Origin: Rufibacter latericius
GTDB taxonomy: Bacteria; Bacteroidota; Bacteroidia; Cytophagales; Hymenobacteraceae
Assembly: GCF_003721515.1 (NCBI RefSeq)
Contig: NZ_RJJD01000001.1
Span: forward strand, 1-64,000
Direction: 5' to 3'
Length of the DNA stretch: 64,000 nucleotides
Below, piece by piece: positions 1 to 64,000 of this stretch. The notes beneath the pieces were generated by a model, which searched no databases, had not been told where the DNA came from, and saw nothing but the letters and a program-made list of their open reading frames with translations. The first letter of the stretch is position 1. Each line of letters starts with the position of its first letter. Made by a program: the position numbers and the translations under genes.

Positions 1-176
1 TATTTTCTTGAGGGCTCCACTTTCAGGGGCGTCCCTGCCGGACACTGAGCGGTAACCACGGGAAGGCAGTTGAAGTTCCGGCATGGGAAGATTTTCTCTT
101 CTGTCCAGTCCTGCCCCCTTTTGGCGAAAACGGGCGCCAAACCCCGGATTACAGGAAAGCCGGTCCAAACGAAGGA

Positions 177-232
177 ACCATATAAGGAAAGAGGCAGGGG
201 GATTCATCCCCCTGCCTCTTTCCTTATATGGT
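177..232. terminator. 25-bp perfect hairpin downstream of purA
   Basis: A perfect inverted repeat has arms 177-201 and 208-232 around a 6-nt loop (ATTCAT). It lies 18 nt beyond the purA stop codon on the minus strand. No T-tract follows, so it may act as an RNA-stabilising or Rho-independent-like 3' end; its symmetry would let it work on both strands. Confidence 0.7.
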
Positions 233-249
233 ATGGTCAAAGCTTTTAC

Positions 250-1518
250 TTACTTGACCAAAGTGCTTTTTCTATCTGGCCCTACGCTTATGATGTTCAC
301 GCTTACCTCTAACTGCTCCTCCAAATAAGCCACGTACTCCAGAACTGCTTTAGGCAGCGCATTGTAGGATTCATAATTACGAAGTTCCTCTCCCCAGCCT
401 TTCATGGTGATGTACACCGGCGTGAGTTCGGTTTTGTCTAAGTCATGCGGTACCTGATCGGTGATGGTACCGTCGGGAAGTTTGTAATGGGTGCAGACAC
501 TGATTTCATCGAACTCATCCAGAACATCGGCCTTCATCATGTTCAGTTGGGTTACACCGTTGAGCATGATGGCATACTTCAGGGTAGGAAGATCGATCCA
601 GCCGCAACGACGAGGACGGCCTGTAGTGGAACCAAACTCTCTTCCGGCCTGACGGATTCTCTCCCCTACTTCGTCATGAAGCTCGGTAGGGAAAGGTCCG
701 CTTCCTACGCGGGTACAGTATGCTTTGAAAATCCCGTATACTTCCCCAATGTGGCGAGGGGCAATCCCCAGACCAGTGCAGGCACCAGCTACCAACGTAT
801 TAGAGGAAGTCACGAATGGGTAAGTCCCGAAGTCAATGTCCAGGAGTGATCCCTGGGCTCCCTCGGCCAGGATTTTTTTACCGTCTTTAAGCGCCTGGTT
901 GATCATGTACTCAGAATCAACCAGCGTGAAGGTTCTCAGGAAGTCAATAGCACTGAAGAACTTCTGCTCCAGTTCTTCTATTTCAAGGCTCTTTTGGTAA
1001 AAAGAGGCTATTTTCTGGTGCTTGGCTACCGTAGCCTGATAACGCTCCTGGAAATCGGGCTGAAGGATGTCGCCTACGCGCAAACCACTGCGGCCGATTT
1101 TATCCTGGTAAGCAGGACCAATTCCTTTTTGAGTAGAACCAATCTTGGAGGTACCTAAAGCCTCTTCAGAGATTCTGTCTAAGCTTTTGTGCGAAGGCAA
1201 AATCAACTGGGCTTTTTTGGAGATGAAGAGGTTGCGGGAAGCATCAACGCCCCGGGCGGTCAATTTCTCTACCTCGGTGCGGAACACGATAGGGTCCAGC
1301 ACTACGCCGTTCCCGATGATGTTGGTGATGTGCTCATGGAAAATCCCCGAAGGTATCTGATGCAGCACGTGTTTGGTGCCTTCAAACTCAAGCGTGTGAC
1401 CGGCATTGGGGCCACCCTGGAAACGGGCTACCACATCATACTGCGGAGCAAGGACGTCTACGATCTTCCCTTTTCCTTCATCGCCCCATTGGAGGCCTAC
1501 TAAAATGTCAACTGGCAT
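250..1518 (-). CDS. purA: Adenylosuccinate synthase
   Basis: PurA joins IMP and aspartate using GTP to make adenylosuccinate, the first committed step from IMP to AMP, in the cytosol. The 422-aa length matches the family. The N-terminus carries the GTP-binding loop GLQWGDEGKGK with the catalytic Asp, followed by GPNAGHT with the catalytic His; the GSTTGRPRRCGW stretch near residue 300 matches the substrate loop. The ATG shares one base with the upstream STAS stop (TAATG), so it is the last gene of a fur-STAS-purA operon and is probably translationally coupled. A long hairpin follows it. Confidence 0.97.
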   Translation of the reverse strand: MPVDILVGLQWGDEGKGKIVDVLAPQYDVVARFQGGPNAGHTLEFEGTKHVLHQIPSGIFHEHITNIIGNGVVLDPIVFRTEVEKLTARGVDASRNLFISKKAQLILPSHKSLDRISEEALGTSKIGSTQKGIGPAYQDKIGRSGLRVGDILQPDFQERYQATVAKHQKIASFYQKSLEIEELEQKFFSAIDFLRTFTLVDSEYMINQALKDGKKILAEGAQGSLLDIDFGTYPFVTSSNTLVAGACTGLGIAPRHIGEVYGIFKAYCTRVGSGPFPTELHDEVGERIRQAGREFGSTTGRPRRCGWIDLPTLKYAIMLNGVTQLNMMKADVLDEFDEISVCTHYKLPDGTITDQVPHDLDKTELTPVYITMKGWGEELRNYESYNALPKAVLEYVAYLEEQLEVSVNIISVGPDRKSTLVK

Positions 1519-1865
1519 TAAACTGATTCTTTAAGGAGCTGAACGGCACTGGAATCATCTTCGGCAATGGTGAAAATGGCGTTCAGTTTGGTGATGATTA
1601 ATAACTTACGAATTTGTTCTGAGGGATTGATGAGGATAAGCTCGCCGCCTCTGTTTCTGAACTTGGTCAGGAGAGAAACCAACACGCCTATACCGGTGCT
1701 GTTGATAAACCGAACATTGGAGAGGTCTACCGCTGACAGCAGCATAGACTCATCTATGGTATTATTGGCCAGGTCCATGAGACGCTGCGTCTCGGGTCCT
1801 CCTATCATGTCGCCCTCTAACCTAATGATGAGAATGTTGTTCTCCAGGGTGTGGTCAATTTTCAT
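1518..1865 (-). CDS. STAS-domain anti-sigma factor antagonist
   Basis: This is a 115-aa single STAS domain of the SpoIIAA/RsbV type. The conserved phosphorylation loop reads [10 protein letters not shown], with Ser56 as the predicted phospho-acceptor. Such proteins bind an anti-sigma kinase when unphosphorylated and so release a sigma factor or other partner. No RsbW-type kinase or sigma factor lies nearby, so the partner is unknown. The start overlaps the end of fur by 11 nt and the stop overlaps purA by 1 nt, placing it in the middle of a compact operon. The family call is secure; the regulatory target is not. Confidence 0.9.
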
Positions 1866-2331
1866 GGAAAGGTGCGTTTAGTTTAGCCTGGCAGTCGCCA
1901 CAGATGCCGTACAAGTTTAAGGAGTGGTGCAGAATATTGAAGTTCAGCAACTCTCCTACCATGGTCTGAATGTTATGCACCCGAGGGTCACAGAACTCCA
2001 CCACCTTATGGCACTCGGTACAGATCACATGGTCATGCTGGCGGCGCCCGTACGATTTCTCATACTGGGCCAGGTTGCGCCCAAACTGGTGTTTACTCAC
2101 CAGATCGTTTTCTACCAGTAGGTCCAGGGTATTGTATACGGTGGCCCTGCTCACCTGGTAGTTCTTGTTTTTCATGCTGATGTACAGCGACTCCACATCA
2201 AAATGACCAGAGCGGGAATATATTTCTTCTAAGATAGCATAACGCTCAGGAGTTTTCCGGAGCCTTTTGCTTTCTAAGTAGGCGGTGAAAATCTTCTTCA
2301 CCTCCAGGAATTTCGCTTCATCTAGTGCCAT
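1855..2331 (-). CDS. Fur-family transcriptional repressor
   Basis: This 158-aa protein has the Fur architecture: a winged-helix DNA-binding half (helix near [12 protein letters not shown], residues 61-72) and a metal-binding dimerisation half. His99 and His101 precede the zinc-site pair Cys104/Cys107 (CTEC), with a second pair at Cys144/Cys147 (CGDC). Which metal or stress it senses (Fur, PerR or Zur) cannot be decided from the sequence. It is the first gene of the operon that continues into the STAS gene and purA. A TAAGTTTG box upstream (2348-2355 on the plus strand) matches the Bacteroidota -7 element. Confidence 0.93.
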
Positions 2332-2795
2332 ACGCCTTCTTCTGCTACAAACTTAACAGGTTTTAGGTGGGAATGCTAAAAACAGCCCCAAAAAGGAAAT
2401 CCAGAAAAACTAATGCCGGTAGCTTTTTCCTAAGGCCTGCCGGCCTTTCGCCTCCTCAACAAAGGAAAGGGCCTCCAACTTCTTTTATTGCCTTTTCCTT
2501 TAAGCCTAACTTTCCCTTTTCTGTTTACAGCCTTGTTTCAGGAAACCACCCGAAAAACGGGTAACCCGAATTCCGCTCTTTTTCCCTTTCCGTTTCGGGA
2601 CCTGTTTAGCCCATTTCATCCCCTGAAATAACGGGTTCATCCAGAACAATCAAATTTTAAAACGCAAAGGTAGGGGTAACCTCTCTTCACCGTGTCTAAA
2701 GAAGCAGAACACCAAATAAGAATTGTGACGAAAGGCCTTTCAAACATTCTCATAACTAGTCAAGACATTTTTAACCCTTCAGAAAAATTATCATT
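2332..2795. other. Divergent intergenic region, fur / outer-membrane protein
   Basis: This 464-bp gap separates divergent genes. It contains the -7 like element of the fur operon (complement of TAAGTTTG, 2348-2355) and a degenerate copy of the 36-bp palindrome (2360-2395). The rest is pyrimidine-rich with no convincing gene. No clear TAnnTTTG box was found for the downstream plus-strand gene. Confidence 0.6.
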
Positions 2796-3656
2796 ATGAA
2801 AAAGTTAACCTTTTTGCATGGCATGCGCACGCTTACATTAACAGGCCTGGTATGTTTAGCTTCTTTAGCGGCTTCGGCGCAGACCAAAACAAAAACGTCT
2901 ACTACCGCTTCCAGTGCGCAAACCAAAGCGAAAACGGCAACAGCCACTTCCCCTCAGGCGAAAGCCAAAACAACTACTACGGCTTCTGCTTCCTCTAAAC
3001 CGAAAACGTATACTGCGGCCTCTACCCAGAGAAAACCCGCCACCACTGCTACTGCGGCTCCAAAGAAAGCCCCAGCCAAGACAATAGCCGCTGCTACCCC
3101 CGCCCAACCCGTTGAGACAGCCGTTGCCGAGCCGGTGGCCGCTCCTGAAGTAAGCACAGCCAAAGCTCAAAGAAGCGTTTCCGGCTTTACCGGCGGCAGC
3201 AACGTAATCAGTTTTGGGATAGGCTTAGTAAACAACCTGGATTACCCCAAGGGTGGCAGTACCCTCATGCCCTTAACGGTTTCTTATGAGAGAGGCTTGA
3301 ATGTGGCCGCCGGACCGGGAACCATTGGCGTAGGGGGTGTTTTCTCTTACTCACACTATAAGTGGGGAGAAGGCGATTACAAATGGACCGTAATGTATTT
3401 CGCGGCTAAAGGAGCCTATCACATTGACTTGGCCAAAAACGAGAAACTGGACACGTACGCTGGCTTAACCCTAGGCTACGCCAGAACCAAAGTAAACTGG
3501 GATGATTATTACTACGGTGATGCCTCAGAAGGGGAAGTAAAAGTTGGAGTACTGGCTGGTGCCCGTTATTTCTTCACCGACAACGTAGGAGCTAACCTGG
3601 AACTGGAGACCGGCCCTATGTCTCATATCACCATCGGTTTAAGCTATAAATTCTAA
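2796..3656 (+). CDS. Outer-membrane beta-barrel protein with Lys/Thr/Ala-rich linker
   Basis: This is a 286-aa exported protein of unknown specific function. Residues 1-29 form a signal peptide ending ASAQ. Residues about 30-115 are low complexity, built from Lys, Thr, Ala, Pro and Ser with AQTKTKT-like units and no predicted fold. From about residue 133 to the end, alternating aromatic and polar strands and a C-terminal GLSYKF ending fit a small 8-stranded outer-membrane barrel. The linker resembles flexible periplasmic or peptidoglycan-spanning tails, which is an inference. It is convergent with the (p)ppGpp synthetase gene, and the two share a hairpin. Confidence 0.75.
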   Translation: MKKLTFLHGMRTLTLTGLVCLASLAASAQTKTKTSTTASSAQTKAKTATATSPQAKAKTTTTASASSKPKTYTAASTQRKPATTATAAPKKAPAKTIAAATPAQPVETAVAEPVAAPEVSTAKAQRSVSGFTGGSNVISFGIGLVNNLDYPKGGSTLMPLTVSYERGLNVAAGPGTIGVGGVFSYSHYKWGEGDYKWTVMYFAAKGAYHIDLAKNEKLDTYAGLTLGYARTKVNWDDYYYGDASEGEVKVGVLAGARYFFTDNVGANLELETGPMSHITIGLSYKF

Positions 3657-3693
3657 AAACGGCCCAAAGCCTTTTCATCCTTCGGGATAAGTA

Positions 3694-3729
3694 GTTTAAG
3701 GACTGATTTTGTAAAAACAGGCCCAAAAC
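3694..3729. repeat. 36-bp palindromic intergenic repeat
   Basis: One of about 27 copies of the dispersed 36-bp palindrome described in the findings. It begins GTTTAAGGACTG and ends CAGGCCCAAAAC, so the outer and inner A/T tracts keep the family spacing. It lies 37 nt after the outer-membrane protein stop codon, before the shared terminator. Confidence 0.7.
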
Positions 3730-3766
3730 AGAAAGCCTGACCTTGAATTCCTCCTCCTATTACACG

Positions 3767-3820
3767 TATATATAAACAGAGAAGCCCACCTGATGAGGTG
3801 GGCTTCTCTGTTTATATATA
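3767..3820. terminator. 25-bp perfect bidirectional terminator hairpin
   Basis: The arms 3767-3791 and 3796-3820 are perfectly complementary around the loop GATG. It lies between convergent genes, 8 nt from the stop codon of the minus-strand gene. Its outer arm is A/T-only (TATATATAAA), so it offers a U-rich 3' side to both strands. Confidence 0.85.
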
Positions 3821-3828
3821 GAGCAGAC

Positions 3829-6033
3829 TCACGAGTCGAAGCGGTCAACGCTTAAGACGCCGTTTACTTTCAGCAGCTTCTGGATGAGTTTCTCCAGTTG
3901 GGCAGTGTCGTTTACGAAAATCATCAGTCGGCCTTCAAACACGCCGTCGTGCGAGTCAATGGTGATGGAACGCATGTTCACCTTCAGGGAGTTGGAAATG
4001 ACCTTGGTCACATCATTCACCAGACCTACCCTATCGGTTCCCTTAAGGGTGATCCCTGCCAGAAAGGAAAGCTCCTGCTGGCCGGTCCACTTGGCCTTCA
4101 CAATGCGGTGCCCGTAGTTTGACATCAGCTCCACGGCTTTGGGGCAAGTAGTCCGGTGGATGGTAATGCCGTGGTCTACCGTCTGGAAACCGAACACATC
4201 ATCACCCGGGATTGGGTTGCAACAGTTGGCCAGTTCGTAATCAATTTTATCAGTGCCACCGCCAATGACCAGCAACTGTGAGTTAATGCCCCTGATTTTC
4301 TCCACTTCTTTGTCAAAGGTTGAACCCATGAGCAAAGACGCGGGCTGATACTTCTCGCTCTGCGGATTGAAGATGTATTCCTTGATCTCCTTCAGATCGA
4401 TCAGGTTCACGGCCACTCTATAATAGAAGTCCTGCAGCGAGGAAGCGTTGAAGTAAGCCGCCAGTCGGTTCAGGTTGCCAGCCGATGGTTCAATAGACAG
4501 TAATTCCAAACGGTCAATTACCTGCTCTTTTCCTTCTTCGGCTTTGCTTTTGCGTTCTTCGCGCAAAAACTCTTTTATCTTGGAACGGGCTTTGGAAGTG
4601 GTCACGAATTTAAGCCACTCGCCGGTAGGTTTCTGCTTCTGAGAGGTTAGAATCTCAACCTGGTCTCCGTTGTGCAATCTATAGCTGAGGGGCACCAGTT
4701 TCTGGTTTACCTTGGCGCCCAGGCTTTGATACCCGATGTGCGTGTGAATCTCGAAAGCGAAGTCCAGAGCGGTAGCACGGTCAGGCAAGATGATCAACTC
4801 GCCTTTTGGCGTAAAGACAAACACTTCTTCCACGAACAGGTTGGTTCGGAACTCGTCCAGGAACTCGATGGCATTGGTGTTGTTTACGTCCAGCATGTCG
4901 CGCACTTTGTTGATCCAATTGTCAAGGCCAGACTCTGCAGGTGCATTGCTTCCGGTTTTGTATTTCCAGTGGGCCGCGTACCCGCGCTCCGCGATGTCGT
5001 CCATGCGTTTGGTCCTGATCTGCACCTCTACCCATTGGCCGGTCTTGCTCATTACGGTGGTGTGCAGCGCCTCGTAGCCGTTGGCCTTAGGCGTACTGAT
5101 CCAGTCGCGCAGGCGGTCTGGGTTGGGCTGATAGAAGTCGGTCACAATGGAATAAACCCGCCAGCAGACCGGCTTTTCCTGCTCATAGGGCACATCCAGA
5201 ATGATCCGGATGGCGAACAGGTCATAGATTTCCTCGAAGGTAACGTTCTGCTTCTTCATCTTCTTGAGGATGGAGTAAATGGACTTGGGACGTCCCTTTA
5301 CCTCAAAATTCGTGAAGCCCTGGCGTCGCAACTCTTCCTCCACGGGGCCAATGAAATCACCAATGAACTTGTTCCGGGCGGCTTTGGTCTGCCGGATCTT
5401 GTTCGAGATGAATTTGTAGGTCTCGGTATCTGTGTACTTCAGGTGCAGGTCTTCTAACTCAGACTTTATGGCATACAAACCCAGCCTATGCGCCAAGGGG
5501 GCATATAAGTACATGGTCTCAGAGGCAATCTTTAGCTGCTTGTCGCGGGCCATGCTGCCTAACGTGCGCATGTTGTGCAAACGGTCGGCCAGTTTTATCA
5601 GGATCACGCGAACATCGTCTGAGAGCGTGAGTAGCATTTTCCTAAAGTTCTCGGCCTGCTGAGAGGTGCCGTATTCAAATACCCCCGATATTTTGGTCAG
5701 GCCTTCGATGATCTTGGCCACACTGGGCCCAAAGTCCCGTTCAATGTCAGCGATCTCCAGGTCGGTGTCTTCCACTACGTCGTGGAGCAGGGCCGCCACA
5801 ATGGAGGTTGTTCCCAGGCCAATCTCCTCTACCGCAATCTGGGCCACCGCTAAAGGGTGCAGAATATAAGGCTCGCCGGACTTGCGGCGCATATCTTTGT
5901 GGGCCTCCAACGAGGTGTTAAAGGCTTTCTTTATAATCTTGGCGTCGTTGTCTTTCAGGAAAGGCTTGGCATGGCGCAGCAACTTTCTGTAATGGCGCAG
6001 GATTTCTTTCCGTTCTGCTTCGTGATCAATCAT
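3829..6033 (-). CDS. Bifunctional (p)ppGpp synthetase/hydrolase, RelA/SpoT family
   Basis: This 734-aa enzyme of the stringent response makes and degrades (p)ppGpp. The order is that of a long RSH protein: an HD hydrolase domain (about 40-190) with an intact LLHDVVEDTD motif, a synthetase domain (about 230-350) with IYDLFAIRIIL and STPKANGYEALHTT, a TGS domain (about 390-450), a zinc-finger/helical region around ELANCCNPIPGD (about 600), and a C-terminal ACT domain ending near residue 734. The intact HD motif supports hydrolase activity. It appears monocistronic and ends at the shared hairpin at 3767-3820. Confidence 0.96.
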   Translation of the reverse strand: MIDHEAERKEILRHYRKLLRHAKPFLKDNDAKIIKKAFNTSLEAHKDMRRKSGEPYILHPLAVAQIAVEEIGLGTTSIVAALLHDVVEDTDLEIADIERDFGPSVAKIIEGLTKISGVFEYGTSQQAENFRKMLLTLSDDVRVILIKLADRLHNMRTLGSMARDKQLKIASETMYLYAPLAHRLGLYAIKSELEDLHLKYTDTETYKFISNKIRQTKAARNKFIGDFIGPVEEELRRQGFTNFEVKGRPKSIYSILKKMKKQNVTFEEIYDLFAIRIILDVPYEQEKPVCWRVYSIVTDFYQPNPDRLRDWISTPKANGYEALHTTVMSKTGQWVEVQIRTKRMDDIAERGYAAHWKYKTGSNAPAESGLDNWINKVRDMLDVNNTNAIEFLDEFRTNLFVEEVFVFTPKGELIILPDRATALDFAFEIHTHIGYQSLGAKVNQKLVPLSYRLHNGDQVEILTSQKQKPTGEWLKFVTTSKARSKIKEFLREERKSKAEEGKEQVIDRLELLSIEPSAGNLNRLAAYFNASSLQDFYYRVAVNLIDLKEIKEYIFNPQSEKYQPASLLMGSTFDKEVEKIRGINSQLLVIGGGTDKIDYELANCCNPIPGDDVFGFQTVDHGITIHRTTCPKAVELMSNYGHRIVKAKWTGQQELSFLAGITLKGTDRVGLVNDVTKVISNSLKVNMRSITIDSHDGVFEGRLMIFVNDTAQLEKLIQKLLKVNGVLSVDRFDS

Positions 6034-6124
6034 CTGGGTAGGTACATCAAAATCCGTGGTCTGGCAAGCGCCTTTACGTTTTTGACCTGTTTTTATAAAT
6101 TTCTACAAAAAAAACGAAAGAGAG

Positions 6125-6156
6125 TTGCATAAACAAAAAGAAGTTTGCTACATTTG
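6125..6156 (+). promoter_or_regulatory. Promoter of tRNA-Leu
   Basis: TTG at 6125-6127, a 21-nt spacer, then TACATTTG at 6149-6156 match the Bacteroidota sigma-A consensus (TTG / TAnnTTTG). The tRNA starts 27 nt after the -7 box. Confidence 0.75.
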
Positions 6157-6183
6157 CAGCACCAAATACAAAAACACATTGAT

Positions 6184-6265
6184 GCGGATGTGGCGAAATT
6201 GGTAGACGCACTAGACTTAGGATCTAGCGCTGCGAGGCATGGGGGTTCGAGTCCCTCCATCCGCA
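6184..6265 (+). tRNA. tRNA-Leu (anticodon TAG)
   Basis: The 82-nt gene folds as a type II tRNA. The acceptor arm GCGGATG (6184-6190) pairs with CATCCGC (6258-6264). The anticodon stem CTAGA/TCTAG encloses the loop CTTAGGA, giving anticodon TAG. A long variable arm and the T-arm GGGGG-TTCGAGT-CCCTCC follow. The discriminator base is A and the CCA end is not encoded. It reads CUA and other CUN leucine codons. Confidence 0.97.
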
Positions 6266-6282
6266 CAAAACAAACCCTCAAT

Positions 6283-6306
6283 CCCAACCGGGGTTGGGGG
6301 TTTTTT
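6283..6306 (+). terminator. Intrinsic terminator after tRNA-Leu
   Basis: The stem CCCAACC (6283-6289) pairs with GGTTGGG (6292-6298) and is followed by GG and six T residues. It separates the tRNA transcript from the trigger factor gene. Confidence 0.85.
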
Positions 6307-6341
6307 CAATTTATCCGTAGCACAATTAAAATCTGATAGCT

Positions 6342-7670
6342 TTGAATATCACCCTCAATCAAACCGATGGCCAGAATGCCAGCCTAAAAGTTAGCCTGCA
6401 AGAGGCCGACTACGCCGCCCGTGTAGACGAGCAAATCAAAGAATACAGCAAGAAAGCCAACATCAAAGGCTTCCGTCCTGGTAAGGTTCCGGCTGGGTTG
6501 ATCCGTAAGATGTACGGCAAAGGCATCCTGGTGGAGTCTATCAACCAGTTGCTGCACGAGTCGGTGAACAACTACATCAAAGAAAACAAACTGCGCATCT
6601 TGGGCGAACCGCTTCCAGAGCGTCAGGACGAGAACGCCATTGACTGGGATACCCAGAAAGAGTTTGAGTTCAGCTACGCCGTGGGTCTGTTGCCAGAGTT
6701 TGAACTGCCTTTGAACGAGATGTCTGTGCAGAAATATGACATCGAGGTGGACCAAACCACCGTTGACGAAGCCTACGAGCAGATGCAGCGCCAGTTCGGT
6801 CAAACCACTAACCCAGAGGTTTCTGAGGCCAACGATTACCTATACGGTGACCTGAAGCAAGTAGAAGGCGAGTTTGAAACCAAAACCCTGCTTCCTATCA
6901 ACAAGGTTGTAGCTGGTATTGAAACGTTTGTTGGCGTGAAGCCAAGTGACACCATCACCTTTGACATCCGCGAAGCGTTTGGCGATGATGCCGCTTTGGC
7001 ACACGTAACCGGCCTGAGCAAAGAAGTAACCAAAGACCTGAACGGCCAATTCACGTTCACGGTAGAAAAAATCAACCGCACCGAGCCAGCCGAGATGAAC
7101 CAGGAGTTCTTCGATAAGATCTTCGGACAAGGCAACGTGACCACGCAGGAAGAATTTGACGCCAAAGTACGCGAGGTGATCAAAGAGAACTATGACCGTG
7201 AGGCCGTAAACGTGCTGGACCGCGATGTGATTGACCAACTGGTGGAGAAATCTTCCATTGAGATCCCGCAGGAGTTCTTCAAACGCTGGTTAGCCGTGAC
7301 CAACGAAGGAAAAATCACTACTGAGCAGATTGATGAGTTCTACGATCAGTATGTGAAGGAGCTGAAATGGTCTATGATCCGCAACAAAGTGGTGGAAGAG
7401 AATGACATCAAAGTTGCCAACGAAGATGTGGTGAACAGTGCTCGTCAGAAAATGATGGCCCAGTTCAACATGCCAGAGGTGCCAGAAGAAATGGAAGACA
7501 CGTTCAACAACTTCCTGGACAACCACCTGAAGCAAAACAACGGCCGTAACTTCGTGAATGAGTACGAGGCCCTGGTTGCTGAGAGAGTACTGGAGTTTGT
7601 GAAAGAGAAAATCACTATCACTGAAAACACCGTGACTGCTGAAGAATTCCGTAACAAAGTGGGTGCTTAA
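6342..7670 (+). CDS. tig: Trigger factor
   Basis: This ribosome-associated chaperone binds nascent chains at the tunnel exit. The 442-aa protein has the N-terminal ribosome-binding domain with the signature IKGFRPGKVP (about residues 41-50; the tail is a TF GFRxGKxP motif), a shortened middle region where a peptidyl-prolyl isomerase domain would be, and a long helical C-terminal domain (about 260-442). The start is TTG: the family N-terminus (MNITL then a DALNA-like segment) begins exactly there and no ATG fits. It stands upstream of clpP and clpX, a common protein-quality-control neighbourhood. A 27-bp hairpin follows the stop. Confidence 0.95.
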   Translation: MNITLNQTDGQNASLKVSLQEADYAARVDEQIKEYSKKANIKGFRPGKVPAGLIRKMYGKGILVESINQLLHESVNNYIKENKLRILGEPLPERQDENAIDWDTQKEFEFSYAVGLLPEFELPLNEMSVQKYDIEVDQTTVDEAYEQMQRQFGQTTNPEVSEANDYLYGDLKQVEGEFETKTLLPINKVVAGIETFVGVKPSDTITFDIREAFGDDAALAHVTGLSKEVTKDLNGQFTFTVEKINRTEPAEMNQEFFDKIFGQGNVTTQEEFDAKVREVIKENYDREAVNVLDRDVIDQLVEKSSIEIPQEFFKRWLAVTNEGKITTEQIDEFYDQYVKELKWSMIRNKVVEENDIKVANEDVVNSARQKMMAQFNMPEVPEEMEDTFNNFLDNHLKQNNGRNFVNEYEALVAERVLEFVKEKITITENTVTAEEFRNKVGA

Positions 7671-7680
7671 GCAGTATCAT

Positions 7681-7736
7681 CCCATAGAAACAAAAAAGTC
7701 CTTACAACATTGTAAGGACTTTTTTGTTTCTATGGG
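7681..7736 (+). terminator. 27-bp inverted-repeat terminator after tig
   Basis: The arms 7681-7707 and 7710-7736 are perfectly complementary around the central CA. The arms include A6/T6 runs, so an inner hairpin followed by TTTTTT forms an intrinsic terminator. It begins 10 nt after the tig stop. Confidence 0.9.
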
Positions 7737-8087
7737 TATCTGAAAAAGGATTTTAGTTAGCCTGATTTTCTGACAGGCGCTGAAAACTGGTTCAGAAACA
7801 CAGATAAAGCGGTGATTAAAAGGAATACCTTTATCTTGACCCGTGATACGCATCACGTGCAACTTTAAAGACGGAACGCACTGGCCCTCCTGGGGCAAGA
7901 ATTCTGAGAAGTAGAGAGAACGCCTCCTGCCCCGTCTCCGGCCATAATGGCAGTAAAACTCCATTATCCGTTTTTGGCCTGATTTTAGAAAAACAAACCC
8001 AGAAACCAGCAGACCTTCTCTGCCCTTCTGGTTATTCTTGTAACCAACGCGTTTCTTTTTAAGTTAAGGCATCTAAACAGAACCCTT
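7737..8087. other. Leader region of clpP
   Basis: This non-coding stretch holds two small hairpins (AAAGG-AATA-CCTTT near 7819-7834 and CGTGAT-ACGC-ATCACG at 7842-7857) and a copy of the 36-bp palindrome (7971-8006). No TAnnTTTG promoter box was found, so the clpP start site is unclear. No gene is seen. Confidence 0.5.
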
Positions 8088-8786
8088 ATGTACACGAAAG
8101 ACGAATTCAGAAAATTTGCCGTGCAAGGCCTAGGCATGAGTGGCCTTGGCGTTGACCAATACCTCACCCACATTGAAAGCAAAACGAACATGCACCCCAC
8201 CAGCATGACGCGTTCTGTGATTGAGGAAAGACCTACCAACTTCCGGGAGATTGACGTATTCTCCCGCCTGATGGTAGACCGTATCATTTTCCTGGGCACC
8301 CAGGTAGATGATTATATCGCCAACATCATTACCGCCCAGTTGCTGTTCCTGGAAAGCGTGGACTCCAAAAAAGACATCTTGTTGTACATCAACAGCCCAG
8401 GCGGCTCAGTGTACGCGGGTCTTGGTATCTATGACACCATGCAGTACGTGCAGCCAGACGTGGCCACCATCTGTACCGGTTTGGCAGCCTCCATGGGGGC
8501 GGTGTTGCTTTGCGGCGGCGCCAAAGACAAGCGCTCTGCCCTGCCCCACGCCCGTGTCATGATTCACCAGCCAATGGGTGGTACCCAAGGCCAGGCCTCA
8601 GACATTGAGATTACTGCCCGTGAGATCCTGAAGCTGAAAAAAGAGCTTTACGAAATCATCTCCAGCCACAGCGGCAAGCCGATTGAAGAAGTAGACAAAG
8701 ACAGCGACCGTGACTACTGGATGATTGCCCAGGAAGCCAAAGAATATGGCTTGATTGACGAGGTGTTAACCCGTCACAAAGCCTAA
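8088..8786 (+). CDS. clpP: ATP-dependent Clp protease proteolytic subunit
   Basis: ClpP forms the tetradecameric serine protease chamber that works with ClpX or ClpA/C unfoldases. The 232-aa protein carries Ser135 in [10 protein letters not shown] and His160 in [11 protein letters not shown], with the 25-residue spacing seen in E. coli (Ser97/His122 numbering). A downstream Asp in the DRDYWM region fits the triad. The N-terminus is about 35 residues longer than in E. coli, plausibly a propeptide. A terminator at 8806-8837 separates it from clpX, so the two genes are neighbours but not one simple transcript. Confidence 0.97.
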
Positions 8787-8805
8787 AAAAGACCTAGTTC
8801 TGCAT

Positions 8806-8837
8806 AAAAAAGACCCGCTGTTTAGTGGGTCTTTTTT
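8806..8837 (+). terminator. Intrinsic terminator after clpP
   Basis: AAAAAAGACCC pairs with GGGTCTTTTTT around a short loop; inner GCT/AGT pairs, one of them a G-U wobble, extend the stem. It begins 19 nt after the clpP stop. Confidence 0.9.
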
Positions 8838-8941
8838 GTTTTATCGGTGTTTTTCTCCAACCAGTTTAGGTCTAATATGAAAGAAAAACACCCACTAGCA
8901 ACTTGTTTTCCTTGAACAGACATTACTCAGAATTTCAGTTG

Positions 8942-8977
8942 GTTTTAGGTGTGATTTCCGGAAAACAAGAGTAAAAC
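8942..8977. repeat. 36-bp palindromic intergenic repeat
   Basis: A copy of the dispersed palindrome, starting GTTTTAGGTGTG and ending AAGAGTAAAAC, in the clpP-clpX gap. The rest of the gap (8838-9247) shows only the clpX promoter. Confidence 0.7.
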
Positions 8978-9164
8978 AGAATGCCTTCCTTGGGCTTCTG
9001 AAAATTTTTCAGGAAAGAATTTAAGGTGGATTGATGGGCTGCGTTCTTCCGTATACAATACAGTATGTTCTGCTTCAATCAGATACAAAATAGGCTATAT
9101 TTTATAATTCCCTCGCTTCCAATCACTTCAGAGAGGGTGTTGGTAACCTTGTGTAAAAATATTT

Positions 9165-9196
9165 TGGCGTAGTGCCTAACCAATTTTGTAACTTTG
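9165..9196 (+). promoter_or_regulatory. Promoter of clpX
   Basis: TAACTTTG at 9189-9196 matches the TAnnTTTG -7 element. A TTTTGG stretch about 22 nt upstream can serve as the -33 element. The TTG at 9194, where the open frame could be extended, lies inside this box, which argues that translation starts at 9248. Confidence 0.65.
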
Positions 9197-9247
9197 TCGT
9201 ACCCGGCCCACCTTAGGACCGGAAAAGTACACTCCACTCCCGGTTTT

Positions 9248-10477
9248 ATGGCAGAAATAACGTGCTCCTTTTGCGGCAAGAATAAGAAAGAGGTGTCTGT
9301 AATGATCTCAGGCATCAACGCGCATATCTGTGAGCGTTGCATTGGTCAAGCCCAGCAGATTCTAAATGAGGAGAACCGGTTGCGTGCCACCAACCGTGCG
9401 CCTAAATTCAACCTGATCAAGCCAAGGGAAATGAAAACCTACCTTGACCAGTTTGTGGTAGGGCAGGACGAAGCCAAAAAAGTAATGTCTGTGGCGGTGT
9501 ACAACCACTACAAGCGTTTGATGCAAAAGCCGAAGACCGATGACGTAGTGATTGAGAAATCCAACATCATCATGGTAGGCGAAACCGGTACCGGAAAAAC
9601 GTTCCTGGCCCGCATGCTGGCCGGAGTGTTGCAAGTTCCGTTTTGTATCGCTGATGCCACCGTCCTCACTGAGGCCGGTTACGTGGGCGAAGACGTGGAA
9701 AGCATCTTGACCCGCCTCCTGCAAGCCGCCGACTACAACGTAGAGGCAGCCGAGCGCGGCATCGTGTATATTGACGAGATTGACAAAATTGCGCGCAAAA
9801 GCGACAACCCTTCCATCACCCGTGATGTAAGCGGTGAAGGTGTGCAGCAGGCATTATTGAAATTATTGGAAGGTACTTCTGTAAACGTGCCACCACAGGG
9901 AGGCCGTAAGCACCCAGAGCAGAAGATGATCTCCGTGAACACCGAGAACATTCTCTTCATCTGCGGAGGCGCGTTTGTAGGCATCGATCGCCTCATCAAG
10001 AGCCGCCTGAATACCAAACCCATCGGGTTCTCTTCTACCAATCTGGAGGAGAAAATGGACACTGAGAACTTCCTGCGCTACATCACCTCGCAAGACCTGA
10101 AATCCTTCGGCTTAATACCAGAGTTGATTGGTCGTCTGCCAGTAGTGACGCACCTGAACCCGCTGGACAAAGAAACCCTCCGCCTGATCCTGACTGAGCC
10201 GAAGAACTCCCTGGTGAAACAGTACAAGCGCCTGTTCGAGATGGAGAACATCAACCTGGAGTTTGCCGAGGACACTTTGGAGTACATCGTGGAGAAAGCT
10301 TCTGAGTATAAATTAGGCGCCCGCGGCTTGCGCTCCATCTGCGAAGGCATCATGACCGACGCTATGTTTGACCTGCCCTCAGAAGAGCAGGAAGGCAGCA
10401 GCGACCTGATCATCACGCTGGACTACGCCCGTGAGAAATTCGAGAAATCAGCGGTGAAGAAATTGAAAGTAGCGTAA
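9248..10477 (+). CDS. clpX: ATP-dependent Clp protease ATP-binding subunit ClpX
   Basis: ClpX is the AAA+ unfoldase that feeds substrates to ClpP. From the ATG at 9248 the protein has 409 aa and begins [11 protein letters not shown], with the four-Cys zinc domain (CSFC and CERC). It then has Walker A GETGTGKT, the pore loop GYVGEDVES, Walker [10 protein letters not shown], and the sensor/RFIGRLP-type [12 protein letters not shown] region before the C-terminal small domain. An upstream in-frame TTG would add 18 unrelated residues and overlaps the promoter, so it was rejected. A strong terminator follows. Confidence 0.97.
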
Positions 10478-10498
10478 AAGCTTTCTGGATTACTGCTT

Positions 10499-10541
10499 AA
10501 AGAGAAGGCCTCCCCTACAAAGTAAGGGAGGCCTTCTCTTT
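10499..10541. terminator. Terminator between clpX and lpxB
   Basis: AAAGAGAAGGCCTCCC (10499-10514) pairs with GGGAGGCCTTCTCTTT (10526-10541), followed by TTTA. It lies between convergent genes and has A/T tracts on both outer sides, so it can act on both strands. Confidence 0.88.
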
Positions 10542-10548
10542 TTATTAT

Positions 10549-10584
10549 GCTTTAAAGCTGTTTTCAAGAAAAGAGCCTTAAAGC
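10549..10584. repeat. 36-bp palindromic repeat overlapping the lpxB stop
   Basis: A copy running from GCTTTAAAGCTG to GAGCCTTAAAGC. It covers the lpxB stop codon (10578-10580) and the last codon, so this repeat has set the C-terminal end of the protein or arose over it. Confidence 0.7.
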
Positions 10585-11732
10585 ACCGACTTTAATGTCT
10601 TGGTAGTATCTGGGGTGGTTTTCCCTTCTTTCAGGTACTGAACCATCAGTTTGGCAGCGGTCTGGGAGGTGTTGAAATCCCCAATCAGTTCCTGCACGCG
10701 CTTGTAGCCGTCCAACTGCGCCGCACGCCCTTTTGGGTTCTGCAGAATGTTCTTCAGTTCTTTCACTAGGTTCTGGGCGTTCATATCGCCTTGAATCAGT
10801 TCAGGTACTACTTTACGTCCGGCAATGAGATTTACCAGGGAAATATACGGCACTTTGATCACGGCGCGGCCAATCCAGTAAGAAACAGCGCTGGTACGGT
10901 AGCAAACCACCTGCGGTACGCTGAACATAGCGGTTTCCAAAGTGGCGGTGCCGGAAGTTACCAGAGCAGCCTCGGCATTGGCCAGGATGTCATAGGTCTG
11001 GTCGTAGACGATTTTGATGAAGGGCTCCCGGTTGAAGTGCTCGTAATATTCCCTATCAAAGTTGCTTACCGCGGCTACAACAAACTGGTAATCCTGAAAG
11101 GGGGGCAAAATGCTGAGCATGATATAGAGGATGTTCTCTATCTCTTGCTGGCGGCTGCCGGGCAAAACCGCAATGATGGGGCGGTCATCCAGGTTGTTGT
11201 CTTTCCGGAAGTTGGGGTTTATCTGGTGCGCAGCCACGGCATCAGACACCGGGTTACCCACATAATCGGTTTTGTAATCGAACTTCTGGTAGAAATCCTT
11301 CTCAAAGGGCATGATGACAAACATCTTGTCTACCAACTTTTTGATGGTGTGTACGCGCCCCTGGTTCCAAGCCCAGATCTTCGGGGAAATGTAGTAGAAG
11401 ACTTTGAGGCCGTGTTCTTTCGCGAACTTAGCAATGCGCATGTTGAACCCAGCGTAATCTACCAGAATGACCACATCTGGCTGAAAAGCCAACAGATCGT
11501 CCTGGCACTCTTTGAGAAAACGCTTGATCTTGAAGAGGTTTTTGGCGGCTTCCAGAAAGCCCATAAAGGCCATTTCCTGGTAGTGCTTCACCAACTCGGC
11601 GCCGGCGGCTTCCATCATGTCCCCGCCCCAGCACCTGATGTGGGCCTGCGGATCTTGCTCATGCAGTTGCTTGATCAGGTTGGAGGCGTGCAAGTCTCCA
11701 GAGCGTTCTCCGGCGATTATGTAATACTTCAT
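10578..11732 (-). CDS. lpxB: Lipid-A-disaccharide synthase
   Basis: LpxB condenses UDP-diacylglucosamine with lipid X to form the lipid A disaccharide at the inner face of the inner membrane. The ATG at 11732 gives 384 aa beginning MKYYIIAGERSGD, the family start; the open frame could be extended 20 codons to a GTG but those residues do not resemble LpxB. The conserved blocks FYYISPKIWAWNQGR and AVLPGSRQQEI are present, as is the late ALVTSGTATLE glycosyltransferase motif. It appears monocistronic, converging on clpX. Confidence 0.95.
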   Translation of the reverse strand: MKYYIIAGERSGDLHASNLIKQLHEQDPQAHIRCWGGDMMEAAGAELVKHYQEMAFMGFLEAAKNLFKIKRFLKECQDDLLAFQPDVVILVDYAGFNMRIAKFAKEHGLKVFYYISPKIWAWNQGRVHTIKKLVDKMFVIMPFEKDFYQKFDYKTDYVGNPVSDAVAAHQINPNFRKDNNLDDRPIIAVLPGSRQQEIENILYIMLSILPPFQDYQFVVAAVSNFDREYYEHFNREPFIKIVYDQTYDILANAEAALVTSGTATLETAMFSVPQVVCYRTSAVSYWIGRAVIKVPYISLVNLIAGRKVVPELIQGDMNAQNLVKELKNILQNPKGRAAQLDGYKRVQELIGDFNTSQTAAKLMVQYLKEGKTTPDTTKTLKSVL

Positions 11733-11889
11733 TGATTGGGTTCTGAACAGGAACAGGGCTTTGACAATGAAAAGCCGATACCAACACCTCACACAATGTT
11801 TGTGCCAGAACGTTTAGAATCAACTTATATTGCTTGTACAGATAAATTATCTCGCCTTGTCTTCTTCTTAAGTAGTTTGGAGGTACTCT

Positions 11890-12306
11890 CTATTCGCCAA
11901 AATATTCCACAAAGTTACGGGGAGTCTCATATAGCTTCAGGCTATGCAGTTGTGCACCAGATATACGAGGAATCAGGGGGTTTAGGATGTTCCAAAATTC
12001 CATCACCAGGTTCTCAGTGCTGGCCAGTTTGCCTTCCATGAACGCCACGTCCATGTTGAGGTTTTTGTGGTCTACCTTTTTGATGATGTGCTCCCTGATG
12101 AGAGTGCTCAGTTTCTTTAAATCGATCACGAACCCAGTGTCTGGGTCTGGTTTTCCCTTCACCGTCACGATCAGTTCATAGTTATGCCCATGCCAGTTGG
12201 TATTTGCGCAGGGCCCAAAAACTTCCTTATTCTTTGCCAGCGACCAATTGGGGTTATGCAGCTTGTGCGCCGCATTGAAATGCTCTAATCTGCTTACGTA
12301 TACCAT
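11890..12306 (-). CDS. 6-pyruvoyl-tetrahydropterin synthase / QueD family
   Basis: This 138-aa T-fold protein has the metal-binding His residues of the family: FNAAHKLHN near the N-terminus and NWHGHNYEL near residue 50. Such enzymes act on 7,8-dihydroneopterin triphosphate, either as QueD (queuosine/deazapurine synthesis) or as pterin synthase. The start shares one base with the stop of the upstream permease gene (TAATG), so it is translationally coupled to a metal or cofactor uptake pair, with no other queuosine gene beside it. The open frame extends further upstream, but the conserved MVYVSRLEHFNAAH start is clear. Confidence 0.9.
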   Translation of the reverse strand: MVYVSRLEHFNAAHKLHNPNWSLAKNKEVFGPCANTNWHGHNYELIVTVKGKPDPDTGFVIDLKKLSTLIREHIIKKVDHKNLNMDVAFMEGKLASTENLVMEFWNILNPLIPRISGAQLHSLKLYETPRNFVEYFGE

Positions 12307-13313
12307 TAACTGAATCGGTAATTCTTTCTTCGCAGCAAATATACGAAGAAAGGCACACCAAAGAAGGAAGTTACGATCCCAACTGGCATACCGGCGGGCG
12401 GATAAATCCATCTGGAAATCAAATCACAGGCCACCAGAAACAACCCTCCGGCCAGAGCACAGGCAATCAAGTTGAATCGGTTGGTGGTTCCCAGCAAGGC
12501 GCGCGTGAGGTGCGGTACCATGAGGCCCACAAAGCCTACCGGCCCCGAGAACGCCACCGCAAAACCCGTCACCACTGAAACCGTCACCAGCATGATCCAC
12601 CGGATCAACCGGACATCTACGCCCAGGGTCTCGGCGCGTTCTGCGCCTAGCAGCAATACGCTCAGGTGCCGTTGCAAAAAGAAAAACAGGACTAAACCAC
12701 CAGCCAGCGCCACTGCGGGATAACCAAGGTTTGCCCAATCTGCCTTCTCAAACCCGCCCATGCTCCAGAACACCACCGACTTCAGCTGGCTTTCTGAATC
12801 TGAGAGGAACATAATCAAACTCACCAAGGCGGTAAGCAGAGAACTCAGGGCCACCCCTACCAGCAGCATCTGGCTTGGGATCAACTGCCCGCGGCGGGAT
12901 CCTAGTAAAACGACCACGAGCGTTACGGCAAAAGAACCCACTAGTGCAAAGAACGGCGGCAGGTACAATCCCATTAAGCTCAGGTCGGTGAGCAGGAAAA
13001 AACTGAACGATGCTCCCAGCGAAGCCCCTGAGGCGGTACCTAGCAGATAAGGATCGGCGAGGGCGTTGTTTACCAGGGCTTGCATGAGATACCCTGAGAA
13101 AGCCAAGGAAGCGCCGGTGAGAAACGCTAGTAACAGGCGAGGAAGACGTAAGTGCACGATGCTGTAATGCGCAGCGTTTTGAGCATCATATTCAAAAAGG
13201 GCCTCCAAAACAGTGACGTAAGAAGTTGGCAGACTTCCCACCTTCAGGCCCAGAAAAAAACCGGCAACTAGTAGTACTAGCAGAAGAAACAGAACAAGAG
13301 CCGCTTTTCTCAC
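12306..13313 (-). CDS. FecCD-type ABC transporter permease (iron, siderophore, heme or cobalamin)
   Basis: This 335-aa integral membrane permease has about ten hydrophobic segments. The signature GASLAFSGYLMQALVNNALADP (residues roughly 64-85) and the later GPVGFVGLMVPHLTR are typical of FecCD/BtuC proteins. The start is GTG, overlapping the stop of the upstream binding-protein gene by four bases (GTGA). The substrate cannot be told from sequence; the neighbouring binding protein resembles BtuF and FecB types. No ATP-binding subunit is encoded in this window. Confidence 0.93.
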   Translation of the reverse strand: MRKAALVLFLLLVLLVAGFFLGLKVGSLPTSYVTVLEALFEYDAQNAAHYSIVHLRLPRLLLAFLTGASLAFSGYLMQALVNNALADPYLLGTASGASLGASFSFFLLTDLSLMGLYLPPFFALVGSFAVTLVVVLLGSRRGQLIPSQMLLVGVALSSLLTALVSLIMFLSDSESQLKSVVFWSMGGFEKADWANLGYPAVALAGGLVLFFFLQRHLSVLLLGAERAETLGVDVRLIRWIMLVTVSVVTGFAVAFSGPVGFVGLMVPHLTRALLGTTNRFNLIACALAGGLFLVACDLISRWIYPPAGMPVGIVTSFFGVPFFVYLLRRKNYRFS

Positions 13314-14233
13314 CGTAGCACCGCTTTTAACTCTGCAATTCCTTCCACCACGCGCGGGCTGGGCCTGGACATGAGATCATCTGTAACCTCATAGATGCGC
13401 TTTGTCTGGTACGCCTTGATGCGACGCAGTTCAGGGTACAAGGAGAAAAAGGTCTTCTCCATCTTTTCGAAATCGCCGCCGATGATCACATCTGGGTTCA
13501 GTTGCAGGATGTATTCGCGGGTGAGGGCTGGATAAGGCTGAGCAAAAACTTCGGTGAGGGCGTTCTGACCGCCGGCGTACCGCAGTTTGTCGGTGAAGAG
13601 GGTGTTGCGGCCGAACACGTAGATGGGGTCTCGCCAGGTGATAGCCAGTACCCGGGGGCGGCTCTCGCGGGCAGTGTCAATGGCCAGTTGGTTAAGTCTA
13701 GCCTGTAAGGAATCTGCCACAGCGGTGGCTTTTGCTTCGCGCTTCAGCAGAAAACCCAAGGTTCTGATGCCCCGGAGAATATCAGCCACACTGTCATAGG
13801 CCTGGAAATACATCGGGATGCCCATTTTCTGCACCTGCGCGGCCACTTCCATGGAGATAATGCCTTCGGTGGCAAACACCACATCAGGTTTCAGGGAAAG
13901 CAGGCGCTCATAGTCCATGGGGTAATTGTTGACCACGGGTTTGGAAAGCGCAGCGGCGGGGAAATCACAGTTCTGGGTACGGCCAACGATAGCAGCGGTA
14001 TCGGCGACGGCAAACAGCATTTCGGTCATTGACGGGGCCAGAGCCATGATCCGGCGCGGCTGAACGGGAAGTTTCACCTTGCGGCCAAGGTCATCGGTGA
14101 CGGTATGGAAACTGGGGGTCACCGTGGTTGCCGGCTTTTTAGACTCACAGGCACTTAAAGCGAGCAGACACAAAAAGCCTAGCACCCATCCCCGAAGGGA
14201 AGAAACAGAACGAGAGAAACCTGTTAAAGCCAC
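13310..14233 (-). CDS. ABC transporter substrate-binding lipoprotein, BtuF/FecB type
   Basis: This 307-aa lipoprotein has a lipobox ending LSAC near residue 29. The class III periplasmic-binding fold is shown by RIMALAPSMTEMLFAVAD followed by IVGRTQNCDFP, LLSLKPDVVFATEG and a C-terminal RPSPRVVEGIAELKAVL. The pattern resembles cobalamin-binding BtuF and iron-siderophore binders equally. It is the first gene of a coupled set (binding protein, permease, QueD-like enzyme). I looked for a cobalamin riboswitch upstream (14234-14509) and saw none; two copies of the 36-bp palindrome are there instead. Confidence 0.9.
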   Translation of the reverse strand: MALTGFSRSVSSLRGWVLGFLCLLALSACESKKPATTVTPSFHTVTDDLGRKVKLPVQPRRIMALAPSMTEMLFAVADTAAIVGRTQNCDFPAAALSKPVVNNYPMDYERLLSLKPDVVFATEGIISMEVAAQVQKMGIPMYFQAYDSVADILRGIRTLGFLLKREAKATAVADSLQARLNQLAIDTARESRPRVLAITWRDPIYVFGRNTLFTDKLRYAGGQNALTEVFAQPYPALTREYILQLNPDVIIGGDFEKMEKTFFSLYPELRRIKAYQTKRIYEVTDDLMSRPSPRVVEGIAELKAVLR

Positions 14234-14308
14234 AGAAGGAAACTTTACCGTTGAAAAACGGCCAAAGATACAGCATTTGCCCGAACCCTCTCTGCCTCCC
14301 TCCTTCCA

Positions 14309-14349
14309 GCCGTTTTAAGCAGATTATTAAAAAATAAGAGTAAAACGGC
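14309..14349. repeat. Palindromic repeat, first of two neighbouring copies
   Basis: GCCGTTTTAAGC at the left mirrors GTAAAACGGC at the right; the centre is degenerate and A-rich. It is about 41 bp, slightly longer than the usual 36 bp. A second copy starts 25 bp later. Confidence 0.5.
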
Positions 14350-14373
14350 TAAGGACATTCAAACGAAGGCTCT

Positions 14374-14409
14374 GTTTTAAGGCCGATTTAGGTAAACCAA
14401 GTCTAAAGC
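14374..14409. repeat. 36-bp palindromic intergenic repeat
   Basis: A copy running GTTTTAAGGCCG to CAAGTCTAAAGC. It sits upstream of the hldD promoter and close to the preceding copy at 14309-14349. Confidence 0.65.
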
Positions 14410-14479
14410 GGAATCACGGCTGCCTCCTCGGGCTGGGTCAGAGGGGAAATCGTTCGAGCAAAACTTTCGTACTTTTGGG

Positions 14480-14487
14480 TAGCTTTG
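14480..14487 (+). promoter_or_regulatory. -7 promoter element of hldD
   Basis: TAGCTTTG matches TAnnTTTG and lies 22 nt before the ATG, so the leader would be very short. The -33 element is not clear. Confidence 0.55.
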
Positions 14488-14509
14488 CACTGAACCTAAC
14501 TTTATTTCC

Positions 14510-15475
14510 ATGATTGTAGTCACCGGAGCAGCCGGATTTATCGCCAGTTGCCTTGTTTCCCGTCTCAATGCTGCCAATTTCAATGACATAGTGGTAGTTG
14601 ACAACTTTTCGGTGGCTAAAAAGCTGCCTAACGTTGAGGGGAAAAGAATAAAGGAGTTTGTAGACCGCCATGATTTCTTCACCTGGCTAGACAAGAATTA
14701 CGAAGATGTGGAGTTCATTTTCCATTTGGGAGCCCGCACGGACACCACCGAGACCAACCTGGAGGTACTCAATCTTTTGAACCTGGACTACTCCAAAAAA
14801 ATGTGGAACGCCTGCTGCGAGTACCAAATTCCATTGGTGTACGCTTCCTCGGCGGCCACGTACGGCTCCGGCACCCTAGGCTACGACGACGACGAGTCCA
14901 TTCTCTCGTTGCTGCGTCCGCTGAATGCCTATGGTGAATCTAAAAACGATTTCGATATCTGGGCGCTGGAGCAAACCGCCAAACCTTTCTTCTGGGCGGG
15001 GCTCAAGTTCTTCAACGTGTACGGGCCTAATGAATACCACAAAGGCAGAATGGCCTCGGTGGTGATGCACGCCTTCAATTCCATCAAAGACACCGGCCGC
15101 CTGACTTTGTTCCGCTCGCACAACCCAGACTACGAAGACGGCAAGCAGATGCGTGATTTCGTGTATGTGAAAGACGTGGTGGACGTGATGTTCTGGCTTA
15201 TGAACCACCGCAAGAACTCGGGTATCTACAACCTGGGTAGCGGCGAGGCCCGCACCTTCCTTGATCTGGCCTTCAACACCTTCACTGCCATGGGCGCAGA
15301 CATCAACATTGATTTCAAAGACACTCCCGAGGACATCCGGGACAAATACCAGTACTACACCCAGGCCAACATGGCCAAACTCCGGGGCATAGGGTATTCC
15401 CAACCCTTCCATACCTTAGAAGCCGGCATACAGGATTACGTGCAGAACTATCTTATATCTGGTACTTATTATTAA
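14510..15475 (+). CDS. hldD: ADP-L-glycero-D-manno-heptose 6-epimerase
   Basis: This NADP-dependent epimerase makes ADP-L-glycero-D-manno-heptose for the LPS inner core. The 321-aa extended SDR protein starts MIVVTGAAGFIAS with the GxxGxxG dinucleotide-binding motif. It has the ASSAATYG serine and the YGESK catalytic Tyr/Lys (YxxxK), and the HldD-typical GLKFFNVYGPNEYHKGRMASV block. It stands alone between two unrelated minus-strand operons and is followed by a clear terminator. Confidence 0.95.
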   Translation: MIVVTGAAGFIASCLVSRLNAANFNDIVVVDNFSVAKKLPNVEGKRIKEFVDRHDFFTWLDKNYEDVEFIFHLGARTDTTETNLEVLNLLNLDYSKKMWNACCEYQIPLVYASSAATYGSGTLGYDDDESILSLLRPLNAYGESKNDFDIWALEQTAKPFFWAGLKFFNVYGPNEYHKGRMASVVMHAFNSIKDTGRLTLFRSHNPDYEDGKQMRDFVYVKDVVDVMFWLMNHRKNSGIYNLGSGEARTFLDLAFNTFTAMGADINIDFKDTPEDIRDKYQYYTQANMAKLRGIGYSQPFHTLEAGIQDYVQNYLISGTYY

Positions 15476-15477
15476 GC

Positions 15478-15516
15478 AAAACAGAAGAGCAGGCCTAAAG
15501 CCTGCTCTTCTGTTTT
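15478..15516 (+). terminator. Intrinsic terminator after hldD
   Basis: AAAACAGAAGAGCAGGC (15478-15494) pairs with GCCTGCTCTTCTGTTTT (15500-15516) around CTAAA, with T residues in the 3' arm. Confidence 0.9.
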
Positions 15517-15547
15517 AGGGTTGTTTTTGTGAAAAGGCCTTTAAAGC
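15512..15547. repeat. 36-bp palindromic intergenic repeat
   Basis: A copy from GTTTTAGGGTTG to GCCTTTAAAGC that begins inside the 3' arm of the hldD terminator. Confidence 0.6.
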
Positions 15548-15659
15548 CCATGATGGCTTAGGTGAAATAAACCCTACCTGAACAACTTGCAGGCCCATTT
15601 TCGTATTAATACCAATACTTTTGAATTAACCCGTAATCTGTTTTAGCCCCAGAACTCCT

Positions 15660-16505
15660 ATGGCCTACTCCATCGTAGAAAACGACATGAGTGAAGAAGC
15701 TCCATCTGATGCTTTGGCAATGCCAAATGACCTACGAATCCAGACCTGGGAAGAACTGCAGCGTGAACTTTTCCGGGATTCCTGGGATGATAAACTGAAC
15801 CGGTACCGCTCGCCGTACGTGTTCAGGGGGTTATGGAACAAAAGCTACAACCTCAAGACCAGCCTCATGCGCATTGGCGGAGACTATCCTAAACTGGAGC
15901 CTCACCTGCTCCGGAACTTCCGGAAATACTCCCGAGGATCCATGGAGGTAGGCGAGTCTTTCTGGAACTGGCTGGCCGTGGCCCAGCACCACGGACTGCC
16001 CACCCGCCTCATGGACTGGACCTATTCTCCGTACGTAGCGCTGCATTTTGCCACCTCAGACCTCAATAACTTCCACGAAGACGGCGTGATCTGGTGTGTG
16101 AACTACGTCAAATCCACTGAGCATCTCCCTGAGAAACTGCAAAAGGTCATCCGGCAGGAAGGCTCCAACGTATTCACCCCCGAGGTCCTGGAACCCATCG
16201 CTACTTCCCTTAACAGCCTGGGCGAATTCCAGGAAAAACCGTTTGTGCTGTTCATGGAGCCCCCTTCCCTAGACGAACGCATTGTGCACCAGTACGCGCT
16301 TTTCTCCATGATGTCCACCCCAGATGCTCTCCTCTGCGATTGGCTCCTGGAACACCCTGATCTGTATTACCGCTTAATAATTCCAGCAAAACTGAAATGG
16401 GAGATCAGGGACAAGTTGGACCAGGCTAACATTACCGAACGGGTCCTTTTCCCAGGATTGAGCGGCATCAGCGCATGGCTCAGACGGCATTATACCACCA
16501 CCTAA
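15660..16505 (+). CDS. FRG-domain-containing protein
   Basis: This is a 281-aa soluble protein with no signal peptide. The FRG domain spans about residues 50-230: the name-giving VFRGLWN motif near residue 57, then LAVAQHHGLPTRLMDWTYSPYVALHFA (about 103-130), the most conserved block of the family. The molecular function of FRG domains is not settled. It stands alone on the plus strand, with a TACTTTTG box at 15616-15623 that could be its -7 element. No toxin-antitoxin or defence partner is visible next to it. Confidence 0.88.
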   Translation: MAYSIVENDMSEEAPSDALAMPNDLRIQTWEELQRELFRDSWDDKLNRYRSPYVFRGLWNKSYNLKTSLMRIGGDYPKLEPHLLRNFRKYSRGSMEVGESFWNWLAVAQHHGLPTRLMDWTYSPYVALHFATSDLNNFHEDGVIWCVNYVKSTEHLPEKLQKVIRQEGSNVFTPEVLEPIATSLNSLGEFQEKPFVLFMEPPSLDERIVHQYALFSMMSTPDALLCDWLLEHPDLYYRLIIPAKLKWEIRDKLDQANITERVLFPGLSGISAWLRRHYTTT

Positions 16506-16522
16506 TTCTGATGGATTAATGG

Positions 16523-16565
16523 AGAGAATGAGAGAATGAATGATTGAGTGAATTAGAGAATGAGG
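16523..16565. repeat. Degenerate octanucleotide tandem repeat
   Basis: Five 8-nt units can be read in phase: AGAGAATG twice, two degenerate units (AATGATTG, AGTGAATT), then AGAGAATG again. It begins 18 nt after the FRG gene stop, in the leader of the next gene. Confidence 0.7.
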
Positions 16566-16570
16566 CTGGG

Positions 16571-16606
16571 TTATTCAGGGTGTTTTCTGGAAAACAGGCT
16601 GAAAAC
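16571..16606. repeat. 36-bp palindromic intergenic repeat
   Basis: A copy with a well-preserved centre, TGTTTTCTGGAAAACA, immediately after the octanucleotide repeat. Confidence 0.75.
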
Positions 16607-16687
16607 CAGATAACCGTAAAAAGTATAACATTCAGCGGAAAGGCTTATCTTCCATGCGGTCTTTCTCTCTCCTTTTTGTACCAAGCT

Positions 16688-16936
16688 ATGCGTGACAACT
16701 TCAAACCAAAACCGGTCATTGTTTTTTCTGGAAGTGCCATGGAGGCAAACGTGGTGAAAAGCATGCTGGAGAACGCCGGTATCCAGGCCTTTCTGAAAGA
16801 CCAGCATATAGGCTCTATTGCTCCCTGGCAAGTGTCTGCCGGTGGAGGCGGCGCCGTAAAGGTGATTGTCTCTTCTTTAGACCAGCCGGAAGCCGAGGAG
16901 ATCATTTCCCGCTACGAAAGAAACGAAAATCAGTAG
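16688..16936 (+). CDS. DUF2007-like putative signal-transducing protein
   Basis: From the ATG at 16688 this is an 82-aa protein beginning MRDNFKPKPVIVF. The pattern (a beta strand, then SAMEANVVKSMLENAGIQAFLKD, a glycine-rich turn and a second strand KVIVSS, then a final helix QPEAEEIISRYE) matches the small ferredoxin-like DUF2007 proteins, usually 70-90 aa. The open frame extends 48 codons upstream, but that part covers the octanucleotide and palindromic repeats and is probably not translated. Function unknown. Confidence 0.8.
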   Translation: MRDNFKPKPVIVFSGSAMEANVVKSMLENAGIQAFLKDQHIGSIAPWQVSAGGGGAVKVIVSSLDQPEAEEIISRYERNENQ

Positions 16937-16965
16937 CCTTTGCAGATCAGCCCACTCCCCCTCTC

Positions 16966-17001
16966 CTTTTCAGCCTGTTTTCTAAAAAGAACGCCTAAAC
17001 C
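16966..17001. repeat. 36-bp palindromic intergenic repeat
   Basis: A copy 29 nt after the DUF2007-like gene and just before the stop codon of the convergent 1184-aa gene. The inner half GCCTGTTTTC is well preserved and the right half degenerate. Confidence 0.6.
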
Positions 17002-17012
17002 GTTCCTAACTT

Positions 17013-20000
17013 TTAAAACAACACCGATACCTGCATGCGCCCCGTGTGAATGGTTCTGATGCCTTGTGGCTTTCGGCCATCGTAGTCAAAGGTGATGTTA
17101 AGGCCACTGCTGAGGCGCTGCTGCAAGGCCAGGTTCCAGGTGAGGTTGTTGCCAGCCCTGAAGCCGTTGAGCATTTCATAGGCCACCGGCGAGGTATCTA
17201 GCCCTGAGTAGTTGATTTTGATGTATTTCACAATCCCCGTGACCGTCCGTTTGCCTACTTGGCTCAAGCGCGTTTCGGTGCCCAATTCATGGAACTGCGC
17301 CTCTTCCTGAGCTCCTTGTTCATTCACCTTGTTCATCCACTGGTAGGTGCCGGTAAACCGGATTATTTGGTTGGGTTGGTACGAGAGTTCGGGCATGGCT
17401 TCCCAGGAACGGATCAGAAAATTCTTGGTGCTAAGGTAATTGGAGGCGCTTTCCCGTTTGGAGCGGGTTAGGTTTAACTGGCTCGAAAACACCTCCGTCA
17501 GGTTCACCCGCACCAACACCTGTTGGCTTGTATTGTTCCGGACATCGGTACCGTTGGTTAGGAGCGTTTTCTGCAGGCCCTGCTGGAAAGTCCATTCAAC
17601 GCCGTATTTTGGGTTGCTCCGGTTGAAATACAGGGTATTCCGGTAAGACCGCGTGAGCGAAAGCAAACTGGAATCAGCGAAGTTTAGGCTGAAGGGGTTG
17701 AAGCGGCTGCGCAGGTTGTCATCGGTGGTGCGTTTGTCAATGGTCACGAAAGACAGCGCCGAGAACTTAGCGGCAATCCGCTTCAGGCGGGTTTCAGAAT
17801 TCTGCCAGGCCCGGGGCAGGCTGCTGTTCAGCCGGTAGGTGAAATTATTGGTGTAGGCAATCACGTACTCATCCGTGGGGATGAACAGCTTAATGAAGTT
17901 GCGGCGGTACGGCGGGTCTGACGGCTGCGACTCAAAGAACTCGTTCAGATCCTGGCGTCCATCTCGGTTCAGGTCCTCAAAGAAGTGGGTGCCCTGCCCC
18001 GGAATGGTTTCCACAAACTGGTACTGCCGTTTCAACTCACGGCCAGTGCCAATAGCGTACGTCATCTCAGAGCGCAGGTGTCGGTCAAGGAAATCACCGG
18101 TCCAGTCAATTTTGGAAAGTACGGTGGTTTCCCGCAGACTATCCAGCGCCTGTAGGTTACGCAGCGTGATCAATGCGGTGATTTGATGGTTTTTCTTGAT
18201 GACGGTGCTGGTGCTGAAGTTGAAAGTGTTGGCGATCTGTTTATTGCCCAATTCTCCGTTTTCGGGCCTGAAATCTACGCGGCGGCTGTACTCCACGCGG
18301 TACTTGAACGCAGCCGTATCGCGGCTTTCTACATAGAAGAGGTGGTCATCAAAGTAATTGGCGGAGCCCAGCAACGCTTCGTTGAGTTTGGAGATAATCC
18401 GGTTTTTATCGAAGCGGTACACGTAGCCCGGTGTGAAGAACTTGGTGGGGTACTGCACGCCAATCTCGCCACGCACCCAGTTAGAGGTACTTTCGGCCTG
18501 TTGGTTTTTAAGCATAAACAGATTCCCGCGCAGTTCCAGCCCTTTTACTTTCTGGGTCATCTCCAGGTAATGCTGCGTTCCGTCTACCTCTGTGGGCCGG
18601 AACCGCCGGCTGATGCGGTAATTGATGAAATGCAGCGCATCTTTCACCCCTCCTACCGAGAACGTGAAGATGTGGTCCTCAATGCGGGTTTGGCGGGCCA
18701 AGGTGGTATTGGTAGGGCTGCTCCAGTCACGGTCAAATTCCACGTCACGGTAGCGGTCAATGGGTGTGAAGTTGGGGTCGGTGTACTCGTAGGTCATGGC
18801 GCTCCGCAGTTTGTAGTCGCCCAGGAACTTCACGTTACGGTCATTCACCTGATATCCCACCCTGATTCCCTTTCCCTGGTCATCGCCGGAATCAAGGTTG
18901 GAGTAACGATTCAGGTCATTCTTGGAGCCCGCCACTTCCAGGAACACATTACTCTTTTCGTCCAGAGACCAGATGCCGCCCAAGGTCATCATTTGTTTCT
19001 GGATGGGCGTAGGCAAAATCCGGATGGCCTCGTAGCGGCCCTGCGGCACACCGTTCACCGGCTCCACCCACTGGAAGACACGCCCGTTCACGGTGGTGTT
19101 CTGCAGTATGTAGTTCCCGCCGGTAGCTACCTCGGTGAAACTTACCGCATAGAAAGCCCGGGTTGAATCAGTGGAGTACTCGAAAATATTGTAGGTGCCG
19201 GTAGCAGTGACAGTATCTTTCTTCAGGTAAAGCACCTGGTTACGGTCAAAGCGCACAGAATCTCCGCTGGGCGTAGCCGCCAGGTCCTGCCGGTCGCCAA
19301 TCTGGGAGAGCAGGCGTTTTTCGTCGGTGCTCAGGTTCAGGGTAAGCGGGTTGTTGGGGTTATCGGCTTCGTTGTAGAAGTTGCCGTACACGTTGAACTT
19401 GCCCATTTTCTGGTAATGACTGGCATGCACCACGCTACGGGTGTAGTTCAGGTCTGAATATTCAAAATCGACGCGAATACGCGAATTCCGGGTGATGATC
19501 CATTTGGGCGTAAAGGTGACCTCGGCCTGGTTGTAGTCAATGACATAGTCGTAGTCAAAGCCCCGCTGCAACAGTTTACCGTCTAGGTATACCCGTTCTG
19601 AGTTGGCCAGCACAATGATAAAGCGCTCACCGTTGGGTCCCCGCAACCGGTAAGGCCCCTGCACACTCTCTATGGGCGTGATGTTCTCCGAGGCGAATTT
19701 TCCCTTGGCCACCGATGCTGCCACCGAGGTAGCACTCTCCCAGCCCGGTTTGCCCCGGTTGATTTCCAACGCGCCGCCCTGCACGTTTTTGTAGAACCGC
19801 AGAAAGTGCGACGTAGGCCGGTTCCGGAGCACCACATCTCCGCCGGTCAAAGTCCAAAGCCGATGCTGTAGGGTGATGAAGACGCGGTCGAACTCCTGTA
19901 GTTGCTGCGTGTTCCCCTCGGGTTGAAACGGGATGTTCTGGTCAGTGATGGAAGCGGTGATGTTGATCTCATCGGTCAGTTTTCCTTCCAACTGCAGGTT

Positions 20001-20567
20001 CAGGGCCGAGTTCACAAATACGTTTTGGGTGTTTCCTACCGAAACTCCCCTGGAAATGCTGCCCGTTTTGTTCAGGCCCGGGGTTTTGAATAGCTCCTCG
20101 CGGGGAGCAGGTTGGTTAATGACATAGGACCGTTCAAACGAAGTGGAATCCCATTTTCTAATATCGCGCTTGAAACTGGGCGAAGCCACGTTCAGGGGCA
20201 GCACGCGGTAACACACCAGCACCGAATCTGTTTTTGGGGCATTTTCAGGAAAACGGGCGAAAAACGCCCCGGAAGAATCACGCGCCAGACTGTCGGGCCG
20301 AACCGCTGGAGTTGGGGCTGCCTCCGTCTCCCCAATGAACAGGAACAAGTTGCTCACAGGGTCATAATGAAACCCCAGCGGGCTCCGGAGTTGCCGACGG
20401 TCCAGAATCTCGATGGTGTTTTCGGCAATAGTCAGGGAATCCAGCGTGAAAGCGCCCGGCCGCAGCTGTACCCATTTGCAACGGCGGTTAGACAGCTCCT
20501 GGGCTTGGGTTTGGCCTGCCCATAAAAAAGCCGAAACGAAAAGGAATATGACGCCCCAGCACCTCAT
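17013..20567 (-). CDS. Large predicted outer-membrane protein, function unknown
   Basis: This is a 1184-aa exported protein (signal peptide ending TQAQ, residues 1-23). An early conserved-looking segment reads GLNKTGSISRGVSVGNTQ (about 165-185), followed by NLQLEGKLTDEINITASITDQ and a long series of alternating amphipathic strands with many aromatic-ended segments to a terminal MQVSVLF, as expected of a large beta-barrel. The GSISRGVSVGN stretch is reminiscent of SprA-type T9SS proteins, but the protein is about half their size, so I do not assign it. The ATG overlaps the stop of the upstream kinase (ATGA), so the two are coupled. Confidence 0.7.
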   Translation of the reverse strand: MRCWGVIFLFVSAFLWAGQTQAQELSNRRCKWVQLRPGAFTLDSLTIAENTIEILDRRQLRSPLGFHYDPVSNLFLFIGETEAAPTPAVRPDSLARDSSGAFFARFPENAPKTDSVLVCYRVLPLNVASPSFKRDIRKWDSTSFERSYVINQPAPREELFKTPGLNKTGSISRGVSVGNTQNVFVNSALNLQLEGKLTDEINITASITDQNIPFQPEGNTQQLQEFDRVFITLQHRLWTLTGGDVVLRNRPTSHFLRFYKNVQGGALEINRGKPGWESATSVAASVAKGKFASENITPIESVQGPYRLRGPNGERFIIVLANSERVYLDGKLLQRGFDYDYVIDYNQAEVTFTPKWIITRNSRIRVDFEYSDLNYTRSVVHASHYQKMGKFNVYGNFYNEADNPNNPLTLNLSTDEKRLLSQIGDRQDLAATPSGDSVRFDRNQVLYLKKDTVTATGTYNIFEYSTDSTRAFYAVSFTEVATGGNYILQNTTVNGRVFQWVEPVNGVPQGRYEAIRILPTPIQKQMMTLGGIWSLDEKSNVFLEVAGSKNDLNRYSNLDSGDDQGKGIRVGYQVNDRNVKFLGDYKLRSAMTYEYTDPNFTPIDRYRDVEFDRDWSSPTNTTLARQTRIEDHIFTFSVGGVKDALHFINYRISRRFRPTEVDGTQHYLEMTQKVKGLELRGNLFMLKNQQAESTSNWVRGEIGVQYPTKFFTPGYVYRFDKNRIISKLNEALLGSANYFDDHLFYVESRDTAAFKYRVEYSRRVDFRPENGELGNKQIANTFNFSTSTVIKKNHQITALITLRNLQALDSLRETTVLSKIDWTGDFLDRHLRSEMTYAIGTGRELKRQYQFVETIPGQGTHFFEDLNRDGRQDLNEFFESQPSDPPYRRNFIKLFIPTDEYVIAYTNNFTYRLNSSLPRAWQNSETRLKRIAAKFSALSFVTIDKRTTDDNLRSRFNPFSLNFADSSLLSLTRSYRNTLYFNRSNPKYGVEWTFQQGLQKTLLTNGTDVRNNTSQQVLVRVNLTEVFSSQLNLTRSKRESASNYLSTKNFLIRSWEAMPELSYQPNQIIRFTGTYQWMNKVNEQGAQEEAQFHELGTETRLSQVGKRTVTGIVKYIKINYSGLDTSPVAYEMLNGFRAGNNLTWNLALQQRLSSGLNITFDYDGRKPQGIRTIHTGRMQVSVLF
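20230..20265. repeat. 36-bp palindromic repeat inside a reading frame
   Basis: A copy with left end GTTTTTGGGGCA and right end GGGCGAAAAAC lies within the 1184-aa gene and keeps its frame open. It encodes roughly the residues FFARFPENAPKT in the N-terminal part of the protein. Confidence 0.65.
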
Positions 20568-23500
20568 GAGGGCACCACCGGCAGTTTCAGGAAGAAGGTG
20601 GTTCCTTCGTTCTCCATCGTCTCAAACCAAATAGAACCGCCAATGGCCTCTACGCCTTTCTTCACCACGGCCAAGCCAATGCCTGAGCCCGAGTATTTGG
20701 TACTAAAATTCGGGATGAAGATTTTGGGCTGCACTTCTTCGGGAATGCCTGAGCCATTGTCCTGTATCGCTACCAAAGCCCATTGCGCACTCACCAGTTC
20801 CAAGGTCACGTTGATCTCCGGAGTCTTAGACGCCGGAACGGCTTGCAAAGCATTCAACAACAGGTTATTGAAGATCCGGATGAGTTGGTTTTCATCGGCG
20901 CGCACTTGCACAGGTGCCTCGGGCAGGACTACCTCTATCCGATGCTGCTGGGGGTTCAGGTGTAAATCGGTGGCTCTCCGGATCAATCCGTTCAACTCCA
21001 GAATCTCTAATTTCAAATCAGGCATGGCCGTGAAATTGGAGAACGACGTGGCGATATCGCTTAGTACATCAATCTGGGTGATCATGGTGTTGGAGATCTT
21101 CTCGATGAGTTCGTCCAGGTTGCCGCGGCCGTCCTGCTTGGCTTTGCGCAGGTACTGCAGCGAAAGCTTCATGGGCGTAAGCGGATTCTTGATCTCGTGG
21201 GCTACCTGCCGGGCCATTTCTTTCCAGGCGGCTTCTTTCTCCCGTAAGGTCAGTTCTTGCTTGCTCTCCTCTAGCTTCTGCAGCATCTGGTTGTACTCAT
21301 GCACCAGCAAGCCAATCTCATCGCGGGACTGATACACCAGTTTTTCGTTGTTTCCCGTGAGTGAGGTTCGTTTCAGGCGTTCGGTCAACAGTTGCAGAGG
21401 CACGGTCAAGGCGCGGGTAGCCATGTAACTCAGAAACACGAACAGCAGGAACAACACCGAGAAGATATTCAAGATGGTGGTGATCAGCTGAATCAATTTG
21501 GAGTTCAGTTCCTTTTCTGAATCGAAGAACGGAATGGCCAGGTACCCCTCAGGGCTGGCATTTGGGCTGTTGCGCAAAGGCACGTAAATGGAACTGTAAG
21601 GCAGCGAACCGGCTTTTTCCTCTAACAAAACCCGGTTCAGGCCTTGCTCCTTCAGCACCTCAAACGCCTGTGGGTTAAGCCGGGTAGAGAGAACGCCAGC
21701 CTCAAACAGGGCCGGCTGGCTGGACAAGCGCAACTCCCCTGCAGCATTGTAGATGTTAAGTTCGGCCTGGGCCACCATCGCCAACCGGTTGATGCGACGC
21801 TCCAGAGAATCTGCCCGGCCTTTGAACAGGTTATTTCCCCAGTTGCTGGTTAAGATGCTTTGCCGTACAAAATCGCCCTGATCGGTGTAGCCCCTGATGA
21901 GGTCCTGCCGGTACGAGTTGGTCACTAGGCTCCCGATGGTAATACTCACCAGCACCAAAGGCACCAGCACCCCCAAATTCAGGAAAAGCTGGATCTTGGT
22001 TCCGAAGGTAGACATGATGGCTTCCACCAATTGCCCCCGATACAACATCACCAGCAACAGCAAAGAAAACAGCGAGAAGGTATGCAGCAGAAACAGGAAC
22101 GAGAAATTAGACAGCCACGAACGGGCACCATACGCGGGCGTACTCACCAAGGCCACCGTTCCATTATTAGCCCGGGCGCCTAAGTGGTGGTAATCGGCGA
22201 TGGCCAGGCCCTGAGTATACAACTGCGGGATGTTAAAGAGATTGGGCGAGAAATTTTGGCTGTATTCAAAGTAGCCTTCGGTCTTGAGCCAGCGGTTTCT
22301 CTTCCAGAGCGCATAACTGCTGGAGGGCAAATTGCTTTCCTGCGAACTTTTGCGTTCAACGAGCAACTCGGGAAGCACACTGTTAGGCGCCGTGATCTTA
22401 GGACTTACCTCTAGCACCACCGTTGCCCATTGCTCAAACTCAACCGGCACTTTTATCTCCTGCAAATACGTAAACCTACCCGGATCTGCTTCAGAACCCA
22501 CCAAAAGTTGTCCTTTCTGGTTCGTGCCTCGGGAGATAGGTGCCCATTTTTGGGCATAGGCTTCCAAGTTAGAGAGGCTATCCAGATCATTAAAACTCTC
22601 GCCGGTGAAGTCAAACATGCGCACCGTCACGGCGTAGTTTTCAGTGATGGCACGCAAATGATGCCGGCGGATTTTCTGCTCCACTATGGTCAGTTTTCCC
22701 CAGGGAGCATTGAACACGTGCTGGATCAAAGGATCTCGGCTGATGTCCTGGGCTGCTTGCGCCAACAAGTACTCGGTTAAATCATCACGGTCTTTGAGCA
22801 ACTGCGAAGCCAGCCGTTGTTTGTCGGCCCGGAGTTGTACCGCGTAAAGGTCGTACAAGGCTGCCGCACCTAAGCTAGCGCTTAGGATATTCAGCATGAA
22901 AATACTGGAGTAGATACCGGCCCTCTGACCTAGTTTTCGGTGTAACTGCTCCCACCCTACCAGGGCCGCACCGGCGAATAGAACTACCCAATTGCCGCTA
23001 GGGGCATCGCGCCAAAACGCCCAGCCTAGAGCCAGTACCAGAACGGTCATCCAGGCGTAGGCAAAGGGCAAACTTCCGTGCGCAGTAAACGGAAAGGCAC
23101 CCAGCAGAAGCCGCAGAATCCAGCTCAACGCCAGCGTATGCAGAATCATGACCAGGTACAAGAGCAGCTTCTCTACCCCTATCTGAATGTTCTGGGTGAT
23201 GTCAAGGTTGGGTTGGGAGTTGACAAAAAGGCTTCGGTAGGTTTCGTACCAACTGATGATGAGGACCGTAATGATTACCCCAATGGCAATACAGCTCCAT
23301 AGCTGTTTTTGGGTTGATTTATGGAAAACAGCCCTAAAAGAGAAATGCCTTGCGAAGCGATACACCAGCAACGTCATGATCAAAAAGCAAACCTCATTCA
23401 GGAGTAAATCACCTAGAGAGGGAGACCACCAGGAAGCGGCGTACACCCGCGGGCCAAATAGCTCCACCTCCTGCACATTGTTGGGGAACCGTGTCAGCAG

Positions 23501-24259
23501 CATGACTAACCGCAGCAGCAGCAAACCCAGAAGAATGGTCCACAAAGCTGTCGCTTCCCGTCCTTCGCTCCTTAATCTCTGATACAGGGAAATCAAGCCC
23601 AGAATGGCGGTAAATAAAGATAATAGGTAAAGGGCCAGCGTGAATGAACCGGCGTGCAGCCATTGTCCGGGTTCCAGTACCTGCAACGAGAAAAGATAAT
23701 TGCCTTGCGCATCAGCGATGGGAATAGCCCGTCCTCCCCGCTCCAGTTGAAGAGTGGCTACATGGTCTTCGAAGATCTGGGGGTTTAAGCCGCTCCGCAG
23801 ATAGGCATTATTGATTCCATACCTGACTTCCAGGGGAACCACCGCCAGTGCGGTGTACTCCCGGTGGAACTTCTGCCTTACCACGATAAACCGCCCGAAC
23901 CGATTTTCCACTACCTGCTGGTTCTTGCTCAGGTTTCTGGGGTCTAACTCAGGCCGCAGCGAATGCTCAGACCAAAAAATCAGTTTGTCCTGTTTGTAGA
24001 CGAAAAGGGGGATATTGGTTTTGGGCAGGTTTCTGGAAAAGACCGCTGAATCAGGGGGAATGGTTTGGGCAACTTCGGCTATTTCCTGACGGGCCTGCTG
24101 CAAGAGTCCATGGAGCCGAACCTGCACTTCTTCTACCATTTGCTTCTCGGGGGCTTCCAACAAATCGCGCTGCACACTCACCTGTAAAAAAGCCGCAACT
24201 CCCCCAAAGAAAAGGGATACTAAAAAGAAAAGTAACGGGAGGGTATACCTGAACTTCAA
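20564..24259 (-). CDS. NtrY-like membrane sensor histidine kinase
   Basis: This very large (1231-aa) kinase autophosphorylates on His and should pass the phosphate to a response regulator. An N-terminal membrane anchor (about 8-28) and an extracytoplasmic region are followed by a cluster of membrane helices (about 215-470), a second extracytoplasmic region, more helices near 715-785, a Cache-like segment, a last helix near 945 and a HAMP domain. The H-box is VAHEIKNPLTPM with His1021; the N-box NNLLLNALQA and G-boxes DNGSGIP and GSGIGLAVV are intact. No regulator gene is adjacent. The downstream outer-membrane gene overlaps its stop. Confidence 0.93.
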   Translation of the reverse strand: MKFRYTLPLLFFLVSLFFGGVAAFLQVSVQRDLLEAPEKQMVEEVQVRLHGLLQQARQEIAEVAQTIPPDSAVFSRNLPKTNIPLFVYKQDKLIFWSEHSLRPELDPRNLSKNQQVVENRFGRFIVVRQKFHREYTALAVVPLEVRYGINNAYLRSGLNPQIFEDHVATLQLERGGRAIPIADAQGNYLFSLQVLEPGQWLHAGSFTLALYLLSLFTAILGLISLYQRLRSEGREATALWTILLGLLLLRLVMLLTRFPNNVQEVELFGPRVYAASWWSPSLGDLLLNEVCFLIMTLLVYRFARHFSFRAVFHKSTQKQLWSCIAIGVIITVLIISWYETYRSLFVNSQPNLDITQNIQIGVEKLLLYLVMILHTLALSWILRLLLGAFPFTAHGSLPFAYAWMTVLVLALGWAFWRDAPSGNWVVLFAGAALVGWEQLHRKLGQRAGIYSSIFMLNILSASLGAAALYDLYAVQLRADKQRLASQLLKDRDDLTEYLLAQAAQDISRDPLIQHVFNAPWGKLTIVEQKIRRHHLRAITENYAVTVRMFDFTGESFNDLDSLSNLEAYAQKWAPISRGTNQKGQLLVGSEADPGRFTYLQEIKVPVEFEQWATVVLEVSPKITAPNSVLPELLVERKSSQESNLPSSSYALWKRNRWLKTEGYFEYSQNFSPNLFNIPQLYTQGLAIADYHHLGARANNGTVALVSTPAYGARSWLSNFSFLFLLHTFSLFSLLLLVMLYRGQLVEAIMSTFGTKIQLFLNLGVLVPLVLVSITIGSLVTNSYRQDLIRGYTDQGDFVRQSILTSNWGNNLFKGRADSLERRINRLAMVAQAELNIYNAAGELRLSSQPALFEAGVLSTRLNPQAFEVLKEQGLNRVLLEEKAGSLPYSSIYVPLRNSPNASPEGYLAIPFFDSEKELNSKLIQLITTILNIFSVLFLLFVFLSYMATRALTVPLQLLTERLKRTSLTGNNEKLVYQSRDEIGLLVHEYNQMLQKLEESKQELTLREKEAAWKEMARQVAHEIKNPLTPMKLSLQYLRKAKQDGRGNLDELIEKISNTMITQIDVLSDIATSFSNFTAMPDLKLEILELNGLIRRATDLHLNPQQHRIEVVLPEAPVQVRADENQLIRIFNNLLLNALQAVPASKTPEINVTLELVSAQWALVAIQDNGSGIPEEVQPKIFIPNFSTKYSGSGIGLAVVKKGVEAIGGSIWFETMENEGTTFFLKLPVVPS
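23305..23340. repeat. 36-bp palindromic repeat inside the kinase gene
   Basis: A copy beginning GTTTTTGGGTTG and ending CAGCCCTAAAAG. In the minus-strand kinase frame it encodes about FRAVFHKSTQKQ, a loop between membrane helices, and the frame stays open. Confidence 0.65.
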
Positions 24260-24343
24260 CTCAGTTTTTTTACGAATTTAGCTTAATACGCGCAAAAATC
24301 CCGCCAGTAAGCCGAAAAGTAAAATGATTGCAAGAAACGGGAA

Positions 24344-24379
24344 GATTTAGTGCCGTTTTCCTGAAAACAGCCATAAAAC
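24344..24379. repeat. 36-bp palindromic intergenic repeat
   Basis: A good copy (centre GTTTTCCTGAAAAC, right end GCCATAAAAC) in the 172-bp gap between the respiratory cluster and the kinase gene. Confidence 0.8.
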
Positions 24380-24431
24380 AAAGACAGGAAAGTTCAGGGG
24401 AAGAATCCCTATGGAAGGAAAAGAAAATACA

Positions 24432-24827
24432 TTAGGAGTTTTTTAGTTGCCCGTATTTTGGGTCATAGGAGACACTCCCGAAGAAATAGAGCATCATGAC
24501 TCGGGCGTACCGGAAAAGAACCGGAGTAAACAGAATGATGGTAGAGGCTACCGTGGTTAAATACACCCAGGTGGGCGGATCATCGGCTAGAAAATAAAGG
24601 GAAACTCCTACTACCAGTACAATCAGCACCGAAAGGCCGTAGCTCATGTACATGGCGCCCCAATAAAACCCGAGTTCAACCTCGTACCGGAACCCGCACA
24701 CGGGGCATTTCTCCGGCATTTGATCAAACTTGTTCAGGTGAAGGGCAGAATGGGAAAACATGGGGCCTTGGTGGCAGCGCGGACATTTCTTTTCAAGGCC
24801 GGCCTTGACATGCGCCCAGGTTCCCAC
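24432..24827 (-). CDS. DUF983 family membrane protein
   Basis: A 131-aa protein with a zinc-ribbon-like start, CPRC (near residue 15) and CPVC (near 41), then two membrane helices (about 56-80 and 85-110). This is the DUF983 layout, often found near cytochrome oxidase genes in Bacteroidota; its role is unknown. It starts with GTG, whose first base overlaps the stop of the preceding gene (TAGTG). It is the last gene of the 17-gene respiratory cluster. Confidence 0.88.
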   Translation of the reverse strand: MGTWAHVKAGLEKKCPRCHQGPMFSHSALHLNKFDQMPEKCPVCGFRYEVELGFYWGAMYMSYGLSVLIVLVVGVSLYFLADDPPTWVYLTTVASTIILFTPVLFRYARVMMLYFFGSVSYDPKYGQLKNS

Positions 24828-25075
24828 TATTTTTTGCGGCTGTACTTATACCAGAAGAAGCCCACACAGCCCGCAATCACATACGGAATGGCCATCAGGT
24901 ACAAAATGCCTTTGTTCAACCCGTTGGCAATGCTGTCACCAGACTCGTTGTTGGAAGATTCCACCGAGGCGGTACACATGGCACACTGTGCCTGCACGGG
25001 GGCTGTTTGAAAGGTAAGGAGCACCACCAGAAAAAGGGCGACCAGCCAAAAACGTATTTTATTCTTCATCTCCAT
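24827..25075 (-). CDS. Small membrane protein of the oxidase cluster
   Basis: An 82-aa protein with a signal peptide or first helix (about 8-30) ending PVQAQ, then CAMC (two Cys spaced by two residues), a polar stretch, and a C-terminal helix (about 54-75) ended by YKYSRKK. The exported CAMC pair suggests a metal or redox function in oxidase assembly; this is inference. Translation may start at the second Met (25069). It is coupled to the DUF983 gene. Confidence 0.8.
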   Translation of the reverse strand: MEMKNKIRFWLVALFLVVLLTFQTAPVQAQCAMCTASVESSNNESGDSIANGLNKGILYLMAIPYVIAGCVGFFWYKYSRKK

Positions 25076-25115
25076 TGTCTCTCTCTTCTATGAACACTAT
25101 TGGGCCCGTAAAGTT

Positions 25116-25664
25116 TCAAGCATAGTATGGCGAAATCATCAGGTAAACCACGACTCCTGTGATAGCCACATAAAGCCAAAGCGGAAAAGTCCAGCGGGAG
25201 ACTTTCCGGTGACGGGCGAACTGCTGTGAGACCGCGAAGTATACCGAAAGTAGTACCAAAGGCACAATCACCGCTGCCAGAATAATGTGGGTAATCAGGA
25301 TGACGTAATAGATCAATTTAATGGTCCCTTCTCCCCCAAACGGAGTAGGTGCGGCTTGGTAATGGTACGTCACATAGGAGATCAGGAAAAAGGACGACAA
25401 CACAAACGCGGTCACCATGGCAAATCGGTGTAACCTTCTGTTCTGCTTCTTGATTTGATAGTACCCAATCACCAGGGCAATGGCGGTTAGGGAATTAAGG
25501 ACGGCATGAAGTTTAGGCAGAAAGGACACATCAAGGTCACCCAATTTCCCGGTTTGCGGCATAAACAAGAGTAATGCCACCACCAGTGGCACAATCACGG
25601 AAAGAAGGGCAATGATGATGAGGTAACGGGTATCGTTGGGGTTACCTAGGGCTTTGTTTTCCAT
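25116..25664 (-). CDS. DUF420 family membrane protein
   Basis: A 182-aa integral membrane protein with about five helices. Conserved His residues sit in hydrophobic segments (PKLHAVLNSLTAIAL, THIILAAVIVPL, RHRKVSRWTFPLWLYVAITGVVVY), as in DUF420/CtaM-like proteins linked to heme-copper oxidase maturation. It overlaps the end of the SCO gene by 23 nt. The family assignment is good; the biochemical role is not established here. Confidence 0.88.
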   Translation of the reverse strand: MENKALGNPNDTRYLIIIALLSVIVPLVVALLLFMPQTGKLGDLDVSFLPKLHAVLNSLTAIALVIGYYQIKKQNRRLHRFAMVTAFVLSSFFLISYVTYHYQAAPTPFGGEGTIKLIYYVILITHIILAAVIVPLVLLSVYFAVSQQFARHRKVSRWTFPLWLYVAITGVVVYLMISPYYA

Positions 25665-26334
25665 TGTCTGTGTTGTCCTCAGAAAGGAGCACGTTAATCT
25701 CGGTAATCAATCGGTCTACATCGGCAGCGCTGGTCCCATCATAGATGCCCCGTACGTGTTTCTGCTGATCTACCAAATACAGGTTTTGTGGGGAGACCGG
25801 TTCTGCCTTCCCTGTGGAAACGGAGTCTGTGGTTTGAAGATTGTATCCCTGTTGCGCTAAACGCAGAATTTCTGCGGAGGAACCGGTCAGGAAAACCCAT
25901 TTATAAGGATTGGCCCGGAAACTTTCGGCATATCGTTTCAGCACTTCGGGACTATCTTCTTCGGGGCGCAGGGAAAAGGAAAGGATTTTCACGTTTGGCT
26001 TAAGCCGGAAAGCATCCTGCACCCGGGAAAGTTGGGTGCTCATTTGTTTGCAGTTGGCCGCACAGGAAGTATAGAAGAAATTGGCTACGTAAATTTTGCC
26101 TTCCAACTCCTTGGCCGTGAAAGAAGCTCCGTTTTGGGAAACCAGCCGAAAATCTGGTACCTGCCGATAAGTGGTATCATACCGCCATTGGCCATCTACC
26201 AAGGTAGAATCTACTCTAACCGGAAAATGAGTTCGGAGTGAAAATCTATTCACTCCGAACATCTTCAAAAACAAAAACACTAGTACGGGTACCAACAGAA
26301 GGGTACCCAGCACTAGTGCCTTTTTTGGACTCAT
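25642..26334 (-). CDS. SCO1/SenC family protein lacking the usual copper-ligand His
   Basis: SCO proteins are membrane-anchored thioredoxin-fold factors that deliver copper to the CuA centre of oxidase subunit II. This 230-aa protein has an N-terminal anchor (about 7-25) and the CxxxC motif Cys91/Cys95 (SCAANCKQ). The conserved His, expected eight residues before the Asp of the YLVD strand, is Ser here (VSPQNLYLVD). It may therefore bind copper differently or act as a thiol reductase. It is coupled to the coxIV gene by a TAATG overlap. Confidence 0.9.
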   Translation of the reverse strand: MSPKKALVLGTLLLVPVLVFLFLKMFGVNRFSLRTHFPVRVDSTLVDGQWRYDTTYRQVPDFRLVSQNGASFTAKELEGKIYVANFFYTSCAANCKQMSTQLSRVQDAFRLKPNVKILSFSLRPEEDSPEVLKRYAESFRANPYKWVFLTGSSAEILRLAQQGYNLQTTDSVSTGKAEPVSPQNLYLVDQQKHVRGIYDGTSAADVDRLITEINVLLSEDNTDNGKQSPR

Positions 26335-26681
26335 TAATTAAAGTAGTTGAAAACTGACTCTCCGTAGAAAGTACCTTCTACCAGTAAAGCGACCAGTAGC
26401 CAAACCAATAATACCGTTGGAACCAGAACAGCCCAGATCAGGCCTTTGGTCTCATGCTTTAAGTGCATGAATTCACCTACAATGTAAAACGCTTTGAAGA
26501 GGGTTAATCCGATGAAGATTGCGTTACGCAACGTACCTGGATCCATCATGAAAGCGAAGGCGAATTCAATTGCAGTTAAGGCGCAAAGAATAAAGAAGGT
26601 CTTCCAGATAACTTTTGTTTGTGCCTTAGGAATTTCTCCTGTGGTAGCAAACTCGTCAGTATGGTGTGAATGCGATGCCAT
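26334..26681 (-). CDS. Cytochrome c oxidase subunit IV (prokaryotic type)
   Basis: A 115-aa protein with three membrane helices, the size and layout of CtaF/COX4_pro. The segment KAFYIVGEFMHLKHETKGLIW is characteristic. It is a small structural subunit of the aa3 oxidase encoded in this cluster and lies between the subunit III genes and the SCO gene. Confidence 0.9.
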   Translation of the reverse strand: MASHSHHTDEFATTGEIPKAQTKVIWKTFFILCALTAIEFAFAFMMDPGTLRNAIFIGLTLFKAFYIVGEFMHLKHETKGLIWAVLVPTVLLVWLLVALLVEGTFYGESVFNYFN

Positions 26682-26709
26682 GTCTATTCAGTTTAAATCA
26701 ATTCAACAA

Positions 26710-27456
26710 TTACACCAGGTAGAAGAAGGTGAACACGAATACCCACACTAAGTCTACAAAGTGCCAGTAAAGACCTACTTTCTCTACCATTTCATAGTGT
26801 CCTCTTCTGTGGTACACTCCGTTCACGGTATTGATGAAAATCATGATCAGTAACACCACCCCACTGAACACGTGCGTACCGTGGAAACCAGTGATGAAGA
26901 AGAACAGGTCAGCGAACAAGGGTGGCCCGTATTGGTTTACGATAAGGTTCGCTCCATGGATTACGCTTCCGTCGGCAAGCTTCATGCCCTCCTCTGTACC
27001 AGCGATAAAGTGAGACCACTCCCATGCCTGGCAGCCCAAGAACATAGATCCAAAAAGGATAGTCCACAACAACCATTTCTGCACATCGTTTTTATCCATT
27101 CTATGACCTGCTTCCACCGCCAAAACCATGGTTACAGAGGAAAGAATCAGGATCATGGTCATCAAGGCCACAAAAGCCAATGGCCAGTCTACGCCATGAA
27201 AACCAGGAAAAGCATTAAAAACTTTGTCAGGAATTGGCCACCACTCGGTTGAAAAAGTGAAGGCTTCGTGCGTTCCTTCATAAGCTTTATGCCGATGACG
27301 GGCCAATCCGTAGGTAGTTAAGAAAGCAGCAAAGGTGAAGGCATCTGATAAGAGGAAAAACCACATCATCAGTTTACCATAACTTACCTTGAAAGGCTCG
27401 TTCCCCCCATCCCAGGTGCCGGTATTAGGCTGCTCAAAGGTTGTTGTTTGCGACAT
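26710..27456 (-). CDS. Cytochrome c oxidase subunit III (second copy)
   Basis: A 248-aa heme-copper oxidase subunit III with about six to seven helices. Typical segments are FFITGFHGTHVFSGVVLL and the C-terminal YWHFVDLVWVFVFTFFYLV. Subunit III stabilises the catalytic subunit I and its proton uptake. The shorter paralogue lies immediately upstream (27473-28054); having two adjacent subunit III genes is usual in Bacteroidota aa3 clusters. Confidence 0.94.
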   Translation of the reverse strand: MSQTTTFEQPNTGTWDGGNEPFKVSYGKLMMWFFLLSDAFTFAAFLTTYGLARHRHKAYEGTHEAFTFSTEWWPIPDKVFNAFPGFHGVDWPLAFVALMTMILILSSVTMVLAVEAGHRMDKNDVQKWLLWTILFGSMFLGCQAWEWSHFIAGTEEGMKLADGSVIHGANLIVNQYGPPLFADLFFFITGFHGTHVFSGVVLLIMIFINTVNGVYHRRGHYEMVEKVGLYWHFVDLVWVFVFTFFYLV

Positions 27457-27472
27457 ATGTGTTACAGAATTA

Positions 27473-28054
27473 TTAATGGTTCAAAACTAGGAATACGTAT
27501 AAGTAAATCCAAAGGGCCCCTAAGAAGTGCCAATAAATAGTGCACAATTCTATTCGGGTCAGGTTTTTGGAATGTACTCGGTACTGGAGTGCCGAAATTA
27601 CTACAATAATTAGAAAAATTAACCCCGTGATCAGGTGAAATGCGTGAACACCGGTTAATACATACAGAAAAGAACCTGATGGGTTGGCAGTACTGCCGCC
27701 GAAGAACACATTGTTCTGCACCAACTCTCCCCAACCTTGCCATTGGCCCACCAGGAAAGCAGTTCCTGCCACAATGGTGAGTATCAAGGCCAATTTGAGG
27801 TTCTTCATGTTATCACGCTTGGCAGACACATACGCCCACTGCATGAAAATACTACTCATAATCAGCACCACCGTGTTGATGAGCAAAACCGACGGAAGAT
27901 CAAACTCCAGCCAGTTTCCTTCTTCGCGGCGCACAATATAGGCGCTGGTAAAAGCCGCAAACATCATCACAATGCTTACGATCAATAAAATAAGCATGAA
28001 CTTCAAAGGATTTACCTTCCGTTGCTCTGCCTGTATTTCTGGATTCATTATCAT
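27473..28054 (-). CDS. Cytochrome c oxidase subunit III (first copy)
   Basis: A 193-aa subunit III-type protein with five helices and the ending IELCTIYWHFLGALWIYLYVFLVL, matching the family signature with the conserved Trp-His. It is shorter than its neighbour and lacks the extended N-terminal part. The start may be the first Met (28054) or the third residue (28048). Confidence 0.92.
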   Translation of the reverse strand: MIMNPEIQAEQRKVNPLKFMLILLIVSIVMMFAAFTSAYIVRREEGNWLEFDLPSVLLINTVVLIMSSIFMQWAYVSAKRDNMKNLKLALILTIVAGTAFLVGQWQGWGELVQNNVFFGGSTANPSGSFLYVLTGVHAFHLITGLIFLIIVVISALQYRVHSKNLTRIELCTIYWHFLGALWIYLYVFLVLNH

Positions 28055-28064
28055 CTTTACTCCT

Positions 28065-28961
28065 TTATAGGCTGTCTACCACAAACGCAATCTGCACAAT
28101 AGGCAAATACAAAAACGAACCAAACATGATGTTCATGGCTGCCCTTTTAGAGCAGGTATGCATGAGATAGAAAGTCTGCATCAAAAATAAAACACCACAA
28201 ACCACTGCAATAAAAGCAGAAGTTTTCCCTGCCATTCCAAACTGCAAAGGCAATAAGCCCAACGGAATCAGCAGTAACGTATAGATCATAATTTGGATAG
28301 CCGTTTTCAAGTTCTTCCCTCCGGCCATGGGCAACATTTTGAAGCCAGCTTTTTTGTAGTCGTCATCCAATACCCAGGCAATGGCCCAGAAATGGGGAAA
28401 CTGCCAGATAAACTGGATTCCGAATAAAACCCAGGCTTCTACCCCAATGTACCCCGTACCCGCTACCCAACCAATCAAGGGAGGCAAAGCCCCTGGAATG
28501 GCTCCTACAAACACACAGATAGGAGAAAGCCTTTTGAGGGGGGTATAGAAAAAACCGTACAAAAGCAGCGACAAGAAAGACAAAGCCGCAGCCAACCAAT
28601 TAAAATAAAGTCCTAAAAGCCCTACCCCGGCCAGGCAAAGCAGAATACAATAGATGATTGCTTCCTGCACCGATACTGCACCAGTAGGCAGCGGACGTTT
28701 GGCGGTTCTTTTCATCAACTTGTCCAAATCCTTTTCAAGAACCTGGTTGATGATGTTTGCAGAGCCTGTTACTAAAAGCCCACCCAACATCACTAAGGCG
28801 GTGTCTATCCAGGCAGCATTTGGTCTGCCAAGAAGAAAGCCAATAGCACTAGAAAAAGCAACCGTGGCGGAAAGCCTGAACTTCAGAAGTTGAAAATACG
28901 CGGATGCTTTACTCATAGCCGATGATGTCTGGGCACTGGATGTTACGTCTTGTACGTACAT
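28065..28961 (-). CDS. ctaB: Protoheme IX farnesyltransferase (heme O synthase)
   Basis: This UbiA-type prenyltransferase adds farnesyl to heme B to give heme O, the precursor of heme A. The 298-aa protein has about nine helices. The first Asp-rich motif is NIINQVLEKDLDKLMKRTAKRPLP and the second lies in DDDYKKAGFKMLP, both characteristic. It stands between ctaA and the coxIII genes, so heme A is made by the same operon that encodes the oxidase. The start at 28961 is assumed; a Met at residue 16 (28916) is also possible. Confidence 0.95.
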   Translation of the reverse strand: MYVQDVTSSAQTSSAMSKASAYFQLLKFRLSATVAFSSAIGFLLGRPNAAWIDTALVMLGGLLVTGSANIINQVLEKDLDKLMKRTAKRPLPTGAVSVQEAIIYCILLCLAGVGLLGLYFNWLAAALSFLSLLLYGFFYTPLKRLSPICVFVGAIPGALPPLIGWVAGTGYIGVEAWVLFGIQFIWQFPHFWAIAWVLDDDYKKAGFKMLPMAGGKNLKTAIQIMIYTLLLIPLGLLPLQFGMAGKTSAFIAVVCGVLFLMQTFYLMHTCSKRAAMNIMFGSFLYLPIVQIAFVVDSL

Positions 28962-28969
28962 AAACGTGT

Positions 28970-30049
28970 TTATGCCACCAATTCGGGTGATGGATGATGT
29001 TGATGTTTCTGAGCGTAGTAATACATGATGAGCAACAGGAACTGAAGCCCAAACAAAAGGGTCCCAAATAATAAATGAAATGGCTGGGCGAAGGCTGGCA
29101 GTGCAAAATACGATAACACAATCCCCAGCACTATCTCTATCCCAATTACTCCCAAAGTCGCTTTAGCTAGATTGACAAGGTTGGCTTTCCCTACCTTCTT
29201 TATAAAGAAATACAACCCCACATTCATCAGAACCAAAAGGATGGAAAGGGACCGGTGAACATAAAAGGAAGCTCCTAATTGCTCTATCCAAGTTTCCCTA
29301 CCTAAGTTGTTGGAATCAAAAGCCACCAGATCTACCTGTTCCCGAACTTGGGTCCCAAGAATTACCTGAAAGAAGGTTAGCAATAGAACGGCCACCAATA
29401 AGAACTTCAGCTTACCTGAGGCAAGCGCAAAGTTCTGGTACATTTTCTCCCGCTCAGCCCTTACTACAATGTAGATCAAGAACGCCAGCAGAACCAAGGC
29501 CAGTGCCATATGAAGGGTCACCATTTCGGGTAACAAATTGGTGGAAACCACCAAAGATCCTAGCCACCCTTGAAAAAGAACGAGCAAAAAAGAGGCAACC
29601 GCACCCCAGAAAATCTTGGGGTCTGATCTAAGAAAGAGAAAAGAGTAAAGAACCGTTAAGAAAATCAAAAGCCCTATTACCACTCCTACCAATCTATTCA
29701 CATATTCAATCCACGTTTTGGTGGCGTTGAACTCCGTTTCAATGTATTGAGACGGATGTGCGAAAATCTCCTGGGCCACTTCTGTGAAACCAAACCCCTG
29801 AAGAACTCTGCCAATGCGTTCATTCTTCTGAATCCGTTTCTCTTTATACACCTCCAGGTAATCAGAAGGTAATTGCTCTAAACTAGTGGGGGGGACCCAC
29901 GATCCGAAACACTTAGGCCAGTCTGGACAACCCATCCCGGAACCTGTGCTACGAACGATCCCCCCTACTAAGATTAGTATATAGACAGAAGCAATAGTAA
30001 GTACTGCTATTCTTTTAAACCTTTTAGTTATAAAAGATTTATCTCTCAT
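28970..30049 (-). CDS. ctaA: Heme A synthase
   Basis: CtaA/COX15 oxidises heme O to heme A in the membrane. The 359-aa protein has eight helices with paired His ligands (TLHMALALVLL, FYVHRSLSILLVL, FHLLFGTLLFGLQ) and the N-terminal VGGIVRSTGSGMGCPDWPKCFG signature with its Cys pair. It lies between the coxI gene and ctaB with only a few bases on either side, so these genes are co-transcribed. Confidence 0.95.
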   Translation of the reverse strand: MRDKSFITKRFKRIAVLTIASVYILILVGGIVRSTGSGMGCPDWPKCFGSWVPPTSLEQLPSDYLEVYKEKRIQKNERIGRVLQGFGFTEVAQEIFAHPSQYIETEFNATKTWIEYVNRLVGVVIGLLIFLTVLYSFLFLRSDPKIFWGAVASFLLVLFQGWLGSLVVSTNLLPEMVTLHMALALVLLAFLIYIVVRAEREKMYQNFALASGKLKFLLVAVLLLTFFQVILGTQVREQVDLVAFDSNNLGRETWIEQLGASFYVHRSLSILLVLMNVGLYFFIKKVGKANLVNLAKATLGVIGIEIVLGIVLSYFALPAFAQPFHLLFGTLLFGLQFLLLIMYYYAQKHQHHPSPELVA

Positions 30050-30052
30050 TCT

Positions 30053-31882
30053 TTATTGAGTATCTCTCTCGTGTGGCAGGTTAGATGACTGCGTTTGAGA
30101 GAAAGGCACGTTCTGCGGGATGAAATCCTGAGGCGCACCTGGTTTGCTATAGTCGTATGGCCATCTGTACACCACTGGAAGCGGACCTGGCCAGTTACCG
30201 TGTCCTGGATTTACTGGAGTAGTCCATTCCAGAGTATTTGATTTCCAAGGGTTCTCGGTGGCTCTTCTTCCTCTGAAAATGCTGTAGAAGAAGTTGAACA
30301 AGAAGAAGAACTGGGCAGCAAAAGCTAAGATGGCAGCAACGGTAATGAAGGTGTTCATATCCATAAACTTGTTGAAGGTCTCAAAGCCTGTCCAAGTGTA
30401 ATATCTTCTTGGGAAACCAGCGATACCAATGTAGTGCATAGGCATGAAGATCAGGTACACGCACGCAAAGGTGATCCAGAAGTGTACGTAACCCAATTTC
30501 TCTTCCATCATGCGACCAAACATCTTAGGGAACCAGTGGTACACCCCAGCGAACATTCCGAAGAAAGCAGCACTACCCATTACTAAGTGGAAGTGAGCCA
30601 CTACGAAGTAGGTATCGTGTAATTGAATATCCAGAGCTGAGTTACCTAAGATGATACCGGTTACCCCACCAGAGATGAAGAGCGATACGAAGGCAACGGA
30701 GAACAGCATGGCAGTTGTGAAGTTGATGTTACCTCTCCACAACGTTGCAATCCAGTTAAATACTTTTACCGCAGAAGGTACCGCAATGATCAACGTCAGG
30801 AACATGAACACAGAACCAAGGAAAGGATTCATCCCTGACACGAACATGTGGTGCGCCCATACAATGAAGGAAAGTAAGGCGATACCTAACATTGAACCAA
30901 TCATGGCTCGGTAACCGAAAATAGGCTTACGGGAGTTAGTAGCAATAATCTCTGAAACGATACCGAAGGTTGGCAGGATTACGATGTACACCTCTGGGTG
31001 ACCTAAGAACCAGAATAAGTGCTGGAATAACACAGGGCTACCACCGGTATGGGTTAAGGCCTCTCCTGCTACATAGATATCAGAGAGGAAGAAGCTTGTT
31101 CCAAAAGAACGGTCAAAGATCAAAAGAAGGGCAGCTGAGAAAAGTACCGGGAAAGCTAATAAGCCTAATACCGCGGTCAAAAAGAACGCCCAGATGGTCA
31201 AAGGCAATTTGGTCATAGACAGACCACGGGTACGCATGTTAATCACAGTAGTGATATAGTTTACCCCACCCAACAACTGAGAAACAATAAACAAAGCCAT
31301 ACTCACCAACCACATGGTCATACCAGTACCTGAACCAGAGATAGCCTGTGGCAAAGCACTTAAAGGAGGATATACCGTCCATCCACCGGCGGCAGGACCT
31401 GTCTCTAGGAAGATAGAGTAAAACATGATGACACTGGCCAGGAAGAAGAACCAAAAAGACAACATGTTCATGAATCCTGAGGCCATGTCACGGGCACCTA
31501 CCTGCAATGGAATAAGAAAGTTACTGAAGGTTCCAGAAAGGCCGGCAGTTAGTACAAAGAACACCATGATGGTTCCGTGCATGGTCACAAGGGCCAGATA
31601 GAACTCAGGGTTCAGTTTACCACCGTCTACCCATTTGCCTAACAAAGGCTCCATGAAGGTAAAGGTAGCCTCTGGAAAGCCAAGCTGCATCCGGAACAAG
31701 CTGGAGAGCATACCCCCAACAATGGCCCAGAAAATACCTGCAAACAAGAATTGCTTGGCAATTACTTTATGGTCCTGGCTAAAGATGTACTTCTCAAGGA
31801 AGTTCTGATCATGATGATCATCATGGTGATCATCGTGCTCTAAGTGCACATCTTTATGTAATGAAATATCCGTATTAGACAT
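30053..31882 (-). CDS. ctaD: Cytochrome c oxidase subunit I
   Basis: This catalytic subunit of the aa3 oxidase carries low-spin heme a and the heme a3-CuB centre. The 609-aa protein has 12 or more helices. LVTMHGTIMVFFV carries a heme a ligand, WFLGHPEVYI the CuB His with its cross-linked Tyr, AHHMF the other CuB His pair, and HDTYFVVAHFHLVMG the heme a3 and second heme a ligands. The first 25 residues are unusually His/Asp-rich (His 9, 13, 16, 19, 20, 23, 24). Confidence 0.97.
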   Translation of the reverse strand: MSNTDISLHKDVHLEHDDHHDDHHDQNFLEKYIFSQDHKVIAKQFLFAGIFWAIVGGMLSSLFRMQLGFPEATFTFMEPLLGKWVDGGKLNPEFYLALVTMHGTIMVFFVLTAGLSGTFSNFLIPLQVGARDMASGFMNMLSFWFFFLASVIMFYSIFLETGPAAGGWTVYPPLSALPQAISGSGTGMTMWLVSMALFIVSQLLGGVNYITTVINMRTRGLSMTKLPLTIWAFFLTAVLGLLAFPVLFSAALLLIFDRSFGTSFFLSDIYVAGEALTHTGGSPVLFQHLFWFLGHPEVYIVILPTFGIVSEIIATNSRKPIFGYRAMIGSMLGIALLSFIVWAHHMFVSGMNPFLGSVFMFLTLIIAVPSAVKVFNWIATLWRGNINFTTAMLFSVAFVSLFISGGVTGIILGNSALDIQLHDTYFVVAHFHLVMGSAAFFGMFAGVYHWFPKMFGRMMEEKLGYVHFWITFACVYLIFMPMHYIGIAGFPRRYYTWTGFETFNKFMDMNTFITVAAILAFAAQFFFLFNFFYSIFRGRRATENPWKSNTLEWTTPVNPGHGNWPGPLPVVYRWPYDYSKPGAPQDFIPQNVPFSQTQSSNLPHERDTQ

Positions 31883-31904
31883 ACAATACTTTTAAAAGAT
31901 TAAA

Positions 31905-32966
31905 CTATTGGTTTGATGCAGTAGCAACAGCTCCTGCGGCATCAGAAGTATTAGCAGCTACAGCGGCAGTGCTGTCAGCAGGGGCTGCTTGTAAAAGAGA
32001 CGTGAAGGTTTTCTTCTGTTGGGTAGCTACCCATTTCTGATACTCTTCTGGCTCATCTACAATCATTGTCATCTTCATGGCAAAGTGGCCACGACCGCAA
32101 ACTTCTGTACAGGCAAGTTCATACTGGAAATTAGCATTGCCAGTTTCTGATTGCATTTCAGAGGTGGTTTTGGTAGGGATAAACCAAAACGAGGTAGGCA
32201 TACCCGGTACGGCATCCATCTTAACCCGGAAGTGAGGAAGGAATACGCTGTGGATTACATCTCTGGATCTTATTTTCAAAAGTACCGGAACACCCTTTGG
32301 TACGTGGAAGGCACTTGGCTCGCCTGCAAAGTCATCTTGGGCATTTTTGTCGTTCAGATCAATACCAATCTCATTGGTGGCATCGATCAACGTGTGCTTC
32401 ACGTGCCCTAATTTGTTATCTGCACCTGGGTAGCGAACAAGCCAGTTAAACTGCTTACCCATTACCTCCACCACTACGGCGTTTTCTGGGGCCGGGCTTG
32501 TTATTTTGGCCCAGGTTTTCCAACCAGAGAATACCAGCAAAGCCATTACAACGGCCGGGATCACCGTCCAGATAATCTCAACCTTGTTGTTATGTGGGTA
32601 ATAGAACGCGCGCTTGCCTTCCTGATGCTGGTATTTGTAAGAATAGAAGAACAACAGGATGTGGGTAAGAACAAATACAAACCCAATGATGGCCATGGTC
32701 AGCCAGAACATACTGTCAATGGCGATACCGTGCTCAGAAGCTAACGGTAAGGTCATCTCTTCCTTGGATTCAGTGAAAGACCAGATGAACAGGCCTCCCA
32801 TCACAAAGAAGAAAACAAGCATTAGAGCGGCATTAATTTTATTGCTCTTCCCAATGTCACGTCTGTAGCTACCCTTGAAGATAGAAGCCAATACCTGGAT
32901 TCTAAACAAAAGGTAAAGGACGACCAGTAAAAGGAGGATTGATAGTGCTACTGCAATTGTAATCAT
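31905..32966 (-). CDS. ctaC: Cytochrome c oxidase subunit II
   Basis: This subunit receives electrons from cytochrome c or complex III at its CuA centre. The 353-aa protein has an extra N-terminal helix and two further helices, followed by a cupredoxin domain. The CuA ligands are visible: the His of VIHSVFLPHF, then CTEVCGRGHFAMKM with both Cys, the His and the Met. No CXXCH is present, so it is an aa3 rather than a fused caa3 subunit. The C-terminal 35 residues are Ala/Thr-rich and probably disordered. Confidence 0.96.
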   Translation of the reverse strand: MITIAVALSILLLLVVLYLLFRIQVLASIFKGSYRRDIGKSNKINAALMLVFFFVMGGLFIWSFTESKEEMTLPLASEHGIAIDSMFWLTMAIIGFVFVLTHILLFFYSYKYQHQEGKRAFYYPHNNKVEIIWTVIPAVVMALLVFSGWKTWAKITSPAPENAVVVEVMGKQFNWLVRYPGADNKLGHVKHTLIDATNEIGIDLNDKNAQDDFAGEPSAFHVPKGVPVLLKIRSRDVIHSVFLPHFRVKMDAVPGMPTSFWFIPTKTTSEMQSETGNANFQYELACTEVCGRGHFAMKMTMIVDEPEEYQKWVATQQKKTFTSLLQAAPADSTAAVAANTSDAAGAVATASNQ

Positions 32967-32990
32967 TATCCGTTTCTTTAAAATTTAGTC

Positions 32991-34268
32991 TTAAACGTGG
33001 TGGTGAATGCTTTCTTCCAGGAACGGGTGGTTCACCGGAACCAAAGATGCCTTGCTTAGTTCTTTGGTGAATCTTAGCAAAAAGATTCCCAGGAAAGTAA
33101 GTAGTGAACCAATTTCAATCAGCCCAAACCCACTCTCGCTACCCATAGTTCCAGGCATAATCATCATGTAGAAGTCAAACCAGTGACCGATAAGGATGGC
33201 GATACACACAATCTTCAACATGATCATTTGACGCTTCGCATCTCTTGTCATCAGAACAAGGAAAGGGAAAGCAAAGTTTATGAAAAGGTTAAAGAAGAAG
33301 ATCCAAGTGAAATGGTTGTTATTGCCACCTAAACGCTCCTGGAAGTAAATTACCTCTTCAGGGATGTTTGCGTACCAGTACAGCATGAACTGAGAAAACC
33401 AGATGTAGGTCCAGAAGATACTGAAACCGAAGATGAATTTACCTAAGTCATGTAAGTGGTTAGAAGTAACCATTCTCATGTAACCCATCTGCTTCAGGAA
33501 GATGATGGTTAACGTTATGGCCGCTAAACCAGATACCCACCAGCTGGCGAATACGTACCAACCGAACATGGTGCTGAACCAGTGAGTGTCAATTGATAGA
33601 ACCCAATCCCAGGCAGACATGGAGGAAGTAACCCCGAAGATCACCAGGAAGGTAGCACCTAAACGGATGCTCTTGTTATAATGAACCAGACCACCATTGA
33701 TGTCTTCAGCCAGTGACTCGTTTCTTAGCCATTTAAAGAAAAGGAACCATAAAGTAAAGTATGCCACCATTCTGATGGTGTAGAACGTTACGTTCAGGTA
33801 ACCACTTTTACCCACGATGATCGGGTCATAATTGGGGTTCCCTACTTCATGTACTGAATGATCCGTCCAGTGAAGCAAGGTGTTGTGGCCGGTAAAGATG
33901 ATTGGCAGCAAGAATACCAATAACATAATTACCCCACCCACTAATAAATAGCTTCCTAATGCTTCAGGAACCCGTTTGATTAACACGGACCATCCGGCAT
34001 AGGCTACATATTGAATTGCCACGAATAGAATTCCAACAACCGCAATACCAGTAAAGTACACGTTGTTCATCCAAAGGTTAGCCAGTAAACGCTGTCCCCA
34101 ACCAGCTGCGTGATGCCCTGCCTCTGCCCCATGTGCTTCTCCATGCCCACCACTAAAATTAGCAGCGATGATAAGGCCAGCTACCAGGAGTACCAGGCCA
34201 ATAGCTATCATGTAGAAGAACCGCTTGGTGGCGCTTGCAGGGATAGTTAGTCTTTCTTCAGTTATCAT
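32991..34268 (-). CDS. actF: Alternative complex III subunit ActF
   Basis: A 425-aa membrane protein with about ten helices and no cofactor motif. It is a paralogue of the NrfD-like ActC and one of the two membrane subunits thought to handle quinol and protons in alternative complex III. Typical features include the DWVLSIDTHWFSTMFGWYVFAS segment. It stands directly upstream of the oxidase subunit II gene. Confidence 0.92.
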   Translation of the reverse strand: MITEERLTIPASATKRFFYMIAIGLVLLVAGLIIAANFSGGHGEAHGAEAGHHAAGWGQRLLANLWMNNVYFTGIAVVGILFVAIQYVAYAGWSVLIKRVPEALGSYLLVGGVIMLLVFLLPIIFTGHNTLLHWTDHSVHEVGNPNYDPIIVGKSGYLNVTFYTIRMVAYFTLWFLFFKWLRNESLAEDINGGLVHYNKSIRLGATFLVIFGVTSSMSAWDWVLSIDTHWFSTMFGWYVFASWWVSGLAAITLTIIFLKQMGYMRMVTSNHLHDLGKFIFGFSIFWTYIWFSQFMLYWYANIPEEVIYFQERLGGNNNHFTWIFFFNLFINFAFPFLVLMTRDAKRQMIMLKIVCIAILIGHWFDFYMMIMPGTMGSESGFGLIEIGSLLTFLGIFLLRFTKELSKASLVPVNHPFLEESIHHHV

Positions 34269-34289
34269 TTCTAAAATACCTTTTATAGG

Positions 34290-35003
34290 TTAGTTACGCG
34301 TGTCCTTGGTTGGATCTGCCGTAGTACCTGTTACTGGGTTTGTATTCTGGTCTTCACTTGCGCCTGCCGGAGCATCGGTAGATTGAGAGCCGGTGTCAGC
34401 CGCATCTGCACCGCTGGCATCGGTGATGCCTTTCTGCAGTTGCTGCACGTACATGGCAATTTTCCAGCGCTCTTGTGGGTTCACCTGGGTACCATGTGGC
34501 ATCATCCGCCCGCGACCGTTTACAATCACGTGGTAGATATGGCCTACTGGTAAGGTTGCATAACGGCCTTGGGTATAGTTAGGAACCCCTTTGAATTTGG
34601 CAGCTACCAAACCATCGCCTTGTCCTGTCTCGCCATGGCAAGGAGAACAGAAACGCAGGTACAATACTTTCCCTTCTTCCAGGTTCTGGGTGCTTCTGGC
34701 AATTGGATTCACCAACTCACGACCCGCTACTTCTGCACTGTCTTTGGAAATATGGGTGTAAAACCCAAGTTTTCCTCTGGCAATGGTGTTGGAAGCAGGA
34801 ACCCGCATGTTCAGCCCACCTGGGTTGATGGCGTTTTTATTATCTGCTAACTGCTTCAATGGCTCGTAAGCAACCGGATAATACATATCTGGCGCATACT
34901 CTAATGCTTGTTCCTGATCACTTCTACCACAAGAAGCAAGAAGTGCAGAAGAGAAAAGGATCAAGGAGGCAGCTTTTGCCCCTGTTCTAAAGAAATTGTT
35001 CAT
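34290..35003 (-). CDS. actE: Alternative complex III mono-heme cytochrome c subunit ActE
   Basis: A 237-aa lipoprotein (lipobox LLASC near residue 25) with one heme-binding CSPCH (about residue 120), followed by GETGQGDG and a late MMPHGTQV that supplies the axial Met. It passes electrons from ActA/B toward the oxidase. The last about 45 residues are Ser/Thr/Asp-rich. It overlaps the upstream actD stop by one base (TAATG). Confidence 0.93.
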   Translation of the reverse strand: MNNFFRTGAKAASLILFSSALLASCGRSDQEQALEYAPDMYYPVAYEPLKQLADNKNAINPGGLNMRVPASNTIARGKLGFYTHISKDSAEVAGRELVNPIARSTQNLEEGKVLYLRFCSPCHGETGQGDGLVAAKFKGVPNYTQGRYATLPVGHIYHVIVNGRGRMMPHGTQVNPQERWKIAMYVQQLQKGITDASGADAADTGSQSTDAPAGASEDQNTNPVTGTTADPTKDTRN

Positions 35004-35527
35004 TATTTAACTACCTCCTTCTCGTTAACTTCGATAGCCCCGTGCGAACGGAGTAGATCATTCAGTTTTGAAATATCAGTGCCTTCTTTCAATTCAATGG
35101 CCATCACGTATTTGTCATCGGTTGAGCGAAGGTCCATCACTGGTACTTTCAGGGTTGGGCGTAAGCCGCTGATGATAAAGAACGTAATTACCATCCCGAA
35201 AGCCGCAAATAAAACCGTTAACTCAAAGGTCACCGGAATAAAGCTTGGCAATGCGATGTGTGGTTTACCACCAATGATCATTGGCCAGTCAAATCCTAAC
35301 ATGTAGATCTGCATCCAGAGCGCAAACGAAGTACCGCAAAGGCCACAGAAGAACGCTACAATTGGCAAGCGGGAGCGTTGGATTCCTAGCACATCATCAA
35401 TTCCGTGAATTGGATAAGGAGAGAATACATCGTAGATCTTAGTGCCTGCCGCTCTGGTCTTTTCAATGGCGTTCAGCAGCACATCCTCGTCGTTGAATAC
35501 CCCGAGTATATATTTCTTACTAGTCAT
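35003..35527 (-). CDS. actD: Alternative complex III subunit ActD (DUF3341)
   Basis: A 174-aa protein, starting [15 protein letters not shown], with two membrane helices in the middle (about 58-80 and 95-118) flanked by soluble parts, the DUF3341 layout. The ATG at 35527 overlaps the end of actC by 8 nt (ATGACTAG), a coupling typical of this operon. The open frame extends ten codons further upstream, but that part lies in actC. Confidence 0.92.
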
Positions 35528-36941
35528 GTTTGTGGGAGTTGTTAGGTGCTGTGCCATGCATTGATGCGCCTGGGTTCAGGGTATGGCTCACCCCAGAAGA
35601 CGATTTCAGAATAGATTTTACCTCGGCCATGTTCACCACCGGGAAGAACTTGGCGAACAGCAGGAACAGGGTGAAGAATAACCCAATGGTTCCTACATAA
35701 ACCCCAACGTCAATAGAGGTTGGCGAGAACATCACCCAGCTAGATGGAAGGAAGTCGCGGTGCAGGGAGGTCACGATGATCACGAAACGCTCAAACCACA
35801 TCCCGATGTTTACGAAGATGGAGATGATAAACGTAGCTGTTAAGCTGCGGCGAATAGAACGGAACCAGAAAAGCTGCGGTGTGATTACGTTACAAGTCAT
35901 CATAGACCAGTAAGCCCACCAGTAAGGACCAGTTGCCCGGTTGATGAAGGCGTACTGCTCATACTCTACTCCAGAATACCAGGCGATGAAGAACTCAGTG
36001 ATATATGCCACCCCAACAATAGACCCCGTCAGGGTGATTACCTTGTTCATGGATTCTACGTGCTCCAGTGTGATATAATCTTCTAGTTTGAAGGTCTTGC
36101 GGGTAATGATCATCAGAGTCAATACCATCGCGAAACCAGAGAAGATCGCACCAGCCACGAAGTAGGGAGGGAAGATAGTCGTGTGCCATCCCGGGATCAC
36201 GGAGGTTGCAAAGTCCATGGATACGATGGTGTGTACCGAAAGCACCAATGGGGTTGCTAAACCAGCTAGGATCAAAGATACGGTCTCATAACGTGACCAG
36301 TGTTTCGCAGAACCTGTCCAGTTCATACTTAACAAAGCATAGGCTCTGCGGGCGATTGGTCCAGTAGCTCTGTCACGGATGGTAGCAAAGTCAGGAATCA
36401 GACCAATGTACCAGAATACCAGGGATACGGAGAAGTATGTACTGATCGCGAACACGTCCCAGAGAAGCGGGGAGTTGAAGTTCACCCAAAGGGAACCAAA
36501 CGTGTTAGGAAGAGGAAGTACCCAGTAAGCTAACCAAGGACGGCCCATGTGCAGAACCGGGAACATGGCCGCGCAGATTACCGCAAAGATGGTCATCGCC
36601 TCGGCGGCACGGTTAATAGAAGTTCTCCACTTCTGACGGAACAACAACAAAATGGCGGAAATCAGAGTACCGGCGTGACCGATACCAACCCACCACACGA
36701 AGTTGGTGATGTCCCATGCCCAACCCACTGTTTTATTAAGTCCCCACTCCCCTATACCAAACCACAGGGTACGGTATACAGAGTAAATAAAGATGCCTAG
36801 GAAAACCAGAGAAACCCCCAGGGCCATCATCCAACGCATGTTCGGCTTGGCTTCCACCTGCCGACATACGTCTTCCGTGATGTCTGCATAAGTTTTACCC
36901 CCAGTTACTAAGGGCTCTCTTATCGGAGATACGTGCTGCAT
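35520..36941 (-). CDS. actC: Alternative complex III subunit ActC (NrfD-like)
   Basis: A 473-aa membrane protein with about ten helices, of the polysulfide-reductase NrfD family. It is the probable quinol-binding membrane anchor of the ActB iron-sulfur subunit. The N-terminal half carries conserved [17 protein letters not shown], and the protein ends in a His-containing tail. It sits between actB and actD. Confidence 0.94.
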
Positions 36942-36959
36942 ATATCTTTTTGAGTTAAA

Positions 36960-39900
36960 TTAAGCTTGGTTTCTGATTTTGGTTAAGTAAGTCACGTTTG
37001 GCTGAGTGTTCAACTCTTCCAGTACGTGGAAAGCACGCTCGCCTTGTTCCCGCTTCAGGATCTGAGACACCTGGCTGTTTGGATCAAGCATATCCCCAAA
37101 GACAATTGCGTTGGTAGGACAGGCCTGGGCGCAAGCAGTAACGATTTCTCCGTCTACCGGACGACGGCTTTCTTTCTTAGCTTCCAGTTTTCCGAATTGG
37201 ATACGCTGTACGCAGAACGAACATTTCTCCATTACCCCGCGTGAACGAACGGTAACATCTGGGTTCAACACCATCTTACCAAGATCATTATTCATCTGGT
37301 AATCGAACTTTTCGTTGTTGGCATAGTTGAACCAGTTGAAACGACGCACTTTATACGGGCAGTTGTTTGCGCAGTAACGGGTTCCCACACAACGGTTGTA
37401 CACCATTTGGTTGATACCCTCTGTGCTGTGCATGGTCGCTGCTACCGGACATACCGTTTCACATGGAGCGTGGTTACAGTGCTGGCAAAGCATTGGCTGG
37501 AAGATCACGGATGGATTCTCTGAAGGATTCTCCATTTTCTCGAAACCACCATCTTCGCGCGTTGCATCGCTGCTGTAGTAACGGTCTATACGCAACCAGT
37601 GCATTTCGCGACGGTTCAGTACTTCCTGTTTCCCAACAACTGGCACGTTATTCTCTACCTGGCAACTGATAGTACAAGTACCGCAACCAATACAAGAGTT
37701 CAGGTCAATGACCATTCCCCAATGGTGGTTCTTGTACTCATAATCCTGCCAGAGCGATATTTTCTGTGGAGCCTGAGGACCATCTGGCGTAGCGATTTTA
37801 ATGTATTCCGTTACGCTTTTAGGATCTTTCTGGTACTTAGCCAATGTATTCTCCTGCACCACAATACGTCCCATTACGGTATGGTGCGTTTGGGTTTGGG
37901 CAATTGGCTTATCTGCTCCTACTTTTTCGAGGCTTACTGTGTTGGCAAACTGCAGGCCGTCTCCAGCAACAGTTACTAATGGATACACATTGGCACCTAC
38001 GTTATTTGCTGCCTGACCTGCATGGGTGCGGCCATACCCAATGGCGATAGCGATGGTATCAATGGCCTGACCTGGTTGGATCAACGCCGGCAATTCAATG
38101 GATTTGCCTTTAACGGTTACCCGCACCACGTCATTCTGCTCAATCTCTAATCTTTTAGCAGTGGCAGGAGAAATAGCAACGTAGTTATCCCAGGTGGCTT
38201 TAGTGGTTGGGTCTGACATTTCCTGCAACCAAGGGTTGTTGGAGTGCTGTCCTGCACCAATGGCTACTTTTTCGTATATCTCAAGCTCTAAGTTATTACC
38301 TCCTGAAGCGCGTCCGCCTTTGTTGATGCTTACGGCAGCAGCGGCTAAGGTCATTGGAGCTGCAGGTGCAGTTGGCTCATTTGCGCCCGTGGTTCCGGTA
38401 GCAACGCCATCATGCGCCACTCTGTCCCAGGCCGCACCGCCACCTACGATCCCTGACCAGGTACGCTGGATCACGGTGTAGAAATCTGAAGTAGATCCCG
38501 TCCACTTCAAAAGAGAATCCTGCGCTTGTCTTGTGTTGAAGATAGTAGTGATGGTAGGCTGAGCCAAGCTCAGAAAGCCTCTTTTTGGCTCGTAGTCATT
38601 CCAGGACTCTAGGAAGTGGTTGTCTGGACAAACGTAGTCTACAAGGGCTGCCGTTTCATCTATTCTGTCTGCAAAAGAGATTTTTACACCTACTTTCTTA
38701 AGACCATTTACTACCTGCTGGCTTAATGGATGATCGTAAACCGGGTTAGCTCCGTAGAAAATCACGGCTCCAATGGCTCCGTTGTTCATGTCGTTGATGA
38801 GGCGCAACATGCGGGTATCATCTCCCTGACGAACATAAGAAGGAGCAGCGGTATTGATAGTGGTTCCGTTCGCACCTAAGGCACCGTTGATAGCAGTTAC
38901 TAAAGTTTGTACTGCTGGGTCATTAGAGTCAGAAACTACCAATGCACCTCCACGATTGGCCAGCAATTCTTTTGCGGCCGCATCAACTTGCTTAGCTACC
39001 CGGCTGTTTGGAGCCTGAATGGCAGTACCACCGGTACCTCCGGCCACTCTGTTATACAAGGCTGCAACTACAGCCCCGTATTCAGATGGTTTTACCGGAA
39101 CCCGTACGTCTGCGTTCGCACCCGTCATAGACAAGAATGTCTCAAACTGGTAGTGACGAGACATGGTGGGCTTGTCTGCCGTTACTTTACGGTTGACGAT
39201 GTATTGTCTTGAATACTCTACCGGAGAAATCCAGGTACCTAAGAAGTCCGCTCCAATAGAAACGATTACTCTGGCCTTGCTGAAATCATACCCTGGTACA
39301 AGCCCGCCGTTGGCTCTCAGGAGCGCTGAAGCAGACTTTGCATCATATGTTACGTGCTCAAAAGCCGGGAACTGGGCACCGAACTCACGGATAACCGCTT
39401 TGGTGCTTGGGCTAATGATAGTATTAGATACCAAAACCACTCTTCCCTGAACCCCTGTTAAACGGGTCCGGATTTCCTGGTCAATGGCTTGCCAGGTAGT
39501 TGCTTTTCCTTTTGCAACGGGTGCTTTTAAGCGGTTGTTGTCATACAGGGTCAGCAAAGACGCCTGTGAACGGGCGTGGGTTCCTCCTCCGGTAATAGGG
39601 GAAAGCGTGTTTCCTTCTATTTTGATAGGACGACCTTCACGGGTTTTTACCAACACAGGGTTATAGATGTCCCCCATGAAATAGGTAGAAGCGTACCAGT
39701 TTGGAACACCTGGCTCTACCTCTTCTGGCTTATTCAGGTAAGGGATCGCTTTCCGTACCGGCGACTCGCAGGAGGCCAGTGTAGCTGCGGCAACACCAAA
39801 ACCTAATAGCTTTAAGAAATCACGTCTTGGAGCCACTGGGGAAGAGGTATCCCCTTCATTGGCTTCACTTACTGGCAGGAACTCAGGAAACTCGTTATGA

Positions 39901-39971
39901 GCGTTCTTCTGGAATTCCGGAGTATTGTTTAACTCCTCTACCCCTCTCCAGTATTTAATTGTTTCTTGCAT
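36960..39971 (-). CDS. actB: Alternative complex III subunit ActB (molybdopterin-like plus 4Fe-4S)
   Basis: A 1003-aa subunit that joins a molybdopterin-oxidoreductase-like domain (about 1-760) with a four-cluster iron-sulfur domain (about 760-1000). Near residue 50 a twin-arginine motif RRDFLKLLGF and a lipobox-like ATLASC mark export. Cys motifs include CIGCGTCTISC, CQHCNHAPCETVC, CVGTRYCANNC and CSFC...CAQAC. ActB is thought to keep the fold but not the molybdenum cofactor. The ATG at 39971 is preferred; an upstream TTG adds three residues. Confidence 0.94.
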   Translation of the reverse strand: MQETIKYWRGVEELNNTPEFQKNAHNEFPEFLPVSEANEGDTSSPVAPRRDFLKLLGFGVAAATLASCESPVRKAIPYLNKPEEVEPGVPNWYASTYFMGDIYNPVLVKTREGRPIKIEGNTLSPITGGGTHARSQASLLTLYDNNRLKAPVAKGKATTWQAIDQEIRTRLTGVQGRVVLVSNTIISPSTKAVIREFGAQFPAFEHVTYDAKSASALLRANGGLVPGYDFSKARVIVSIGADFLGTWISPVEYSRQYIVNRKVTADKPTMSRHYQFETFLSMTGANADVRVPVKPSEYGAVVAALYNRVAGGTGGTAIQAPNSRVAKQVDAAAKELLANRGGALVVSDSNDPAVQTLVTAINGALGANGTTINTAAPSYVRQGDDTRMLRLINDMNNGAIGAVIFYGANPVYDHPLSQQVVNGLKKVGVKISFADRIDETAALVDYVCPDNHFLESWNDYEPKRGFLSLAQPTITTIFNTRQAQDSLLKWTGSTSDFYTVIQRTWSGIVGGGAAWDRVAHDGVATGTTGANEPTAPAAPMTLAAAAVSINKGGRASGGNNLELEIYEKVAIGAGQHSNNPWLQEMSDPTTKATWDNYVAISPATAKRLEIEQNDVVRVTVKGKSIELPALIQPGQAIDTIAIAIGYGRTHAGQAANNVGANVYPLVTVAGDGLQFANTVSLEKVGADKPIAQTQTHHTVMGRIVVQENTLAKYQKDPKSVTEYIKIATPDGPQAPQKISLWQDYEYKNHHWGMVIDLNSCIGCGTCTISCQVENNVPVVGKQEVLNRREMHWLRIDRYYSSDATREDGGFEKMENPSENPSVIFQPMLCQHCNHAPCETVCPVAATMHSTEGINQMVYNRCVGTRYCANNCPYKVRRFNWFNYANNEKFDYQMNNDLGKMVLNPDVTVRSRGVMEKCSFCVQRIQFGKLEAKKESRRPVDGEIVTACAQACPTNAIVFGDMLDPNSQVSQILKREQGERAFHVLEELNTQPNVTYLTKIRNQA

Positions 39972-40007
39972 ATATCTCAAAAACTCAAATTCAGGATATG
40001 GAATTGA

Positions 40008-41330
40008 TTAGTAGTGGCACTTAGAACACTCAGTACCACCGTTTGACGCAACAATGAATGCGCCTTTTGATTGCTTCTCATGCAACTTCACCAATTTGTC
40101 ATAGTAAGCATTGCCTTCGGTATTCAGAGGGGTATTTCTGTGGCAATCAATACACCAACCCATGGTTAGAGGAGAGTACTGTGCAACCACTTCCATGGTC
40201 TCAATAGGGCCGTGGCAGGTTTGGCACTCTACACCACCCACTTTCGTGTGCTGGGAGTGGTTGAAGTAAGCCAGGTCAGGCAGGTTGTGCACCCGAACCC
40301 ACTCAATTGGCTTGTTGTTTTCAATAGCGCGGTAGATCTTCTGAATCTCAGGAGATTCTTTCTTGATCTGGCTATGGCAGTTCATACAGATGTTTGCCGA
40401 AGGAATGTTTGCGCTAGAGCTCTTATATACAGATGTGTGGCAATAGTTACAGTTGATCTGGTGATCACCGGCGTGTAGTTTGTGTGAGAAAGCGATAGGC
40501 TGTCTTGGCGCATAGCCCTGGTGAATACCAATCCCCATCACTTTATCAATAGACACATCTACCAGAACCACCAGAAGGATAAGCCCTGCGATAATCCGGA
40601 CAGCTTTAGACTTATAGATATTAGCGAAGTTGGTTCTGCGCTCCAGCATTTCCTGCTCGGCACCAGTCAAATCACCTTTGCCTTTCAGGTAGTTTTTCAG
40701 AACCGAGGCAATAATCAACAACGTAATTACCAACACGATCAACACTACCACTAATACTACTAAGAGAAGGTCTACTGCGTTTCCTACCCCGCTTCCTACT
40801 GCATCGGTACCAACATTCTTACCAGCCTCGGTATCTGGGCCTCCGGTTGGAGCAGCCGCTACAGATGGGTTTTCGCTTTCGCTGGCTATGTAAGCAATGA
40901 TAGAAGAAATCTCTTCATCAGAAAAAGCGAAAGATGGCATTTGCTGCTTGGAGTACTGGTTGAACACCGCAACGGCGTCTTTGTCTCCACTTTGAATCAG
41001 GGCGCTGGAGTTCTTGATCCATTTTAACAACCAAGCCTCTGACCTTCTTTTGTGGACGCCCTGCAGACCAGGCCCAACCACAACATCTGTCCCCACTGAG
41101 TGACACTGCACACAGTTGTTTTTGAAAAGAGTCATGCCGTTGTCAATAACGCCTGCGTCAGCACCGCCTCCTGCACCAGCAGCCGGCGCAGCTGGGGCCG
41201 GGGTCACGCCAGCTTTCCCTTCAACCCCCATTTCTTCCGGCGCCTGTGCAAAGGCGGACGAAACAACAAAGAAGATAAAGAGAAAAGGGAGTAGGAAAGT
41301 ATATTTTGCTCTCTTTTTACAGCTAATCAT
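40008..41330 (-). CDS. actA: Alternative complex III cytochrome subunit ActA with fused cytochrome c domain
   Basis: A 440-aa exported protein. A signal peptide (1-28) and Ala/Gly-rich linker precede a mono-heme cytochrome c domain (CVQCH, Cys73/Cys76/His77). Membrane helices follow at about 186-210 and 243-262. The C-terminal part has five more heme sites (CNYCH, CMNCH, CQTCH, CIDCH, CSKCH), the usual pentaheme ActA. With the extra domain the subunit should bind six hemes. First gene of the 17-gene cluster, with a good promoter upstream. Confidence 0.94.
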   Translation of the reverse strand: MISCKKRAKYTFLLPFLFIFFVVSSAFAQAPEEMGVEGKAGVTPAPAAPAAGAGGGADAGVIDNGMTLFKNNCVQCHSVGTDVVVGPGLQGVHKRRSEAWLLKWIKNSSALIQSGDKDAVAVFNQYSKQQMPSFAFSDEEISSIIAYIASESENPSVAAAPTGGPDTEAGKNVGTDAVGSGVGNAVDLLLVVLVVVLIVLVITLLIIASVLKNYLKGKGDLTGAEQEMLERRTNFANIYKSKAVRIIAGLILLVVLVDVSIDKVMGIGIHQGYAPRQPIAFSHKLHAGDHQINCNYCHTSVYKSSSANIPSANICMNCHSQIKKESPEIQKIYRAIENNKPIEWVRVHNLPDLAYFNHSQHTKVGGVECQTCHGPIETMEVVAQYSPLTMGWCIDCHRNTPLNTEGNAYYDKLVKLHEKQSKGAFIVASNGGTECSKCHY

Positions 41331-41374
41331 AGCTTAATTGTAGTGTTAAGAATAGTGAAAGTACATTACGGGCA

Positions 41375-41405
41375 CAAATCTACTACCCGAACACCATTAA
41401 TCAAA
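41375..41405 (-). promoter_or_regulatory. Promoter of the actA-cox cluster
   Basis: On the minus strand, TTTG (41405-41402) is followed by a 19-nt spacer and TAGATTTG (41382-41375), matching the Bacteroidota TTTG/TAnnTTTG pattern. It lies 45 nt before the actA start. Confidence 0.8.
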
Positions 41406-41928
41406 CACAATATTCCTTATTTTTAGGGGGTATAACTACTCTCAAAAAGGGGTAGTTTACCTACTTAAACCCTTTCTATTAGCCTGTTTAGGCACTATTT
41501 AGAAACTTTATAAATTGCAAACCCTTTTCCTGTCCACCCTCCTTTCCATCTTCTGCCATTACTCCACCTACCTTCAATTCTCCCCTATTCTTTTCAGAGA
41601 TTTCTCATTTCTATCCTATTATAGTCTTTATTCTTTAAACAAAGTATTTATACAATTTTCCTATTTGTATATAAACTCTTCGCGAGAGTATATACCCATA
41701 TGAAGATACCTTCTTCAACAAAATAGGCTCATTTTACTTTTCTTGTACTCTCCTTTCAGCTTAGCATCCTTTGAATTTTACAAACCATTCCACTCAGTTG
41801 AACCAATAATTATCCTAACCAGGGGGTTTTAAGGCTCTTCCTGAGCCTGCATCTGCGTTTTCTTCCATTTCAGGTTTTCTCTACCTATCACTGCCTTGTC
41901 CTTCTTCCTGCTTTAAACCCACTGTTTT

Positions 41929-41964
41929 GTTTAAGAGCCGTTTTTCTGAAAGATGCCCTAAAAC
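41929..41964. repeat. 36-bp palindromic intergenic repeat
   Basis: A copy from GTTTAAGAGCCG to GATGCCCTAAAAC in the middle of the 1.1-kb gap, away from either flanking gene. Confidence 0.7.
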
Positions 41965-42362
41965 AATTAAATAAACACTGTTTTTAACCCTGATATCCAG
42001 TTTCCCCCACACACTCTTCCCTTTAAGTTCTACTTCAGTAAATTCATTTCCGAATCACTCCTAATACATAGGTTTACCGGGGCTCTTAGCCCTTGAGAGC
42101 AAGCCTTGCGGGATTGAATTGAACATGAACCTTCGGGCTGTAAAAACAATAGAGAACTGCACACTATAATATATAGAGTAAAAACACTTGAAGTGGCTAG
42201 TTTGAGGGCATTGGCAGGGACCTTTGAACCTAAACTTGACTTTCCTTAGTTGCCCCTTGCCTTTGGCTACCTTCCTTTTTGTAGCCGTTTTCCCAAACAC
42301 CTTATTAAAACAGCAGTTGAATAGACTCCAATCTTGAAGTTTGGCTTTATCTTTTTTGATTT

Positions 42363-42393
42363 TTGGTTTGCGATAGAATTTACCTTACCTTTG
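42363..42393 (+). promoter_or_regulatory. Promoter of rpsF-rpsR-rplI
   Basis: TTG (42363-42365), a 20-nt spacer and TACCTTTG (42386-42393) match the Bacteroidota consensus fully. The ATG of rpsF follows 28 nt after the -7 box. Confidence 0.88.
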
Positions 42394-42421
42394 CCCCTTC
42401 GAACCAAAATCATTTTTTCAA

Positions 42422-42793
42422 ATGACTTTAAAAAATTACGAAGTACTCTACATCATGACCCCGTTGTTGAACGAGGCTCAGATGACAGAGACGGTCGAGA
42501 AGTTCAGACAGGTGCTTAAGGAAAATGGCGCCGACATTATTCATGAGGAGAACTGGGGCCTAAAAAAACTGGCTTACCCAATCCAGAAGAAAAACACTGG
42601 TTTCTATCACCTCGTGGAATTCCAAGGTCCAGCAACAATTGTTGATCAATTAGAACTGGCTTTCCGTCGTGATGAGAAAATCATCCGCTTCTTAACCACA
42701 GCCCTGGATAAGCACGCAGTTGCTTACAACGAGCGCCGCAGAAACGGTGAATTCAAATCATCTAAAAAAGAGAAGGAGGCCCAAGCGTCATGA
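42422..42793 (+). CDS. rpsF: 30S ribosomal protein S6
   Basis: A 123-aa S6 protein, beginning MTLKNYEVLYIMTPLLNEAQ, with the conserved GLKKLAYPIQKKNTGFYHLVEF. It binds the S18 protein in the 30S platform. First gene of the standard rpsF-rpsR-rplI operon, overlapping rpsR by four bases (ATGA). Confidence 0.97.
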   Translation: MTLKNYEVLYIMTPLLNEAQMTETVEKFRQVLKENGADIIHEENWGLKKLAYPIQKKNTGFYHLVEFQGPATIVDQLELAFRRDEKIIRFLTTALDKHAVAYNERRRNGEFKSSKKEKEAQAS

Positions 42794-43041
42794 GTTTAGT
42801 TAACGAAAAAATCCACAAGCAAGACACGCGCAAGAAATACTGCCGTTTCAAGAAAAACGGGATCCAGTACATCGACTACAAAGATGGCAACTTCTTACTG
42901 AAGTTTGTAAACGAGCAAGGCAAACTGTTGCCTCGTCGTTTAACCGGAACCAGCTTAAAGTTCCAGCGTCGTGTATCTCAGGCTGTTGCCAGAGCACGCC
43001 ACTTGGCTATTTTGCCTTACGTAACAGATTCTTTAAAATAA
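42790..43041 (+). CDS. rpsR: 30S ribosomal protein S18
   Basis: An 83-aa S18 protein with the conserved KYCRFKKNGIQYIDYKD and LPRRLTGTSLKFQRRVSQAVARARH. It binds S6 and 16S rRNA in the platform. It overlaps rpsF and is followed after 14 nt by rplI. Confidence 0.97.
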   Translation: MSLVNEKIHKQDTRKKYCRFKKNGIQYIDYKDGNFLLKFVNEQGKLLPRRLTGTSLKFQRRVSQAVARARHLAILPYVTDSLK

Positions 43042-43055
43042 GGAGGTAGAAAAAG

Positions 43056-43499
43056 ATGGAAGTTATTCTTAAAGATGACGTGAAAGGCGTTGGCTATAAA
43101 AACGATATCGTTACTGTAAAGGCAGGTTATGGCCGTAACTATTTGATCCCACAAGGCTTAGCTGAAATGGCTACTCCTTCTGCCCGTAAAGTAGTAGCTG
43201 AGAACACTCGCCAGGCTGCCCACAAAGCAGAGAAAATCCAGAAAGACGCGCAAGACCTAGCCAACCGTATTGGTGATACCTTGTTGGAGATCCCTGCCAA
43301 AGCAGGTGAGTCCGGCAAAATCTTTGGTGCTGTGACTACCTTGCAAGTTTCTGAAGCTCTGAAAGCCCTTGGTTACGATGTAGATCGTAAGCGTGTTGAT
43401 TTCGACCAAGAGGTGAAATCATTAGGCGAGTACACTGCTACCCTGAACCTGCACAAAGAAGTGAAACACCAGATCCGTTTCAATGTAGTTGCCGCTTAA
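43056..43499 (+). CDS. rplI: 50S ribosomal protein L9
   Basis: A 147-aa L9 protein, starting MEVILKDDVKGVGYKNDIVTVK and containing GYGRNYLIPQGLA, the family signature; the C-terminal domain begins around residue 80. A rare AAGGAGGT-like stretch (AAGGAGG, 43040-43046) lies 9 nt before the ATG, one of the few Shine-Dalgarno-like sites in the window. Confidence 0.97.
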   Translation: MEVILKDDVKGVGYKNDIVTVKAGYGRNYLIPQGLAEMATPSARKVVAENTRQAAHKAEKIQKDAQDLANRIGDTLLEIPAKAGESGKIFGAVTTLQVSEALKALGYDVDRKRVDFDQEVKSLGEYTATLNLHKEVKHQIRFNVVAA

Positions 43500-43525
43500 T
43501 TTTAGCAGCTTCTTATACATAACAG

Positions 43526-43560
43526 ACATCCTGCCGCACTCCGGCAGGATGTTTTGTTTT
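43526..43560 (+). terminator. Terminator of the rpsF operon
   Basis: ACATCCTGCCG pairs with CGGCAGGATGT around CACTC, followed by TTTGTTTT. Confidence 0.9.
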
Positions 43561-43627
43561 CAGGCTATTCCAAATATTTCACCTCCTACCCTTTTCACCT
43601 GAGTCGCTAAGGAGAAAGGTGCAAGTT

Positions 43628-43663
43628 GATTTAAGCCTGTTTCCAGGAAAACACCTATAAAAC
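43628..43663. repeat. 36-bp palindromic intergenic repeat
   Basis: A copy from GATTTAAGCCTG to CACCTATAAAAC upstream of the HAD phosphatase gene. A TAGATTTG box at 43698-43705 downstream of it may be the -7 element of that gene. Confidence 0.7.
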
Positions 43664-43755
43664 AGAGGTTTCCAGAAGAAGGTATAAGGTATTCTCTTAG
43701 ATTTGTTTTCACGGGCTACGCCTGACATTAAGATCGGCCTTCCATTTCCAGTTCT

Positions 43756-44445
43756 ATGGTTCCTTATTCAGTTGTCATTTTTGATTTTGACGGTACCCTC
43801 TGCGCCACAGAGGATGCCATTCTCTATACGTTCAAGGAGGCTTTTGAGCAGAAAGGCATTACCCCGCCTGCCCCTGAGCGCATCAAGCAAGCGATAGGAA
43901 CAGGAGGCAACCTGTCCCAACTACTGCCTTTGCTGCACCCTTCGCTTGAGAGAACGCCTCAGAACGGAGAACTGGAGGAATGGGTCCACCACTACCGGCA
44001 CATCTATGACACCGATGGCGGAAGACTCACCACCTTATTTCCCGGGGTGGAAGAACTGCTGCCTCACCTAAAAGATAAAGGAACTGCCTGTGTGGTCATC
44101 AGCAATAAAGGCCAGCGGGCCATAGAAGATGCCTTGAAGCGTTTTCACCTGGATCATTATTTCGATCTGGTCATCGGGGATAATCCACAGCTTCCCTTGA
44201 AAAAGAAACCAGACCCCATGGCCTACGAGCAGGTCATCAAACCGCATTACCCCGAAGTGACCAACGATCAGGTACTGATGGTAGGCGACACCGATGCCGA
44301 CCTGGTATTCGCCAATAACGCGGGGATTTCTTCCTGCTGGGCGGCGTACGGATATGGAGCAGAGGCTGCCTGTCTGGCTGCGGTCCCTACCCACACCATC
44401 CAATCCTTTGAGCAGTTGCGCCCCATTGTGCTCCCAGAAGCGTAA
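43756..44445 (+). CDS. HAD-family phosphatase (phosphoglycolate phosphatase-like)
   Basis: A 229-aa haloacid-dehalogenase hydrolase. Motif I VIFDFDGTLC carries both catalytic Asp residues; motif II is VVISNKG; motif III Lys lies in LPLKKKPDP; motif IV is MVGDTDADLVFANNAG. The helical cap between motifs I and II places it with the Gph/PGP subgroup, but the substrate is not certain. It is followed 42 nt later by the GSCFA gene, probably co-transcribed. Confidence 0.9.
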   Translation: MVPYSVVIFDFDGTLCATEDAILYTFKEAFEQKGITPPAPERIKQAIGTGGNLSQLLPLLHPSLERTPQNGELEEWVHHYRHIYDTDGGRLTTLFPGVEELLPHLKDKGTACVVISNKGQRAIEDALKRFHLDHYFDLVIGDNPQLPLKKKPDPMAYEQVIKPHYPEVTNDQVLMVGDTDADLVFANNAGISSCWAAYGYGAEAACLAAVPTHTIQSFEQLRPIVLPEA

Positions 44446-44487
44446 ATACAGTAAACACCACCTTTACGGCTTACCCCTTTTCTCGTC

Positions 44488-45471
44488 ATGCAGTTCCGTA
44501 CCGAGTTAACCCTGCCTCCCGCTCTTGTCCGTTTATCCCGCACCACCGGGATCTTCACCATTGGCTCTTGCTTCGCAGAGGTCATGGGACGCAGACTTCA
44601 GGAAGCCAAGGCAAGCGTGCTCGTTAATCCATTCGGCACCATCTTCAATCCCCTTTCCATCCATCAACACGTGCGGGCCCTTCTGGAGCGAGAGGATAAA
44701 ATTTTAGAGGATGGTCTGGTTGAACAGAATGGGATGTGGTACCACTATGATTTCCATTCCTCCTTTTCCCATGCGCAACCCGAGGCTCTGCTGGAAAAAC
44801 TGCAGGAGATTAGGCAAAAGGCCCGGGCATTTCTGCTCAAAGCCGAAACCCTGATGCTTACCTGGGGAACGGCGTACGTCTACGAACGTAAAGACGCCGA
44901 AGCTTTGGTGGCCAATTGCCATAAAGTGCCCCAAAAAGAGTTCACCAAAAGGCTGCTTTCCCTGGAGGAGATTGTGCAAGACACCCGGCAAACGCTGGAG
45001 CTACTCCAATCTCACTGCCCGAACCAACAAGTAATACTCACAGTGAGCCCCGTGCGCCACCTCAAAGACACGCTTCCCCTGAACAGCGTGAGCAAGAGCC
45101 TGCTGCGGGTGGCGGCGCATTTGGCCTTGGATCAACATCCCAGCCTCTCGTACTTCCCCGCCTATGAACTGCTGTTGGATGATCTGCGCGACTACCGGTT
45201 CTATGCCGAAGACCTGCTGCATCCTTCTCAAATGGCTGAGCAGTACATCTGGGAGAAGTTCATCCAAACCTACGCCGATCAGCCTTTTACAGACTTCATG
45301 GCAAAATGGGCCGAAATTCAACGCGACCTGGCCCACAAACCATTCCAGCCCCAGAGCCCCGGGCACCAGCAGTTCCTGCAAAAGCTCCTGCAGAAGTTGA
45401 CTTCCCTGGCCCATGAGGTAGAAGTGCAGGCCGAAATTGAGACCGTACGGCGCCAAATGCGTATGCAGTAG
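44488..45471 (+). CDS. GSCFA-domain protein
   Basis: A 327-aa protein with the family signature [16 protein letters not shown] near residues 23-38, in which the Gly-Ser-Cys-Phe-Ala motif gives the name. Further conserved blocks are [25 protein letters not shown] and [21 protein letters not shown]. The GSCFA fold resembles SGNH/GDSL esterases (the nucleophile would be Ser of GSC and a late Asp/His pair in DLLHPS), but the substrate is unknown. Confidence 0.9.
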
Positions 45472-45475
45472 TTCT

Positions 45476-45511
45476 GTTTCGGGGCTCTTTTCCGTAAAAG
45501 ATGCTGGAAAC
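45476..45511. repeat. 36-bp palindromic repeat directly after a stop codon
   Basis: A copy from GTTTCGGGGCTC to GATGCTGGAAAC. It begins 5 nt after the GSCFA stop and ends 25 nt before the next start. Confidence 0.75.
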
Positions 45512-45535
45512 ACCTTTCTTTTCAAAATCAGAAAC

Positions 45536-47569
45536 ATGGAGAAAAAACCCAACCGCCTTGCCCAGGAATCAAGCCCTTATTTGTTGCAGCACGCCTACAA
45601 CCCCGTAGATTGGTTTCCGTGGGGAGCCGAGGCGCTGCAGAAAGCCAAAGACGAGCAGAAACCTATTCTGGTGAGCATTGGGTACGCCGCCTGCCATTGG
45701 TGCCATGTCATGGAGCACCAGTCCTTTGAGGATGAGCAGATTGCCCAGATCATGAACCAGCATTTTGTATGCATCAAGGTAGACCGCGAAGAGCGGCCAG
45801 ATGTGGACCAGGTGTACATGGATGCCCTGCACGCCATGGGCCTGCAAGGCGGTTGGCCCCTTAACGTGTTTCTGAACCCCGAGGCCAAACCTTTCTACGG
45901 AGGTACCTACTTTCCGCCCCAGAACTGGATACAGCTCCTCCAAAGTATCGCCGATGCTTACAAGAAAAGTCGTGCCGAGCTGGACAAATCCGCCGACCAG
46001 TTTGCCCAGCACCTGCAGCAAAGCGAACTCGCCAAATACGGCCTCCAGCAAAGCAACGCAGACATCAATCCGACAGACTTTGAGCAGATGTTCCGAAGCC
46101 TAAGGAGCCGTTTTGATATAAAGCGGGGGGGCACCGGCGAAGCACCTAAATTCCCTATGCCCAGCATCTGGCGCTTTCTGCTGCGCTATTACCACCATAG
46201 CCAAGACCCCGTAGCCCTGGAACAGGTGAATCTTACCTTAGAAGAAATGGCCTTCGGGGGAATCTATGACCAAATTGGAGGTGGTTTTGCCCGATACTCT
46301 ACCGATGAAGCGTGGCTGGTGCCGCACTTTGAGAAGATGCTCTATGACAACGGCCAACTCCTCAGCTTATACGCCGAAGCGTACCAGGTCACCCGCAACG
46401 AGTTGTACCGCCAGGTAGCTATGGAAACCATCGCCTTCGTGGAACGGGAACTCACCAGTCCCGAAGGCGGCTTTTATTCATCGCTGGACGCGGACAGTGA
46501 GGGGGAGGAAGGCAAGTTCTACGTTTTCACCCAAGAGCAACTGAACAATCTTTTAGGCGACGCAGCCGAACTAGCCGGCAAGTACTACAACACCTCGGCA
46601 GAAGGAAATTGGGAGCACGGAGTCAACATCCTGCACCGCCGCCAGACCGATGAAGCCTTCGCCGCTGATCAAGGACTGACGCTGGATGAACTGCAGGAGC
46701 ACGTGCAGCACTGGAAAGACACCCTGCTGCAAGCCAGAGCCCAACGCATCAGACCGGGACTGGACGACAAGATCCTAACCTCCTGGAATGCCCTGATGCT
46801 CACCGGCCTCACCGATGCCTACCGCGCCTTCGGGGAACCCAGCATCCTGGAGCTGGCCTGTTCTAACGCCCATTTCCTGATAACGAACCTAAAACAGGAC
46901 GATCGCCTGTACCATAACTACAAAGAAGGCAAAGCTACCATTGACGGGTTCCTGGAAGATTACGCCCTGCTTATCCAGGCGCTGCTGGGCATGTACCAGA
47001 TTACGTTTGAGGAGAATTGGCTGAAAGAAGCCCGAAAGCTCACTGAATACACCTTAGCTCATTTCTTTGACCCGGAGGAAGATCTCTTCTTTTTTACCAG
47101 CAACGCCGGAGAACAGCTCATCGCCCGTAAAAAAGAACTGTTCGACAACGTAGTTCCCGCCTCTAATTCGGTGATAGCCATGAACCTGCACCTTCTGGGC
47201 CTGTTTTTAGACAAAGAGCGATATTCCAACCTTTCAGACAGAATGCTCTCCAAGGTGCGGGATTTGGTGGTAAAAGAGCCTTCGCATCTGGCTAACTGGG
47301 CCTCACTGTATTACCTGAAACTGAAACCAACCGCCGAAATCGCCATCATTGGTCCGGAGGCGCATTCGTTCAGGAATCTGGTGCAGCAGCATTTCCTCCC
47401 AAATGCCTTACTGGCCGGTAGCAAAGAGGAAGGTTCCTCCACCCTGCCGTTGCTGGAGGACCGCACCACGCAGAACGGGCAAACCACCATTTACGTGTGC
47501 TACAACCGCGCCTGCCAATTGCCCGTGACTTCGGTAGCCGAAGCCTTGGAACAGGTGAGCCATATCTAA
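45536..47569 (+). CDS. Thioredoxin-fold DUF255 / YyaL-family protein
   Basis: From the ATG at 45536 this is a 677-aa cytosolic protein (no signal peptide). The N-terminal thioredoxin-like domain begins with [18 protein letters not shown] and carries the redox-like CHWC motif (about residue 54) in [11 protein letters not shown]; the [11 protein letters not shown] block follows. The rest is an (alpha/alpha) glycosidase-like toroid similar to N-acylglucosamine epimerases. The family is widespread and its function is not established. An upstream 33-codon open frame is not part of the family. Confidence 0.92.
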
Positions 47570-47758
47570 GGCGAGAACCGGCAAATCGCTCTAAGCATAA
47601 GGCGTTTTCAGGTGGAGGAGAAGATTCGTTTGGCAAAGGGTTGGCACTTTTACGGGCCGATTTTTCAATATGAAGCTAAATTCATCTTTTTCTTCTAACC
47701 ATAGAACTGCCAACGCCTTGTCTCTGTTGGGGAGGCAGAACTAACCCCTATTACGTAC

Positions 47759-48229
47759 GTGAAGAAGTTATTTATTCTGGGCGGCCTATGGCTTGCCTGT
47801 ACGGCTTCTGCCTTTTCCCAGAACGGAGACGGTTACTGGAAGCGTTTGCAAAAGACCCACCCCGAAACTACCCTGGAAGCCCTGACCACCCCGGCCGTTT
47901 CTCAGGCACCTTCCGGCCAAACAGATCTTCCGGCCTGCCGTCTTTCCATGGTGTATGAGGGTAAAACCCGCAACATTACCATGGAGAACATCCAGCAGAT
48001 GAAGGAAAGCGGCCTGAAACCAAGCGATATCCGTCAATACCGCAAGGAAATCCTCTTCACCTCCGCCGACAAAGAAATATGGCTGCCGGTTAAATCTGCT
48101 CTGGTAGAGCAACTGGCCATTGAGGTAGCGGAAAATGAGCCGGTGCTGCTGTACACCACCGTGTTACAAGACAAAGATCCGCAAGAGAATCAAGTGACCT
48201 TGCTGGTAGAAGAGTATCAGGTGAAATAA
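47759..48229 (+). CDS. Secreted protein of unknown function
   Basis: A 156-aa protein starting with GTG. Residues 1-20 form a clear signal peptide (MKKLFILGGLWLACTASAFS). The mature part, about 136 aa, has alternating polar and hydrophobic segments (NITMENIQQMKESGLKPSDIRQYRKE) and no recognised domain. It lies between the DUF255 gene and priA. Confidence 0.75.
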   Translation: MKKLFILGGLWLACTASAFSQNGDGYWKRLQKTHPETTLEALTTPAVSQAPSGQTDLPACRLSMVYEGKTRNITMENIQQMKESGLKPSDIRQYRKEILFTSADKEIWLPVKSALVEQLAIEVAENEPVLLYTTVLQDKDPQENQVTLLVEEYQVK

Positions 48230-48240
48230 GGAAAGTTTCC

Positions 48241-48275
48241 GTTTCCGGGCTGTTTTTCCGAACTTTGGCCCAAAC
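48241..48275. repeat. Palindromic intergenic repeat
   Basis: A copy (GTTTCCGGGCTG to TTTGGCCCAAAC), 35 bp long, filling most of the 55-bp gap between the secreted protein and priA. Confidence 0.6.
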
Positions 48276-48284
48276 CGGACGCTT

Positions 48285-50819
48285 TTGACACCAGAATTAG
48301 AATTTCATATTCCTGCTGATGACGTCCCTGAACGAATTACTTTGTTCGCGGACGTCATTTTGCCTTTACCCCTTCCCAAGCTTTACACCTACCGGGTTCC
48401 TTATCAGATGAGCGATGAGGTGCTGGTGGGTGCCCGCGTTCTGGTGCAGTTTGGTTCAAAAAAGGTGCTCAGTTGCGTGGTGGCGCGTATCCATGAGCAA
48501 CCGCCAAAAGAGTACCAGGCCAAATACCTGCTGGAAGTTATTGACGAAAAACCGGTGGTTACCGGGCCGCAGCTGCGCCTTTTCCTCTGGATGGCCGAAT
48601 ACTACCTCTGCACTCTTGGAGAGGTCATCAATGCAGCCCTCCCCTCGGCCCTGAAACTCAGCAGTGAGTCAAAAATCCAGCTGCATCCGCAGTTCAACAT
48701 TGAAACTAACGAGTGGCCTTTGACCGGTCACGAAGAGAAAATCATCTTTGCGCTGCGCCAGAAGCCCCACCTCACCTTCACCGAGGTAGGCCAGCTTCTG
48801 CAATTGGCTGGTTTCCATAAGATCATCAAATCGCTGCTGCTCAAAGATATCATAATCATCTACGAGGAGATTGCCGAGAAATACGCTCCCAAGGTAGTCA
48901 AGAAAGTGCGCCTGCACTCGTCGTTCACCACCGATGAGGAAACCCTGGAGGAGCTTTTCAACCAATTGGCGGCCAAACCCAAGCAACTGGATGTACTGCT
49001 CAAGTATGTGCAACTTACGCCCATCCTGCAGAACCTGCGCATGAACGAGGAAGGCCTGGAGAAAAACATCCTGACTTCCAATCCGCACCTTTCCCTGTCC
49101 GCGATCAACACCTTGCTCAAACACGGGGTGCTGGAACAGTTTGACGTAGTGGTGAGCCGTTTCCCCATGGCCGAGGGACGGGGACCTTACCTTTCTTCTG
49201 AATTATCACCGGCCCAGGCTGCGGCTAGAGATCAGGTGCTGGAGGTGTTCAATGAGAAAAGCACAGTGCTGTTGCATGGCATCACGGGCAGCGGCAAAAC
49301 CGAGATTTACATTGACCTTATCCAGAAAGCTGTGGAAGCGGGCGGACAGGTACTGTACTTATTACCCGAGATCGCGTTGACGGCCCAAATTGTGACCCGT
49401 TTGAAACGCGTGTTCGGCGACCGTTTGGGCGTGTACCACTCCAAGTTCTCAGATAATGAACGCGTGGAAGTCTGGAACGGCATCCTTTCGGGGCGGTTCC
49501 AGGTAGTGGTGGGCGTGCGGTCGTCGGTGTTTCTGCCGTTCCATTCGCTTTCGCTTATCATTGTGGACGAAGAGCACGAGCCTTCTTACAAACAGCATGA
49601 GCCTGCTCCGCGCTACAATGCCCGGGAAGTGGCCTTCATGATGGCGCAGTTCCAGGGAGCGAAGACTTTACTAGGATCGGCTACGCCGTCTATTGAATCT
49701 TATTACCACTGCCAGAGCGGCAAATGGGGATTGGTGAACCTGCACGAACGCTACGGAGAGGCCACCCTGCCCCAGGTAGAACTAGTAGACACGCGCCAGG
49801 AAAGCCTCCGCAAGAACATGATGAGCCATTTCTCTAATCGGTTGGTGCACGACATTGAAGATGCGCTTTTCCGGCACGAGCAGGTCATTTTATTCCAGAA
49901 CCGCCGCGGGTACGCGCCTTTCATTGACTGCAACGACTGCGCCTGGATTCCAAAGTGCCGCAATTGCGCCGTGAGCCTTTCTTACCACAAGTTCTCCAAC
50001 GAACTGCGGTGCCATTACTGCGGCTACACCGAACGTAAACCCAATGATTGTCCCGCCTGCGGCTCTACCATGTTGAAAACGGTGGGTTTTGGGACCGAAA
50101 AGATAGAAGACGAGCTGAAATTGATTTTGCCCGAGGCCCGCATCCAACGCATGGACCTGGACACCACCAAGCGAAAGAACAGCCATCAGCAGATCATTGA
50201 AGACTTTGAAGAGCAGCGCACCAACGTGTTAGTAGGTACCCAGATGGTGACCAAAGGCCTGGATTTTGAGCACGTAAGCTTGGTGGGCATCCTGAGCGCC
50301 GATAGCATCATCCACTTCCCCGACTTCAGGGCGCACGAGCGAGCGTACCAGTTGTTTGTGCAGGTAAGTGGCCGGGCCGGCCGGAAAGGCAATAAAGGGA
50401 AAGTGCTCATCCAGACGGCCAATCCAAACCAGCCCATTTTCCGGCGGGTCATCCAAAACGATTATCTGGGTTTGTATGAGCAAGAGATCGCGGAGCGCAG
50501 GAAGTTTCGGTACCCGCCGTTCGTACGCATGATCCGGTTGACGGTCAAACACCCCGAGGCTAAACCCTGCGAGGCCGCTGCTATCATGCTGGCCAAGGAA
50601 TTGGTGGATCGTCTGGGCAGAACCGGCGTGCTGGGCCCCGAAGCACCCCATATCTTCAAGATCAGGAACCAGTTTCTGCAGGAAATTCACGTGAAACTAG
50701 ACCGCGAAGGCGGAAATCTGCGCGAGTCCAAAGCCCAGGTGCTGGATGCCGTTCAGATATTACTGAAATACAAGGACTTCAAGCACCTGCGGGTGGTCAT
50801 TGACGTAGATCCTTCCTAA
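48285..50819 (+). CDS. priA: Primosomal protein N' (replication restart helicase)
   Basis: PriA reloads the replicative helicase at stalled forks. The 844-aa protein has the N-terminal 3' DNA-binding domain (FADVILPLPLPKLYTYRVP), Walker A GITGSGKTEIY (about residue 335), the DEEH motif in IVDEEHEPSYKQHEP, and the eight-Cys zinc site (CNDC, CRNC, CHYC, CPAC). The start is TTG: no ATG precedes the conserved domain. Confidence 0.96.
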   Translation: MTPELEFHIPADDVPERITLFADVILPLPLPKLYTYRVPYQMSDEVLVGARVLVQFGSKKVLSCVVARIHEQPPKEYQAKYLLEVIDEKPVVTGPQLRLFLWMAEYYLCTLGEVINAALPSALKLSSESKIQLHPQFNIETNEWPLTGHEEKIIFALRQKPHLTFTEVGQLLQLAGFHKIIKSLLLKDIIIIYEEIAEKYAPKVVKKVRLHSSFTTDEETLEELFNQLAAKPKQLDVLLKYVQLTPILQNLRMNEEGLEKNILTSNPHLSLSAINTLLKHGVLEQFDVVVSRFPMAEGRGPYLSSELSPAQAAARDQVLEVFNEKSTVLLHGITGSGKTEIYIDLIQKAVEAGGQVLYLLPEIALTAQIVTRLKRVFGDRLGVYHSKFSDNERVEVWNGILSGRFQVVVGVRSSVFLPFHSLSLIIVDEEHEPSYKQHEPAPRYNAREVAFMMAQFQGAKTLLGSATPSIESYYHCQSGKWGLVNLHERYGEATLPQVELVDTRQESLRKNMMSHFSNRLVHDIEDALFRHEQVILFQNRRGYAPFIDCNDCAWIPKCRNCAVSLSYHKFSNELRCHYCGYTERKPNDCPACGSTMLKTVGFGTEKIEDELKLILPEARIQRMDLDTTKRKNSHQQIIEDFEEQRTNVLVGTQMVTKGLDFEHVSLVGILSADSIIHFPDFRAHERAYQLFVQVSGRAGRKGNKGKVLIQTANPNQPIFRRVIQNDYLGLYEQEIAERRKFRYPPFVRMIRLTVKHPEAKPCEAAAIMLAKELVDRLGRTGVLGPEAPHIFKIRNQFLQEIHVKLDREGGNLRESKAQVLDAVQILLKYKDFKHLRVVIDVDPS

Positions 50820-50849
50820 TCTCTTTTCTTCTTCAAAAATCTGATTTGC

Positions 50850-50885
50850 CTTTCGGGCCTGTTTTCCCTAAAACAGGCCCGAAAC
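50850..50885. repeat. Best-conserved 36-bp palindrome; also a hairpin after priA
   Basis: Apart from the outermost base pair, the arms are fully complementary: a 15-bp arm TTTCGGGCCTGTTTT (50851-50865), a CCCT centre, and the mirrored AAAACAGGCCCGAAA. It is the closest copy to the family consensus. It is followed by CGTTTTTG, so it can work as the priA terminator. Confidence 0.9.
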
Positions 50886-51280
50886 GTTTTTGCCTCTCTC
50901 AGGAGGGCAGACAGGAAAGGTTCAGCAAGTGAATATCCGGTTTCGGGTGGGTAAATTCTCCTCTTGTTCCAAAATGACCTACCCTCCCTTAGGGTAAGAT
51001 GCCTTATCCCTGTCTTTAAATCAGTGGTTTGGAAGCGAAATCTGTTTTAAACCGGCGTTCAGGAAAAGAGTCAAAAATATCTTGTCTTCTTCATCCTCAA
51101 AAAAGTCAGTCTCAGTTTCGCTTTCTTCGGCTTCATCCTCATTTTAAGCCTTTTAACAAACCATTAACATACAAGTAAGCAACGTTTTACTCAAATTTGT
51201 ATCTATATAATCAAAGGGACTACCCCAAAAGGGGTCAAAACTTTCTAAAAAAGTTTAAAAATTTTAACCATAAAAACATT
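50886..51280. other. Leader region of the cupin-like gene
   Basis: A non-coding stretch with a small hairpin (TACCCT-CCCTT-AGGGTA, about 50980-50996), a degenerate 36-bp palindrome (51044-51078) and an A/T-rich leader ending TTTTAACCATAAAAACATT before the ATG. A CAAATTTG box near 51192 may be the -7 element. No gene seen. Confidence 0.5.
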
Positions 51281-51706
51281 ATGAAAACTAAATTAACCTC
51301 CGCTTTCTTTTCAGTTTGTTTCCTGTTCGCCATGGTTCCTGCCTTCGCCGGTACCACTCCTGCCAACGGACCAACTACCCGCTCTACCAAGGTCTTCAAA
51401 CACGTTTTGAAAACCGATCACATCCGGATCCTTTCCCTGGAACTGAAGCCCGGTGAGTACCTGGATTTCCATGCCTCGCCAGAGCAGGAAGCGTACGCCG
51501 CCACTGACGGAACCCTGCGCATGGTGACCTCAGGTTGTGAGGAGAAAATTGTAAATGTTAAAGCTGGCGACCGGTTATTTGTTGACCTTGCTCAATTCAA
51601 GAACTGGAACGTGGGTGATAAAACCTTTAAAATATTGCTCCTAGAGCAACCTAGAGAGGTTGTGGAAAAAAAATCAAACTTTTCTTTATACTCACTTAAA
51701 CCTTAA
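51281..51706 (+). CDS. Secreted cupin-fold protein
   Basis: From the ATG at 51281 this is 141 aa with a signal peptide ending AFAG (about residue 23). The mature part reads like a small cupin barrel: LELKPGEYLDFHASPEQEAYAATDGTLRMV then VKAGDRLFVDLAQFKNWNVGDKTFKILLLEQP. The metal-ligand set of enzymatic cupins (several His and a Glu) is not complete, so a binding role is more likely. Function unknown. Upstream in-frame residues lack any signal and were not used. Confidence 0.75.
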   Translation: MKTKLTSAFFSVCFLFAMVPAFAGTTPANGPTTRSTKVFKHVLKTDHIRILSLELKPGEYLDFHASPEQEAYAATDGTLRMVTSGCEEKIVNVKAGDRLFVDLAQFKNWNVGDKTFKILLLEQPREVVEKKSNFSLYSLKP

Positions 51707-51750
51707 TGTATTAGGTCCGTTAAAACCTATACATTCACACTCTATTTCAG

Positions 51751-51806
51751 CTTAAAAGTAGTCTTGTTCTATCCGCATGCGCTCTGGTGATAGACTACTT
51801 TTAAGC
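51751..51806 (+). other. 14-bp hairpin in the 3' region of the cupin-like gene
   Basis: GCTTAAAAGTAGTC (51751-51764) pairs with GACTACTTTTAAGC (51793-51806). Inner CTATC/GATAG pairs extend the stem. It overlaps the left part of a 36-bp palindrome copy (51798-51833). Positions may be off by one base. Confidence 0.65.
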
Positions 51807-51827
51807 ACTTTTCTCAAAAACGCCTGC

Positions 51828-51856
51828 AAAGCCACCCTATCTGGAGTGGCTTTTTC
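51828..51856 (+). terminator. Intrinsic terminator downstream of the cupin-like gene
   Basis: AAAGCCAC pairs with GTGGCTTTTT around a 10-nt loop, followed by TTTTT. It ends transcripts before the small-RNA unit that follows. Confidence 0.82.
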
Positions 51857-51978
51857 TATTATACAGAAATGGGACTATCCCATTACTATCTACTAATCGG
51901 TTTCAGGCCAGCTTTATCCGGTTCACTCCTCCTTTTTCAGGTTTCAGATAGGAAAAAGCCTGCTTCCTCTACTTTCGA

Positions 51979-52009
51979 TTGCCGCCGGGGCAAAGGCGTT
52001 GCATATTTG
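51979..52009 (+). promoter_or_regulatory. Conserved promoter of small-RNA unit 1
   Basis: TTG (51979-51981), a 20-nt spacer and CATATTTG (52002-52009), one mismatch from TAnnTTTG. The same spacing and the same -7 box recur at unit 2 (55910-55940). Confidence 0.7.
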
Positions 52010-52011
52010 TA

Positions 52012-52160
52012 TCACCAATCAGGACGAAAACCCCTGCAAAGCTTCAGGTTGAATAGTTTTCCTGGTTCTGGTTGGTCCGCTGGCTAAGGCTGGCTTTCAA
52101 TTGAATTTAGGTTTTGTTTGTTAGTTTGGTGTAAGGGGCCCGGTTTTTCCGGGCTTTTTC
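52012..52160 (+). ncRNA. Predicted structured small RNA, unit 1
   Basis: A non-coding unit of about 148 nt. It begins at CACCAA (52013-52018), which can pair with TTGGTG (52126-52131) to close the molecule. Inside, CCTG/CAGG form a hairpin. A 55-nt 3' part (52111-52165), identical to unit 2, includes the intrinsic terminator GCCCGG-TTTTT-CCGGGC-TTTTT (52138-52159). I do not recognise it as 6S, SRP, RNase P or tmRNA. Confidence 0.7.
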
Positions 52161-52269
52161 ATTTCTAGCTTATTCCAAACCACTCGAAATTGTTCCACTT
52201 CCCAATTTTTATCAAGGACCCTACCGGAAGTGCCTGTAAAGCTCCCCTGCTTTTAACCAATCAGAGAGT

Positions 52270-53283
52270 TTACCACAAATTACTCGGGCTAGTGGGTTGC
52301 CGATGGTTTAGTAACCGGATTCCCAGCAACAGTTCATGGCTTCCGGCACTGGCCCTGCTTACCGCCGCTGTCCCGAAATCATGCGAATAACTTACTTCGA
52401 ACAAGGAGTTGAGCGTTAGACCGGCCATTCCGGAAAAACTCTCCCCTTGTCGGTAAGACCCTCCCAACCAGAATCGGTTATCATAGCTCGCTTTGACATT
52501 TAAGTCCAGTGACACGGGTAAAGGCTGTACCCATTTAATCAAAACGGAAGGTACCAAGGCTACCTCTGGCGTTAGGTTCAGTTTATAGGCTCCGGTTACA
52601 AAATAATGCGGCAGAGTTTTCGAATTTTCCTGGCTGTATAATTCTTTCCCCAGGAGTTGGTAAGCAGATGCCCCCACATAAAATTTTTGGGAATACAACC
52701 ACAAGCCCACCGAGAAGTTGGGGGTAAAGGAAGAACGCCCCGTATTTACCAGATCTGCAGGATCAGCGAAGGTAACCTGATTTGACCTAAACGACTGCCG
52801 CAAGAACCCCACCGATGCCCCGCCAGAAAGCTTCAGCTCCTTTGTAAGCCACAAATGGTAGGCATACGTGGCGTTGACCTCCGTCTGGACAAAAGGCCCG
52901 ATTCGGTCATAGAGCACACAGCCTCCAACTCCGTGGTGAGGCTTGTGTTTCCGGTAGTTTCCGTATTGTTCCGGTGATGGGGCAAAGTCACCTTGTTTTG
53001 CATCTGCGGTTTTGGAGATGGAGGAAGGATGGTTCAGGCCAAGCTTGGAATGACCAGACAGATAAAACGTAAGGGGCGCTCCTTCTATTCCTGCCCACTG
53101 GGTTCGGCTGCTGAGTTTAAGATCCAGGTAATCCTCAATGCCGGTGAGGGCGGGGTTCAGCAGGTAGTTGTTCAGCATGTACTGCGTATGCTGGGGGCGT
53201 TGCTGCGCTTTTGCCAGGAAAGGAAGCCAGAAAAAGAAACAGCAGAAAAGCACTTTTTGAAACAAGAGTCGGTTCCTTTTCAT
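52270..53283 (-). CDS. PorP/SprF-family type IX secretion membrane protein
   Basis: A 337-aa outer-membrane protein with a signal peptide ending AKAQ (about residue 26). The opening QRPQHTQYMLNNYLLNPALTGIEDY is the PorP/SprF signature. Such proteins are outer-membrane partners for the secretion or anchoring of T9SS type-B sorted proteins. The start overlaps the stop of the upstream lectin-domain protein by four bases (ATGA), so this is a matched cargo and PorP pair. Confidence 0.93.
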   Translation of the reverse strand: MKRNRLLFQKVLFCCFFFWLPFLAKAQQRPQHTQYMLNNYLLNPALTGIEDYLDLKLSSRTQWAGIEGAPLTFYLSGHSKLGLNHPSSISKTADAKQGDFAPSPEQYGNYRKHKPHHGVGGCVLYDRIGPFVQTEVNATYAYHLWLTKELKLSGGASVGFLRQSFRSNQVTFADPADLVNTGRSSFTPNFSVGLWLYSQKFYVGASAYQLLGKELYSQENSKTLPHYFVTGAYKLNLTPEVALVPSVLIKWVQPLPVSLDLNVKASYDNRFWLGGSYRQGESFSGMAGLTLNSLFEVSYSHDFGTAAVSRASAGSHELLLGIRLLNHRQPTSPSNLW

Positions 53284-55331
53284 CTCACAATGCTAACGGC
53301 GCCGGTAAGGGTACGTCCCTTTTCCAGGTTGATGTGATAGAAATAAGTACCAACAGGAAGTGGCTTGCCTTTTTGGGTTCCGTTCCAGTTGTTGCCATAG
53401 CCCTTCGTTTCAAAAACGCTTCCTCCCCATCGGTCAAAAATCCGGAGGGTGGCGTCTGGGTAACTGGTGATGTTCGTGATTTCCCAAACTTCGTTGGTGC
53501 CATCGCCATTGGGTGAAAACGCCGTGGGAATAACCAGGTTCTTAGTGACGGTGATGGTGACCGAGGCCCGGTTTTCACATCCTTGATCATCTTTCGCGGT
53601 AACGGTGTAGGTGGTGGTTTCCCTGGGCTGCGCCTTTGGTGCGGGACTGGAGGCGTCACTCAACCCTAAAGCTGGCTCCCACCTAAACGAAACCCCTCCG
53701 GTGGCATGTAACTGGGTACTTTGCCCAAGGTTGATGGTGACATCTGCTCCGGCCTGGACCATAGGCAATGGCTTGATAATGACCTCGACTGGGACTCTAG
53801 GGCTTTCACAGCCGTTTTGGACAACCGAGGCATAAAACGTAGTAGAACCAGATACCTCTGGGGTATTGAAAGTGGAACTTGTTGCGCTGGCAATAGGAAT
53901 GGTAGCAGAAGGTGAATCGTACCAGCGGTAAGCATCGGCGGTGGAACTGGAGGCTTGCAGGGTCACGCTGCCGGGCCCGCATCGGGTAGCACTGGTAACT
54001 GCTGGGGCAAGGGGTAATTCCCTGACGGAGACGGCTACCTGATTTGACGATAATTTGGTGCCACAGGCATTGAACACCTCAACGGAATACATCCCTTTTT
54101 CCTTTACCTCCAGAATATTGGTGGTGACCAAGCCTCCCGTTGGTTGGCCATCTTTCCGCCATTGGTACAGGTAATTCTCTCCCGAGGTCACCGTCAATTG
54201 AAGCTTGTCTCCGGCACAAATTTCCAACGCGGCATTGGCCTTCAGTTCAGGAGGAGGCATTACCGGGCAAGACACTTGCATGGTCACCGACGCCGTGGCG
54301 CATTTGGAATAACACTGCCCCGAGGCGTTCTCACAAACCTCATAGACAAACGTATCTGTCCCCGAAAAGCCACGGTTGGCGGTATAAACGATCTGGTTGT
54401 TTGACACGATAGCGGTTCCATTCTTGGGTGCCGTCATGACCTTGGTTAACCCAATGGGTTCCTGCTTGGTATGGGAGTCATTTTCTAAAACCGGCAAGGA
54501 AACAGGTTTCAGGGGTTCTGCCTTTCCCACATCATCCTGGGCTACCGGTTTGCTTTCGGGGTCAATGATGCAAATGGTCTGTTCGTTCTGCAGCCCTCCC
54601 GTGGAACCAGTAAAACCGTAATATACCTCCTTACTCCCGCTGAACACCGTCTGTATCAGGTCATCACGGTGGCTGAACCGCTGCTTGCCGTCAAAGAAAA
54701 GCTGTAGTTCCTTGGTGGCGGGGTTCCAGGTGATTTTATAGGTATGGCACTGGTTGTTCTCCACATCTACGTTATCGGGATCAAGCCGCACGGGCAGAAC
54801 CTTTGGCCTGTCCATAATGCCATTATATATCACCGCCGTGTGGTCTTCCGGGATATCATGGTACAGGACTCCATTATCATAGGTGTCAAACTCTATGGCT
54901 ACCGAGGGGCTGATGGATTGTCTATTGGCATTATCAAACTCATCAACCCCGAACCCCAAACCGGAACCGGAGTTACCTCGGGCCTCAAATCCTCTTGGAT
55001 CATTATGGAAAAGGAACGCGATGCCGTCTGCCCCGCTTTGGTCTTTGGAACCCAGGAAGATGATAAAGGAAACCTCAAAGGGCTTGGTAAGGTCTATTTT
55101 GTCTTTCCACCAGATGGTCCCGAAACGGGCGGGCTGGTCGGGGGTGATGCGGTAACAAGTTGTAGAGGCAGGAGCGGAATCTCCCCTTGTGACGAATTGA
55201 CTGTAGCCGGGCAAAGAAGAAAGCAGGGAAAACAAAAGCCACACAACCTGGCGAGGAATAAGCCATTGATTTTTAGCTGTTTTTAAGTTTCGGGCCCCAA
55301 AGAACTGCTTCGTGGAGTAGAGTACATTCAT
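53280..55331 (-). CDS. Lectin-like adhesin with T9SS type-B sorting domain
   Basis: A 683-aa secreted protein. After a long N-terminal segment with a signal sequence (LLFSLLSSLPGYSQ) comes a legume-lectin-like domain (about 48-265; FEVSFIIFLGSKDQSGADGIAFLFHND and SPSVAIEFDTYDN). Then a tandem beta-sandwich repeat (about 268-350; LPVLENDS, GFSGTDTFVYEVC), Ig/PKD-like domains (about 355-600), and a gliding-motility type-B C-terminal domain (about 600-683; PTAFSPNGDGTNEVWEI, LRIFDRWG). It is probably exported by T9SS and binds surface glycans, by analogy. Confidence 0.93.
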   Translation of the reverse strand: MNVLYSTKQFFGARNLKTAKNQWLIPRQVVWLLFSLLSSLPGYSQFVTRGDSAPASTTCYRITPDQPARFGTIWWKDKIDLTKPFEVSFIIFLGSKDQSGADGIAFLFHNDPRGFEARGNSGSGLGFGVDEFDNANRQSISPSVAIEFDTYDNGVLYHDIPEDHTAVIYNGIMDRPKVLPVRLDPDNVDVENNQCHTYKITWNPATKELQLFFDGKQRFSHRDDLIQTVFSGSKEVYYGFTGSTGGLQNEQTICIIDPESKPVAQDDVGKAEPLKPVSLPVLENDSHTKQEPIGLTKVMTAPKNGTAIVSNNQIVYTANRGFSGTDTFVYEVCENASGQCYSKCATASVTMQVSCPVMPPPELKANAALEICAGDKLQLTVTSGENYLYQWRKDGQPTGGLVTTNILEVKEKGMYSVEVFNACGTKLSSNQVAVSVRELPLAPAVTSATRCGPGSVTLQASSSTADAYRWYDSPSATIPIASATSSTFNTPEVSGSTTFYASVVQNGCESPRVPVEVIIKPLPMVQAGADVTINLGQSTQLHATGGVSFRWEPALGLSDASSPAPKAQPRETTTYTVTAKDDQGCENRASVTITVTKNLVIPTAFSPNGDGTNEVWEITNITSYPDATLRIFDRWGGSVFETKGYGNNWNGTQKGKPLPVGTYFYHINLEKGRTLTGAVSIVR

Positions 55332-55815
55332 AGGCCTGAGGCGTGAGAATCTTGATTTAGGGAATTGATTCTAAAAAGGAAGGTACTCTGTAAAACAGGC
55401 CGAAGTAAGCTTAAGGAAAAACTTCCTTCATTCTGACCCGGATAAAGTAACAAAAAATTCCAGAACAATCCATCAACCAACCTCGGCGGAATTCTTGCTT
55501 CGGATGAATCCGAAAAAGGAGGTACAGGAAGCAAAAATCGGAAACTCGCCAAAGCTCTCCATGAAACTGAATTTGAATCTGATTTGCGGGCGATTTCAGG
55601 AGGTAGAAATCCGGTTTGGCTCCTTTCAGAAGGATTCAGTAAGGATGGCTTTTGCTTGGTTCAAAATCTAAGAACTGAAAAGAATTCTGAGCTTTTTGGA
55701 AGGTGAAAAGCCATTTTCTTCCTTTTGGCTCCTGAATAATGGAATTTTAAACCTGAAAGCAACTGAATTTTCTGCCTCTTCAAGCCAAAAAGGGAAATTC
55801 CGTCCTCCGGTTTCA
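55332..55815. other. Region upstream of the lectin-like gene
   Basis: About 480 bp without a convincing gene. It holds a small hairpin TTCGGAT-GA-ATCCGAA near 55498-55513. A partial, degenerate half of the 36-bp palindrome is near 55380. The promoter of the minus-strand lectin gene must lie here but has no clear TAnnTTTG box. Confidence 0.45.
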
Positions 55816-55909
55816 TGGCCTGTTTTACCCGGTTCACGCCTGGGTTTTCCAGTTCACTCCGGGTTTGTCGGGGTTCAGTCAGGAAAAAGGCCGGTTCCTC
55901 TCATTTCGG

Positions 55910-55940
55910 TTGGCTACGGGGGCAAAGCACTGCATATTTG
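55910..55940 (+). promoter_or_regulatory. Conserved promoter of small-RNA unit 2
   Basis: TTG (55910-55912), a 20-nt spacer, CATATTTG (55933-55940): the same -7 box, spacing and GGGGCAAAG spacer core as unit 1. Confidence 0.7.
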
Positions 55941-55942
55941 TA

Positions 55943-56073
55943 ACACTAAACGAGACCACAGCCCCTGATTCCCTCTCAGCCGGCTGCTTTCCCCGGACTC
56001 GGTTAGTCTTCAATAGGTTTAAAGTTTTGTTTGTTAGTTTGGTGTAAGGGGCCCGGTTTTTCCGGGCTTTTTC
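55943..56073 (+). ncRNA. Predicted structured small RNA, unit 2
   Basis: A unit of about 131 nt homologous to the one at 52012-52160. The 5' CACTAAAC (55944-55951) pairs with GTTTGGTG (56037-56044); relative to unit 1 a C-G pair has become U-G, so pairing is kept while the sequence changes. CTGA/TCAG replaces the inner CCTG/CAGG hairpin. The last 55 nt (56024-56078) are identical to unit 1 and contain the terminator (56051-56072). It ends about 100 nt before the Rieske gene. Confidence 0.7.
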
Positions 56074-56103
56074 ATTTCCGGCCCATTCCAAAACCTTCCA
56101 CCC

Positions 56104-56139
56104 GATTTAAGGGCATTTTCCTAAAACCAGCCGCCAAAC
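56104..56139. repeat. 36-bp palindromic intergenic repeat
   Basis: A copy from GATTTAAGGGCA to CAGCCGCCAAAC between small-RNA unit 2 and the Rieske gene. Confidence 0.65.
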
Positions 56140-56169
56140 AGGTTCTCCTATTCCTCCGTACGCATTCGT

Positions 56170-56508
56170 ATGCAATGGATCAAACTCTTTGAAAGCGAAG
56201 CCGAGGCTAAATCACAAGTCCCCGTTTCCAAGTCAAAAGCGGTAATGGCCGCCGGAAAGGAAATCTGCATCGCCCACACGGCTGCCGGGCTTTTCGCGGT
56301 TACTAACGAGTGCCCACACCTGGGCGATGCCCTTAGCCGCGGCACCGTCAACTACCTGAACGAGATTATCTGCCCCTGGCACAGCTACCGCTTCCACCTG
56401 ATTTCGGGCGAGGAATGCAAAGGCCGCACCCGCCCGCTGGAACGTTACCCATTAGAAGTGCGGGAAGACGGGGTGTATGTGCAGATGCCTGAAAACCCTT
56501 CACAATAG
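56170..56508 (+). CDS. Rieske 2Fe-2S ferredoxin-like protein
   Basis: A 112-aa soluble Rieske domain. The two ligand boxes are CPHLG (Cys48, His50) and CPWHSY (Cys68, His71), which hold a [2Fe-2S] cluster. The absence of a membrane anchor and the NirD/NagAb-like size suggest a ferredoxin-type electron carrier. No oxygenase or reductase partner is next to it, so the pathway is unknown. Confidence 0.92.
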   Translation: MQWIKLFESEAEAKSQVPVSKSKAVMAAGKEICIAHTAAGLFAVTNECPHLGDALSRGTVNYLNEIICPWHSYRFHLISGEECKGRTRPLERYPLEVREDGVYVQMPENPSQ

Positions 56509-56538
56509 CATTTGCTACCTAAGCTACCAATAGAGGTT

Positions 56539-56574
56539 GTTTTCCCTGCTTTTTCCCTAAACCAAGCATGAAAC
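56539..56574. repeat. 36-bp palindromic intergenic repeat
   Basis: A copy from GTTTTCCCTGCT to CAAGCATGAAAC, 30 nt after the Rieske stop and between convergent genes. Confidence 0.6.
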
Positions 56575-56608
56575 AGCTTCGCTCCTTTTTGAAGAAACTA
56601 CCTTCAGC

Positions 56609-58066
56609 TTATTCACTGGTGGGCACCAGCCGGTAAATGACTCCCGGATTCTCCACCGCCAGGTACACATAGCCATCGGGGCTCAGCCGAACGTCGCGCA
56701 CCCGCCCGATGTCCTGCAGCAGGCGTTCTTCTTTCACTACTTTATTACCGTCTAGCTCCAGACGGCTCAGGAACTTGTAACTCAGGGAACCCACCAGCAA
56801 ATCACCCTGCCAGGCTTTGTAGCGATCTCCGGTCACGAAAGCCATACCCGATGGGGCGATGGAGGGCACCCAGATCTTGATGGGATCGGTGATGCCGGGT
56901 TTCTGCTTCAGATCCGAGATCTTAGAGCCGTTGTAGTCAATGCCATGAGTAACATCGGCCCAGCCGTAGTTGGCGCCCTTCTTCATGATGTTTACCTCGT
57001 CACCGCCTTTGGGCCCGTGTTCATGCGTCCACAACTCACCGGTGGTAGGATTCAACGCCATTCCCTGCGGATTTCGGTTCCCGTAGGTGAAGATAGATTT
57101 CATGGCTCCCGCCCGGTTCACAAAGGGATTATCGGCGGGGATGGTCCCGTCTTCTTTGATGCGGTGGATTTTACCGGCATGCACGTTCAGGTTCTGCGGA
57201 TTTTCCCTGGTGCCGCCGCGGTCTCCCATGGAGAAGTACAGGTACCCGTCTCGGCCGAACTCCATCCGGCTACCGTAGTGGTGGCGGGTTCTGGCGTAAG
57301 GTTGGGCCTCAAAGATCTGCTTCTGGTTGGTAAGGGCATTTCCCTCCAGTTGAGCCCGCATGATGGCAGTGGTGGAAAGCGTTTGCCCTCCCTCCTTTTT
57401 GAAAGCGGAATAAGAAAGGAAAATAGTGTTGTTCTGGGCGAAATTGGGGTGCAATATCACATCTAACAGACCACCCTGGCCTTGGTCCAGGACCTCGGGG
57501 GAGCCAGTAATCTTCTGCAGTTCTTGTCCTTTGGTAAAGCGGTAGAGGGTTCCGCCCCGTTCGGTGATCAGCATGTCGCCGTTAGGTAAGAATGCCATGG
57601 CCCAGGGCACATCCAGGCCGGTGACCACTTTCTCCAGCTCAAAGTTGAGTTTCTCTGAGCGGTAAACCTGCGCGTTGCCCTTGCTCTCAGATTTCCCTTT
57701 CTGCGCCACAATTCCTTCGCGGATGAAGCTAGCCAATTGCGTGATTTCCTGGTCAGTGAAGGTGGTGGCATAGGCGGGCATTCCCTGGTCTGGGTACCCG
57801 TGCTTGATGCCTTTGAACAGCGCCTCCTGCGAATCGCCGTGCTGCCATTTTCGGTTGACAAATGTTTCCAGAGACCGCCCGTGGCAGCCCCCGCAATAGT
57901 TGGTGTAGTTGCTTCGGGCCTTGGAAAGGTCATCGCCCGAGAGGGCTTGTTCCCCAGAGGCAGCGAGGCCCATCTGGTTTGAATTAGACGAATTCTGTTT
58001 AGAGCAACCGGCCAGGCCAGCCAGGCTTACCAGCAAAACGAAAGCACGTAGAGAGGAAAGGCGCAT
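56609..58066 (-). CDS. PQQ-type sugar dehydrogenase lipoprotein with fused cytochrome c domain
   Basis: A 485-aa lipoprotein (lipobox LAGLAGC) in two parts. Residues about 35-140 form a cytochrome c domain with CGGCH and a later GYPDQGMPAY that supplies Met. Residues about 145-485 are a soluble aldose-sugar dehydrogenase (GSDH/YliI) six-blade propeller: TGLDVPWAMAFLPNGDMLITERGG, GNRNPQGMA and the HEHGPKGGDEVN block with PQQ/Ca ligands. The fused heme could accept electrons from the reduced PQQ. The open frame extends 27 codons upstream, but the lipoprotein signal starts at 58066. Confidence 0.92.
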   Translation of the reverse strand: MRLSSLRAFVLLVSLAGLAGCSKQNSSNSNQMGLAASGEQALSGDDLSKARSNYTNYCGGCHGRSLETFVNRKWQHGDSQEALFKGIKHGYPDQGMPAYATTFTDQEITQLASFIREGIVAQKGKSESKGNAQVYRSEKLNFELEKVVTGLDVPWAMAFLPNGDMLITERGGTLYRFTKGQELQKITGSPEVLDQGQGGLLDVILHPNFAQNNTIFLSYSAFKKEGGQTLSTTAIMRAQLEGNALTNQKQIFEAQPYARTRHHYGSRMEFGRDGYLYFSMGDRGGTRENPQNLNVHAGKIHRIKEDGTIPADNPFVNRAGAMKSIFTYGNRNPQGMALNPTTGELWTHEHGPKGGDEVNIMKKGANYGWADVTHGIDYNGSKISDLKQKPGITDPIKIWVPSIAPSGMAFVTGDRYKAWQGDLLVGSLSYKFLSRLELDGNKVVKEERLLQDIGRVRDVRLSPDGYVYLAVENPGVIYRLVPTSE

Positions 58067-58133
58067 AAGGTAAAGCTTTAGTAGAACTTCTATACGTAAA
58101 ACGAGAACTACGAACGAAATATACATCCTTTTG

Positions 58134-58170
58134 CATTTAATGGCCACTTCCGGAAAAAAGGCCCCAAAAC
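58134..58170. repeat. Degenerate palindromic intergenic repeat
   Basis: A copy with right end GCCCCAAAAC and an altered centre, overlapping the left edge of the following hairpin. Confidence 0.5.
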
Positions 58171-58218
58171 AGAAACACCCGCTTGCGGCGGGCGTTTCTG
58201 TTTCAACAAGCGGGTGTT
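58167..58218 (-). terminator. Two mutually exclusive hairpins after the M14 gene
   Basis: On the minus-strand RNA, the 16-bp arm pair 58203-58188/58182-58167 (one mismatch) competes with a 12-bp pair 58218-58207/58185-58174 (AACACCCGCTTG/CAAGCGGGTGTT), since both use the same GCGGGTGTT strand. GGGGCCTTTTTT follows. Likely a terminator, with attenuation-like alternatives. Confidence 0.65.
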
Positions 58219-58226
58219 CTAAAGGA

Positions 58227-60767
58227 TTATTGTCCTACCAAAAAGACAGCGTTCCCAAACATCAGTTTCCCGCCTTGCCAGAAGGCTCTGAACAAAGGAT
58301 TGTCAATCATGTACACTACCAGGCCGCGGCCCAGATCCTGCACGCCCAGCACCAGGCCGTTCTGCAGATTGGTTCCCGCTTTAGAGCCTACGAAACCGGT
58401 AGCCGGCGCTTCTTTCTTCACCACTCCCACGTTCCAGCCGTCTTTCAGGAACTGCGGAAGGGTATTGGTTCTGATAAGGGCCGGATATGTGGAACTGTAG
58501 CCAAACGCCAACGGATGGGTATTGTCCAGGTTGATCCGGAAGACGCTGCCCTGCACTTCCTCTGAGATGGATTCACGCTCGCGGTTGGCGTACTTTTTCA
58601 GATCATCGGTAGTAGCGGCTTTTTTGGCGTTGGTGGTATCTGCTACTTTTTTCTTCACCGCGAAGTCTGGTTTATCAGCTAAGAAAGTGACAGCGCTTTC
58701 CATGGCAATCAGTTTACCGCCCGCGCGTACCCAGTCTTTCACTTTGGCCAGGCTTTTCTCTTCCAGGATGCGGCCGTAAGAACCGGTGGGCAGAATAATC
58801 ACGTCGAACTCATGCAGCGGAACGTTGGCGAAATAGTCGCCACCCAATACTGTCACCGGGTACCCGATTTGCTGCTCAAAGTAATGCCAGATCTCCCCGA
58901 AACCGTAGGGAGACACGCCTTCGCCGGTCAATAAAGCCACTTTAGGCGCTTTCACGTACCGGATACTGCGCGACCCGAAATCTGACCCCGAGGTCACGAA
59001 GCCGGTGGTAGTAGAAGCCAGTTTAATGCCCAACGAATCCGCTGCGCGAGTCACGATCTGGTCAAACTTAGCGCCCAGCCCTTCGTTGCCGGTGCGGGTG
59101 ATGATGAGCGTACCGGGTGCGTATTTCTCGTTGTTCTGCTCAAAAGGAACCTCTGAATAGCGCACGCGCACCTTTGATTTCAGCAACGAAGCCAGGAATT
59201 TCAGGTCCTGAACTCCGTTCCAGCGAGCCAGGTAAGCGTAGGTAGCCGGGGCGGCGGTATTGGTCACGGCAGCGGCTGGTTTGGCCTCGTTCATGGCAAT
59301 TCGGCCGGTAAACGCCGCACCTTTCAGGCCGTAGGCGTAGGGCAGAGACCAAGCAGTGATGTCATAAGTCACCGAGTCCTCCAATCGGGCCGATGGTTCC
59401 AGCAACACGTTCAGCAAGGTAGATTTGGGTTGGTAGGCACTGATCACCAGGTCGCCGCTTTCGTATTTCATGGATTCTGTTTTCCCGGTCTGGTAGTTGA
59501 AGCCTTTGCTGCTTCCCCCTGCCTTGGCGTAGCCGTAACGAATCTGCTGACGGTCAAGGTAATCGGTGAGTTCTTTGATGCGGCCTTCCTCGCCTTTCAC
59601 CTTGAACACGTAGCTGCGGTACTGGCCAAACGGCTTTGACTGGGCATCAGAGTAGAACTTCCTGAATTCCTTGATCACCTGGTCTGATTTGTCTGAGATG
59701 GCTTCTACGGTGGCCAAACTAGCGGCATGGTGGTGCGCGATGCGCTGGCTCAAGGTAAGGCTGTCTCCGTCAGCTTTCTGGATGACCACCCCGGCCCGGC
59801 CCGATCCGCCCTGCTCATACGTCATGGCAATGGCTCCCTGGTAGGTAGGCCAGGTATCTCCGTAGCTGGGGTAAAACAGGTCAAAGCTTTCGCGGGTGAA
59901 GTACAACCAGTTGTTTTTGTCAAAGTACTTGCGGTTGTAGTCGCCAATGATTCCCTGGAACTCACGCTGCCACGGCGTGATGGCATCATGGTAGGGCTTC
60001 GCCGATGGTGCGAAATAATAGGGGTTGTCTACGGCCTGCTCGTGGAAATCGGCGTGCAGTTGGGGCATCCATTGGCTGTACACCACGGCACGCTGTTTGG
60101 ATTCAATCTGCGTCTGCCAGGCCCAGTCGCGGTTCAGGTCAAAGTAGTAGTGGTTGGGACGTCCGCCCGGCCACGGCTCCTGGTGCTCCCAGGCCCACGG
60201 CGAAGCATTGGGCGTCTGGTTGCGGGCCCGGTTGTACCATTGGGTATAGCGCTCGCGGCCATCGGGGTTCACGCAGGGGTCAATCATCACCACGGTGTTC
60301 TCCAGCCATTTCTGCGTTTGGGCGTTTTTGGGGTCCAGAAGGTCATACAGCACCTGCAACACGGCCTCAGAAGAGACAGACTCATTGCCGTGGATGTTGT
60401 AACTGAGCCACACAATGGCCGGCTGCTTCCCGCCCGAAGGCTGACCGCTCACCAACCCGGTGTTTTTAAGGTTATTGGTTCTGATTTCCTCTAGGCGCTG
60501 CATGTTAGCCGGCGAAGAAATAGTGGCAAGCAACAAGGGTCGTTTCTCATAGGTGTGACCGTAGGTCTGCACCTGCATTTTGGTGGGATTCTGGGTAGCC
60601 AGGTAGCGCACATAATCTACCAGGCGGGCGTGATACGTGAATTGTTCTCCTAACCGATACCCTAAAAACTGCTCAGGGGTTTGCAGGGTGGTTTGGGCAT
60701 GCCCTACTGACATCCCGTACAAAAGCATGGCCCAGACCAGGGCATACTTCAAGTAAATCTTCAACAT
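58227..60767 (-). CDS. M14-family zinc carboxypeptidase
   Basis: An 846-aa exported peptidase. A signal peptide ends GHAQ (about residue 24). The M14 zinc site is visible: His126 and Glu129 in NIHGNESVSSE, and a third His in MPQLHADFHEQ (about residue 240); a catalytic Glu in the TYEQGGSG region (about 315) fits the family. The last about 500 residues are an extension seen in large Bacteroidota M14 proteins, with a DJ-1/PfpI-like segment (VIILPTGSYGR, about 655). Secreted or periplasmic peptide trimming is likely; the substrate is unknown. Confidence 0.92.
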   Translation of the reverse strand: MLKIYLKYALVWAMLLYGMSVGHAQTTLQTPEQFLGYRLGEQFTYHARLVDYVRYLATQNPTKMQVQTYGHTYEKRPLLLATISSPANMQRLEEIRTNNLKNTGLVSGQPSGGKQPAIVWLSYNIHGNESVSSEAVLQVLYDLLDPKNAQTQKWLENTVVMIDPCVNPDGRERYTQWYNRARNQTPNASPWAWEHQEPWPGGRPNHYYFDLNRDWAWQTQIESKQRAVVYSQWMPQLHADFHEQAVDNPYYFAPSAKPYHDAITPWQREFQGIIGDYNRKYFDKNNWLYFTRESFDLFYPSYGDTWPTYQGAIAMTYEQGGSGRAGVVIQKADGDSLTLSQRIAHHHAASLATVEAISDKSDQVIKEFRKFYSDAQSKPFGQYRSYVFKVKGEEGRIKELTDYLDRQQIRYGYAKAGGSSKGFNYQTGKTESMKYESGDLVISAYQPKSTLLNVLLEPSARLEDSVTYDITAWSLPYAYGLKGAAFTGRIAMNEAKPAAAVTNTAAPATYAYLARWNGVQDLKFLASLLKSKVRVRYSEVPFEQNNEKYAPGTLIITRTGNEGLGAKFDQIVTRAADSLGIKLASTTTGFVTSGSDFGSRSIRYVKAPKVALLTGEGVSPYGFGEIWHYFEQQIGYPVTVLGGDYFANVPLHEFDVIILPTGSYGRILEEKSLAKVKDWVRAGGKLIAMESAVTFLADKPDFAVKKKVADTTNAKKAATTDDLKKYANRERESISEEVQGSVFRINLDNTHPLAFGYSSTYPALIRTNTLPQFLKDGWNVGVVKKEAPATGFVGSKAGTNLQNGLVLGVQDLGRGLVVYMIDNPLFRAFWQGGKLMFGNAVFLVGQ

Positions 60768-61153
60768 AAAAGTTTGGCTTGAGTAGGCTTAACGCGGATG
60801 TTAAGCGATCTCCAAAGGTGAAAAAAAATGCCGAAACATTAAGGGTATTCCAGTGCGTTTCAGCAGCCTTTTTGCGAAAACAGCCTCAAATCTTCTTTCC
60901 GTCTACCCTAAAATCATTGAACCAATTTTCCCTGGGTTGAAGAAGGCAGACTCTCCCCTACAACCCATCACCCTCACAAGTACCCTTTCCTGACTTCCCC
61001 AGAAAAAATATCCCCAAAGAGAATAGAACCTAAAAAATATTTCCAGAGGATTAGGGGAAAACAGTACTGCCCCTGTCTATAGGTTTGAAAGGCAGAAAAG
61101 CGCTATGCCTTCCAACTAAACCTGTACTAATTCTAACCAAATTCCATCGCACA
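60768..61153. other. Divergent intergenic region, M14 peptidase / lipoprotein
   Basis: This 386-bp gap contains a copy of the 36-bp palindrome (60857-60892) and a TAGGTTTG -7 box at 61080-61087 for the lipoprotein gene, with no evident -33 element. No gene seen. Confidence 0.5.
60857..60892. repeat. 36-bp palindromic intergenic repeat
   Basis: A copy from GTTTCAGCAGCC to CAGCCTCAAATC in the gap between divergent genes. Confidence 0.6.
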
Positions 61154-61960
61154 ATGAAATTCTCAAAATTACCTGCCCTCTTCTTTCTGCTTTCCCTTTT
61201 TGTATTAGGCTCCTGCTCTGAGGATGATGATTCTGACCCTACTCCTACCCCTTCTGATTGCAGAGTCACTAAAATCACCGGCACTGACGGAACTTCTACC
61301 TTTACCTACGCCAACGGCCGTATTTCCTCCTTCACCGATGAAGATTTAGGCGAAATCACAGTTTCCTACGCCTCCAACGGAAGACCAACCGCGCTGCAAT
61401 TCCCTGACGGTAACATTGAGTATGTGTACGAAGATGACAACACCGGCCAATTGCCAGATGGCATGATGTTGGTGTCTGATGAAATTAGTGAGGAAGCTGG
61501 GGTAGATGGCGCCGGCATGCTGATCACGTACGACTACAACTCGGCCAAAAAAGTGATTGCCGCCAATAGGTTTGTAGTTATCCCGGCAGAAGACGGGGGC
61601 GAACCTCAGGTGATTCCCTTGGGCACCGCTAAATTTGACTATGACAGCAAAGGCAACGTGATCGCCGAGAAAGAATACCTCCCCAACGCCATCGCGCCTT
61701 CCTCCACCATCACCTATACCTATGACGATAAGAAAAACATGGCGGCTTCTTTCCAGGCCCTGCTAACCGGAATGTTCATCGCTCCGCCAAGCACCAACAA
61801 CATTCTCACCGCCGACGCTAAAACCGGAGACACCGTAGACCCCGAAGCTTCCTATACCAATACCTACGAGTATAACTCCAGCGGATATCCTACCAAGATC
61901 ACCAATAAAACCAAAGAAGGCACTACCACTGTCTCCAATGTGGAGTACCAATGCGAATAG
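61154..61960 (+). CDS. Lipoprotein with YD/RHS-like repeats
   Basis: A 268-aa lipoprotein, lipobox FVLGSC with Cys at about 20, followed by an acidic linker (SEDDDSDPTPTPSD). The mature part has repeated strand-turn units (FTYANGRISSFTDED, VSYASNGRPTALQF, FDYDSKGNVIAEKEY, YTYDDKKNMAA, NTYEYNSSGYPTK) that resemble RHS/YD repeats. This type of protein is common in Bacteroidota and its function is unknown. A terminator follows. Confidence 0.85.
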   Translation: MKFSKLPALFFLLSLFVLGSCSEDDDSDPTPTPSDCRVTKITGTDGTSTFTYANGRISSFTDEDLGEITVSYASNGRPTALQFPDGNIEYVYEDDNTGQLPDGMMLVSDEISEEAGVDGAGMLITYDYNSAKKVIAANRFVVIPAEDGGEPQVIPLGTAKFDYDSKGNVIAEKEYLPNAIAPSSTITYTYDDKKNMAASFQALLTGMFIAPPSTNNILTADAKTGDTVDPEASYTNTYEYNSSGYPTKITNKTKEGTTTVSNVEYQCE

Positions 61961-61986
61961 GGTTTCCATCACGATTTTCTAAAGCA

Positions 61987-62013
61987 AAAGGCCTGGAATA
62001 CCAGGCCTTTTTT
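61987..62013 (+). terminator. Intrinsic terminator after the lipoprotein gene
   Basis: AAAAGGCCTGG pairs with CCAGGCCTTTT around AATA, followed by TTT. Confidence 0.9.
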
Positions 62014-62122
62014 TATGCCCAATTTTCAGAAAACACGAAGAAACCTAAAGCACCTACTGTAAAGGTAAAAATGGAATATCAGCGCTTTTTCCTTTCATAA
62101 ACCAACTACCTGCGTGCTTCTT

Positions 62123-62158
62123 GCTTTGACGCTCTTTTCTGGAAACAGGCCCCGAAAC
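62123..62158. repeat. 36-bp palindromic intergenic repeat
   Basis: A copy from GCTTTGACGCTC to CAGGCCCCGAAAC. A more degenerate copy lies just upstream (62012-62044), so two occur in the gap before the hydrolase. Confidence 0.7.
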
Positions 62159-62232
62159 TAAGGTTGCCTGCTGCCGCTGAATTCTCTAATTTCCCGCTCC
62201 GTAATTCACCTAGCAAACAAACACCCTTCTTT

Positions 62233-64000
62233 ATGAAACCAACCCTCTGGCAATGGCTTTTGCTGGTCCTGCTGTGGCCCTCGTTTGCCGCTTCTGCCCA
62301 AACGCTCTCAGATTCGGCCTACATTCGGGAAAACTACACCAAAACAGAACACCAGGTGGCCATGCGCGACGGTACCAAACTGTTCACCGTGGTGTATGCA
62401 CCTAAAGACAAAAGCCAGAAGTACCCCATTATGCTCAACCGCACGCCGTATTCGGTAGCACCGTACGGAGCAGATAAGTATAAAACCAGCGTAGGGCCTT
62501 CTTCAGACATGCTGCGCGAAGGCTACATTTTCGCGTATCAGGATGTGCGCGGCAAGTACATGAGCGAAGGCGAATTCATCAACATGAAACCCATCCTTGC
62601 CAAGAAGGGGAAAAAGGAGGTAGACGAAAGCACTGATTCGTATGACGCCATTGCCTGGCTGGTGAAGAACGTGCCCAACAACAACGGCCGCGTGGGCCAG
62701 TGGGGCATCTCGTACCCCGGTTACTACACCACCGTGGGCTTGCTCAGCAACCACCCCGCCCTGAAAGCCGCCTCTCCGCAAGCCCCGGTCACCGATTGGT
62801 TCTGGGACGATTTCCACCACCACGGTGCGTTCTTCTTGCCGCACGCCTTCAACTTCCTGGCTAGTTTTGGGCAGCCGCGTCCGCAGCCCTCTCCTACCGG
62901 CGCCCCGCGTTTTGACCACGGTACTCCAGATGGCTATGACTTTTTTATGCGGATGGGTGCCTTACCGAACGCTAACAGTCAATACCTGAAAAACCAGGTC
63001 TCTTTCTGGAACGACATCATGCAGCACCCTAACTATGACGCATTCTGGCAAGCCATGAACATTAGGCCGCATTTGAAGAACATCAAACCCGCCGTGATGG
63101 TGGTAGGCGGTTGGTTCGATGCCGAAAACCTTTTCGGGGCACTGGAAACCTACAAGACCATTGAGAAGAACAACCCGGGCACGTACAACACTATTGTGAT
63201 GGGACCTTGGTTTCATGGCGGCTGGGCCCGATCAACCGGGGAAAACCTGGGCAAAGTTTCTTTTAGACAAAACACCTCTGAGTTCTACCGGCCTAACATC
63301 GAAGCCAAGTTCTTCCGCCATTACCTGAAGGAGAATGGCAAAGGCAAGCCAGAACTGCCCGAGGCGTACATGTTCAACACGGGCGCCAACCAGTGGCGTG
63401 AGTTTGCGGCCTGGCCACCAAAAAACACGCAGGAACGGATGTTGTACTTCGGGCAGAACGGAAAACTCAGCTTTGAGAAACCCGCCGCCAGCGGCACCGG
63501 CTTTGACGAGTTCATCAGTGACCCAAGCAAACCGGTTCCTTTTTCTGAGGAAACCACCACCGGCATGACCCGCGAGTACATGACCGATGACCAGCGTTTC
63601 GCCAGCCGCCGCCCCGATGTGCTCACCTACCAAACCGATGTACTCACCGAAGACCTCACCCTGGCCGGAGAAATCCTCTCAGCGCTCAACATCTCCACCA
63701 CCGGTACTGATGCCGATTGGGTGGTGAAACTCATTGACGTATACCCAGACACGGCCCGCCAGAATGCCCACAACCCGGCCTCGGTGAAGATGGGCGGGTA
63801 CCAGCAGATGGTGCGAAGCGAGGTGCTTAGGGGCCGTTTTAGAAACAGCTACGAGAAACCAGAGCCGTTCACGCCCAACCAGGTGACAGCCGTGAACGTG
63901 CCCTTGCAAGACGTGCTGCACACCTTTAAGAAAGGGCATCGCATCATGGTGCAGGTGCAGAGCACATGGTTCCCGTTGGTAGACCGCAATCCGCAGAAGT
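62233..64000 (+). CDS. CocE/NonD-family hydrolase (partial, runs off the window end)
   Basis: The first 589 residues of an exported alpha/beta-hydrolase. A signal peptide ends FAASAQ (about residue 23). The nucleophile is Ser160 in GQWGISYPGYY, the acid is likely the Asp of VVGGWFDAEN and the base the His of MGPWFHGGW. The domain pattern matches the X-Pro dipeptidyl-peptidase/cocaine-esterase (PF02129) group, with the C-terminal jelly-roll domain starting near residue 440. The stop codon is outside the window. It may be a glutaryl-7-ACA acylase-like or peptidase enzyme; the substrate is not decidable here. Confidence 0.93.
   Translation, partial: MKPTLWQWLLLVLLWPSFAASAQTLSDSAYIRENYTKTEHQVAMRDGTKLFTVVYAPKDKSQKYPIMLNRTPYSVAPYGADKYKTSVGPSSDMLREGYIFAYQDVRGKYMSEGEFINMKPILAKKGKKEVDESTDSYDAIAWLVKNVPNNNGRVGQWGISYPGYYTTVGLLSNHPALKAASPQAPVTDWFWDDFHHHGAFFLPHAFNFLASFGQPRPQPSPTGAPRFDHGTPDGYDFFMRMGALPNANSQYLKNQVSFWNDIMQHPNYDAFWQAMNIRPHLKNIKPAVMVVGGWFDAENLFGALETYKTIEKNNPGTYNTIVMGPWFHGGWARSTGENLGKVSFRQNTSEFYRPNIEAKFFRHYLKENGKGKPELPEAYMFNTGANQWREFAAWPPKNTQERMLYFGQNGKLSFEKPAASGTGFDEFISDPSKPVPFSEETTTGMTREYMTDDQRFASRRPDVLTYQTDVLTEDLTLAGEILSALNISTTGTDADWVVKLIDVYPDTARQNAHNPASVKMGGYQQMVRSEVLRGRFRNSYEKPEPFTPNQVTAVNVPLQDVLHTFKKGHRIMVQVQSTWFPLVDRNPQK

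What the first reader, a model, noticed from the sequence alone, without database searches (positions are those of the whole stretch)
51979..56073. Two paralogous small-RNA genes flanking a T9SS PorP/lectin pair
Two non-coding units (52012-52160 and 55943-56073) share a promoter with identical spacing and -7 box, a 55-nt identical 3' end with an intrinsic terminator, and a closing stem. The middle parts have diverged, but the closing stem changes from C-G to U-G pairing and the inner hairpin from CCTG/CAGG to CTGA/TCAG, so structure is kept while sequence changes. Homology extends upstream to about 51900 and 55815. The conservation pattern (ends fixed, middle variable, no shared reading frame) suggests regulatory RNAs with different targets. 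I do not recognise them as known RNAs.
Basis: partly seen in the sequence, partly recalled or inferred. Interest (0 to 1): 0.82.

Follow-up and report, generated by a model that had tools for sequence, protein, structure and literature searches.

The report
Tandem sibling small RNAs of Rufibacter
Two neighbouring genes for short non-coding RNAs, found in every Rufibacter-group genome examined, end in the same fixed stretch of letters, and sequences able to pair with that stretch sit just before the start codons of several transport, protease and energy genes, so the RNAs probably turn such genes down.

Summary
The two units are real. They are conserved in 16 of 16 same-genus genomes (29 copies: 13 genomes with a pair, 3 with one), with a fixed promoter, an almost invariant tail and a terminator. 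They match no Rfam family, and no convincing copy was found outside the genus. They are a tandem pair; the PorP/lectin genes lie between them in only 4 of 13 paired genomes.

The coevolving helix pairs the 5' arm with the middle. The upstream homology is a phased row of TTCA boxes at fixed distances from the promoter.

New here: the constant tail (core GUUUGUUAGUUUGGU) is probably the seed. In the genus, 27 of 34 off-locus sites complementary to it lie within 60 nt upstream of a start codon, against 4 of 23 in sister genera without the RNA and 5 of 18 for the reversed motif. Candidate targets include H+-pyrophosphatase, ammonium transporter, acetyl-CoA synthetase, transporters and secreted peptidases.

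Best reading: sibling trans-acting sRNAs sharing one seed that block translation of a nutrient-scavenging regulon. Transcription, pairing and repression are inferred, not shown.

The parts
51902..51967 (+). Unit u: phased upstream boxes, TTCA at 51902, 51922, 51943 and TTCC at 51964 (steps 20-21 bp)
   Evidence: Over 29 copies TTC[AG] at -88 and -67 in 29, -108 in 22, -129 in 13; TTC at -46 in 26 of 28 anchored copies
51979..52009 (+). Unit u: promoter TTG-N20-CATATTTG
   Evidence: Pattern in 29 of 29 copies, spacer 20 in 28; Bacteroidota -33/-7 type is recalled
52010..52160 (+). Unit u: small RNA, about 151 nt; 5' end inferred from the -7 box
52013..52077 (+). Unit u: helix P1, 5' arm 52013-52028 with 52062-52077, enclosing the CCTG/CAGG hairpin
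   Evidence: Own arm pairs with own middle better than swapped arms; fold
52111..52136 (+). Unit u: constant tail, proposed seed; core GTTTGTTAGTTTGGT at 52116-52130
52133..52159 (+). Unit u: intrinsic terminator
55812..55898 (+). Unit d: phased upstream boxes, TTCA at 55812, 55833, 55853, 55874 and TTCC at 55895
55910..55940 (+). Unit d: promoter TTG-N20-CATATTTG
55941..56073 (+). Unit d: small RNA, about 133 nt; 5' end inferred from the -7 box
55945..56007 (+). Unit d: helix P1, 55945-55957 with 55995-56007
   Evidence: 5 of 13 pairs with two-sided changes over 12 copies, 82.7% of cells paired
55959..55986 (+). Unit d: hairpin P2 inside P1, C-rich loop
   Evidence: 4 of 9 pairs with two-sided changes, 97% of cells paired
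56024..56049 (+). Unit d: constant tail, proposed seed; core at 56029-56043
56046..56072 (+). Unit d: intrinsic terminator
   Evidence: stem never varies in 12 copies

Best explanation
The two units are sibling trans-acting small RNAs of about 151 and 133 nt. Each is made from its own promoter under a phased row of boxes, probably bound by a regulator, and ends at its own intrinsic terminator. The 5' half folds into a variable but coevolving structure (P1 around P2). The constant tail before the terminator is the seed: it pairs with CCAAACUAACAAACAAA-type sites, mostly about 10 nt upstream of the AUG, in a set of mRNAs (transporters, secreted peptidases, acetate and ammonium use, H+-pyrophosphatase) and blocks ribosome loading. 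Both siblings carry the same tail, so they should share targets and differ in expression, stability or activity. Shown here by sequence: conservation, promoter and terminator pattern, coevolving helices, and the excess of complementary sites in start regions in this genus. Inferred: transcription, pairing in the cell, repression rather than activation, and the regulator.
For: 29 copies in 16 of 16 genus genomes. P1 coevolution: 0 of 20,000 arm swaps reach the observed pairing; two-sided changes in P1 and P2. All 34 off-locus matches (3 mismatches or fewer) to the antisense of the tail were fetched: 27 have an ATG of an ORF of 80 or more codons within 60 nt, 26 of them within 25 nt; 24 of the 27 are not inside a long same-strand ORF. 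Reversed motif in the same genomes 5 of 18, random positions 16%. Same motif in 21 sister-genus genomes 4 of 23; Fisher p 7e-6 and 7e-4, not corrected for relatedness. By my grouping the 27 sites fall in 16 genes. hppA leaders of 16 of 16 genus genomes carry a (C/T)TAA..ACAAA site; pairing with the tail ranks 0-51 of 200 shuffled tails there, 7-178 in 11 genomes outside the genus. The tail is the top window in an unbiased scan.
Against: No transcript data. The tail is not better than shuffled tails against all 331 start regions of a 464-kb sample, so any effect is limited to a subset. Only 2 of the 27 start-region sites are in the window's own genome. Mismatches in the sites are not biased to G-U wobble: 10 of 74, against 20 of 68 in sister genera. 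Predicted ensembles leave the tail unpaired only 37% on average. Every genus genome has the RNA, so no genome in the genus without it could serve as a control.
Confidence: 0.66

Rival explanations
1. The complementary leader motif is a Rufibacter translation-enhancing or mRNA 5'-end element, and the tail of the RNAs matches it for another reason. The RNAs then act otherwise, for example by binding a protein through the GUUUG-rich tail.
For: Start regions of this phylum are A-rich and G-poor (PMC6847099, passages). The tail is not better than shuffles over all start regions. No wobble preference in the sites.
Against: The reversed motif, with the same composition, does not sit before start codons as often (5 of 18 vs 27 of 34), sister genera lack the pattern, and the exact match of motif and tail occurs in the genus that has the RNA.
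Confidence: 0.22
2. Each unit is a leader or attenuator of the gene behind it (the Rieske gene for unit d).
For: Unit d ends about 100 nt before the Rieske start at 56170, and Rieske lies next to the locus in 16 of 16 genus genomes.
Against: Unit u has the same parts but is followed by unit d or by genes on the other strand. The terminator stem never varies in 12 copies and no competing antiterminator that covaries was seen.
Confidence: 0.05
3. The units are a divergent 6S RNA that binds RNA polymerase.
For: No 6S-Flavo match in 16 of 16 genus genomes, so the genus lacks a recognised one of that family.
Against: No match of the units to any Rfam family at gathering or at meaningful E. The supported fold is a 5' domain and a terminator, not a long rod with a central bubble, which is the recalled 6S shape.
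Confidence: 0.03

Closest known systems
Neisseria sibling sRNAs NgncR_162/163 (PMC9973317; passages read)
   Same: Two similar sRNA genes side by side; single-stranded parts pair with the ribosome-binding region of metabolic and transport mRNAs and mostly repress them
   Different: Other phylum; bound by Hfq; seeds in a loop and linker region rather than in a tail before the terminator; no sequence link tested
GibS and FopS sRNAs of Bacteroides (PMC7366714, PMC11697453; passages read)
   Same: Same phylum; paralogous sRNAs of similar length with a conserved single-stranded seed that pairs near start codons and represses carbon-use genes
   Different: Seed at the 5' end, not the 3' tail; 14 scattered FopS copies; other class of the phylum; no Rfam match of the present units
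Promoters under LytTR-type regulators (recalled, not from a call)
   Same: Direct repeats with a GTT-like core about 21 bp apart upstream of a promoter
   Different: Four or five boxes rather than two; the regulator here is unknown

Membership tests
trans-acting base-pairing sRNA | free-standing unit with own promoter and terminator, no conserved ORF | tested here: met
trans-acting base-pairing sRNA | conserved stretch complementary to start regions of several mRNAs, more than controls | tested here: met
   27 of 34 vs 5 of 18 and 4 of 23; not met over all start regions
trans-acting base-pairing sRNA | expressed, and changes target expression | not testable with these tools
   No expression data held
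sibling sRNA pair (Neisseria type, by working) | adjacent similar copies with a common seed | tested here: met
   13 of 16 genomes with two copies; shared tail
sibling sRNA pair (Neisseria type, by working) | redundant repression of shared targets | not testable with these tools
   Needs mutants
GibS/FopS family | 5'-terminal conserved seed R1 | tested here: not met
   The conserved stretch is the 3' tail and the 5' arm varies; no Rfam match. R1 letters were not compared directly
6S RNA (6S, 6S-Flavo) | match to the family model | tested here: not met
   for the units; for 6S-Flavo in 16 genomes
LytTR regulon | bound by a LytTR-domain regulator | not tested
   Only spacing and core resemble recalled sites

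The most novel reading that the evidence does not exclude
A two-state sibling sRNA. Fast-evolving middles then tune how active each sibling is, while a constant 3' seed serves one nutrient-scavenging regulon that arose with the RNA in Rufibacter.
Probability: 0.25. Interest if true: 0.68.

Novelty: new member of a known kind. Interest (0 to 1): 0.52.

Why it matters
Small RNAs of Bacteroidota outside Bacteroides look little described: the listing for Rufibacter (15 of 34 papers shown) had no sRNA title, and Hymenobacter with 'small regulatory RNA' found no paper, within an open-access library only. This finding gives a defined sRNA pair with a predicted seed, a short target list and an operator array, and lets one ask how sRNAs find targets in bacteria whose leaders lack Shine-Dalgarno sequences. 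The pattern of constant seed and variable body also suggests how sibling sRNAs can diverge without changing targets.

Tried and rejected
Closing stem as the conserved fold: rejected as a covarying helix, kept only as an alternative pairing. Arm-tail complementarity exceeds shuffled arms as a set (0 of 300), but 57% of shuffled arms also reach a 6-pair helix, so the support is modest.

Homologues in other genera: 9 of 188 other family genomes gave CM hits of 30-34 bits. Read by eye they look like ordinary terminators behind a GTTTG-rich stretch, several right after what looks like a stop codon; not accepted. In 8 sister-genus stretches around the Rieske gene the model with filters off found nothing above 19 bits.

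GTTTG-rich stretch as a general terminator feature: other terminators found in the window do not have it.

General antisense to all start regions: rejected. The tail is no better than shuffles in the window's genome and two sister genera (the third sister set was cut off by the time limit). The antisense k-mers are not a general start-region consensus.

Operator array as a regulon motif: exact TTCACTCC-N13-TTCA occurs away from the RNA loci 0-1 times per genome, so no regulon could be read from it. A first pattern had the wrong spacing and found nothing.

Small ORF, attenuator, 6S: see rivals.

Full report
What is there. Each unit is a complete small transcription unit. Unit d: boxes TTCA at 55812, 55833, 55853, 55874 and TTCC at 55895; TTG at 55910; CATATTTG at 55933-55940; RNA from about 55941; terminator 56046-56072. 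Unit u has the same layout between 51902 and 52159, with boxes at 51902, 51922, 51943 and 51964. The two share one identical stretch of 55 nt. Blastn of u against the window's own genome finds d at E 2e-33 and otherwise only four short weak fragments. The window has one Rfam match, a tRNA elsewhere; with E up to 10 the region gives four chance-level matches, all far below gathering score.

Spread. Blastn over 59 genomes, own included, matched 20: 16 of the genus, and 4 others with fragments of 23-28 bases. A covariance model from 12 of the 13 d copies (the divergent G007 copy was left out) matched 16 of 16 genus genomes, 29 copies (13 genomes with two, 3 with one), all at E 6e-10 or lower. Of 204 family genomes 25 had a match at E 0.01 or lower; the 9 outside the genus score 30-34 bits and look like ordinary terminators. 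A scan of named contigs for part of the tail hit 12 stretches, 11 titled Rufibacter and one Sabulibacter ruber.

Neighbourhood. A priA-like ORF lies upstream in 15 of 16 genus loci (not in L037, genome G001). A small secreted ORF is visible between it and the RNA in at least 14 of 16 by the N-termini printed. A Rieske gene follows in 16 of 16. The copies are 413-677 nt apart in 9 of 13 paired genomes and about 3.9 kb apart in 4, where ORFs of the size and order of PorP and lectin lie between (Pfam names from the window only). So the tandem pair is the common state and the T9SS genes are incidental. A tree puts most u and most d copies in separate groups, but the two copies of G007 are sisters (support 1.0), which suggests gene conversion or a second duplication.

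Structure. Own 5' arms pair with own middles better than swapped arms: mean -12.3 vs -8.7 kcal/mol over 29 copies, 0 of 20,000 permutations; against the tail there is no such effect. On 12 d copies, P1 has 5 of 13 and P2 4 of 9 pairs changed on both sides, and no shuffle of 500 reaches any of the five measures; in P1 17% of cells are unpaired. The copies are related, so shuffles overstate significance. Both pairings may be real states.

Upstream array. Counted from the base after the -7 box, TTC[AG] stands at -88 and -67 in 29 of 29 copies, at -108 in 22 and at -129 in 13; TTC stands at -46 in 26 of 28 copies that could be anchored. Steps of 20-21 bp are two turns of DNA. Fixed phase and distance argue for a bound regulator. 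The likeness to LytTR sites is recalled, not tested.

Targets. Matches with 3 or fewer mismatches to the antisense of the tail (20 nt): 63 in 16 genomes, of which 29 are the RNA genes and 34 lie elsewhere. All 34 were fetched. By one rule (ATG opening an ORF of at least 80 codons within 60 nt downstream, same strand) 27 of 34 pass, 26 within 25 nt, and 24 of the 27 are not inside a long same-strand ORF. The reversed motif gives 18 matches, 5 pass, and one of those 5 is the same DUF2147 start region as a real site. Random positions pass at 16%. In 21 sister-genus genomes the motif gives 23 matches against 22 for its reversed control, and 4 of 23 pass. The 27 sites fall in 16 genes by my grouping of N-termini. 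Pfam of one protein each: H+-pyrophosphatase (3 genomes), ammonium transporter (3), S8 protease with I9 propeptide (4), DUF485 (2; the ORF behind it looks like an acetate symporter, by eye), MFS transporter (2), tricorn-like peptidase (2), DUF2147 (2), and once each DctP, M28 peptidase, amidohydrolase, three Vps10/BNR proteins, acetyl-CoA synthetase and two without a family. Two of the 27 sites are in the window's own genome, DUF485 and hppA.

The hppA leader. In 16 of 16 genus genomes a (C/T)TAA..ACAAA stretch lies about 10 nt before the ATG (read by eye), though several leaders otherwise differ. The tail's pairing energy ranks 0-51 of 200 shuffled tails there, against 7-178 in 11 readable genomes outside the genus; two of those 11 rank 7 and 13, so good pairing also occurs without the RNA.

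Results against. The tail is not better than shuffled tails over all 331 start regions of a 464-kb sample. In that sample the 20-nt antisense with 5-7 mismatches is not clearly enriched in start regions; the 15-nt core with 3 or fewer is (5 vs 1.2; 1 of 100 shuffles reach it), and three sister sets show no clear excess. Wobble-type mismatches are not preferred in start-region sites: 10 of 74, against 20 of 68 in sister genera. The start predictions behind searches come from a script of mine, not from an annotation.

Literature. GibS and FopS papers, the Neisseria sibling paper and the F. johnsoniae translation paper: passages only. Other searches gave listings only. Subscription journals are not covered.

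Verdict. A real, apparently undescribed sRNA pair of a known kind. The seed assignment is the new claim and rests on sequence statistics only.

Noticed in passing
window 51750-51806: Perfect 15-bp inverted repeat GCTTAAAAGTAGTCT / AGACTACTTTTAAGC behind the small secreted ORF, followed in the relatives by a T run; found in 14 of 16 genus loci (not in L037, L043 by this pattern). Probably that gene's 3' end.
   Followed up: partly
window 51281-51706: Small secreted ORF upstream of unit u has no Pfam match although it is kept next to the RNA pair in most genus genomes; by eye it looks cupin-like.
   Followed up: no
L081, L083, L084, L085, L087, L088 near base 1500: In sister genera some terminators, apparently at ends of protein genes, are preceded by a GTTTGTTTG-rich stretch like the RNA tail.
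   Followed up: partly
L043:8790-8951 and L043:9230-9384: The two copies of genome G007 resemble each other more than the u and d copies of other species (support 1.0): concerted evolution or a fresh duplication.
   Followed up: no
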